A DNA stretch of 33,638 nt, from NCBI GenBank assembly GCA_017465545.1, contig JAFTVY010000052.1:1-33638 (forward strand). The letters run 5' to 3'. Source of the DNA: Ruminiclostridium sp. (GTDB lineage: Bacteria > Bacillota > Clostridia > Oscillospirales > Ruminococcaceae). The notes below the pieces were generated by a model. That model was not told where the DNA came from and did no database searches. It was given only the letters and a program-made list of their open reading frames with translations. Positions 1-33,638 of the stretch are shown here, in pieces. The position numbers and the translations under genes are program-made. The number at the start of each line of letters is the position of its first letter. Positions within the stretch are counted from its first letter, which is position 1.

Positions 1-35
1 ATTATTACAACAACGAAAGGATTTCTTCTAAACTA

Positions 36-68
36 AAAATGAGCCCGGTGCAGTACCGAACTCATTTT
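36..68 (-). terminator. Terminator of the phage late operon
   Basis: The stem AAAATGAG (36-43) pairs with CTCATTTT (61-68). An inner CGGT/ACCG stem lies above a small internal mismatch, with a 5-base loop. Read on the minus strand the hairpin runs into TTTTTAG. It lies about 65 bases after the endolysin stop codon, the expected place for the end of the late transcript. The T run is short, so efficiency is uncertain. Confidence 0.55.
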
Positions 69-132
69 CATGTTATTTAATTATTTTGTCTAAACTTTGG
101 GGTTCACTTCATTTATCCTCAGCGGTTTTTTA

Positions 133-1191
133 TTATAACTTTATAAGATCGTCTGCGTGCATTGCGGCGGTAACGTCACCGTTAAGTCCTATCACGATAT
201 AGTCGGGATAACCGTTTATGCCCGCCTGGATAACGTCGAATACCGCAGTATATACAAAGCCTGCAAGCCTTGTACCTGAGAAGGAAAGCGCACCTGCCTT
301 TACACGTACCTTATCGCCTACGTCAAAGGTAACGTCCGTCTCCTCCTGCTTTTTTATACTGTCCACGTTTACCCAGCCGGTAACGTCCGGATTACCTTTG
401 GGAGTTGTGATTCGGATGCGGTTATTTATGATACCGTCGCTGTGGACGTAATAATAACCTGAAATAGTGGTTGACTTGTTTCTGGCGGAGGCTGAAATAT
501 AAAGAGGCGTATTCAGAAGCTGTACTCTGTCGCCCTTTCTCAGCATATCTGCAACCGGCTTCTGGGGTAACTTGTCGTAAAATGCCTTTGTTATCTCAGG
601 ATAATCAACAAAGCATACGTCCCCGTCTATATTGTAGCCGTCGATTCTGTCAATTCCCCACTGCCACATTTTCTGCCCGTAATCGTAACGGCTGTACTTT
701 TCGGGACTACCCGTCCAATGGGCAAGCCATATATCGTATTTCCCCACTATCCTGCCCTTATCGTAATAGTTTTCAAGCCAGGAGGGATTTGCATAGACTC
801 CCGACGGATAACCGCCCTGCATTATTCTGTCGCAGAAGGCTACAGCCATATCGGTACGGGTGCTTCTGTCAAGAAAATCTATCTGCCTTTTTTCCTCCAT
901 ATCGAAAAATACGGGATAGGACGGTCTTGCGTACTTTTTAAGTACGTTAAGACACGCCTCTGCCTCCTTTATGGCATCGCTCACGCTCATAGCGTAGCTG
1001 TACCAGTAGAAGCCGTAATCAACGCCGTTTTCGGTGCAGTTTTCTATATGATCCCTTGCGGTAACGTCCTCCTTTTCGGACAGTCCGAGTCTGATTATTG
1101 CAAATTTCACTCCGCTGTCAGAAAGCACTCTGGCGCTTATTCCTTCCTGAACGTAGGATATATCAACGCCCTTTATATTAAGATCGCTCAT
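133..1191 (-). CDS. GH25 endolysin (lysozyme) with two C-terminal SH3-like modules
   Basis: This is a phage lysis enzyme that cleaves peptidoglycan (N-acetylmuramidase, glycoside hydrolase family 25). Residues ~6-200 carry the GH25 barrel: GVDIS with Asp10 near the start and the catalytic DME signature at Asp97/Glu99 in FFDMEE. The rest holds two SH3-like wall-binding modules, about 215-280 (starting KGDRVQLL) and 285-350 (starting VGDKVRVK). There is no signal peptide, so release depends on the holin encoded just upstream, whose gene overlaps this one by 14 bp. The ATG start has a GGAGG site about 9 bases upstream. It is the last gene of the late operon and is followed by the terminator at 36-68. 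Function is secure at family level; exact bond specificity is inferred. Confidence 0.93.
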   Translation of the reverse strand: MSDLNIKGVDISYVQEGISARVLSDSGVKFAIIRLGLSEKEDVTARDHIENCTENGVDYGFYWYSYAMSVSDAIKEAEACLNVLKKYARPSYPVFFDMEEKRQIDFLDRSTRTDMAVAFCDRIMQGGYPSGVYANPSWLENYYDKGRIVGKYDIWLAHWTGSPEKYSRYDYGQKMWQWGIDRIDGYNIDGDVCFVDYPEITKAFYDKLPQKPVADMLRKGDRVQLLNTPLYISASARNKSTTISGYYYVHSDGIINNRIRITTPKGNPDVTGWVNVDSIKKQEETDVTFDVGDKVRVKAGALSFSGTRLAGFVYTAVFDVIQAGINGYPDYIVIGLNGDVTAAMHADDLIKL

Positions 1192-1597
1192 TACCCTCTT
1201 CCTCCTTTCTTTTTATCTGAAGCAATACCTCCTTCAATTTTTCCGGGACGGGAAGCCCTAAAACAGAAGCATTTTCGAGAAGGGATATTCCTTCATTTGC
1301 CGTATAGAAAAGTATTACTGCCGTCATAAATACCGAGGAGCTACCGATGATATAAGCATCGATAATATGCCCCATTGCCACAAAGCAGAGTATGAACAGC
1401 TTTTTTGCAAGTCCCTTAAAACCGACTTCGCTTGACAGCTTGCGCTGAATTACCGCTATAACGACTCCGCTTACGTAGTCCATTGCCATAAAGGCTATAA
1501 GCGCCCAGAAAAGTCCCGTTATCTCACCGAACAAGAAGCCTATTACCGCCCCCACAGCTCCTGCGATACTGTCTATGATGATCTGAAATTTTGTCAT
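1178..1597 (-). CDS. Phage holin, Cph1/TcdE-type family
   Basis: This 139-residue membrane protein has three to four hydrophobic segments (about 10-30, 28-50, 65-87 and 88-105) and a charged, Lys/Glu-rich C-terminal tail. The size and layout match the phage holin family 4 (toxin secretion/phage lysis holin), and the gene sits directly upstream of the endolysin with a 14-bp overlap. Holins of this family form pores in the cytoplasmic membrane that let the endolysin reach the wall at the end of the lytic cycle. The ATG start follows a GGGAGG ribosome site at good spacing. Family members are also used for toxin release, but the context here is phage lysis. Confidence 0.88.
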   Translation of the reverse strand: MTKFQIIIDSIAGAVGAVIGFLFGEITGLFWALIAFMAMDYVSGVVIAVIQRKLSSEVGFKGLAKKLFILCFVAMGHIIDAYIIGSSSVFMTAVILFYTANEGISLLENASVLGLPVPEKLKEVLLQIKRKEEEGNERS

Positions 1598-1611
1598 TTC
1601 TACCTCCCTTC

Positions 1612-2370
1612 TTAAACGCCCTCAAGCTCAGGATGAATATCATAAAGCACCCTGAGATAGGTTCTGCCGTTTACCGTTCCGGGAACCTTCATATTCTTCA
1701 GCCAATCATAAAAGCCCTTTTTATCGCCGTAAAGCTGATAGAGAGCTTCTACGAATTCCTCATCGGTATATATCTCTTCATTGTACTTTACGATGAACTC
1801 GTAAGCTTCCTCGGGATCAAAATCCTCACCCGTTCCCTGCTCCTTATCCACCGCTCCCTGCAACGTGGCGTTCAGCTTTATTCTGTCAAGCTCATACTGG
1901 CGGTCATTCTCGTACTTATCTCTTTCTCTGTCATTCATAAGATTATCCTGCGCCAGTCTGTCCTGCTCCTTCCTGTACTGAAAATCCCTGTCGTCGGTGT
2001 AATAACCCATAAGGGTATTCAGTCTCTTATAGGCGCTGTTCTCCTCGTCACGATATCTGTCATAGGCTCTCTGCTCAAGCTCCAGTGACTTATCGGAAAG
2101 TGCCTGCATATAACTATTATATGCCTGCTGGCCTGCATAGGTGCCGTAGGAGTTTCCGTAGCCGCCCGTGAGCAAGGCCGCATTCCCCATAGTGTCCTGC
2201 ATTGCTCTTTTACCCTGCTCGGTATAGAGCTTTTTATATTTTCCGAAGATTGCGTCCTTTTCGGGATCGTAGCTGAATTCCCTGCGGGTAAGTATATCCG
2301 AAAGATTCTGCTTTATTGCATCGGAATAGTTGATTTCATATTCCTGCTCCTTTTTCTTTTTTTCCTGCAC
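1612..2370 (-). CDS. Putative internal virion/ejection protein
   Basis: This 252-residue soluble protein has no family I can name with confidence. It starts with a Lys/Glu-rich segment. A Gly/Tyr/Ala-rich stretch follows around residues 60-90 (GGYGNSYGTYAGQQAY), then a long charged region likely to form coiled coil with many Arg, Asp, Glu and Tyr (about 95-170). The C-terminal part is acidic. It lies between the tail fibre and holin genes, where short-tailed phages often encode minor or internal virion proteins, and the helical composition with an Ala/Gly-rich patch fits an ejected internal protein. That role is inferred from place and composition only. The start is GTG with GGAGG six bases upstream. 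Confidence 0.55.
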   Translation of the reverse strand: MQEKKKKEQEYEINYSDAIKQNLSDILTRREFSYDPEKDAIFGKYKKLYTEQGKRAMQDTMGNAALLTGGYGNSYGTYAGQQAYNSYMQALSDKSLELEQRAYDRYRDEENSAYKRLNTLMGYYTDDRDFQYRKEQDRLAQDNLMNDRERDKYENDRQYELDRIKLNATLQGAVDKEQGTGEDFDPEEAYEFIVKYNEEIYTDEEFVEALYQLYGDKKGFYDWLKNMKVPGTVNGRTYLRVLYDIHPELEGV

Positions 2371-2382
2371 TTTGTACCTCCT

Positions 2383-4002
2383 TTAATCAATATTCGCTCC
2401 CAGCATCGCCGCCTCAAGCGTTGCTACTCTTTGCTCAAGCCTCACCACGTCTTCAGGAGCTACGCTCCAGTCGGTAGCCTTATCGCCAAGCTCAAGCTTT
2501 AAATTCTTTATCGTGACCGTGCCTGAAAACGCTCCCTGCAGATATACTGCCGCCGTATTGGTGTGTTCATAATCACCTATCGTAAAGGTGAGCTTGTGAC
2601 TACCCTTGCCTACATTCTGCTCAGGCGTAAACCTCAGAATAAGTCCCCAGCTCAAAGTCCTTCGGAAATCACATTGACCTTCGGTAACGTTGTTCTCATA
2701 ATCGAAGGATATAGTTACCGTCTTCCCATCAAGGCTTTCAGCGGTCTCTATATCAGGGTACTGTACGTTTTTAGTTGCTGACGTTTCCAATCCTTTGCCT
2801 TCAAGAATAAAAGGCTTTCCCGAATCCACAATATAGTTTCTGCCGTGTATCTGAAGCTCCGACAATATCTCGGCAGAGCTTTTGTTCTCTGCCTTTGATA
2901 ATCCTATCTGCTCCTTTGTAACGCTGTGAGGATTGTCGGTATTTCCGGTATGTGCCGTAAGGTCAGAGCTTTCCGCTTTGCCTTCTACCTTCTGCGAAAG
3001 TGCATCAAGCTCGATAATATCAGCCTTACTTTCGACTACAAGAGAAAGCGTTTCCACCGTTTCCTTGTCCGATTTCAGCTCTAAAGCCTTCGCCACCGTG
3101 GAATTTGCTATAGTGTTGTCGCTGTCGGGGGACAGCTCCTTATCAACAATTATCTGACTTTCGGGTACAAGGTACTGAAAATCCTGAAGCTTTATAAGCT
3201 CTATCGGGGTATTGGTAAGACCGACAGCGGCATTGTATTCGGCTTCGGACTGGAAGGGAACGTATACGCTGATACGATTTGAAACGCTTACCGTTGCCCA
3301 ATAACCATTATAATATTGCGTATCAAAAGCCAGTCTGACAGTACCGTAAGGGAAATTTTCATCAGGCGGATTTATATCGCTCCAGTATGGTGATATTGCC
3401 CAGTCGCTCATCGGATAATTATTCTGATATGCAAGTATAACCGTCTTTTTATTGCCGGATTCATCCGTATAGCGGAAGGCTCCGACCAGATTCTTTGTAC
3501 CGCCTGAAGATATACCGCTGATTTCTGCTTCTACCTCGATTTCGGTAGCCGACTCGCAGATAACGTTATTTGACGAATATATTTTTGCAGACCTCGGAAA
3601 AGTCATCTTGGAGTACCTTGTCATATACTGCTCGTCCGTAATCCCGTTTGCCCTTATGCTGTAGCCATTACAGATAATATTGTTCGACACGTCACCGTAG
3701 CCGATGGAATTGCCTTTGACGTAATGTGTCTTCGTGTAGTTATGTATCACCTGCTGGCTTTCCTTCTCCTGAAGGATGACGGCGTTTTCAACCGTCAGAT
3801 CCACAGAAGAAGGTGTAGCAAGAGAGAAGCTCTCAAGATACTCTATGCGCCTATCCATATCGGCAAAATCATCATACACACTTGAAAAGCAGAACTTTGT
3901 CCTGTCGGTAAAGAGCTTCAGATAATCCTCAACCGCTCCGACTCGCTGTATATCTGCCGTTTTGCGGTTAGGCATAAAGTCAATGTTGATGTTTTCAGCC
4001 AA
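2383..4002 (-). CDS. Tail fibre / receptor-binding protein
   Basis: This 539-residue protein has a fibre-like layout. The N-terminal ~60 residues (NINIDFMPNRK onward) probably attach to the particle. A β-rich middle follows. Then come a helical segment with repeated ALELKSDKE/ LSQKVEGKAE-type heptads and the HTGNTDNPHSVTKEQIGL-type linker common in Firmicutes phage fibres. A C-terminal jelly-roll-like domain (from GRNYIVDSG) ends in the GDKATDWSVAPEDV signature and a short coiled coil. The chosen start is TTG at 4002, with AAGGAGG eight bases upstream; it overlaps the previous gene's stop by 8 bp. A longer frame to 4059 has no ribosome site and ATG at 3975 is less well placed. Likely function is binding to cell-surface glycan; the receptor is unknown. 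Confidence 0.75.
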   Translation of the reverse strand: MAENINIDFMPNRKTADIQRVGAVEDYLKLFTDRTKFCFSSVYDDFADMDRRIEYLESFSLATPSSVDLTVENAVILQEKESQQVIHNYTKTHYVKGNSIGYGDVSNNIICNGYSIRANGITDEQYMTRYSKMTFPRSAKIYSSNNVICESATEIEVEAEISGISSGGTKNLVGAFRYTDESGNKKTVILAYQNNYPMSDWAISPYWSDINPPDENFPYGTVRLAFDTQYYNGYWATVSVSNRISVYVPFQSEAEYNAAVGLTNTPIELIKLQDFQYLVPESQIIVDKELSPDSDNTIANSTVAKALELKSDKETVETLSLVVESKADIIELDALSQKVEGKAESSDLTAHTGNTDNPHSVTKEQIGLSKAENKSSAEILSELQIHGRNYIVDSGKPFILEGKGLETSATKNVQYPDIETAESLDGKTVTISFDYENNVTEGQCDFRRTLSWGLILRFTPEQNVGKGSHKLTFTIGDYEHTNTAAVYLQGAFSGTVTIKNLKLELGDKATDWSVAPEDVVRLEQRVATLEAAMLGANID

Positions 4003-5773
4003 GCTCCGTACCTCCTTCGGTAGTGTAATAAATGCCGTAAAGGGTAAAGGCAGGTGCATTTCCGTAGCTGTTTTCAGTCACTACACCGCCTATACGGATT
4101 TTCATCCTCTGACAGCGCATAGGAATAATCGGTACTGTAAATATTTCCGTACTTGGCTTTGCCTTTGTACTGTCATAGCTGTATACGGTCTTATATCCAC
4201 CACCGTTGTATGAAATGCTGATAGTAAAGGAAACGTCTGTGTAGGTATCATCAACACCGATAACGAACCTGAGCTTTGATATATGTCTCATTATCGCACC
4301 CGTGCGGTTAAGATCACCTGTCACAAGGCTGAAGCCTACCGTCTCATCAAATTCGGTAAAGCTGTCATTGTTGCCCCTCATAAGATAAAGCCTTACAAGG
4401 TTGCCTATAGCCATTGTCAGGTACAATGCACCACCGTAATTATGCCCGGATACCATTGTGCCGTGACCTTCCATAATATCCTCTGTATGCCAGCTATCGT
4501 GCAGATAGTCATAGACGTAAACGGTATCGTCTGTAGCCATATATACGGCATCGTCATCCGCTACGCCTACAGCGGTCTCCTTTATATCCCTGCCAAGCCT
4601 TCCGTCAGCTCTTACAGAAGCACTTCCATTGAAGGCGAATATACCTTCGGGAGCTTTGTAGTAAAGCAATCCGTTTGACTTGCAGATTGAATTGTGACTG
4701 CCCTTCTGTACTCCACGTAGCTCGATAGTACTTAAGGTGAAATTGGATGCCTTTGTGCCGTAAACCACGTGTACACAGTTTTCCTTGAAGAACAGAACGC
4801 TGTCATTGTAGACCGTACTGCCCGTGAAATCTCCGTCAGAACCTACAGTTACCGCATAGGAGTCGGTAGAAAGACCGCTGTATTCCTTCCATGTAAAGGG
4901 ATCGCCAAGCTTTGAGCAGTATATTTCGTGATTCTCGGAGGAGCATCCCCAGAGGCGGTTATTATGCTCTACGATAAGCTCATAATCCATATCGGGAATT
5001 TCAGCCTTTTCTATCTCCGAGGATTTCTCAAGAGTCACGTTTTCGTGCCTTGCTACGAATCTGTTATCCGTCATAGGCTGAACCTCTGAAAAGAAGTACC
5101 GGGTATCCTTGTATATACCGCTTGCAGTATCGAAGATTACCGCCGCCCTGCCTTCTTCAAGGTAGCTTTCCTCTGTGCTTATGCTGTCAACGGAGATAAC
5201 AAAGGACATTGCCTTGCCCTTATATGCATAGGAGAGCTTTACTCTGTCACCTTTTTTAAGCTTTTCGAGTGCGGAATTTGAGGCATCCGTTTCATAGTAC
5301 ATCAGCTTACGGATATCTACCGTAGGCGAAGTCTGATTGAAATTGATTTCGTAAAGCGTACCGCCCGTTATGGTAACTGCGGTAGTTTCATCGCTGACAG
5401 TACCCTCCATTACGCTCATATCCTCGGAGTTTATCACTATCCAGTCAGGGAGTATGACGATATATGCACCCATAGAGACAAGCTTCTTGCCCGACAAGGA
5501 AAGCTCTAAATCAAGCTTTGTATCTCCGATATATATACCATCAGACACGGTATACACCAGCATATCGTCTTTAAACGTAAAGCCTGTCATATCGGAAGGC
5601 AAGCTTTTATACCTGCGGCAAGGCATACTGCATACCGCAGGGTAGCTTTCAGCCGTCATATTGTGAAGCTCCTCCCATTCTCCGAGAGGAGTACCATTCT
5701 GTAGGTTGATACCGCCGAAACGTGTCTGATAGCTCTCACTTTTTGCCGTGCTTCTTAATCTTCTGAATCTCAC
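3995..5773 (-). CDS. Large tail hub/stabilisation-like protein
   Basis: This 592-residue, β-rich protein begins with a basic stretch. The motif FGGINLQNGTPLGEWEELHNM then leads into YPAVCSMPCRRY, a start typical of podovirus hub or stabilisation proteins that plug the portal channel. The rest has repeated short strands with Gly, Asp and aromatic turns, suggesting a propeller-like fold. No tape measure or tail-tube gene exists, so a P22 gp10-like or tubular-protein-B-like tail component is the best guess; the specific family is not certain. The start is GTG at 5773 with GGAGG six bases upstream, 11 bp after the previous gene. A longer frame to 5815 would overlap that gene without a ribosome site. 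It overlaps the fibre gene by 8 bp. Confidence 0.65.
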   Translation of the reverse strand: MRFRRLRSTAKSESYQTRFGGINLQNGTPLGEWEELHNMTAESYPAVCSMPCRRYKSLPSDMTGFTFKDDMLVYTVSDGIYIGDTKLDLELSLSGKKLVSMGAYIVILPDWIVINSEDMSVMEGTVSDETTAVTITGGTLYEINFNQTSPTVDIRKLMYYETDASNSALEKLKKGDRVKLSYAYKGKAMSFVISVDSISTEESYLEEGRAAVIFDTASGIYKDTRYFFSEVQPMTDNRFVARHENVTLEKSSEIEKAEIPDMDYELIVEHNNRLWGCSSENHEIYCSKLGDPFTWKEYSGLSTDSYAVTVGSDGDFTGSTVYNDSVLFFKENCVHVVYGTKASNFTLSTIELRGVQKGSHNSICKSNGLLYYKAPEGIFAFNGSASVRADGRLGRDIKETAVGVADDDAVYMATDDTVYVYDYLHDSWHTEDIMEGHGTMVSGHNYGGALYLTMAIGNLVRLYLMRGNNDSFTEFDETVGFSLVTGDLNRTGAIMRHISKLRFVIGVDDTYTDVSFTISISYNGGGYKTVYSYDSTKAKPSTEIFTVPIIPMRCQRMKIRIGGVVTENSYGNAPAFTLYGIYYTTEGGTELG

Positions 5774-5784
5774 CTTGCACCTCC

Positions 5785-6147
5785 TTATCCGCTTATTACG
5801 GTGTTGTGGGCGCATTCGTGATTGTTGTTCCAGTAGCGTTCAAAATCGCCGTACAGAGCTTCAAGCATTGCCGTATCGTTATTGTAGCGATCGTACTCCG
5901 CATTGAAAAAATCCACCATAGAGCAAAGGCAGAGCACGTACAGCTCGTCATAGGGAGAGGGTACGAAAAGCTCTGTAGCGTCCGTCATTTCCGTAGTATC
6001 CGTAAAAGGCGTATCGCACTTATGAAGGGAATATATCTCGTTATATATGCGGTTTTCAAAGTCGGTCAGCCAGTCGGTCTTTTCCTCCCTTGAAAAGCTG
6101 TTGGGACGCAGTCTGTCGGTTTTTTCTATAGCTTCTTTTATAGTCAT
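5785..6147 (-). CDS. Small head-tail adaptor-like protein
   Basis: This is a 120-residue acidic, aromatic-rich, mostly helical protein. A stretch around residues 62-75 (VPSPYDELYVLCL) resembles the helical core of gp6-type head completion proteins, and the C-terminal part is Tyr/Trp/Asn-rich. It lies between the capsid block and the large tail hub gene, where phages encode the ring that joins portal to tail. The adaptor role comes mainly from position and size, and the sequence match is too weak to prove it. ATG start with AAAGGAG just upstream. Confidence 0.5.
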   Translation of the reverse strand: MTIKEAIEKTDRLRPNSFSREEKTDWLTDFENRIYNEIYSLHKCDTPFTDTTEMTDATELFVPSPYDELYVLCLCSMVDFFNAEYDRYNNDTAMLEALYGDFERYWNNNHECAHNTVISG

Positions 6148-6162
6148 ATGCGCTCCTTTCTG

Positions 6163-6417
6163 TTACTGGTTCTTGCCCTCCTGAATGATAAGGGACTGCT
6201 TCCAGCCTTCGTCACGGTAATACTCTGCCTTCTTTCTCTGCTCCTCCGCCTTGTCAAGCTGAAGCTTTATAAACATAGGCACCTGCACCGTTTCGCCTCT
6301 TTTTATCTGATAGTTGTTTCCGTTCACCGATACGAAAACGTCATCGTTATATTTTTCGCCATCCTTGAAAAGCTTTATTGTAACAAGCTCGTTAAGGTCG
6401 TTATTCTTCTTTGTCAT
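6163..6417 (-). CDS. Small conserved phage protein downstream of capsid gene
   Basis: This 84-residue protein carries a compact β-rich core (VFVSVNGNNYQIKRGETVQVP) and a C-terminal charged helix. The VNG...Y.IKRG...VP pattern is one I associate with small unnamed proteins encoded directly after N4-gp56-type capsid genes. It could be a capsid decoration or minor head protein, but no function can be assigned from sequence. ATG start with AAAGGA eight bases upstream. Confidence 0.6.
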   Translation of the reverse strand: MTKKNNDLNELVTIKLFKDGEKYNDDVFVSVNGNNYQIKRGETVQVPMFIKLQLDKAEEQRKKAEYYRDEGWKQSLIIQEGKNQ

Positions 6418-6452
6418 TTTAATAATCCTTTCTGTATCTTACTGTAATTCTC

Positions 6453-6474
6453 CCCCCGGACGTAAGTCCGAGGG
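6453..6474. other. Hairpin between capsid gene and next gene
   Basis: GGAC (6458-6461) pairs with GTCC (6466-6469) around a 4-base loop, extended by C/G pairs with one mismatch. It sits just after the capsid stop codon in the minus-strand transcript. There is no T run, so it is unlikely to be a full terminator. It could stabilise the capsid mRNA 3' end or partly reduce readthrough. Confidence 0.4.
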
Positions 6475-6484
6475 AAGCTTTTTA

Positions 6485-7483
6485 TCAGTTGGCGTTTGTC
6501 TTTGCGGAATAGGTGGGAGAACAGCTTTCGATTCTTACCATATATTCATCGGAAAGGATCTCCGCTACTCTCGTAGCCTTCCAGCCTACGGAAGCTCTCT
6601 GGTTAAGAGGGTCATCACCGTAGCCCAGCTGCTTTACGATGTGCTGGAGACCGCCGCCTGTAACGTCAGTTACCGCATAAGCGTGAGCTCCGAGTACAAG
6701 AGTTGAGAACACTGCAAGTCCGTCGGGGCAGGTCTCATCCTTCCAGATCTTTGCTTCTGTTGACTTTACAAAGCGCACGTTACCGATACAGCCGATCTCA
6801 CCCTTGAAGATGCTTTCAGGCTCTGCGTACTTATGTACGTCGATCCATTCGGGACATCTCATAAGATCGTAAGCGGCATAGGGATGGATGATAGCTACGT
6901 AGTTCTCGCCGTCGATACCGTCAGCGTTCATAGATTCAAGCTGTGCCGCCGCCTTGAAGATTGTATCTACCGTAAGCGCACAGGTATTGTCAAGATTCTC
7001 TCTTGCAAGCACCTCTGTGCCGTCGCCCTTTGCGGCATAGATTACGTTTGTACCTGCATTGAGGATTTCTCTTGTGATTGTATCAAGAGTTCTGCCCGAC
7101 TGACTGCCAAGCAGCTTTGTGGACTGCACTACGTTATTATCGATAGCGGTAAGCTCCAGCATATCAGAAAGCTTGATATAGTCGCCGTACTGATTTACCG
7201 TAGCAGTTACGTTGGTTACAGAAAGGGAGTTGCCCGCAGGTGTAACGCCTTCCACAAGGGGAGTCGTAGCCTTCTGAAGAGGGCTGTACTTTCTGAATTC
7301 TATAGTCTTACCGCCGTTCTTGGGGATGGGGTACTTATCACCGAAGCGGTCGTGTACCAGCTTCGGCTCTGCATTGTCTATGAGAGTGTTCTCATAGAAG
7401 GTCTTCATCTCTGCGGAAAGTGATTCCTGAGACGTGGTCTGTGTTTCAAAAAGATCGATTCTGAAGTTAAAATACTTTTTCAT
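6485..7483 (-). CDS. Major capsid protein, N4-gp56 family
   Basis: This 332-residue shell protein has an HK97-like fold by family. The family is recognised from the block GKTIEFRKYSPL, then TTPLVEGVTPAG, then VNQYGDYIKLSD, followed by a helical spine region and the conserved IIHPYAAYDLM segment. These are hallmarks of N4-gp56-type major capsid proteins, common in short-tailed phages and many gut Firmicutes prophages. The N-terminus (FNFRIDLFETQ) loosely resembles a Prp protease cleavage site; the neighbouring protease gene makes this worth noting. It follows the scaffold gene by 23 bp. ATG start with AAAGGA upstream. Confidence 0.88.
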   Translation of the reverse strand: MKKYFNFRIDLFETQTTSQESLSAEMKTFYENTLIDNAEPKLVHDRFGDKYPIPKNGGKTIEFRKYSPLQKATTPLVEGVTPAGNSLSVTNVTATVNQYGDYIKLSDMLELTAIDNNVVQSTKLLGSQSGRTLDTITREILNAGTNVIYAAKGDGTEVLARENLDNTCALTVDTIFKAAAQLESMNADGIDGENYVAIIHPYAAYDLMRCPEWIDVHKYAEPESIFKGEIGCIGNVRFVKSTEAKIWKDETCPDGLAVFSTLVLGAHAYAVTDVTGGGLQHIVKQLGYGDDPLNQRASVGWKATRVAEILSDEYMVRIESCSPTYSAKTNAN

Positions 7484-7506
7484 TTTGTTTTCCTTTCTCT
7501 GTTAAC

Positions 7507-8136
7507 TTAAAGTCTTACTGTTTCGCCTCTTTCGGCTCTTCTTATAAGCTCGTTTCTTTCCTTTTTCGTGAGCTTGGGCTTGTCCTGTCTTGTTCTTCCT
7601 GCGCTGTCCAGCGCACCCTCTCTTGCTCTGCTGTTTGAAGACTGATTCGTTATCCCTGCTCTTTTAAGCTCTGATATGGCATAGCTCATAGCCGACATTA
7701 TAATATCGTCAAGATGAAGCACCTGATATGCCGTCAGAATATCAACCCCGTTGTAGCAAAGATTGAAGAAATCACGGTCACGAAGCTCCTCGGCAAGGAC
7801 AAAACCGGGGTAAAGCTTCTGCACCTCCGCTTCTCTTTTCTGCCAGCCCTCAAGCCTTGCAGAAAAGTCATCAGTCTCCTTCTCCTCCGCCTCCTTGTCG
7901 GTAAGCCTTGCCTTAATGCCCTCATAGTCCTTACCCGATAGGTTAAGCTTCTTTGCCATAAGCTCCACAAGCTCCCTTTCACGGACGTGCTGACGGCTTT
8001 TCATCTCTCTTACCGCATTATAGAATCTGTCGGCTGAGGAGGGGGCGTTGTCTGTCTCTTCCGCTGTGACTTCCTTTTCGGTGGTCTCTTCAGCGTCCGC
8101 CGTGACAACGTTCTCCTGTGATAATGCAAGCTCCAC
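7507..8136 (-). CDS. Capsid scaffolding protein
   Basis: This 209-residue, very charged, helical protein has an acidic, low-complexity N-terminus (many Glu, Thr and Ala). Coiled-coil-prone helices make up the middle, and a basic C-terminal helix (KLTKKERNELIRRAERGE) is of the kind phage scaffolds use to grip the capsid protein. It lies immediately before the major capsid gene and after a Prp-type protease, the usual place. The start is GTG at 8136 with an excellent AAAGGAGGTGAT site. The longer frame to 8208 would run 47 bp into the protease gene and has no ribosome site. Scaffolds guide shell assembly and then leave or are degraded, possibly by the neighbouring protease. Confidence 0.75.
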   Translation of the reverse strand: MELALSQENVVTADAEETTEKEVTAEETDNAPSSADRFYNAVREMKSRQHVRERELVELMAKKLNLSGKDYEGIKARLTDKEAEEKETDDFSARLEGWQKREAEVQKLYPGFVLAEELRDRDFFNLCYNGVDILTAYQVLHLDDIIMSAMSYAISELKRAGITNQSSNSRAREGALDSAGRTRQDKPKLTKKERNELIRRAERGETVRL

Positions 8137-8161
8137 TTTATCACCTCCTTTCGCTGTAAAT

Positions 8162-8482
8162 TTATATAACGTCAAACGTAACTCTGTCGGGAAAGCAATC
8201 TGAAACAAGCCAGAAGCCCTTACAGATTCTGTCCACTAAAAAGTTTACGTTTTCGTTATCGGTAATATAGGAGAGTACCGTATTGCCGCTTTTAATGGTT
8301 ATATCGATAATATCCACCTCTCCCTCGTCCTCGTACTCGTAAAGGTTCTGGGCTATGGTCTGTGTAAGCGTGCTGATTGCGGCACAGACTACACTTCCCG
8401 CCTTCGTCATATCCTCGCCCGAGTGTCCCTTTACGGTAAGCTCTCTGCCGAGCTTTGTCTTTTTAAGAATAATATCCGTCAC
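8162..8482 (-). CDS. Prp-type cysteine protease (capsid-associated)
   Basis: This 106-residue protein matches the ribosomal-processing cysteine protease (Prp) family. His20 lies in GHSG and Cys33 in VVCAA, with the spacing of the family's catalytic His and Cys. The residue before the VVC motif is Ser where cellular Prp usually has Asp. Cellular Prp trims the N-terminus of ribosomal protein L27 and, in Staphylococcus, also cleaves phage capsid and scaffold proteins. Here the gene sits between portal and scaffold, so a head-maturation protease is the likely role. The GTG start overlaps the portal stop by 4 bp (GTGA), suggesting translational coupling. The usual L27 operon genes are not nearby. 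Confidence 0.85.
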   Translation of the reverse strand: MTDIILKKTKLGRELTVKGHSGEDMTKAGSVVCAAISTLTQTIAQNLYEYEDEGEVDIIDITIKSGNTVLSYITDNENVNFLVDRICKGFWLVSDCFPDRVTFDVI

Positions 8483-10113
8483 AGTACCTCACCGCCTGAC
8501 TGCATCGCCATCTGTGATGCTCTGTACTGCTGGGCTATTTTTGCAATGGAATCCCTTATATTTTCCTTGCCCTCAAAATCCATTATCTCTATTGCCGCCA
8601 GCGACTGTTCCGACAGCTCAGGTCTGAAAAAGCCGATATGGAAAAGCTCCTTGGCAAGCTCGTTCTGTGCCGCCTTTGAAAAGGGAGATTTCTTTGCCGC
8701 CTTGCAGATAACGTCAAACACAGGTCTGTGAGGCTCTATCGCCTCTCCGAAAAGAAAGCGTTCCTTATCCTTCAAAAGACTGTTGTCAAAGCTCTTGTAA
8801 TCTCCTGATAAAAGATAGACTCTCGGCGTATCGTAGAACTGTCTGATAAGCTCTATTATCAGATAGCAGACGTTTGTAAAGGCAAAATAACTGCCCTTTA
8901 TCATATCACGGGAGAGCTTGTTGCCTGCCTCCTGAAGTGCCGCTATAGCACTTGCCGCAGTAACGCCTCCCGCCGTACCGCCCTGAGAAAAATCTCTGTT
9001 GCCGCTGGTCTCCTTCAGCTCCTCTATCTTATTGTTCATTGCTGTCATCACAGCACCGTCAAGAGGATCGAGACGGATCTCTCTTATATCGTCGTCCGAC
9101 AGATTGCCTGCCACGTGGACGAAGGGACGGCGGAAGTCTGCAAACTCTTCTTCTCTTACCGCTCCGTTATGCTTTATAAAGAAGCGCTTGCGGCTCATCT
9201 GTACCGTATGCTCTAAGATCACCTGACCGAGCTTATCTATGTAGGTCTGTGCGTCACGCATAATATCCACGTACCCAAAGCCGCAGGGGCTACCCTCCTG
9301 CATAAATAAGGGATCCAGCACAAAGGGGTATCTTCCGTGTTCGTAAAAGCCTTTTTCACAAAGCTCGTCGTCCTCGCTGGAATAGAGTACCGTCTCGCCT
9401 ACAAAACGGCAGTAATGAAGCACCTCTCTGCCCGCCACTCTTTTCTTATAATACCAGTCGATTACCGAGGACTTGTCCGAGCCGTCAATATTGTCCTCAG
9501 TCTTATAGCCTGCTATATTCACGGTATCACCGCCGAGCTTTCCCACAAGCTCAGGGTAGATCTCGCAAAGCAGATCGTTATCGTAAAGAGTTACGTAAAA
9601 CACGTTTCTGCTCTCCTCAATATCCTTGATACCGGGTTGCCAGAAAAGGTTCAGAAGGTCGATATTCTTTATCGCAATATCACCTCTTCCGTTTTCAAGG
9701 GAGCTGTCCCAGAGTACCGCCTGACAAGCGGTACCGTTCTTCAGCTTGTACCACCACATATCGCTGTACAGCTTTTCGTAGCCGGCTCGTTCCAGCACCA
9801 CGGGGAGCATTTCAGAAAGCCCCTTTGCGGCTGCTTCATCATCCTGCTCTCTGGGAAGTACCGAGGGCTCGGGGATATTATCCATAGCGTCGGCATGCTT
9901 ATTTGCAATAGAATTGAACAGCCACGCCGAGGAAGGCTTAGGGCGGTTTATATCATATTCGTTTCCGCCGATTTCTCCCCAGTGACGCATTTTCCACCAT
10001 TGCTCGTTTGATATGATGCGGTTTTCCAGATTCGCCTTACCCGCCTTGTATTTCTTTAATATCTGCTCGGCACGGATAAGCTCCTTTCTGTCGATTTTCT
10101 TTAATTTACTCAA
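8479..10113 (-). CDS. Phage portal protein
   Basis: This 544-residue protein is identified as portal from length, order (directly after TerL, before the protease and scaffold) and motifs. These include NEQWWKMRHWG near residue 40, a conserved RPKPSSAWLFNSIANK segment, the GFGYVDIMRDAQTYIDKL stem-like region and the GGVTAASAIAALQEAG helix near residue 390. Twelve copies would form the ring at one capsid vertex through which TerL pumps DNA and to which the tail attaches. The type resembles portals found with N4-gp56 capsids. Start is TTG with AAAGGAGG five bases upstream, 11 bp after the TerL stop. Confidence 0.88.
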   Translation of the reverse strand: MSKLKKIDRKELIRAEQILKKYKAGKANLENRIISNEQWWKMRHWGEIGGNEYDINRPKPSSAWLFNSIANKHADAMDNIPEPSVLPREQDDEAAAKGLSEMLPVVLERAGYEKLYSDMWWYKLKNGTACQAVLWDSSLENGRGDIAIKNIDLLNLFWQPGIKDIEESRNVFYVTLYDNDLLCEIYPELVGKLGGDTVNIAGYKTEDNIDGSDKSSVIDWYYKKRVAGREVLHYCRFVGETVLYSSEDDELCEKGFYEHGRYPFVLDPLFMQEGSPCGFGYVDIMRDAQTYIDKLGQVILEHTVQMSRKRFFIKHNGAVREEEFADFRRPFVHVAGNLSDDDIREIRLDPLDGAVMTAMNNKIEELKETSGNRDFSQGGTAGGVTAASAIAALQEAGNKLSRDMIKGSYFAFTNVCYLIIELIRQFYDTPRVYLLSGDYKSFDNSLLKDKERFLFGEAIEPHRPVFDVICKAAKKSPFSKAAQNELAKELFHIGFFRPELSEQSLAAIEIMDFEGKENIRDSIAKIAQQYRASQMAMQSGGEVL

Positions 10114-10124
10114 AATTGCCTCCT

Positions 10125-11567
10125 TTAAATATTAAAAAAAGAATAGTTGCTCTTTTTTTCTCTCTGCTCCAGCGGATCGTCACCGCAGGGTAACGTTCCC
10201 CGCTCCTTCGGAGCTGTTATCGGGTTTTCCATAAGCACGTATCTGCACTCGTCGTAGATATGATCCTCCTGGGCGGTATTGATGTCCTCCACCTTGTTAT
10301 CATCATATACAAGAGCAGGTATGGTTCTTATAAAATGTCTGCAGGTATTAAAGCAGTAGAACATCGGATACCCCTCCTTATCAAAGGCGAATCGGTAATG
10401 ATACTGCATTTTTCCCGCTATTCTGGTGTTGTCTCCTCCGCTCCAGGTAAGAAAGTTCGGTGATGCCGCCATCATATCCGCTACGCTCTCTCCACGGCTT
10501 CTGTCAAAGATAGAAGGGTCCGCTATGCCCGTTATGGTCCTGCCCCTCAGATTCTCGTTCTCGCTTTCTATCCGTTTTATTTCCGCAGCTATTTCAGCAG
10601 GATTGATTTTAAGTCCCGTGTTGGGTGTATCGGTACAGCCGTAATACTCTGCTATACGGTAAATACATCCTCTGCGGTCAACCGCATACCAGCCTACCGA
10701 AAAGGGCTTTGCATAGCCGAAGTCAAAGCCCCGGTATATCAGCCAGTCCCCCGGAATTTTAAAAGGCTCGATAACGTGAGTCCACAGTCTGTCCCTATAA
10801 TGCCCGGGATCATCCCGCCATTCGGTGAATACCTGCCCCGAAAAGCTATCCCAGTCACCGTAGAGAAGTGCTCTCTTCTCTGCCTCCGGAAGCATAGCAA
10901 GAGAAGCCAGATATTCAGGATCGTTGGATAGCAGCTTCTGATTGTCAAAAACGCTTGCAGGAATAAAGATACGGCTTTTGTTTATCCTTATTGCTTCCCC
11001 CTGAGGATTATAGACCGTATAGGTATCCACAATAGGCGTCATAGGCTCGGCGGCTGTTATGAACCTCTGCTTCACCCAGCCGTGTCCTATTCCGCCCGGG
11101 TTTGCGGTAGCTCTTATATACACCCTTGTACCCTCACCTCCGGGACGGTTTCGGGAGAACATATAGCTGTACTCCTCCCACAGAAAATGGGTAAGCTCGT
11201 CAAAGCCGATAAAGTCATAACGCTTGCCCTGATACTGGGTTCTGTCCTTGGCGTACTGCATTGCACCAAAATAGATTTTCGCTCCCGAAGGGAAGCTCCA
11301 GCAATGATGCGTCGCATTGTACACCGCCTTTGGGAATGCAACGGAATAAAGCTCCTTCGATCTGTCGATAAGCTCCGACAACTGCGGATAGGTCTTGCGG
11401 AATATGATCGCCCTATAATGAGGTATATGTACCTGCCTTAAAGCCTCCGCAAGAAGGGCGTCGGATTTGCCACCGCCTGCCGCACCGCCGTAAAGTGCCT
11501 CGTATTCGGGACGGCACAGAAATTCTATCTGTCTTGGCTGGGGAGTCCAGATTATATTATCCGCCAT
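10125..11567 (-). CDS. terL: Terminase large subunit
   Basis: This is the 480-residue DNA-packaging motor. The N-terminal ATPase has Walker A GGAAGGGKS (27-35), a Walker B ending in Asp123-Glu124 (IGFDE) and a coupling motif in ATANPGG. The C-terminal RNase H-like nuclease starts near FDFGYAKP and has further acidic residues in GIADPSIFD. Together with TerS it recognises, cuts and translocates phage DNA into the prohead. Both active sites look intact. The ATG start lies inside the end of terS (11-bp overlap) with a GGAGGTGA ribosome site, so the two are probably coupled. Confidence 0.95.
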   Translation of the reverse strand: MADNIIWTPQPRQIEFLCRPEYEALYGGAAGGGKSDALLAEALRQVHIPHYRAIIFRKTYPQLSELIDRSKELYSVAFPKAVYNATHHCWSFPSGAKIYFGAMQYAKDRTQYQGKRYDFIGFDELTHFLWEEYSYMFSRNRPGGEGTRVYIRATANPGGIGHGWVKQRFITAAEPMTPIVDTYTVYNPQGEAIRINKSRIFIPASVFDNQKLLSNDPEYLASLAMLPEAEKRALLYGDWDSFSGQVFTEWRDDPGHYRDRLWTHVIEPFKIPGDWLIYRGFDFGYAKPFSVGWYAVDRRGCIYRIAEYYGCTDTPNTGLKINPAEIAAEIKRIESENENLRGRTITGIADPSIFDRSRGESVADMMAASPNFLTWSGGDNTRIAGKMQYHYRFAFDKEGYPMFYCFNTCRHFIRTIPALVYDDNKVEDINTAQEDHIYDECRYVLMENPITAPKERGTLPCGDDPLEQREKKSNYSFFNI

Positions 11568-11928
11568 TCTTAGTCACCTCCGGCAACATTATTACTCCGC
11601 CCTCATCGTCCTCGTCCTCGGTCTTGCCGTCCCATTCGTAGCCGCACCTGTTCTTCAGCCAGAAAATCTGTGCCGTTGTGCTGGGCATAACCTCCTTCTC
11701 GACGACCTTGACAAGCTCCATTTCTCCTTCCTTACTGAGCTGGCTCACCCTTTCGGTCTGGGTATAGCCTACCGCCCTTTTGAAAAGTGCCTTTTCCACA
11801 AGTCTGTCCGCCATATCACCGCCGCTGTGGACAGCCTCGTTTATTTCGGGATACTTACTGCACCACATCAGCAGAGTCTTTTCCGTCACTCCGATTTTTT
11901 CTGCAATCATTGCCGTATCATATCCCAT
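11557..11928 (-). CDS. terS: Terminase small subunit
   Basis: From its first ATG this is a 123-residue protein. It has an N-terminal helix-turn-helix (MIAEKIGVTEKTLLMWCSKYP), a central helical region and an acidic C-terminus (EDEDDEGG). Such proteins bind the packaging site and recruit TerL. The frame stays open upstream to a TAG at 12028-12030. The extra codons read KYQKYLTEKGREQLISYSS, which fits the missing first helix of this family. Upstream of the ATG the frame has no ATG, GTG or TTG. An ATA at 11992-11994 sits seven bases after an AGGGGG site. The true start may therefore be that ATA, giving about 145 residues; coordinates here use the conservative ATG. Confidence 0.85.
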   Translation of the reverse strand: MGYDTAMIAEKIGVTEKTLLMWCSKYPEINEAVHSGGDMADRLVEKALFKRAVGYTQTERVSQLSKEGEMELVKVVEKEVMPSTTAQIFWLKNRCGYEWDGKTEDEDDEGGVIMLPEVTKNGG

Positions 11929-11998
11929 AGAGCTGTAGCTGATAAGCTGCTCACGCCCCTTTTCCGTCAGGTACTTCTGATACTTACTGTTTATACTA

Positions 11999-12163
11999 TC
12001 ACCCCCTTTCTGCTTCGTTACAGCTTTCTACCTCGCCCTTGCAAAAGGGGCAGCACCTTCGCCTGCGATAAGCGGTATATCCCCAGCACTCGCCCATATT
12101 ATCAGAAATATAGTCAAGCTCCTCCTCTGAAAAAACATTTTCACATTCGCTGCAGATGTACAT
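11999..12163 (-). CDS. Small zinc-ribbon-like protein, first gene of late operon
   Basis: This is a 54-residue protein. It starts at ATG 12163 (an overlapping ATG four bases upstream ends quickly in another frame) after AAAGGAGG. Four Cys in two pairs, CSEC at residues 4-7 and CPFC near the end (with one extra adjacent Cys), suggest a rubredoxin-like or zinc-ribbon knuckle. Between them is an acidic helix (FSEEELDYISDN), and a RRRR stretch precedes the second pair. It is the first gene after the lytic promoter. Zinc-finger proteins of this kind can bind nucleic acid or regulators, but function is unknown. Its stop region carries the ribosome site of terS. Confidence 0.65.
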   Translation of the reverse strand: MYICSECENVFSEEELDYISDNMGECWGYTAYRRRRCCPFCKGEVESCNEAERG

Positions 12164-12243
12164 ACATCCTCCTTTCTGTCCTTTCTATCGTACTACCCAT
12201 GTGCTATCATTCAGCTATAGGATTTACGGTTGTTGATTCAAGT

Positions 12244-12256
12244 CAACGTTTCGTTG
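12244..12256. promoter_or_regulatory. Operator site 1 (lytic side)
   Basis: CAACGTTTCGTTG is a perfect 5-3-5 palindrome. It lies 12 bp downstream of the -10 of the minus-strand promoter, near +6 to +18 of the late transcript, where a bound repressor would block initiation or early elongation. Predicted from sequence symmetry and recurrence only. Confidence 0.65.
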
Positions 12257-12268
12257 TCCTTTGACAAG

Positions 12269-12297
12269 ATGATAACACAAGTTCCACAATTTGTCAA
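12269..12297 (-). promoter_or_regulatory. Sigma-A promoter of the phage virion operon
   Basis: On the minus strand TTGACA (12297-12292) and TATCAT (12274-12269) are separated by exactly 17 bp. Transcription would start near 12262 and read into the zinc-ribbon gene, terS and the rest of the late operon. The -35 is perfect and the -10 differs in one base. Operator 1 lies just downstream. Confidence 0.75.
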
Positions 12298-12347
12298 CAG
12301 TTTGTTTACCGATTTTTTACGATTTGTGAAATAAGACGATAAAAAGA

Positions 12348-12360
12348 CAACAAAACGTTG
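12348..12360. promoter_or_regulatory. Operator site 2
   Basis: CAACAAAACGTTG matches CAACRNNNYGTTG with one imperfect pair (A against C at position 5/9). It lies about 40 bp upstream of operator 3, close to four helical turns, so it could support cooperative repressor binding. Confidence 0.55.
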
Positions 12361-12388
12361 CCTTTGTTGTAAGAAACGTAGAATTTTA

Positions 12389-12420
12389 CAACAACTTGTT
12401 GACTATACAACATATTGTTG
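12389..12420. promoter_or_regulatory. Operator sites 3 and 4 in the repressor promoter
   Basis: Site 3 is CAACAACTTGTTG (12389-12401) and site 4 is CAACATATTGTTG (12408-12420); both are perfect 5-3-5 palindromes with centres 19 bp apart. Site 3 overlaps the -35 box and site 4 fills most of the spacer of the plus-strand promoter. A protein bound there would exclude RNA polymerase, so autorepression of the repressor gene is likely. Confidence 0.7.
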
Positions 12421-12427
12421 ATATAAT
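12399..12427 (+). promoter_or_regulatory. Sigma-A promoter of the repressor operon
   Basis: TTGACT (12399-12404), a 17-bp spacer and a perfect TATAAT (12422-12427). It lies 47 bp before the repressor ATG, which has a GGAAGG ribosome site. Two operators are embedded in it. Confidence 0.8.
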
Positions 12428-12474
12428 TACAAGTGCAGATAACTGCAAATAAAAATTTAAGGAAGGTCTAAGCT

Positions 12475-12816
12475 ATGAGTATTTTTTCAGAAAATATCAA
12501 GGCTCTCCGCAAAAAGAAGGGTTATTCCCAGGCAGAAATAGCGGAGCATTTAGGCATGACAAAGCAGGGCTACAGCCTTTACGAACTCGGAAAACGTGAG
12601 CCGGATTTCGATACGTTACGGATGCTGGCGGAATTTTTCGGCACAGATACCGATTTTCTGTTAAGCGAAGCGGGAAGTATTTCCATCTCCGACAGCAAGC
12701 TGAAGTTTGCGCTTTTCGGTGATACGGAAATTGACGACGACGTTTTAGACGACGTAAAAAGACTTGCAATGGAGCATCTGAAATACAGACAGAAGCAAAA
12801 AAAGGAAGAAGGTTAA
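12475..12816 (+). CDS. XRE-family phage repressor (CI-like)
   Basis: This 113-residue DNA-binding protein has a clear helix-turn-helix of the Cro/CI (XRE) type at residues ~7-60 (KGYSQAEIAEHLGMTKQGYSLYELGKREPD). A short linker follows, then an acidic then basic C-terminal helix (DDDVLDDVKRLAMEHLKYRQKQKK) that probably serves dimerisation. It has no LexA-like peptidase domain, so self-cleavage is not expected; the next gene encodes an ImmA-type protease that could inactivate it. It presumably binds the CAACRNNNYGTTG sites upstream, repressing the virion operon and itself. This is the ICEBs1 ImmR/ImmA logic by analogy. Confidence 0.88.
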   Translation: MSIFSENIKALRKKKGYSQAEIAEHLGMTKQGYSLYELGKREPDFDTLRMLAEFFGTDTDFLLSEAGSISISDSKLKFALFGDTEIDDDVLDDVKRLAMEHLKYRQKQKKEEG

Positions 12817-12848
12817 ATATACGGCTTTAAAAAAAGGAGGCGTGAAAA

Positions 12849-13256
12849 TTGGATAAGCTTTTAAAGATTGCACAGCGTGAAGATATTCCTATAATAGACA
12901 TGATGCTTTACGGGAAAGAAGAGGCGCTGAGCCACAGTATGAACGGACTGTGCATTATAGCAATAGATAAAAAGAAGGTAAAAAGCCACGCCGACTATAA
13001 GGTAAAATCCGCCCATGAGCTGGGGCATTGTATGACCGGCTCCTTTTACGACGCCAGCTGTCCCGTCACCACTATAGGCAGAATGGAACACAGAGCGGAT
13101 ATGTGGGCAATAAGAAACACCATTCCGAGAAGGGCGCTTATTTCAGCGCTGAAGAAGGGAGTCACACAGCTCTGGGAGTTATCCGAGCATTTCGGTGTGA
13201 CTGAGGACTTTATGAAAAAGGCGCTGAAGCACTATAATCTGTGGAATGGCGATTAA
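12849..13256 (+). CDS. ImmA/IrrE-family metalloprotease
   Basis: This 135-residue zinc peptidase has HELGH at 56-60 (His56, Glu57, His60) and a likely third metal ligand Glu80 in RMEHRADMWA, the family pattern. Its 32-bp spacing behind the repressor matches ImmR/ImmA pairs, in which the protease cleaves the repressor after a DNA-damage or signalling cue and induces the element. The start is TTG with a strong AAAGGAGG site. No domain beyond the peptidase and a short C-terminal helical part is present. The substrate being the adjacent repressor is inferred from gene order. Confidence 0.9.
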   Translation: MDKLLKIAQREDIPIIDMMLYGKEEALSHSMNGLCIIAIDKKKVKSHADYKVKSAHELGHCMTGSFYDASCPVTTIGRMEHRADMWAIRNTIPRRALISALKKGVTQLWELSEHFGVTEDFMKKALKHYNLWNGD

Positions 13257-13283
13257 AGAAAATAAAAAGAGAGATGGACGACT

Positions 13284-13994
13284 TTGAAAATCAAGAATTC
13301 ATTTTTAAGGGGACTGAAATCAGGCGTACCGATAGGACTCGGTTATCTGTCTGTTTCCTTCTCCTTCGGCATTATGGCTGTATCAATGGGCTTTCATTGG
13401 TGGCAGGCAGTAATAATATCAATGGTAACGGTAACCTCGGCAGGTCAGCTTGCAGGTATAGGCATTATGGTAAATCCGGGACAGTATATCGAAATGCTGA
13501 TTTCCCAGCTTACTGTAAACGTGCGGTATTCCTTTATGGCTATTTCCCTGTCGCAGAAGACGGACAGTAAATTCAAGGGGATCTACCGCTGGCTGCTGGG
13601 CTTTTTTATAACCGACGAAATATTTGCGGTAGCGTCGAATGAGGAATCGGTTTCCCGTTCCTTCTTTACGGGACTTTCCCTTATTCCCTGGCTTGGCTGG
13701 ACTATGGGTACGCTTACGGGAGCGCTTCTTGGCAACATTCTCCCTGACGAGCTTATGTCGGCCTTATGTATCGCAATATACGGAATGTTCGTAGCTATAA
13801 TAGCACCCAAGGCAAAGAAATCACTTTCCCTGCTGATAGTAGTTGTGATTGCCCTTGCAATGAGCTGTATATTCTACTATGCGCCCGTGCTGAAGGAAAT
13901 ATCATCAGGTATTTCAATAAGCGTCTGCGCTATACTTGCCGCCCTTATCGGCGCAATATTCTTCCCCGTAAAGGAGGACGCTGACAATGGATAA
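13284..13994 (+). CDS. azlC: AzlC branched-chain amino acid exporter subunit
   Basis: This 236-residue permease is the large subunit of the AzlCD (LIV-E) family, which exports branched-chain amino acids and analogues such as azaleucine. The family signature appears near the N-terminus (GVPIGLGYLSVSFSFG, then a SAGQLAG segment) with seven to eight hydrophobic segments, and RYSFMAISLSQ is typical. It overlaps azlD by 8 bp. The TTG start follows only a weak purine-rich site. No promoter is visible in the 27 bp after the ImmA gene, so it may depend on readthrough from the prophage repressor operon. Confidence 0.92.
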   Translation: MKIKNSFLRGLKSGVPIGLGYLSVSFSFGIMAVSMGFHWWQAVIISMVTVTSAGQLAGIGIMVNPGQYIEMLISQLTVNVRYSFMAISLSQKTDSKFKGIYRWLLGFFITDEIFAVASNEESVSRSFFTGLSLIPWLGWTMGTLTGALLGNILPDELMSALCIAIYGMFVAIIAPKAKKSLSLLIVVVIALAMSCIFYYAPVLKEISSGISISVCAILAALIGAIFFPVKEDADNG

Positions 13995-14313
13995 CGGACA
14001 GTTTTTAATATATCTGCTCATTATGTCGGGTTCGACCTATCTTATAAGAGCAATACCCTTTGCGGCAATGAGAAAGAAGATACAGAACACCTTTATAAAA
14101 TCCTTCCTTTACTACATACCCTATACCGTACTTGCCGCTATGACCTTTCCTGCGGCGTTATACGCTACGGGTAGTATGGCTTCGGCAACAGTGGGACTTT
14201 TAGTAGCGGTGGTATTTGCAATACTCGAAAAGGATCTGACGATAGTAGCAATAGCCGCCTGCGTATCGGTATATCTGTCGGAGCTGTTATTTTCTTTTAC
14301 AGGAATCATTTGA
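13987..14313 (+). CDS. azlD: AzlD branched-chain amino acid exporter small subunit
   Basis: This 108-residue membrane protein has four hydrophobic segments and the family's STYLIRAIPF motif near the start and IPYTVLAAMTFP in the middle. It works with AzlC as a two-component exporter. The start lies within the end of azlC (8-bp overlap) behind a GGAGG site, so the pair is coupled. Its stop codon lies inside the -35 element of the next promoter. Confidence 0.92.
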   Translation: MDNGQFLIYLLIMSGSTYLIRAIPFAAMRKKIQNTFIKSFLYYIPYTVLAAMTFPAALYATGSMASATVGLLVAVVFAILEKDLTIVAIAACVSVYLSELLFSFTGII

Positions 14314-14339
14314 CAAGATACGCCATATTGTAGTATAAT
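14310..14339 (+). promoter_or_regulatory. Promoter of the aquaporin gene
   Basis: TTGACA (14310-14315), an 18-bp spacer and TATAAT (14334-14339), both perfect boxes. The -35 overlaps the azlD stop codon. The leader to the aquaporin ATG is about 50 nt. Confidence 0.8.
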
Positions 14340-14354
14340 TAAGATACGGCTATA

Positions 14355-14368
14355 ACCGCTACGGCGGT
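14355..14368 (+). other. Leader hairpin with TACG tetraloop
   Basis: ACCGC (14355-14359) pairs with GCGGT (14364-14368) around TACG, a very stable tetraloop type in RNA. It lies in the 5' leader of the aquaporin mRNA, about 15 bases before the GAAAGG ribosome site. It may protect the 5' end; there is no T run. Confidence 0.45.
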
Positions 14369-14397
14369 AAAATAAAAAACCGAAAGGAAAAATCATC

Positions 14398-15060
14398 ATG
14401 GAATCAATCAAAAAGTACGTCGCTGAATTTATCGGTACTCTGGTACTGGTATTATTCGCTTGTGGCGCAGCAGCCGTTTTAGGCTGTACAGCTGAAGCCA
14501 ATGCAAGCTATTTTATGACAGCAGTTGCATTCGGTCTTGTTATCGTTGCTATGGCATACTCCATCGGCAATATTTCAGGCTGTCACATCAACCCTGCAGT
14601 ATCTCTCGCAATGCTGATAAGCGGTAAGATGTCAGTCAAGGACTTTATCGGCTACGTTATAGCACAGTTTGCAGGTGCTACTGCAGGTGCGGCTATCCTT
14701 ATGGCACTCATCGGCAAGGATAAGGGCCTTGGTACAAACGGTCTCTATAACGGCGATATTCTTCTTTCAATCGTTATTGAGATCATCCTCACCTTCGTAT
14801 TTGTAATCGCTATTTTAGGCGTTACGTCAAAGACGGAAAACAGCGCTGTTGCTGGTCTTGTTATCGGTCTTTCCTTAACACTCGTTCACATCTTCGGCAT
14901 CTACTTTACAGGTACCTCCGTAAACCCTGCACGTAGCTTCGGTCCCGCTTTATTCATGGGTGGCGACGCTCTTGCAAACGTATGGGTATTCATCGTAGCT
15001 CCCCTCGTTGGCGGTGCTTTAGCGGCGGTAGTTTACAAATTCTTAGCATCCAAGAAATAA
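14398..15060 (+). CDS. Aquaporin (MIP family water channel)
   Basis: This 220-residue channel has six membrane segments and both NPA boxes (Asn65-Pro-Ala and Asn176-Pro-Ala-Arg179). His164 in TM5 and Arg179 after the second NPA fit the narrow aromatic/arginine filter of AqpZ-type water channels rather than GlpF glycerol facilitators. No glycerol kinase gene lies nearby, which agrees. It is transcribed alone, with its own promoter and a strong terminator. A role in osmotic water flux is inferred from the family; small solutes cannot be excluded. Confidence 0.9.
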   Translation: MESIKKYVAEFIGTLVLVLFACGAAAVLGCTAEANASYFMTAVAFGLVIVAMAYSIGNISGCHINPAVSLAMLISGKMSVKDFIGYVIAQFAGATAGAAILMALIGKDKGLGTNGLYNGDILLSIVIEIILTFVFVIAILGVTSKTENSAVAGLVIGLSLTLVHIFGIYFTGTSVNPARSFGPALFMGGDALANVWVFIVAPLVGGALAAVVYKFLASKK

Positions 15061-15075
15061 TTTATTACGCTCTTG

Positions 15076-15117
15076 ACAGTCTTTCCCCGATTTGCGGGAA
15101 AGACTGTTATTTTTTTG
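15076..15117 (+). terminator. Rho-independent terminator after aquaporin gene
   Basis: The 12-bp stem ACAGTCTTTCCC (15076-15087) pairs with GGGAAAGACTGT (15096-15107), followed by TATTTTTTT. A textbook terminator 15 bases after the stop codon. Confidence 0.93.
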
Positions 15118-15126
15118 TGATTTTAC

Positions 15127-15155
15127 TTGCAATAAGCGCTGTAATAGTGTATAAT
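15127..15155 (+). promoter_or_regulatory. Promoter of the hprK operon
   Basis: TTGCAA (15127-15132), a 17-bp spacer and TATAAT (15150-15155). It lies directly after the terminator and about 65 bp before hprK, and could drive the whole hprK to dnaE series. Confidence 0.75.
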
Positions 15156-15221
15156 TAATTATGTATGGAAGCGTAACGGAATATAGCTTCAGAATTTACC
15201 CTACCGAAAGGAAAAAGCAAA

Positions 15222-16172
15222 ATGGCACAGGAATTTACCGTATCATTAAAATCAATAATTGACGAGCATACGCTTGAGATCATTCACACCCCCGAGGATC
15301 CCGCAAATATCTATATCAGCGATATAGACGTAAACAGACCGGGACTTCAGCTTGCCGGCTTTTACGAATATTTCGACAACAACAGAATACAGATAATAGG
15401 TAACTCCGAAACCGCATACTTAAACCAGTGCGGTGCAGAGATAAGACTTCAGCGTCTGAAGAAGTTCTTTTCTATGAAGCCTGCGGCAGTTATCGTTTCA
15501 AGAGGTCTTGAGGTTGCCGATCAGATGAAGGAATATGCCGAGACCTACGGCGTTCCCTTGCTTCGTAGTGAAGAGAGTACCTCCACCTTTACTTCAAAGC
15601 TGGTTGCATATTTAAGCCTTCAGCTTGCTCCCCGTATTACCCGTCACGGCGTACTCATCGAGGTATACGGCGAAGGTATGCTTATCTTAGGCGAAAGCGG
15701 TGTAGGTAAGTCAGAAACTGCCATCGAGCTTGTAAAACGTGGTCACCGTCTTATTGCCGACGATGCCGTAGAAATCAGAAAGGCTTCCAATATCACTCTC
15801 GTTGGTAGCTCACCTGATAACATCAGACACTTCTTAGAGCTTCGTGGTATCGGTATCATCAATGCCCGTCAGCTCTTCGGTATGGGTGCCGTAAAGGTAA
15901 ACGAAAAGATAGATATGGTAGTAGAGCTTGAGCTGTGGAATCCTGAAAAGATTTACGACAGAATGGGCGTTGACAATCACTACATATCCATTTTAGGCGT
16001 AAAGGTGCCCTCCCTCACGATCCCCGTAAAGCCCGGCAGAAACTTAGCGGTCATCTTAGAGGTTGCCGCTATGAACAACAGACAGAAAAAGATGGGCTAC
16101 AATGCGGCTCAGGAGCTTCTTGACAACTTAGGTCTCGATATGGAAGGCTCCGATACAGTACACAGTCTGTAA
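15222..16172 (+). CDS. hprK: HPr kinase/phosphorylase
   Basis: This 316-residue bifunctional enzyme phosphorylates Ser46 of HPr with ATP or PPi and removes the phosphate again, controlling carbon catabolite repression through CcpA and PTS uptake. The C-terminal catalytic half has the P-loop GESGVGKS (157-164), the RHGVLIEVYG segment with His142, and the HprK signature LRGIGIINARQLFG (207-220). The N-terminal half is the regulatory domain. Length is normal for the family. The ATG follows GAAAGG. It opens a gene series that also encodes glucokinase and, further on, PfkA, in keeping with sugar control. Confidence 0.97.
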   Translation: MAQEFTVSLKSIIDEHTLEIIHTPEDPANIYISDIDVNRPGLQLAGFYEYFDNNRIQIIGNSETAYLNQCGAEIRLQRLKKFFSMKPAAVIVSRGLEVADQMKEYAETYGVPLLRSEESTSTFTSKLVAYLSLQLAPRITRHGVLIEVYGEGMLILGESGVGKSETAIELVKRGHRLIADDAVEIRKASNITLVGSSPDNIRHFLELRGIGIINARQLFGMGAVKVNEKIDMVVELELWNPEKIYDRMGVDNHYISILGVKVPSLTIPVKPGRNLAVILEVAAMNNRQKKMGYNAAQELLDNLGLDMEGSDTVHSL

Positions 16173-16207
16173 TTTTATAGAGAAAGAACAACAGGAAGGT
16201 AAGAACA

Positions 16208-16945
16208 ATGAAATTTGTAGCGGATATGCATACGCATACCATTGCCTGCACCCACGCTTATTCAACCATAACGGAAAATGCAAAGGCGGCGTCAGAAAGA
16301 GGTCTTTCCTATATAGCCTTGACCGACCATTCCGTAAAAATGCCCGACTCCCCTCACGAATGGCATTTCTGCAATATGAGAGTCATCCCCGATTTTCTGT
16401 ATGGCGTCAGGATAATAAAGGGCATAGAGGCGAATCTGATCGACTATGAAGGCAGGCTTGATATAAACGAATATATCTACGGCAACGTGGAATTTATAGT
16501 GGCCTCAATGCACGGCGACTGTATGCCCTATGGCACGGAGGAACAGATTACAAGCGCATATTTAGGCGTACTTGACAATCCCAAGGTGTTTGTTTTAGGA
16601 CATACCGATTCTCCCGATTTTCCCTTTGACGTAGAAGCAGTCACAAAGGCGTGCAAGGAAAAGAACGTGGCAATAGAATTCAACGTAAGCCGCTTCCGCA
16701 GTAACAGATCAATACAAAGACTTAAGCACCTGATACTGCCCACCTGCGCAAAAAACGGATGCAGTATCATAGTGGATTCAGACGCTCACTTCCACGATAA
16801 GGTAGGCGCCTTTGAACAGGCAGAAGCGTTGCTGAATGAAATAAGCTTCCCTGAGGAGCTTGTGCTTAACGCAGACTTAAAACGCTTTGAGGACTTTATA
16901 AGCTCAAAGGGACTTAAAACAAATTCCGGATTAACGGCAGAATAA
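16208..16945 (+). CDS. PHP-domain phosphatase (YcdX-like)
   Basis: This 245-residue metal-dependent phosphoesterase has the PHP motifs HTH at 8-10, TDH at 39-41, Glu74 in KGIEAN, MHGD at 101-104, GHTD at 131-134, and DSDAH near residue 195. Together they build the trinuclear metal site of the YcdX family. Bacterial members hydrolyse phosphate monoesters; the natural substrate here is unknown. It is single-domain, unlike the PHP domain fused to DnaE further downstream. It lies 35 bp after hprK and 50 bp before the glucokinase gene, so it is probably cotranscribed. Confidence 0.9.
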   Translation: MKFVADMHTHTIACTHAYSTITENAKAASERGLSYIALTDHSVKMPDSPHEWHFCNMRVIPDFLYGVRIIKGIEANLIDYEGRLDINEYIYGNVEFIVASMHGDCMPYGTEEQITSAYLGVLDNPKVFVLGHTDSPDFPFDVEAVTKACKEKNVAIEFNVSRFRSNRSIQRLKHLILPTCAKNGCSIIVDSDAHFHDKVGAFEQAEALLNEISFPEELVLNADLKRFEDFISSKGLKTNSGLTAE

Positions 16946-16995
16946 AATCACGAAAATAAGAATAAAATAAAAGGTATCTGAAAGGAAAAAGGAAA

Positions 16996-17952
16996 ATGTA
17001 CAATATAGGAATTGATTTAGGCGGAACAAACATTAAAGTAGGCGTAGTGGATGATAATTTCCAGATCATCGGCAAGTCAAACATAAAGACAAACCTCCCC
17101 CGTCCTGCAGAAGAAATTGCAGACAGCATTGCCGAAGGCGTAAAGCTTGCCTGTGCAGATGCAGGTATCTCTGTAGACGAAATCGGAAGCATCGGTATCG
17201 GTACTCCCGGCGTTGCTGACAGAAACACGGGCGTAGTTCTCTACTCCTGCAACTTAGGCTTCAACAACACAAATATCGGCGGACTTTTAAAGGAAAGACT
17301 CGGCAAGGACGTATTCGTAGAAAACGACGCTAACGTTGCCGCTTACGGCGAGGTTATCAACGGTGCAGGTAAGGGCTATCAGAATGTAGTAGTTATCACT
17401 CTCGGCACAGGCGTCGGCGGTGGTATCATTATCGACGGTCAGATCTACACAGGCTTTAACTTCTGCGGTGGTGAGCTTGGCCACTCTGTTATCGAGTATA
17501 ACGGCAGACAGTGCGGATGCGGCAGAAAGGGTTGCTTTGAAGCATACAGCTCCGCTACAGCTCTTATCAACGCTACAAAGAAAGCAATGGAAGAAAACAA
17601 GGACAGTGCTATGTGGGAAATCGCAGGCTCTGTCGAAAACGTTGACGGCAAGACAGCCTTCGACGCTATGAGAAAGAACGATGCCGCAGGTAAGGCTGTA
17701 GTAGAGGAATACTTGAACTATCTCGGTTGCGGTCTTGTAAACGTGGTTAATACCTTCCAGCCTGAAATGTTACTCATCGGCGGTGGTATCTGCAAGGAAG
17801 GCGAATACCTGACAAAGCCTCTTGAAGAATACATTGCAAGAGAAAGCTACTGCATCAACCCTGAAAAATCCACAAAGCTCGGTATTGCAAAGCTTGGTAA
17901 CGATGCAGGTATCGTGGGTGCCGCTAACCTCTATCGTTTAAAGCAGGCGTAA
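16996..17952 (+). CDS. glcK: ROK-family glucokinase
   Basis: This 318-residue kinase most likely phosphorylates glucose with ATP. The N-terminal phosphate loop DLGGTNIKVGVV, catalytic Asp in ENDANVAAYGE, LGTGVGGGIIIDG, and the ROK zinc motif in GGELGHSV followed by CGCGRKGCFE (His plus three Cys) are all present. Length and motifs match Firmicutes glucokinases; a different hexose or N-acetylhexosamine cannot be ruled out. It follows a GAAAGGAAAAAGG ribosome site. Neighbouring hprK and downstream pfkA fit a glycolytic role. Confidence 0.92.
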   Translation: MYNIGIDLGGTNIKVGVVDDNFQIIGKSNIKTNLPRPAEEIADSIAEGVKLACADAGISVDEIGSIGIGTPGVADRNTGVVLYSCNLGFNNTNIGGLLKERLGKDVFVENDANVAAYGEVINGAGKGYQNVVVITLGTGVGGGIIIDGQIYTGFNFCGGELGHSVIEYNGRQCGCGRKGCFEAYSSATALINATKKAMEENKDSAMWEIAGSVENVDGKTAFDAMRKNDAAGKAVVEEYLNYLGCGLVNVVNTFQPEMLLIGGGICKEGEYLTKPLEEYIARESYCINPEKSTKLGIAKLGNDAGIVGAANLYRLKQA

Positions 17953-17979
17953 TCCTATAAACGGTCAAGGAGAAAGCAT

Positions 17980-18888
17980 TTGAACTGTAACGATTATTCT
18001 AAAATAGAGCAGATTGCCGCAAAGCACAATGCGACGATACTGTACGGCGAAGAAATGAAGCATCACACCACCTTCAGGATAGGCGGTCCTTGTGACGTTA
18101 TGGTTAACGTAAACTGCGCCGCCGTTCTGGTTGAGCTTCTGCAGGAATGTAAGAATTCAGGGATAAAATATTATATCGTCGGCAAGGGCAGTAATATCTT
18201 AGTCAGCGACGAGGGACTGAGAGGTGTTGTCCTGCATATCGGAAGTGATTTTTCTTCCGTACACGTTGACGGAGAATCGATTGAATGCGACGCAGGTGCA
18301 AGCCTTATATCCGTATGTCAGGCGGCTCTTGAAAACAGCCTTCAGGGGCTGGAATTTGCCTACGGAATCCCCGGCTCAGTAGGTGGTGCCGTATATATGA
18401 ATGCAGGTGCCTACGGTGGCGAGATGAAGGACGTGGTACTGTCCTGCAGATATATCGACGGTGACGAGATAAAGGAAATGCCTGTTTACAGAATGGGACT
18501 TGGCTACCGGAAGAGTATCTTTGCCGATAAGAATTACTGCATAGTATCCGTAAAAATAAAGCTGAAAAAAGGCGACAAGAAAGAAATAAAGAATCAGATG
18601 GATACCCTTATGCAAAAGCGTAAGGACAAACAGCCTCTTGAATATCCAAGTGCCGGCAGTACCTTCAAAAGACCTGAGGGCGACTTTGCGGGCAGGCTTA
18701 TAGAGGTCTGCGGACTCAAAGGCACAGCCTGTGGCGGTGCAGAGGTCAGCACAAAGCACGCAGGCTTTGTAATAAACAAGAATAACGCCACCTGCAGTGA
18801 CGTACTGGGCGTTATCGAAAAGGTAAAACAGACGGTTAAAAAAGAAACCGGCGTAGAGCTTCATTGCGAGGTACTCCATATGGAGTAA
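17980..18888 (+). CDS. murB: UDP-N-acetylenolpyruvoylglucosamine reductase
   Basis: This 302-residue FAD enzyme reduces UDP-GlcNAc-enolpyruvate to UDP-MurNAc with NADPH, the second committed step of peptidoglycan precursor synthesis in the cytosol. Seen are the FAD-binding KGSNILVSDEGLRG and YGIPGSVGGAVYMNAGAYGGEM blocks, YRKSIF, and the catalytic Ser in SAGSTFKRPEGDFAG with the C-terminal Glu region (ELHCEV). This pattern is that of type II MurB. TTG start behind AAGGAGAAAG, 27 bp after glcK. The cluster with rapZ is common in Firmicutes. Confidence 0.96.
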   Translation: MNCNDYSKIEQIAAKHNATILYGEEMKHHTTFRIGGPCDVMVNVNCAAVLVELLQECKNSGIKYYIVGKGSNILVSDEGLRGVVLHIGSDFSSVHVDGESIECDAGASLISVCQAALENSLQGLEFAYGIPGSVGGAVYMNAGAYGGEMKDVVLSCRYIDGDEIKEMPVYRMGLGYRKSIFADKNYCIVSVKIKLKKGDKKEIKNQMDTLMQKRKDKQPLEYPSAGSTFKRPEGDFAGRLIEVCGLKGTACGGAEVSTKHAGFVINKNNATCSDVLGVIEKVKQTVKKETGVELHCEVLHME

Positions 18889-18915
18889 GGAAGAACAAAG
18901 GAAGGGTGAAAACGT

Positions 18916-19782
18916 ATGAAAAAGGAATTTGTCATTGTAACAGGTCTTTCAGGCGGAGGAAAATCCTGCGCTGTAAACGTTCTTGAGGATATCGGCTACT
19001 ACTGTATTGATAATATGCCCCCTCAGCTTATTCCCCAGTTTGCCCAGATATGTCAGGAAAACGACGCTATTTCAAAGATAGCCATCGTTACCGATATCAG
19101 AGGCGGTACTATGTTCCTGCATCTCAATGAAAATCTTGAAAAATTAAGACAGCTCAGCCTTGACGTAAAGCTTCTTTTCGTAGATGCAAAGCAGAGCGTC
19201 ATAAAGCAAAGATACAAGGAAACCCGCCGTCGTCATCCTCTTTTTGATATCTCAAACGGAGATATTGATTTAGCTATCGAATCAGAATGCAATATGCTGG
19301 AGCCTATCAGAGAGCAGGCAGACTATTACATAGATACAACTCTTATGTCCACCTCCACCTTAAAGGAGAATATTCTGAATCTTTTCCTTGAGAATCCCTC
19401 GGACAGTATGACTATAAGCTGTATCTCCTTCGGCTTCAAGTACGGCGTTCCCAACGAAGCGGATTTAGTATTCGACGTGCGCTGTCTCCCGAACCCCTTC
19501 TACGTTCCTGAGCTTAAACAGAAGACGGGACTTGACAAGGAGGTCAGGGATTACGTAATGCAGTTTGAAAGCTCAAAGACGCTGGAGGCAAAGCTCTTTG
19601 ACCTTATCGATTTTCTGCTCCCCCAGTATCTGCACGAGGGCAAGAGTCAGCTTGTTATCGCCTTCGGCTGTACGGGTGGCAAGCACAGAAGCGTTACCTT
19701 TGCAGAAAATCTCCGCACCTACATAAGTGGTAAGAATCTCAAGGCAAGAATACTTCACAGAGATATAAAAAAGGATAAATAA
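18916..19782 (+). CDS. rapZ: RNase adapter RapZ / YvcJ nucleotide-binding protein
   Basis: This 288-residue P-loop protein has Walker A GLSGGGKS at residues 10-17 and the conserved C-terminal block FGCTGGKHRSVTFAENL. In enterobacteria RapZ directs RNase E to the sRNA GlmZ to control GlmS; in Bacillus the homologue YvcJ binds and hydrolyses nucleotides and affects competence. The enterobacterial RNA role should not be assumed here. It lies 27 bp after murB and 22 bp before whiA. The expected yvcK/glmR gene is missing between rapZ and whiA. Confidence 0.95.
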   Translation: MKKEFVIVTGLSGGGKSCAVNVLEDIGYYCIDNMPPQLIPQFAQICQENDAISKIAIVTDIRGGTMFLHLNENLEKLRQLSLDVKLLFVDAKQSVIKQRYKETRRRHPLFDISNGDIDLAIESECNMLEPIREQADYYIDTTLMSTSTLKENILNLFLENPSDSMTISCISFGFKYGVPNEADLVFDVRCLPNPFYVPELKQKTGLDKEVRDYVMQFESSKTLEAKLFDLIDFLLPQYLHEGKSQLVIAFGCTGGKHRSVTFAENLRTYISGKNLKARILHRDIKKDK

Positions 19783-19804
19783 ATTTTAACGGAGTGTGAT
19801 TCAG

Positions 19805-20668
19805 ATGTCCTTTGCAACGGAAATAAAGAACGAGCTTTGCAAAAACGAGAGCGACAAGAATCAGCTCCGTTTACTTTGTATGGGCGCTGTCTTTGCAATG
19901 AACGAGGACGGTGAAAAGCTCAGCTTCCGTACAGAATGTAAAAAAGCCGCCGATTATATCGAACAGGCTATGCTACAGATAAAGCTCCCCTGCAGGAAAT
20001 CTGTATTCGATATAAGAGGAAAGACTCTTTATTCGGTGGAGCTTTCAAAAGCCTCAGTAGTGGGCGGAATACCCGACTGCTCGGATGACGACGCCTTCGG
20101 AATATTTTTAAGAGGCGTATTTTTAGTATGCGGCGGAGCGGGAGACCCCGAAAAGGGCTATCAGCTTGAAATATTCCTGCATGATGAAGATAAATGCAGA
20201 AGGCTTCTTTCTATGATAGAGGAGCACGGAATGACCGCAAAGCTGTCCACAAGACGTGGAAGCAGTTTTCTGTACATAAAGGAAAGCGAAAAGATTTCCG
20301 ATATTCTCACCTTCATGGGTGCTATGATGCAGGCTATGGAGATAATGAATATCAAGATATATAAGGAAGTCAGAAACAACGTAAACCGCAGTGTAAACTG
20401 CGAATCGGCAAATCTTGACAAGACTGTCGCCGCCGCAAATATTCAGGCGGACGATATAGAATATATTTTTGCTGTCAAAGGCAGAGGCTACCTTTCGGAG
20501 GAGCTTCTTAAGGTTGCAGATATAAGACTGGAAAACCGTGAATTGTCGCTGAGCGATATAGGTGCAATGTTAGAGCCGCCTATAAGCCGTAGCGGCGTGA
20601 ATCACAGATTCAGAAAAATAAGCGAGATTGCTAAAAAGCTCAGAGCCGAAGACTCTGCAGAGGAATGA
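19805..20668 (+). CDS. whiA: WhiA sporulation/cell-division regulator
   Basis: This 287-residue protein has a degenerate LAGLIDADG-like N-terminal domain (SFATEIKNELCK at the start, FLRGVFLVCGG around residue 100) and a C-terminal helix-turn-helix (ELLKVADIRLENRELSLSDIGAML). WhiA is a DNA-binding protein linked to chromosome segregation and cell division in Firmicutes and to sporulation in Streptomyces. It lacks the endonuclease catalytic residues, as usual. The ATG at 19805 is chosen because the GTG at 19796 sits on top of the GGAG ribosome site. Slightly shorter than typical (~310). Confidence 0.95.
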   Translation: MSFATEIKNELCKNESDKNQLRLLCMGAVFAMNEDGEKLSFRTECKKAADYIEQAMLQIKLPCRKSVFDIRGKTLYSVELSKASVVGGIPDCSDDDAFGIFLRGVFLVCGGAGDPEKGYQLEIFLHDEDKCRRLLSMIEEHGMTAKLSTRRGSSFLYIKESEKISDILTFMGAMMQAMEIMNIKIYKEVRNNVNRSVNCESANLDKTVAAANIQADDIEYIFAVKGRGYLSEELLKVADIRLENRELSLSDIGAMLEPPISRSGVNHRFRKISEIAKKLRAEDSAEE

Positions 20669-20681
20669 AAGGTACTGTAAA

Positions 20682-23600
20682 ATGAGCGGATTTGTCCATT
20701 TACACGTGCATAGTGAATACAGCCTTCTTGACGGCGCCTGCCGTATAAGAGGGCTGATTTCCGCTGTAAAGAAGCTCGGACAGAAGGCAGTAGCGATAAC
20801 CGACCACGGAGTCATGTACGGCTGTGTGGATTTTTACAACGAATGTGTTGCAAACGATATAAAGCCAATTATCGGTTGCGAGATGTACGTTGCTCCTAAA
20901 TCCCGATTTGATAAAGCAAGCAAGGAGGATATGAAGCCCTGCCACCTTATTCTGCTGTGCAAGAATAACGTAGGCTATCACAACCTTGCAAGGCTTGTAT
21001 CCATAGGTTTTACCGAAGGCTTTTACAACAAGCCGAGAATAGACAAGGCTATACTGAAAAAGTACTCGGAAGGTCTCATCTGTCTGTCAGCCTGCCTTTC
21101 GGGTGAAATCCCCCGACAACTCCTTTCGGGCAGATATGCGGATGCGGTTAAGACGGTAAATGAATACAAGGAAATCTTCGGTGAGGATTATTATATAGAG
21201 CTTCAGGATCACGGCATAGAAGAGGAAAAGCGGATACTCCCCTACCTTTTAAGGCTGGCAAGGGATACGGCTACTCCCGTAGTTGCCACCAACGACGCCC
21301 ATTATATAGAAAAATCCGACAGCTTTGTACAAAAGGTACTGACCTGCATTCAGACAGGCACTACCCTGTCCGACGAGAACGCCCTGCACTTTCCGACGGA
21401 GGAATTCTATCTCAAATCAGAAGCCGAAATGTCGGAGCTTTTTCCGCCTGCGGCAATAGAAAACACAGTAAAGATTGCAGAAAAATGCAACGTGACCTTC
21501 ACCTACGGGCAGACTGTACTGCCCTATTTCAAAGCGGAAGGCTACGACAACAACGATGAATTTTTCAAAAACGAAATAAAGAAGGGACTTTTCGAGCGTT
21601 ACGGAAATAATCCCGATAAGGAAATAATCGACCGTGTAAAATACGAAATGTCGGTTATAAAGGAGATGGGCTACGTGGACTATTTCCTGATAGTGGCGGA
21701 TTTTATCGCCTATGCAAGAAGGAATAACATTCCCGTAGGTCCCGGACGTGGTTCAGGTGCAGGAAGCGTCTGTGCCTACTGTCTTAAAATAACCGACATC
21801 GATCCTATAAAATACAACCTGCTCTTTGAAAGATTTTTAAACCCCGAAAGAGTAAGTATGCCCGACTTTGATATTGACTTCTGCTATATAAGACGGCAGG
21901 AGGTCATCGACTACGTAATAAGAAAGTACGGCCGTGACAGAGTAGCACAGATAATCACCTTCGGTACTCTTGCCGCAAGAGCGGCTGTAAGAGACGCAGG
22001 CAGAGTAATGGGTATGCCCTACAGCAAGGTTGATAGTATAGCAAAGCTTATCTCCTCCTCTGCTTCTTTGGATTACGCCCTTGCTACCGACAAGGAACTG
22101 AAGCAGCTGTGCGATACAGACGACGAAACGGCAAGGCTTATAGATACAGCTATGAAAATAGAGGGTATGCCACGAAACACCTCCGTCCATGCGGCAGGTA
22201 TCGTAATCACAAGAGAGCCTGTCAGCGAGTACGTTCCGTTATATAAAAACGGAGACGAAACGGTAACCCAGTACACTATGGGTACTCTTGAAAGACTCGG
22301 TCTGCTGAAGATGGACTTTCTTGCCCTGCGCAACCTTACTGTAATAGACGATTGCTGTAAGCTGATAAAAAAGTGGGATATTAACTTTGATATAAATAAT
22401 ATCCCCCTTGACGATAAACAGGTATATGAGATGATGTCAAAGGGTGGCACCCTCGGTATATTCCAGTTTGAAAGTGCTGGTATGACCAGCCTTTTATCAA
22501 GGCTGAAGCCACAAAGCATAGAAGATCTGACCGCCGCTCTTTCCCTTTACCGACCAGGCCCTATGGATTCCATCCCGAAATATATCTATAACCGCCAGCA
22601 CCCTGACAAAATACGCTACAAGCATCCCGTGTTAAAGGAAATACTTGACGTTACCTACGGCTGCATCGTATATCAGGAGCAGGTTATGACCATCTGCAGA
22701 AGGCTTGCCGGCTATTCCTACGGAAGAGCTGATATAGTAAGGCGTGCAATGGCAAAGAAAAAGCAGGCGGAGATGATAAAGGAAAGGGAGATTTTCGTAG
22801 CCGGAGCAATATCCAACGGAGCGGACGAAAGGACTGCCAACGAGATATTCGACGATATGGCAAGCTTTGCTTCCTACGCCTTCAATAAATCCCACGCCGC
22901 CGCCTACTCGGTGGTAGCCTACCAGACCGCATATTTAAGACGTCACTACTACAAGGAATATATGGTGGCGCTTTTATCAAGCGTTATCGGTAACGGTGGT
23001 AAGACAGCCGAATATATAGACGATCTGACAAGCCAGGGGCTTTCCCTTCTGCCGCCTGATATAAATAAAAGTCAGGCAGGCTTTTCAGCAGAAGAAAAGG
23101 GTATCCGCTTCGGTCTGCTCGGTATAAAATCAATGGGTATGAATATGATAGATACTATCATAGAACAGCGCAGAGAAAAGCCCTTTATAAGCTTCTACGA
23201 TTTCTGCAAGAGGACAAGCGGCAGAATCGTAAACCGCAAGGCGATAGAGGCGCTTATAAAAAGCGGTGCTCTTGACAATCTGGACGCCAACCGCAAGGAG
23301 ATGCTGTTCTCCTACGATTCCCTGCTGGATACCCTGTCGGGAAACCGTGATATTGACGGTCAGCTCGATTTATTCGGTGCCTTCGGAGAGGGCGAATCGG
23401 ATTTCAACAAGCCCTACGAGATTCCCCATTGCGACGAATATCCTACCCAACAGCTACTGATGATGGAGAAGGAGGTTCTCGGTATATTCATTTCGGGACA
23501 TCCTACCGACAGCTACAGAAAATCCGCTAAGATGCGGGGTGCCGTTCACGTTGCCTCTGTGTTAAGCGACAGAAACGACGGGCAGAAAATAAAGCTTGTA

Positions 23601-24089
23601 GCTATGACCGTATCGAAAAGAGAGCATATCACAAAGCAAGGCAGAACAATGTGCTTTGCCCTGCTGGAGGATTTCAGCGGTGAAATCGAGGCGCTTATAT
23701 TCCCGAAGAATTACGATACGCTGAACGCCCTGCTGAAGGAGGGCGAGGTAATGCTGATAGACGGCGTTGTCTCCTGCGATGACGAAAAGGAGCCTGTAAT
23801 ATTCATAAACAACCTGCAGACTGTAATAAAGGACAGCGAGCTACCTGCCGATATACCTTCCGAAAAGCCGAAAACACTTTATATAAAGGTAAAAAGCAGA
23901 ACAGACGAAAGACTGCCCGAAATAAAGAAATTACTGTCAGCAAACCCCGGTGACAGTCCCGTCAAGGTATGCTTTGAGGATACGAGAGAAACAGTCAGCG
24001 TTCCTCTGTCAAAAAATGTTTTTCTTTCTGATAATTTTATACAAAAAATTGTCGGAATTTGTGGAAATAGTAACATAATAATCAAATAA
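20682..24089 (+). CDS. dnaE: DNA polymerase III alpha subunit, DnaE type
   Basis: This 1135-residue replicative polymerase subunit has an N-terminal PHP domain (HLHVHSEYSLLDG, ITDHGVMYG), a C-family polymerase core with PDFDIDF (catalytic Asp395 and Asp397) and the GPGRGSGAGS finger. It also has FNKSHAAAYSVVAYQTAYLR, a helix-hairpin-helix region and a C-terminal OB domain (IKLVAMTVSKREH). The PHP metal ligands look mostly intact. Clostridia usually have both DnaE and PolC; PolC is not in this window. The ATG at 20682 with GAAAGG upstream starts at the conserved MSGFVHLHVH; the longer frame would run into whiA. It lies 13 bp after whiA. Confidence 0.97.
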   Translation: MSGFVHLHVHSEYSLLDGACRIRGLISAVKKLGQKAVAITDHGVMYGCVDFYNECVANDIKPIIGCEMYVAPKSRFDKASKEDMKPCHLILLCKNNVGYHNLARLVSIGFTEGFYNKPRIDKAILKKYSEGLICLSACLSGEIPRQLLSGRYADAVKTVNEYKEIFGEDYYIELQDHGIEEEKRILPYLLRLARDTATPVVATNDAHYIEKSDSFVQKVLTCIQTGTTLSDENALHFPTEEFYLKSEAEMSELFPPAAIENTVKIAEKCNVTFTYGQTVLPYFKAEGYDNNDEFFKNEIKKGLFERYGNNPDKEIIDRVKYEMSVIKEMGYVDYFLIVADFIAYARRNNIPVGPGRGSGAGSVCAYCLKITDIDPIKYNLLFERFLNPERVSMPDFDIDFCYIRRQEVIDYVIRKYGRDRVAQIITFGTLAARAAVRDAGRVMGMPYSKVDSIAKLISSSASLDYALATDKELKQLCDTDDETARLIDTAMKIEGMPRNTSVHAAGIVITREPVSEYVPLYKNGDETVTQYTMGTLERLGLLKMDFLALRNLTVIDDCCKLIKKWDINFDINNIPLDDKQVYEMMSKGGTLGIFQFESAGMTSLLSRLKPQSIEDLTAALSLYRPGPMDSIPKYIYNRQHPDKIRYKHPVLKEILDVTYGCIVYQEQVMTICRRLAGYSYGRADIVRRAMAKKKQAEMIKEREIFVAGAISNGADERTANEIFDDMASFASYAFNKSHAAAYSVVAYQTAYLRRHYYKEYMVALLSSVIGNGGKTAEYIDDLTSQGLSLLPPDINKSQAGFSAEEKGIRFGLLGIKSMGMNMIDTIIEQRREKPFISFYDFCKRTSGRIVNRKAIEALIKSGALDNLDANRKEMLFSYDSLLDTLSGNRDIDGQLDLFGAFGEGESDFNKPYEIPHCDEYPTQQLLMMEKEVLGIFISGHPTDSYRKSAKMRGAVHVASVLSDRNDGQKIKLVAMTVSKREHITKQGRTMCFALLEDFSGEIEALIFPKNYDTLNALLKEGEVMLIDGVVSCDDEKEPVIFINNLQTVIKDSELPADIPSEKPKTLYIKVKSRTDERLPEIKKLLSANPGDSPVKVCFEDTRETVSVPLSKNVFLSDNFIQKIVGICGNSNIIIK

Positions 24090-24122
24090 AGTGCTTTTAG
24101 CCAAAGATTTACCGTTTTCCCC

Positions 24123-24151
24123 TTGACTAAAAGGCAATTTTGGAGTAAACT
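24123..24151 (+). promoter_or_regulatory. Promoter of pfkA
   Basis: TTGACT (24123-24128), a 17-bp spacer and TAAACT (24146-24151). It lies between dnaE and pfkA in an AT-rich gap with no clear terminator. The -10 is weak, but an overlapping TAAATTAT (24151-24158) could also serve. Confidence 0.6.
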
Positions 24152-24175
24152 AAATTATGTGTAAATAATCATTTA

Positions 24176-24194
24176 GAGGTTTCACCTCGTGAAA
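24176..24194 (+). promoter_or_regulatory. Two alternative hairpins at the pfkA ribosome site
   Basis: GAGGT (24176-24180) can pair with ACCTC (24184-24188), or TTTCAC (24180-24185) with GTGAAA (24189-24194). The two share bases, so they exclude each other. The second covers part of the GAAAGG ribosome site. It could also be a protein-binding palindrome. Regulatory role is inferred. Confidence 0.4.
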
Positions 24195-24208
24195 GGATGT
24201 TATATTTT

Positions 24209-25168
24209 ATGAAGAAGATAGCAATATTAACCAGTGGCGGCGACGCTCCCGGCATGAACGCCGTTATCCGTTCTGTTGTAAGAACGGCCATTGCAAGAGG
24301 CATGGAGGTTGTAGGTGTTGAAAGAGGCTACAACGGTCTTATCAACGGCGACCTTATCCCTATGGATGCAAGAAGCGTTTCTGATATCATTCAGAGAGGC
24401 GGTACAATGCTCTGCACAGCAAGATGCGCTGAATTCAGATATGACGAAGGCGTTGAAAAGGCAAAGAAGACCTGCATCGAAAACGGTATCGAAGGTCTTG
24501 TTGTAGTAGGTGGTGACGGCTCCTTCAGAGGTGCGGCTGACTTATCTGCAAAGGGTATCTTAGCAGTAGGCGTTCCCGGTACAATCGACAACGATATTTC
24601 TATGACAGAATACACAATCGGTTATGATACAGCTATGAATACAGTTGTAGAAATGGTTGACAAGCTCCGTGATACTGCACAGTCCCACGACAGATGCTCT
24701 GTTGTTGAGGTTATGGGCAGAAACGCAGGCTACATTGCTCTCAACGCAGGTATTGCAGTAGGTGCTACCTACATCATCACAAAGGAAGAGCCCTACACAA
24801 TGAACGACGTTATCCAGAAGATACTTGCAGGTAAGAAGAACGGCAAGCATCACTTCATTATCGTTGTAGCTGAAGGTATCGGCAACTCCGAACAGATCGC
24901 AAAGGAAATCGAGCAGGAAACAGGTATCGAAGCACGTGCTACTATCTTAGGTCACGTTCAGAGAGGCGGTAGCCCCACTTTAAGAGACAGAGTAGCGGCA
25001 AGCCAGCTTGGCCACTACGCTGTAGAGCTTCTTGAAAAGGGTATCGGTAACCGTGTTGTAGGCTTCAAGGACAATCAGGTAGTAGACTATGATATTCAGG
25101 AAGCACTCAAGATGAAGAAGCAGTTTGAACACAAGCTGTATGAAATTGCTAACGAAATCAGCTTCTGA
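24209..25168 (+). CDS. pfkA: ATP-dependent 6-phosphofructokinase
   Basis: This 319-residue enzyme phosphorylates fructose 6-phosphate to the 1,6-bisphosphate, the main control step of glycolysis. Motifs are TSGGDAPGMNAVIR at the start, GGDGS with Gly104 (Gly rather than Asp marks the ATP type, not the PPi type), PGTIDNDI with catalytic Asp127, and MGRNAGYIA. Length is exactly that of bacterial PfkA. The ATG at 24209 starts at MKKIAILTSGG; the ATG at 24197 directly abuts the AGG ribosome site and is unlikely. Codon use is strongly biased to favoured codons, suggesting high expression. Confidence 0.97.
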   Translation: MKKIAILTSGGDAPGMNAVIRSVVRTAIARGMEVVGVERGYNGLINGDLIPMDARSVSDIIQRGGTMLCTARCAEFRYDEGVEKAKKTCIENGIEGLVVVGGDGSFRGAADLSAKGILAVGVPGTIDNDISMTEYTIGYDTAMNTVVEMVDKLRDTAQSHDRCSVVEVMGRNAGYIALNAGIAVGATYIITKEEPYTMNDVIQKILAGKKNGKHHFIIVVAEGIGNSEQIAKEIEQETGIEARATILGHVQRGGSPTLRDRVAASQLGHYAVELLEKGIGNRVVGFKDNQVVDYDIQEALKMKKQFEHKLYEIANEISF

Positions 25169-25209
25169 TTTTGTAATAAATTTTAGAGTTTGAAACTCTG
25201 CTATCAATC

Positions 25210-25313
25210 GACAGAGTAGGAAAATGCGCGTTAAGTGCCAAAGGGACGGGGAGTTGCCCTTCGGACGAACATCGTAGAATCGGTGGCGGTGCATTATTCC
25301 GCATCTCGCTGTT
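25210..25313 (+). promoter_or_regulatory. Tetrahydrofolate (THF, folT-type) riboswitch
   Basis: The conserved blocks of the THF aptamer are present in order: AGAGTAG (25213-25219), GCGTTAAGTGCC (25228-25239), GGGGAGTTGCCCTTCGGACG, GGCGGTGCATT and CCGCATCTCGCT (about 25299-25310), closed by a short P1 (ACAG with CTGT). It lies about 85 bases before folT. I see no strong terminator between the aptamer and the AAGGAGG site at 25385-25391, so control of translation is more likely than of transcription. The gene it controls is a folate transporter subunit, which fits. Confidence 0.88.
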
Positions 25314-25396
25314 GCATATATGAGATAATTGCCATATTTATCTTCGGATTATGCGATTGCGTTTATCAGCATCAGCTTTATTTTAAGGAGGTAAAT

Positions 25397-25984
25397 ATGG
25401 CTTATTTTATTAACAGCTTCAAAAAATCTGCAATGGAGCTTAAAAGCATCCGCTGTATTGCGGTAGTAGGTATATTCCTTGCCTTAGCGGTGGTTCTCGA
25501 CGGCTTCGGCACTATCAGAATAGGCGACTTTATAAAAATAAATTTCGTCTATCTGCCCCTTGCTCTTATCGGTATTCTCTTTGGCCCTGCGGTAGGCTTT
25601 TTTTCAGGAATACTCGTGGACGTGATAGGATATCTTGTAAACCCCGTAAACACTTTTATACCCTGGCTTATGCTTATATCAGGACTTGAGGGTATGATAT
25701 ACGGCCTTGTGCTTTATAACTTAAAGCCGGAAAAGACCTACAAGCAGTTTATAAGAATTACCGTTGCAAGAGCGATAGTGTGCGTAGTATGTAATCTCAT
25801 TCTCAACACTCTGGCTCTGTACAGCTACGGTTTTATCGTAGGCGACAGTATAATTGTACTTATCGGTGCAAGAGTGCTGACAAACGTTATAAGCTTTGCA
25901 GTAAGCGTGCCGCTGATGATAGCGGTACTCTTCCCCGTAAAGGTGGCTTATAATAAACTTATAGTAAAAACAAATCGTGCATAA
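25397..25984 (+). CDS. folT: Folate ECF transporter S component
   Basis: This 195-residue membrane protein of the energy-coupling factor S-component class has about six hydrophobic segments. They include the typical VVLDGFGTIRIGDFIKINF and GPAVGFFSGILVDVIGYL blocks, where the second gives the contact to EcfT. It captures a vitamin for import by a shared EcfA/A'/T module, which is not encoded here. The substrate is assigned as folate because of the THF riboswitch directly upstream; sequence alone would only say S component. The ATG at 25397 follows AAGGAGG; the frame extending to 25235 would run through the riboswitch. Confidence 0.9.
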   Translation: MAYFINSFKKSAMELKSIRCIAVVGIFLALAVVLDGFGTIRIGDFIKINFVYLPLALIGILFGPAVGFFSGILVDVIGYLVNPVNTFIPWLMLISGLEGMIYGLVLYNLKPEKTYKQFIRITVARAIVCVVCNLILNTLALYSYGFIVGDSIIVLIGARVLTNVISFAVSVPLMIAVLFPVKVAYNKLIVKTNRA

Positions 25985-25995
25985 AGGAAAAGGTT

Positions 25996-26793
25996 ATGAT
26001 TAAATTAGGATTTTTAGGCGCCGGTAATATGGGTGGCGCAATTATAAGAGGACTTTCTGAAAAGAATACGGATATAAGCATTTACGCTTATGAAAAGGAC
26101 GCTGAAAAGCTTTCCGCCCTTTCTCAGCACGGCGTTACCGCCTGCAAGGACGAAAAGGAGCTTGTAAGCACCTGCGATTATATTCTTCTTGCTGTAAAGC
26201 CTCAGATACTCCCCTCTGTTTTAGAAACGATAAAGGATGAAGTAACAGCCGACAAGGTTATTATTTCCATCTGTGCAGGTATTTCCGAAGCCTTTATCAG
26301 AAACCGCACTATCAAAGATGCAAAGGTAGTTCTCGTTATGCCCAACACCCCTATGATGTTAGGACTTGGTGCAAGTGCTGTTTCAAGAGCGGAAAACGTA
26401 TCCGACAACGAATTTGAAATTGCAAAATCCGTTATCGCAAGCTGTGGCATTGCGGTAGAGGTTCCCATTGACAAGATGAAGGAAATAATCGCAATAAACG
26501 GTAGCTCCCCTGCCTTTATCTATCTTTTCGCAAAGGGCTTTGTGGATTATGCAAAATCAGTAGGAATATCAGATGAGGCGGCTATGGAGCTTTTCGCTCA
26601 GTCCCTTGTAGGCTCAGCAAAGATGCTCACCGATTCCGGTATGACTGTGGATGAGCTTATAAAGCAGGTATCCTCCCCCGGCGGTACAACTATAGCAGGC
26701 CTTGAAAAGCTCTACGAAGGCGAGCTTACAAAGACTGTAGATAACTGCTGTAAGGCTTGCACAAACAGAGCCTACGAATTAGCCGGCGAATAA
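25996..26793 (+). CDS. proC: Pyrroline-5-carboxylate reductase
   Basis: This 265-residue enzyme reduces pyrroline-5-carboxylate to proline with NAD(P)H. The N-terminal Rossmann fold shows GFLGAGNMGGAI, followed by LAVKPQ and MPNTPMMLG. The C-terminal dimer domain has GSSPAFIYLFAKGFVD and the signature VSSPGGTTIAGLEKL. Start ATG behind AAAGGAAAAGG, 11 bp after folT, so they are probably cotranscribed and proline synthesis may be partly tied to the riboswitch. The other proline genes are not in the window. Confidence 0.96.
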   Translation: MIKLGFLGAGNMGGAIIRGLSEKNTDISIYAYEKDAEKLSALSQHGVTACKDEKELVSTCDYILLAVKPQILPSVLETIKDEVTADKVIISICAGISEAFIRNRTIKDAKVVLVMPNTPMMLGLGASAVSRAENVSDNEFEIAKSVIASCGIAVEVPIDKMKEIIAINGSSPAFIYLFAKGFVDYAKSVGISDEAAMELFAQSLVGSAKMLTDSGMTVDELIKQVSSPGGTTIAGLEKLYEGELTKTVDNCCKACTNRAYELAGE

Positions 26794-27022
26794 AGGGTGC
26801 CCCTTAGGCAGTTCCTGCCTTTTATAAAATTCAGCTCTGCAAGAACAAGCGAAACGGCAGGTATTAAAAATGCTATATCTTACGTACTCTTAAAGGGTAG
26901 CCCTTTGGGCAGTTCCTGCCTTTTATAAAATTCAGCTCTGCAAGAACAAGCGAAACGGCAGGTATTAAAAATGCTATATCTTACGTACTCTTAAAGGGTA
27001 GCCCCTTTAGGCAGTTCCTGCC
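26791..27022. repeat. ~101-bp tandem intergenic repeats, two full and one partial
   Basis: After proC a unit is repeated at 26791-26889 and 26890-26990, with a third partial copy to 27022. The landmark GGCAGTTCCTGCC recurs at 26807, 26908 and 27010, a period of 101-102 bp. Copies are nearly identical apart from a few bases in the GGGT/AGCCC part. Each holds a short hairpin (GGCAG/CTGCC), an AAGGG/CCCTT stem and a distant CCTGCC/GGCAGG pairing. There is no convincing reading frame of useful length. The rest of the 337-bp gap holds only the terminators listed next. Confidence 0.9.
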
Positions 27023-27042
27023 ATCTATAAAAAAACAATAAG

Positions 27043-27070
27043 TCCCGTAGTTTTGTAACTACGGGATTTT
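27043..27070 (+). terminator. Terminator of the folT-proC transcript
   Basis: TCCCGTAGTT (27043-27052) pairs with AACTACGGGA (27057-27066) around a TTGT loop, followed by TTTTAAATTT. It faces the terminator of the converging FN3 gene. Confidence 0.85.
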
Positions 27071-27092
27071 AAATTTATATACGACAGACACG

Positions 27093-27126
27093 TTAAAAGG
27101 AGCTACCTTTTAGCAGGTAGCTCCTT
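27093..27126 (-). terminator. Terminator of the FN3 protein gene
   Basis: AAGGAGCTACC (27097-27107) pairs with GGTAGCTCCTT (27116-27126). On the minus strand it lies just past the stop codon and runs into TTTTAACG. It could act in both directions. Confidence 0.8.
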
Positions 27127-27130
27127 GATT

Positions 27131-29119
27131 TTAATAAGCAGAAAAACCGAGTTCATCTAAACTGTAGCCAAAATTCCATCGCAGATAGTTGTTAACAGTT
27201 TCAAGCATGTGAGCAAGAACCTGATTATATCCTTCAGCTATGGTATCAGCTGATTCATTTACAGGCTCAGTATACACGTCATAATAAGTGAGACAATCGC
27301 CAGGCGCGTAGTCGGTACGGGAGAAGGTGCTTTCTGCAAGACACAGGTATCCGTTTTCTATATACATAGCCTCCAGATATATCTCGTCTTCATAAGGATA
27401 AAGATAGAAGCCCACAAGATATGCCGAGGTCTCATTATTAGCAGCGCCGATAAGAATATATATTGCCTTCTTGTCAACGTCATAAACCAAGGACGTAGCA
27501 CACTCTAAAGCCCATAAGTAATCTGTAGGAACGTCAAGGTAATAGTAACCGTCTTCACCCTTTTCCCCGTTCTTTATCAGATAATCAACAAGCTCGTAAT
27601 ATTTTCTTGATTCTGCCGTATAGGTATCTGTAGTAATCGTTGAGCTGAAGGAGCTATAGATCGTCTTTCCTGACACGTTCATATAAGCTCTTACACGTAC
27701 GCTGAACTTGTTATCCTTTAAAAGTCCCGTTACCCTATAGCTTGTATCGGTAGTTTTATACGTGTACCACTTACCGGACTTCAGCACCTGAACCTCATAT
27801 CCCGAAACGCCGGTAACCTTATTCCATCTAACTGTAAAGGAGCTTACAGAGCCTGACACCCACTCAAGACCTGTAGGAGCAGAAGGGGTTGCGGCAATAT
27901 ACATAACAGGACTGAACGTAGAGTACTTAGAACCATCATAGCTTCTTACCCTTATTTTATAGCTGGTATTTCTTGAAAGCTTTGAGAAGGTATAGCTGTT
28001 TTTTGTCACCTTATTATTTGTTACCCACTTGCCGTTCTTATATATCTGCACGCTGTAGCCTTTAGCACCTGAAACAGCATTCCAGCTTACGGTCGCAGAG
28101 GTGGACGTGTTTGACGTCTGCTTTATATTCTGGGGTATTGCGCTATCAACGGTCGTGCCGCTGACAGTAGACGTATAGCCTCCGTAATAAGCAACACCAC
28201 CGTTCATTTTATACGCTCTCATACGGAACTTGTAGGTAGTGCCACTGAACAGACCTTCTACCCTGTAGGTAGCGACTGTGCTATCCGTGAGCTTCTTTAT
28301 TCTTACCCACTTCGTACCATCGTACTGCTCTATAATATATCCGTCTGCAGAGCTGTTTTTAGTCCAGTTGAGGCGCAGGGCAGAAACCGCTCTTCCGCCT
28401 ATCTTAAGACCGCTTACAACAGAAGGGTTTGTGTATCCCGCTACAGCGTACGAATAATCGCCATAAACAGCCTTTGCTCCGCTTATGGTATATGCTCTTA
28501 TCCTGAACTGATACTTTGTGGAAGGCTCAAGACCTTCAATGCGGTAGGTGGTAGTCTGGTTATTTGTAAGCTTTTTAACTCTTGTCCACTTTGCACCATC
28601 GTATTTTTCTATAATATAGCCGTCCGCATCATTATATTTATTCCAGTTAAGGCGGAGAGCTGTGGAGGTTCTGCCACCTATGGAAGGCTTATCCATCTTT
28701 TTAAGCAAGGTTGTAGCTTCAACCACTTCGGAGTATTCACCGTAAACGTAAGCACCCGTGCTGCCCGTAAACATTCTTACCCTGAACTGCATCACTGTAC
28801 CGGAAGGGAGTGCCGACATATAGGCAAAATCCGAATTTTCATACGCTATGAAGTAGGTAATCCATTTTCCGTCAAGAAATACTTCAACCTCGGCACCATT
28901 GGCACCTTCGACTCTGTCCCATTGAAGAGAAACCGTTTTCTCCGTTACCTCGGCAACTCTGAGATTTGTCACAGCTAAAGAACTGCCTGTTGTCGATGCT
29001 GTAGCTAAAGCTTCTTTGTTTACGTTAACTGTGGTAACTTTATCCGCAAAAGCCGTCGAAGTACAAAGAACGGCTGTAAGCACAGCAGCAGAAACCACTG
29101 ATATTATTTTTTTCTTCAC
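27131..29119 (-). CDS. Secreted protein with five fibronectin type III domains
   Basis: This 662-residue exported protein starts with a typical signal peptide: KKK, a hydrophobic core, then cleavage after TSTAFA near residue 25. Five FN3 modules follow to about residue 500. Each starts with a Pro/Leu-rich strand and has a conserved Trp (SLQWDRV, LRLNWNK, LRLNWTK, VSWNAV, VRWNKV) and a YxFRIRAY-like strand. Modules 2 and 3 are close copies. The last ~160 residues are acidic, Tyr-rich and unlike FN3; I do not recognise them. There is no LPXTG or dockerin motif. A role in adhesion or wall association is only a guess. The GTG start at 29119 has GGAGG six bases upstream. Confidence 0.85.
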   Translation of the reverse strand: MKKKIISVVSAAVLTAVLCTSTAFADKVTTVNVNKEALATASTTGSSLAVTNLRVAEVTEKTVSLQWDRVEGANGAEVEVFLDGKWITYFIAYENSDFAYMSALPSGTVMQFRVRMFTGSTGAYVYGEYSEVVEATTLLKKMDKPSIGGRTSTALRLNWNKYNDADGYIIEKYDGAKWTRVKKLTNNQTTTYRIEGLEPSTKYQFRIRAYTISGAKAVYGDYSYAVAGYTNPSVVSGLKIGGRAVSALRLNWTKNSSADGYIIEQYDGTKWVRIKKLTDSTVATYRVEGLFSGTTYKFRMRAYKMNGGVAYYGGYTSTVSGTTVDSAIPQNIKQTSNTSTSATVSWNAVSGAKGYSVQIYKNGKWVTNNKVTKNSYTFSKLSRNTSYKIRVRSYDGSKYSTFSPVMYIAATPSAPTGLEWVSGSVSSFTVRWNKVTGVSGYEVQVLKSGKWYTYKTTDTSYRVTGLLKDNKFSVRVRAYMNVSGKTIYSSFSSTITTDTYTAESRKYYELVDYLIKNGEKGEDGYYYLDVPTDYLWALECATSLVYDVDKKAIYILIGAANNETSAYLVGFYLYPYEDEIYLEAMYIENGYLCLAESTFSRTDYAPGDCLTYYDVYTEPVNESADTIAEGYNQVLAHMLETVNNYLRWNFGYSLDELGFSAY

Positions 29120-29205
29120 AGTATACCTCCATTTGCCTGTATAATCGTTTGGTTTGTGTACGGCTAATAACAATTGAAATAAGAGTATAGTAACCGTCTA
29201 CGATT

Positions 29206-29234
29206 ATTATACCTTAGCTTCTATAATCTGTCAA
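29206..29234 (-). promoter_or_regulatory. Promoter of the FN3 protein gene
   Basis: On the minus strand a perfect TTGACA (29234-29229), a 17-bp spacer and a perfect TATAAT (29211-29206). It gives a leader of about 80 nt to the GTG start. Confidence 0.88.
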
Positions 29235-29323
29235 TGTGGATATGCAACAAAAAGGGTGAAGAAAATTTGTCTATGTTTTTTTGAAACCTATAGGACAATC
29301 CGTGCTTTCTGTGATTCTGATGC

Positions 29324-29347
29324 AAAAAAACCGTCTGTTAAAGACGG
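29324..29347 (-). terminator. Second terminator downstream of the DUF1015 gene
   Basis: CCGTCT (29331-29336) pairs with AGACGG (29342-29347); on the minus strand it is followed by TTTTTTT. It backs up the terminator at 29393-29423 and insulates the FN3 promoter. The rest of the 29235-29538 gap shows no gene. Confidence 0.8.
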
Positions 29348-29392
29348 CATCTCAGATAGAATGCATGGTTTTCCCGTTTTGTCTGAAGGCGC

Positions 29393-29423
29393 AAAAAACG
29401 GAGAGCCGTAGATGGCTCTCCGT
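29393..29423 (-). terminator. Terminator of the TIR-DUF1015 operon
   Basis: The 10-bp perfect stem ACGGAGAGCC (29398-29407) pairs with GGCTCTCCGT (29414-29423), followed on the minus strand by TTTTTTG. It lies about 115 bases after the DUF1015 stop codon. Confidence 0.88.
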
Positions 29424-29538
29424 AAGCTTTATGCTCTAAAAATATCTGTAAACAAAAGCTGATTTCGACGCCTTGCACCCACAAGGTTCAGAATACCGCT
29501 TGATTATCATGCGGCGGAATTGGGAGAGGCGGCACGCC

Positions 29539-30792
29539 TCATTTGATTTTTCTTGCTTCGCAGTAGAATCTCTTATCGTGGGCGTGTCCCATTGAGAAGG
29601 TCTTTCTGGGTAATGCACCATCCTTTATAACTGTGGGGAAAAGCTCATCCTTTGTCATAGAGGGCAGTAAGAAGCCGATGCTGTTTTCCTTTTCACAAAG
29701 GCTCTTTACAACGTCGTCGCCGTGAATGTAGTCAATAACGCCCTTGTTTTCGGAAAGATACTTGTCAAGGAAGTTCTGAAGGCTACCTACCGTAAGGTTT
29801 GCGCCCTGCTTTGTGATAGTGAAGTCTACTTCTTCTCCGTTAAGAACCACCGTAAAGGTCTGTCCGTCAGTTCCCTTTACAAGTCCTAAAGCTTCGGTCA
29901 TTTCTGCCATCAGCTTATTTGTATCAACGTCTGTTATAACTCTGTGGATAGCTTCAAATTCAAGGGCGGGACTGTGAAGGTTTACCACCTCTGCAAGGGC
30001 AAATCTTGCAAGCTCTGTCTCAGGTGCGCCTGCCGCCTTCTTTTCCTCATAGCAAGCCTTTGCAGTAGCAAGAGAATGGTTTCCGTCGCCCATAGCATAT
30101 AACAGCACTTCTTCGTTTGTGAGTCCGTAACGGCTGTTGAAATCTGCCTTGTCGGAGAGCTTATCAAGAGCGTCAAAAACAGCCTTTGCATTTTCTCCGT
30201 CAACAAGGTAACCTTCAAGACGTCCGCCACCCTGCATAAGCTCAAAATCATAGAGCTTTGTAAGCTTATCAGTATTATTTTCAAGAGGCTCGATTACCGT
30301 CTTTTTAACGTCGTCGATAAGTATCATAATGTGGGGAAGCTCTAAAGAAGCGTCACGGCGGATCTTTACACGGGGCGGAATACGGCTTGCTACAGTAGCC
30401 TCGGTTGCTCTTACCTGGGAGGTGCTACCCTTGTTGTAATCGTACATTTCAAGGTCGATCGCACCTACAAGTCCCGTTCTCTTCTTGCCGTCTGCCTGAG
30501 TCCTTATCGTAAGTATAAGGCAGTCCTTATATTCGTTGAAAAGACCCTCTTTAAGGTACTTTTCCATTTCATTGTTGATAGCTTCAATTCTTGCTTCAGA
30601 GTCAGGCTCTTCAAGGTATACCTCAGGGAGAATAAGCTTTAAGCAGGAGGGACTGTCCCCTGCAATCTCCGCTGTCTTTTCCCAGTACTGAGGCTCGCTT
30701 GTGTACTGGTCGCAGGCTACTACCGCCCACTTGGTCATTTCTGCCTCGGAAAGCTTCGGAAGCAGTATATTTGCTTTTGTAAATGCTGTCAT
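29539..30792 (-). CDS. DUF1015 family protein
   Basis: This 417-residue cytosolic protein belongs to DUF1015. Seen are the N-terminal TKWAVVACDQYTSEPQYW segment, IPPRVKIRRDA, and the family's GDGNHSLATAK motif near residue 245, which corresponds to the DGHHR-like active-site motif of ParB/SerK-type folds. Some distant members phosphorylate free serine (SerK, SbnI), but this subgroup has no proven activity and no serine biosynthesis genes lie nearby. It begins 22 bp after the stop of the TIR gene behind AAAGGG, so the two are very likely cotranscribed. Function remains unknown. Confidence 0.85.
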   Translation of the reverse strand: MTAFTKANILLPKLSEAEMTKWAVVACDQYTSEPQYWEKTAEIAGDSPSCLKLILPEVYLEEPDSEARIEAINNEMEKYLKEGLFNEYKDCLILTIRTQADGKKRTGLVGAIDLEMYDYNKGSTSQVRATEATVASRIPPRVKIRRDASLELPHIMILIDDVKKTVIEPLENNTDKLTKLYDFELMQGGGRLEGYLVDGENAKAVFDALDKLSDKADFNSRYGLTNEEVLLYAMGDGNHSLATAKACYEEKKAAGAPETELARFALAEVVNLHSPALEFEAIHRVITDVDTNKLMAEMTEALGLVKGTDGQTFTVVLNGEEVDFTITKQGANLTVGSLQNFLDKYLSENKGVIDYIHGDDVVKSLCEKENSIGFLLPSMTKDELFPTVIKDGALPRKTFSMGHAHDKRFYCEARKIK

Positions 30793-30814
30793 AATTATTC
30801 CCTTTCTTATCTTA

Positions 30815-33454
30815 TTACTGTGGCTTTGCGCCGTTTTTACTGAAATACATATTATAAAGCAGAATATCCGCTCTCACACTGTTATTCTGAGTAATCTTAA
30901 AGACTATCTGTTTTTTACCCTTCAGATCAAGCTCTATTGTCTGTGGCTCTGAATCAGAGGATATATCATAATACTCTTCAACTCCGTCAATGGCGATGCA
31001 TACCTCATTACCACCTTCAGCCGTTCCGTCAACCTTTGACATAGTGAGGCATAATTTTTCGTACTTGCCGTGATTGTATAAAGCAAATTCAGAGCCTGAA
31101 TATGCGTTAAGCACTATGCCCGTGTTATATTCCTTGCCTGATACCATAAACTTGTTATTCATATCATTGGAATAAATACCTGACTTTGAGCTCTCATAAG
31201 GAGCACAGTCTGTAGGAACGATTGCCATATCCGCATACTCGATTTTATCAACAACCGCTTCGGGACTCTTTCCGTTCTTTGCAAAATACGTATTGTAAAT
31301 AAGAATATCCGCACGGGAGGTGTTATTCTGATCTACCGCCAGCGTTATCTGCTTTACACCCTTGATGTTATATTCCATACTCAGCGGTACGGAGTACTTG
31401 CTCAGAACTATAGGCTGAAGCTCATTGCCATCAGCAATCACCCTGATATAGTTTTCTCCTTTATCGGTATTATCGCATTTTGCCGCCGTCAGATAAAGAG
31501 TTTCATAACCATCGTTATTTTCAAAAACAACGTAAGACGCCGCATAGGCATTCAATCGTATGCCTGTGTTATGCTCCTTGCCGAGGATAACACAGCTTTC
31601 ATTATAGTCGTTTACAAGAATAGTTGACTTATAGTTTTCATAAGGCTTCTTTTCAGAAGGTACCGCCACAAGATCGGGAAGCTTACTGTTATCTTCTACC
31701 TTCACTTCAGGCTTTTTACCGTTCTTTGCAAAATACATATTGTAAAGCAGGATATCCGCACGGGAAATATTATTCTGCTCAACAATAATTCTTATCTGCT
31801 TTGCACCTTTTATATCATATTCCATAGAAACAGGCGAAGAGAACTGCCCGAAGCTTATCGGCTCCAACTCTTTATCATCAGCGTAAATTCTGATATAGTT
31901 TTCGCCTCTGTCTGTGTTGTCTACCTTGCCCGCTGTAAGATAAAGAGTTTCGTAGCCGTCGTTATTATCAAAAATAACGTATGACTCCGTATAGGCATTC
32001 AGCAGTATGCCCGTGTTGTACTCCTTACCAAGAACTAAATAGGTTTTTTCATAGCTATTATCAAGTATTTCCGCTTTGTTATTTTCGTAGGGCTTCTTTT
32101 CAGAAGGAACTGCCACTAAATCGGCAGATTCACTTTCCTGAATGCTATCCTCTTGGATTGCTTCGCCATCCTTATAGAAGCATATATCCATTAAGGCAAT
32201 ATCAGCCCTTACCTCATTGCTTTGCAGAATAGCTATACGAAGACGACTTTTACCCGAAATATCATATTCTACAGTCTGCGGTGCAGAGAACTGATCTGTT
32301 TTTACGGCATTCAACTCCTTTTCATCCGCAAGAACACGGACAACGTTCTCGCCCTTTGCCGTATTATCGACTCTTGCTACGGTAAATTTCACCTTATCAT
32401 ATCCGTCACAGTTGAATATAACGTAGGATTCAGCGTAGGCATTAAGCACAATACCCGTATTATATTCCTTGCCGAGCACCATAAAGGATTCTTCATAGCT
32501 GTTTTCAAGTACCTTTGCATTGTTGTTTTCAAAAGGCTTGATATCAGGATAATACATTACGCCGTCAGAAACGGAGGTATTGCCGCCCTGGGAGAAGGAT
32601 GAATTTGCGCTTTCCATCGTACTTGATACGACTTTGTTATTTCCGCCTGAAAGAGATACTATCAGAACGATTAAAAGTATCACCGCCAGCAGAATACCAC
32701 CAGCTATAGCTATCATTTTTATTGGGAGAGGCTTTGCCGACGGGGTACTCGTTTCAGGCTTCACAGGTACGTTATTTACGGGAGTCTGCGCGGGTGCAGG
32801 GTTTCCCGAAGGTCTTCCGCCAGATGTCTTTGCGGATTCACCTTGTATCAATGATAAAGTCTCCACGGTGGTAGTCTTGTTAGAATCAAAAAAAGCGTCG
32901 ATTTCTTCCTTTGAGGTCACGCAATCTGTTACCGCTTTTTCGGTAGTACCCTGAGTGGTATAGACCACCTGCTGCTCTTCTTTTCTGTCGCCGTTATGTA
33001 TATGGGTGTTTATAGTTACGTTGTTAATTATGATTTTCGCATCCTCTTTACCTAACGCCTTATTGACGGAGGAGATAAGTGATTCAGTCTTAAAATCATT
33101 GTTGGCGATATCAACCGTTACCCACTGACTCGAAATCAGATAATATTTAAAGCCTGCCACAAGCTCAGTATTATCTATCTTATAAGGAATAATCGTTCTG
33201 GGATGATCGCTTCTTTCGTCGGCAAGAGCAAGCTCTCTTGCTACCTGAGGCGACTGTGCAGAATTTTCACTATATATTACGATAAAAACTCTTGATTCGC
33301 TGATAGCCTCTGTAATACTCGGCTGCCAATTTGCACCGCCTGAAATATCTCTGGGTGCTATCCAGCATTTAATACCGTTTGATTCAAGAGCATTGCAGAC
33401 CATATTTGCAATTTCTTCATCCTTTGTACTATAGCTTATAAAAACCTCTGCCAT
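30815..33454 (-). CDS. TIR domain - transmembrane - NPCBM-like repeat protein
   Basis: This 879-residue protein has an unusual domain order. Residues 1-~135 form a TIR domain (EVFISYSTKDEEIA, CWIAPRDI, and SPQVARELALA with the putative NADase Glu74). Residues 136-245 are a polar, Pro/Thr-rich linker. One membrane segment spans ~246-268 (KMIAIAGGILL onward) with Lys on its N-terminal side. Four repeats of about 149 residues follow (~301-432, 447-580, 596-729, 744-876). Each has GKE(Y/H)NTGI, a middle VDNT..GEN segment and a RADI end strand, like NPCBM/NEW2 β-sandwich carbohydrate-binding modules. There is no signal peptide, so TIR in the cytosol and repeats outside is the likely topology. TIR proteins often cleave NAD+; activity here is not shown. 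ATG start behind GGGAGG. Confidence 0.88.
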   Translation of the reverse strand: MAEVFISYSTKDEEIANMVCNALESNGIKCWIAPRDISGGANWQPSITEAISESRVFIVIYSENSAQSPQVARELALADERSDHPRTIIPYKIDNTELVAGFKYYLISSQWVTVDIANNDFKTESLISSVNKALGKEDAKIIINNVTINTHIHNGDRKEEQQVVYTTQGTTEKAVTDCVTSKEEIDAFFDSNKTTTVETLSLIQGESAKTSGGRPSGNPAPAQTPVNNVPVKPETSTPSAKPLPIKMIAIAGGILLAVILLIVLIVSLSGGNNKVVSSTMESANSSFSQGGNTSVSDGVMYYPDIKPFENNNAKVLENSYEESFMVLGKEYNTGIVLNAYAESYVIFNCDGYDKVKFTVARVDNTAKGENVVRVLADEKELNAVKTDQFSAPQTVEYDISGKSRLRIAILQSNEVRADIALMDICFYKDGEAIQEDSIQESESADLVAVPSEKKPYENNKAEILDNSYEKTYLVLGKEYNTGILLNAYTESYVIFDNNDGYETLYLTAGKVDNTDRGENYIRIYADDKELEPISFGQFSSPVSMEYDIKGAKQIRIIVEQNNISRADILLYNMYFAKNGKKPEVKVEDNSKLPDLVAVPSEKKPYENYKSTILVNDYNESCVILGKEHNTGIRLNAYAASYVVFENNDGYETLYLTAAKCDNTDKGENYIRVIADGNELQPIVLSKYSVPLSMEYNIKGVKQITLAVDQNNTSRADILIYNTYFAKNGKSPEAVVDKIEYADMAIVPTDCAPYESSKSGIYSNDMNNKFMVSGKEYNTGIVLNAYSGSEFALYNHGKYEKLCLTMSKVDGTAEGGNEVCIAIDGVEEYYDISSDSEPQTIELDLKGKKQIVFKITQNNSVRADILLYNMYFSKNGAKPQ

Positions 33455-33485
33455 TAATAACCCTCCCTAAAAAACAACTAAATAT

Positions 33486-33514
33486 ATTGTATCATATTTC
33501 TTTGATAATTACAA
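33486..33514 (-). promoter_or_regulatory. Promoter of the TIR-DUF1015 operon
   Basis: On the minus strand TTGTAA (33514-33509), a 17-bp spacer and TACAAT (33491-33486), about 30 bp before the TIR gene start. A TTGACT slightly upstream is too far from the -10 to fit. Confidence 0.6.
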
Positions 33515-33524
33515 GAAGTCAAGA

Positions 33525-33638
33525 CCACCGGCATAGCCGGTGGCTTGCACAAGCCCTATAAGGGCTTTTTACCAGCTGCGGCTGTAGCCGCCCGAAAAGT
33601 CTGCCAACCGCACTCTTTCTCGGGCAAGCCCCTTCACG
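33525..33638. repeat. Cluster of palindromes at the window edge
   Basis: Four inverted repeats stand in about 115 bp. They are CCACCGGC/GCCGGTGG (33525-33543), AAGCCCT/AGGGCTT followed by TTT (33551-33570), GCGGCT/AGCCGC (33578-33591), and a longer GCCCGA...TCGGGC stem (about 33589-33627). The block is more GC-rich than its surroundings. Such tight hairpin series are seen at the ends of IS200/IS605-type elements, but no transposase gene is in view. The second hairpin could end a plus-strand transcript. Cut by the window end. Confidence 0.5.

Follow-up and report, generated by a model that had tools for sequence, protein, structure and literature searches.

A predicted TIR-helix-NPCBM membrane protein from a Ruminiclostridium genome and its relatives with exchanged ectodomains

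Overview

A ruminant-gut bacterium, Ruminiclostridium sp., encodes an 879-aa protein in which a TIR domain is followed by a predicted membrane helix and four repeats of NPCBM, a domain of the sugar-binding type. Its gene lies at one end of a 33,638-nt contig, which was analysed over its entire length and is referred to below as the window (Table 1). The protein belongs to a group of TIR-helix proteins with diverse ectodomains, and it is this group, its link to RyR-domain genes and the exchange of repeats between species that are new. A sequence-only reading of the same DNA had listed a TIR domain, one hydrophobic segment and four repeats without a signal peptide, all of which we confirm, and had viewed the whole as an inverted Toll-like receptor. 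That interpretation survives in its domains, fold and predicted topology, but the architecture is neither a lone one nor wholly unreported. We favour a single-pass membrane receptor, reversed with respect to Toll-like receptors and giving an NAD-based signal, with confidence and doubt evenly balanced.

Table 1. Positions of the TIR-helix-NPCBM gene, its parts and its downstream neighbour in the window
Feature	Position	Strand	Basis or remark
TIR-helix-NPCBM x4 gene, 879 aa	30815..33454	-	ORF
TIR domain, residues 4-115	33110..33445	-	Pfam TIR_2
Glu74 codon, candidate catalytic residue	33233..33235	-	Invariant in aligned TIRs; aligned with SARM1 Glu
Linker, residues 141-245	32720..33034	-	Poorly conserved (38-78% amino-acid identity among orthologues)
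Single predicted membrane helix, residues 246-268	32651..32719	-	Hydropathy
NPCBM repeat R1, residues 295-428	32171..32572	-	Pfam
NPCBM repeat R2, residues 443-576, chosen for modelling	31727..32128	-	Pfam and model
NPCBM repeat R3, residues 592-725	31280..31681	-	Pfam; two allele types in orthologues
NPCBM repeat R4, residues 740-873	30836..31237	-	Pfam; two allele types in orthologues
DUF1015 gene, 22 bases downstream	29539..30792	-	Pfam

The TIR domain and its catalytic potential

The N-terminal domain scores above the Pfam TIR_2 cut-off (E 1e-22, 81.4 bits vs. 28). When 17 chosen TIR domains were aligned, five from orthologous loci and 12 from relatives with other ectodomains, residues F5, S7, L23, G27, G40, E74 and A78 proved invariant. 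The corresponding profile has the SARM1 NAD+ hydrolase structures as its top matches (E 1.3e-21), and the profile alignment pairs E74 with the Glu of the SARM1 WVHKE stretch, the catalytic residue there. The catalytic-type Glu74 that had been picked out from the sequence is upheld, and cleavage of NAD+ by this domain is plausible. Taken alone, the window TIR is weakly similar to solved TIR chains (best E 0.078), and it has Gln four residues before Glu74, where SARM1 has Trp.

NPCBM repeats and their relatives

The window protein exceeds the Pfam NPCBM cut-off in four stretches (93.9 bits vs. 23.9), and the model of R2, when compared structurally with VIA-align, has the CBM51 fold; taken together, these results uphold the assignment of the repeats as NPCBM-like. 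Identity to known CBM51 modules, which come from glycosidases and from a peptidase (2vmg, 2vng, 7jrm), is 12-14%, and the window protein lacks a catalytic partner domain.

NPCBM matches are present in ten of the 71 genomes of the genus, and seven proteins were read in addition to the four orthologues, six by Pfam scan and L111 by eye. In L105, L106 and L111, NPCBM stands behind a single helix and a zinc-ribbon-like stretch forms the N-terminus, the zinc-ribbon label coming from Pfam in L105, from a match under the cut-off in L106 and from inspection by eye in L111. L108 combines NPCBM with a signal-peptide-like leader (by eye) and a Big_2 domain, L109 is an NPCBM lipoprotein, as judged by eye from its leader, L110 has a Ser/Thr kinase, a helix, TPR and two NPCBM domains (Pfam), and L107 is partial. 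The view of NPCBM as a glycosidase part was rejected for this set, as none of the six Pfam-scanned proteins yielded a glycosidase match at E 0.01, L111 being judged by eye.

In the family as a whole, the repeat profile finds matches in ten of 297 genomes, the window's own included, and ten further NPCBM proteins were read, with leaders, kinases and dockerins judged by eye. Tandem NPCBM arrays with leaders and dockerin-like C-terminal ends make up L140, L141, L144 and L145, of which L141 is the only one to which the hydropathy rule assigns a leader. These four, in which no catalytic domain was recognised by eye, may be cellulosome parts. L148 is an NPCBM lipoprotein (by eye), L146 a helix followed by NPCBM, and L142 is broken. 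L143 and L147 carry a kinase-like domain, one helix and NPCBM (by eye); together with L110, they appear to place the same outer module on another cytoplasmic signalling domain, the Ser/Thr kinase. Lastly, L139, which comes from another genus, has the order TIR, helix and NPCBM-like part, in which the repeat profile picks out three stretches (best E 5e-15); by Pfam, its TIR is found at E 8e-22 and its NPCBM, with 23.2 bits, falls just below the cut-off of 23.9.

Membrane topology

Membrane helices were called by a scripted hydropathy rule, as opposed to a trained predictor, and by this rule the window protein has one, placed between the TIR domain and the repeats as in a Toll-like receptor and as the sequence-only reading had it. 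Among the 39 TIR-helix proteins of the genus described below, the 15 residues before the helix contain more K/R than those after it in 38, with one tie, and the net charge bias runs the same way in all 39; in members from other Clostridia, the K/R bias is seen in 12 of 13, again with one tie. NPCBM is on the outer side wherever an NPCBM protein of the genus or family carries a signal. From the charge bias across relatives and the export-type leaders (by eye) on NPCBM relatives, we infer strongly that the repeats lie outside, and it is very likely that the TIR domain lies inside, as had been proposed from the sequence.

A class of TIR-helix proteins with different ectodomains

TIR_2 matches over the cut-off occur in 40 of the 71 genus genomes. 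All but one of the 93 genes concerned were read (the locus of one was not fetched), and six below the cut-off were excluded. Of the 92 genes read, 39 follow one plan: they start with a TIR domain, continue with a single hydrophobic helix (at 120-450) and end in an ectodomain (at least 60 residues behind the helix). Their ectodomains form 13 BLAST clusters, five of them single proteins, and Pfam finds in the cluster representatives NPCBM, LRR_4/LRR_8, BspA-type LRR_5, MORN, DUF6273, Trypsin_2 and RCC1_2, as well as an InlB-type repeat and a lipocalin-like match, several being without family. The window genome itself has three such proteins, with NPCBM (the window gene), LRR (L003) and DUF6273 (L002) ectodomains. 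Ectodomains have been exchanged across TIR-helix proteins, and the architecture first seen as a solitary one is one of 13 clusters built on the same plan within one genus. TIR-helix-NPCBM proteins as such were found as orthologues in four of 71 genus species and, from another genus, as L139.

In an even sample of the class Clostridia, 69 of 291 genomes have a match to the TIR profile. Architecture was read at 29 loci drawn from these matches, besides the window's own, and 13 of them fit the plan; judged by eye, their ectodomains are DUF6273-like, LRR and trypsin-like, and one LRR is confirmed by Pfam. A tree of 52 TIR domains unites the MORN and NPCBM receptors in one group of 11 (support 100/99), within which the NPCBM receptors join a tandem paralogue from G021 that has a different ectodomain (100/97). 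L139 joins the NPCBM receptors at 94/81, on a long branch that makes its placement less sure.

One TIR-helix-LRR gene (L113, G000:C85:1500-13500) is found near two WXG100-like small proteins and another (L115, G068:C3:250000-264000) near an HNH-like toxin and a SUKH-like immunity gene, all judged by eye. At a further locus (L068, G016:C6:136500-144500), three tandem TIR-helix genes have similar TIRs and differing Thr-rich or InlB-repeat ectodomains, indicating local expansion.

Orthologous loci and exchange of distal repeats

The distribution of orthologues over the genus is patchy (four of 71 species). All four come from draft assemblies; the three that bear names, Oscillospiraceae SIG529, RGIG2157 (goat colon) and RGIG8806 (water deer colon), are metagenome-assembled. 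In each of these three, a peptidase gene (LysM-G5-M23 by Pfam in L045) is located about 120 bases upstream, and a DUF1015 gene begins 22-38 bases downstream, in SIG529 beyond a second TIR-helix gene that has been inserted in between. DUF1015 thus adjoins the TIR-NPCBM gene, or in one case its tandem TIR copy, at all four orthologous loci, and is probably a housekeeping neighbour. The window contig offers 184 bases upstream of the gene. No defence island or defence genes were recognised by eye at the window locus or around the three orthologues. Past DUF1015, the window contains an ORF with a leader-like N-terminus and five fibronectin type III domains by Pfam (27131-29173, minus strand).

The two halves of the gene have conflicting histories, with the switch lying within R1-R2. 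In the TIR domain, the window protein is 99% identical to that of G024 and 81% identical to those of G033 and G021. In R3/R4, the close pairs are G024 with G033 (98/98%) and the window with G021 (80/84%), and identity across these pairs is 44-60%. Informative sites that group the window with G024, as opposed to G021, number 38:2 in the TIR domain, 40:4 in the linker, 12:0 in the helix and stalk and 22:5 in R1, and the ratio is then reversed to 10:31 in R2, 0:76 in R3 and 1:132 in R4. The three possible splits receive 14, 25 and 19 sites in DUF1015, without a strong preference. Because the allele types of R3-R4 differ widely at four-fold sites as well, about as much as the proteins do, we regard the divergence as that of old alleles which were exchanged or imported; positive selection on these repeats is not claimed, since allele age or import accounts for the four-fold divergence. 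The presence of each distal allele type in two separate genomes argues against chimeric assembly of the tandem repeats, although, with draft assemblies, it cannot be fully excluded.

An origin from mobile elements was also considered and set aside: plasmids and phages gave one record each, both matching the TIR part only. The record labelled “Bacteriophage sp.” (MT836910.1, L191) appears to be a bacterial contig with ilvC- and ilvN-like genes, in which DHH-like and M23-like genes come straight after a TIR-helix-DUF6273-like gene (all by eye).

Association with RyR-domain and DHH genes

RyR-domain genes were detected in 12 of 71 genus genomes and in none of 14 control genomes, and all 12 are among the 40 that bear TIR genes. 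They are present in 9/9 genomes with NPCBM- or MORN-type receptors vs. 3/62 others (Fisher 3e-9, or 8e-7 when one NPCBM genome represents four). In the Clostridia sample, 18 of 21 genomes with RyR match the TIR profile vs. 51 of 270 without RyR (6e-10), as do nine of the ten genomes in which a short RyR gene scores strongly (E 1e-29 or lower); these tests ignore kinship, and the TIR set at the Clostridia level includes non-membrane forms. Within 700 bases, an RyR (three) or DHH (five) gene accompanies eight of the 39 genus TIR-helix genes vs. two of the 53 other TIR genes (p 0.013).

Individual loci illustrate this proximity. RyR is directly upstream of TIR-helix-MORN genes (L117, L021, L023) and TIR-helix-LRR genes (L156, L159); in L116 (MORN) it is two genes upstream, with DHH directly beside the receptor. 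DHH also adjoins DUF6273-type receptors (L030, L031, L033, L034, L158) and lies 6 bases downstream of the TIR-helix-NPCBM gene in L139. These assignments are confirmed by Pfam for RyR in L116, L117 and L182, the last being the RyR gene of the window's own genome, and for DHH in L116 and L139, and come from tblastn or the RyR model elsewhere. By tblastn, neither gene was found beside the window gene or its three close orthologues, and the sole RyR gene of each of these genomes is on another contig. Two genes upstream of stand-alone RyR genes, L159:3-1145 (RyR-bearing by Pfam) and L172:3-1184 (Rossmann-like by eye), may represent a further signal receiver.

A 2026 preprint (PMC13232231) reports cleavage or sequestration of the Thoeris signals, 2'cADPR and 3'cADPR, by RyR-domain proteins of phages. 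Three of the four ligand residues given there (His, Trp and Asp) are found with the same spacing in all 21 RyR stretches read, and the fourth (His) is kept in four and replaced by Thr or Ser in 17. It is mainly this retention of cADPR-ligand residues, together with the co-occurrence of RyR genes, that makes us prefer an enzymatic, signal-making TIR domain.

Possible function

In the receptor that we propose, the TIR domain would reside in the cytoplasm, the helix would cross the membrane, and the four CBM51-fold repeats would stand outside as a stalk that recognises some surface ligand, such as a glycan of the cell wall, the capsule or plants, or a glycosylated structure of a phage or competitor. 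Binding or clustering could gather the TIR domains, which, once assembled, would cleave NAD+, either producing an ADP-ribose-type signal or draining NAD+, and RyR-domain and DHH-phosphoesterase proteins may bind or remove such a signal. As to what such a receptor might be for, defence and envelope sensing appear about equally likely.

In one defence reading, the repeats would recognise the tail of a phage or the surface of a rival, and the TIR domain would then destroy NAD+ in an abortive infection. Bacterial TIR proteins are known in defence, the window TIR has the catalytic-type Glu, the distal repeats have passed from one species to another with a different history for the TIR half, and two of four genus TIR-helix-LRR relatives (L113, L115) are the ones near toxin-like or WXG100-like genes (by eye). 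We nevertheless find this version rather unlikely, given that no defence genes were recognised near the window locus, that the LRR relatives L064 and L067 sit among housekeeping-like genes, that the single plasmid and phage records cover the TIR part only, and that no whole-system match was obtained in PADLOC (TIR only) or NCBIfam (far under cut-off). Alternatively, the repeats could sense glycans of the cell's own wall or of fibre, as in a housekeeping sensor of the PASTA kinase type, and the TIR domain could tune an NAD or nucleotide signal with no role in defence. The three orthologues with upstream sequence, lying between the M23 peptidoglycan peptidase gene (Pfam, L045) and DUF1015, would agree with such a task, as would the Ser/Thr kinases that carry NPCBM beyond a membrane helix (L110 by Pfam, L143 and L147 by eye) and the secreted-looking NPCBM arrays with dockerin-like ends (by eye); patchiness and distal-repeat allele exchange are better suited to a conflict or recognition gene, and we deem a purely housekeeping role unlikely.

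Two other alternatives dispense with parts of the proposed mechanism. The weak similarity of the window TIR to solved chains and its Gln in place of Trp would agree with a non-enzymatic TIR that serves solely as a scaffold for further TIR proteins, the role it has in animal Toll-like receptors; we find this improbable in view of the Glu invariant in 17 aligned domains and the co-occurring RyR genes, from a family with members that handle ADP-ribose signals. It is also conceivable that both parts are inside and the hydrophobic segment merely serves as an anchor, in line with TIR-NPCBM fusions for which sensing of intracellular invaders was proposed by Kaur et al. 2021 (PMC8195603). The one long helix, the consistent charge bias and the export-type leaders on NPCBM relatives in the same genus and family (by eye) all speak against a cytosolic sensor. 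So do the swapped-in InlB-type repeats and BspA-type LRR, which are usually extracellular, and we consider this arrangement very improbable.

Extending the receptor model to all relatives, we put forward, tentatively and with somewhat more doubt than confidence, that Clostridia possess a large undescribed class of inverted Toll-like receptors, in which a constant cytoplasmic TIR NADase and helix would be combined with exchangeable outer modules (CBM51 arrays, LRRs, MORN, RCC1, proteases and others). Extracytoplasmic contact would be converted into a cyclic ADP-ribose-type messenger, to be read or erased by RyR-domain and DHH proteins, and species would exchange the outermost repeats with one another under pressure to diversify. 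The exchange of these repeats among gut species would be in keeping with an arms race over recognition.

Comparison with known systems

Fusions of NPCBM to TIR and to kinases in conflict systems were described, and intracellular sensing was proposed for them, by Kaur, Iyer, Burroughs and Aravind 2021 (PMC8195603); the sequence-only reading had known of no bacterial system with this exact logic. The shared features are TIR and NPCBM in one protein and the existence of a Ser/Thr kinase version (here L110). There, the fusions are associated with actinobacteria and with neighbouring AP-ATPase and caspase genes and are interpreted as intracellular; the window protein differs in the membrane helix between its parts, its tandem repeats and its Clostridia host, and no AP-ATPase/TPR or caspase genes were recognised by eye near the window gene or its orthologues. 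Kaur et al. 2020 described other membrane-proximal conflict systems, and a 2020 TIR survey described single-span TIR receptors for animals only (PMC7159879 and PMC7075850, respectively, as excerpted). A membrane-spanning bacterial TIR receptor is likewise not described in passages of PMC11249213 and PMC13142454, and bacterial TIR-membrane-ectodomain receptors, including TIR with LRR, MORN or DUF6273, yielded no report in the open-licence literature, which is weak evidence of absence.

With Thoeris ThsB and other bacterial TIR NADases, the window protein shares the TIR fold and Glu, and partners of the RyR type would be in keeping with a signal of the ADP-ribose kind. In Thoeris, the TIR protein is cytosolic and acts with a separate effector, whereas neither ThsA nor any separate effector was recognised by eye in the window ORFs (184 bases upstream of the gene) or in the 14-23 kb around three orthologues. 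Thoeris models remain under their cut-offs (ThsB_TIR 14.8 bits vs. 21.2, ThcB4 14.1 vs. 220). Assignment to a known defence system was rejected, PADLOC matches beyond E 0.001 covering the TIR domain only and NCBIfam matches being far below cut-off.

Membrane Ser/Thr kinases of the PASTA type have an N-terminal cytoplasmic signalling domain, one helix and tandem outer repeats. The window protein follows the same plan, with TIR in place of the kinase and NPCBM in place of PASTA, and a combination of kinase, helix and NPCBM exists in the same family (L110).

Animal Toll-like receptors have in common with the window protein a single pass, outer recognition repeats and an inner TIR domain, the last two features being predicted here. 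The window protein differs in its N-terminal TIR without a leader, in having NPCBM and not LRR, and in keeping the catalytic-type Glu; a closer match is provided by its sister proteins with an LRR ectodomain, including L003 in the window genome. The order of parts is reversed, and common receptor ancestry is not claimed. To our knowledge, those bacterial TIR proteins whose function has been worked out detect infection from within the cell. If the transmembrane class is real, bacteria would couple outside contact directly to NAD-based signalling, much as animals do through Toll-like receptors, and may have upside-down Toll-like receptors of their own.
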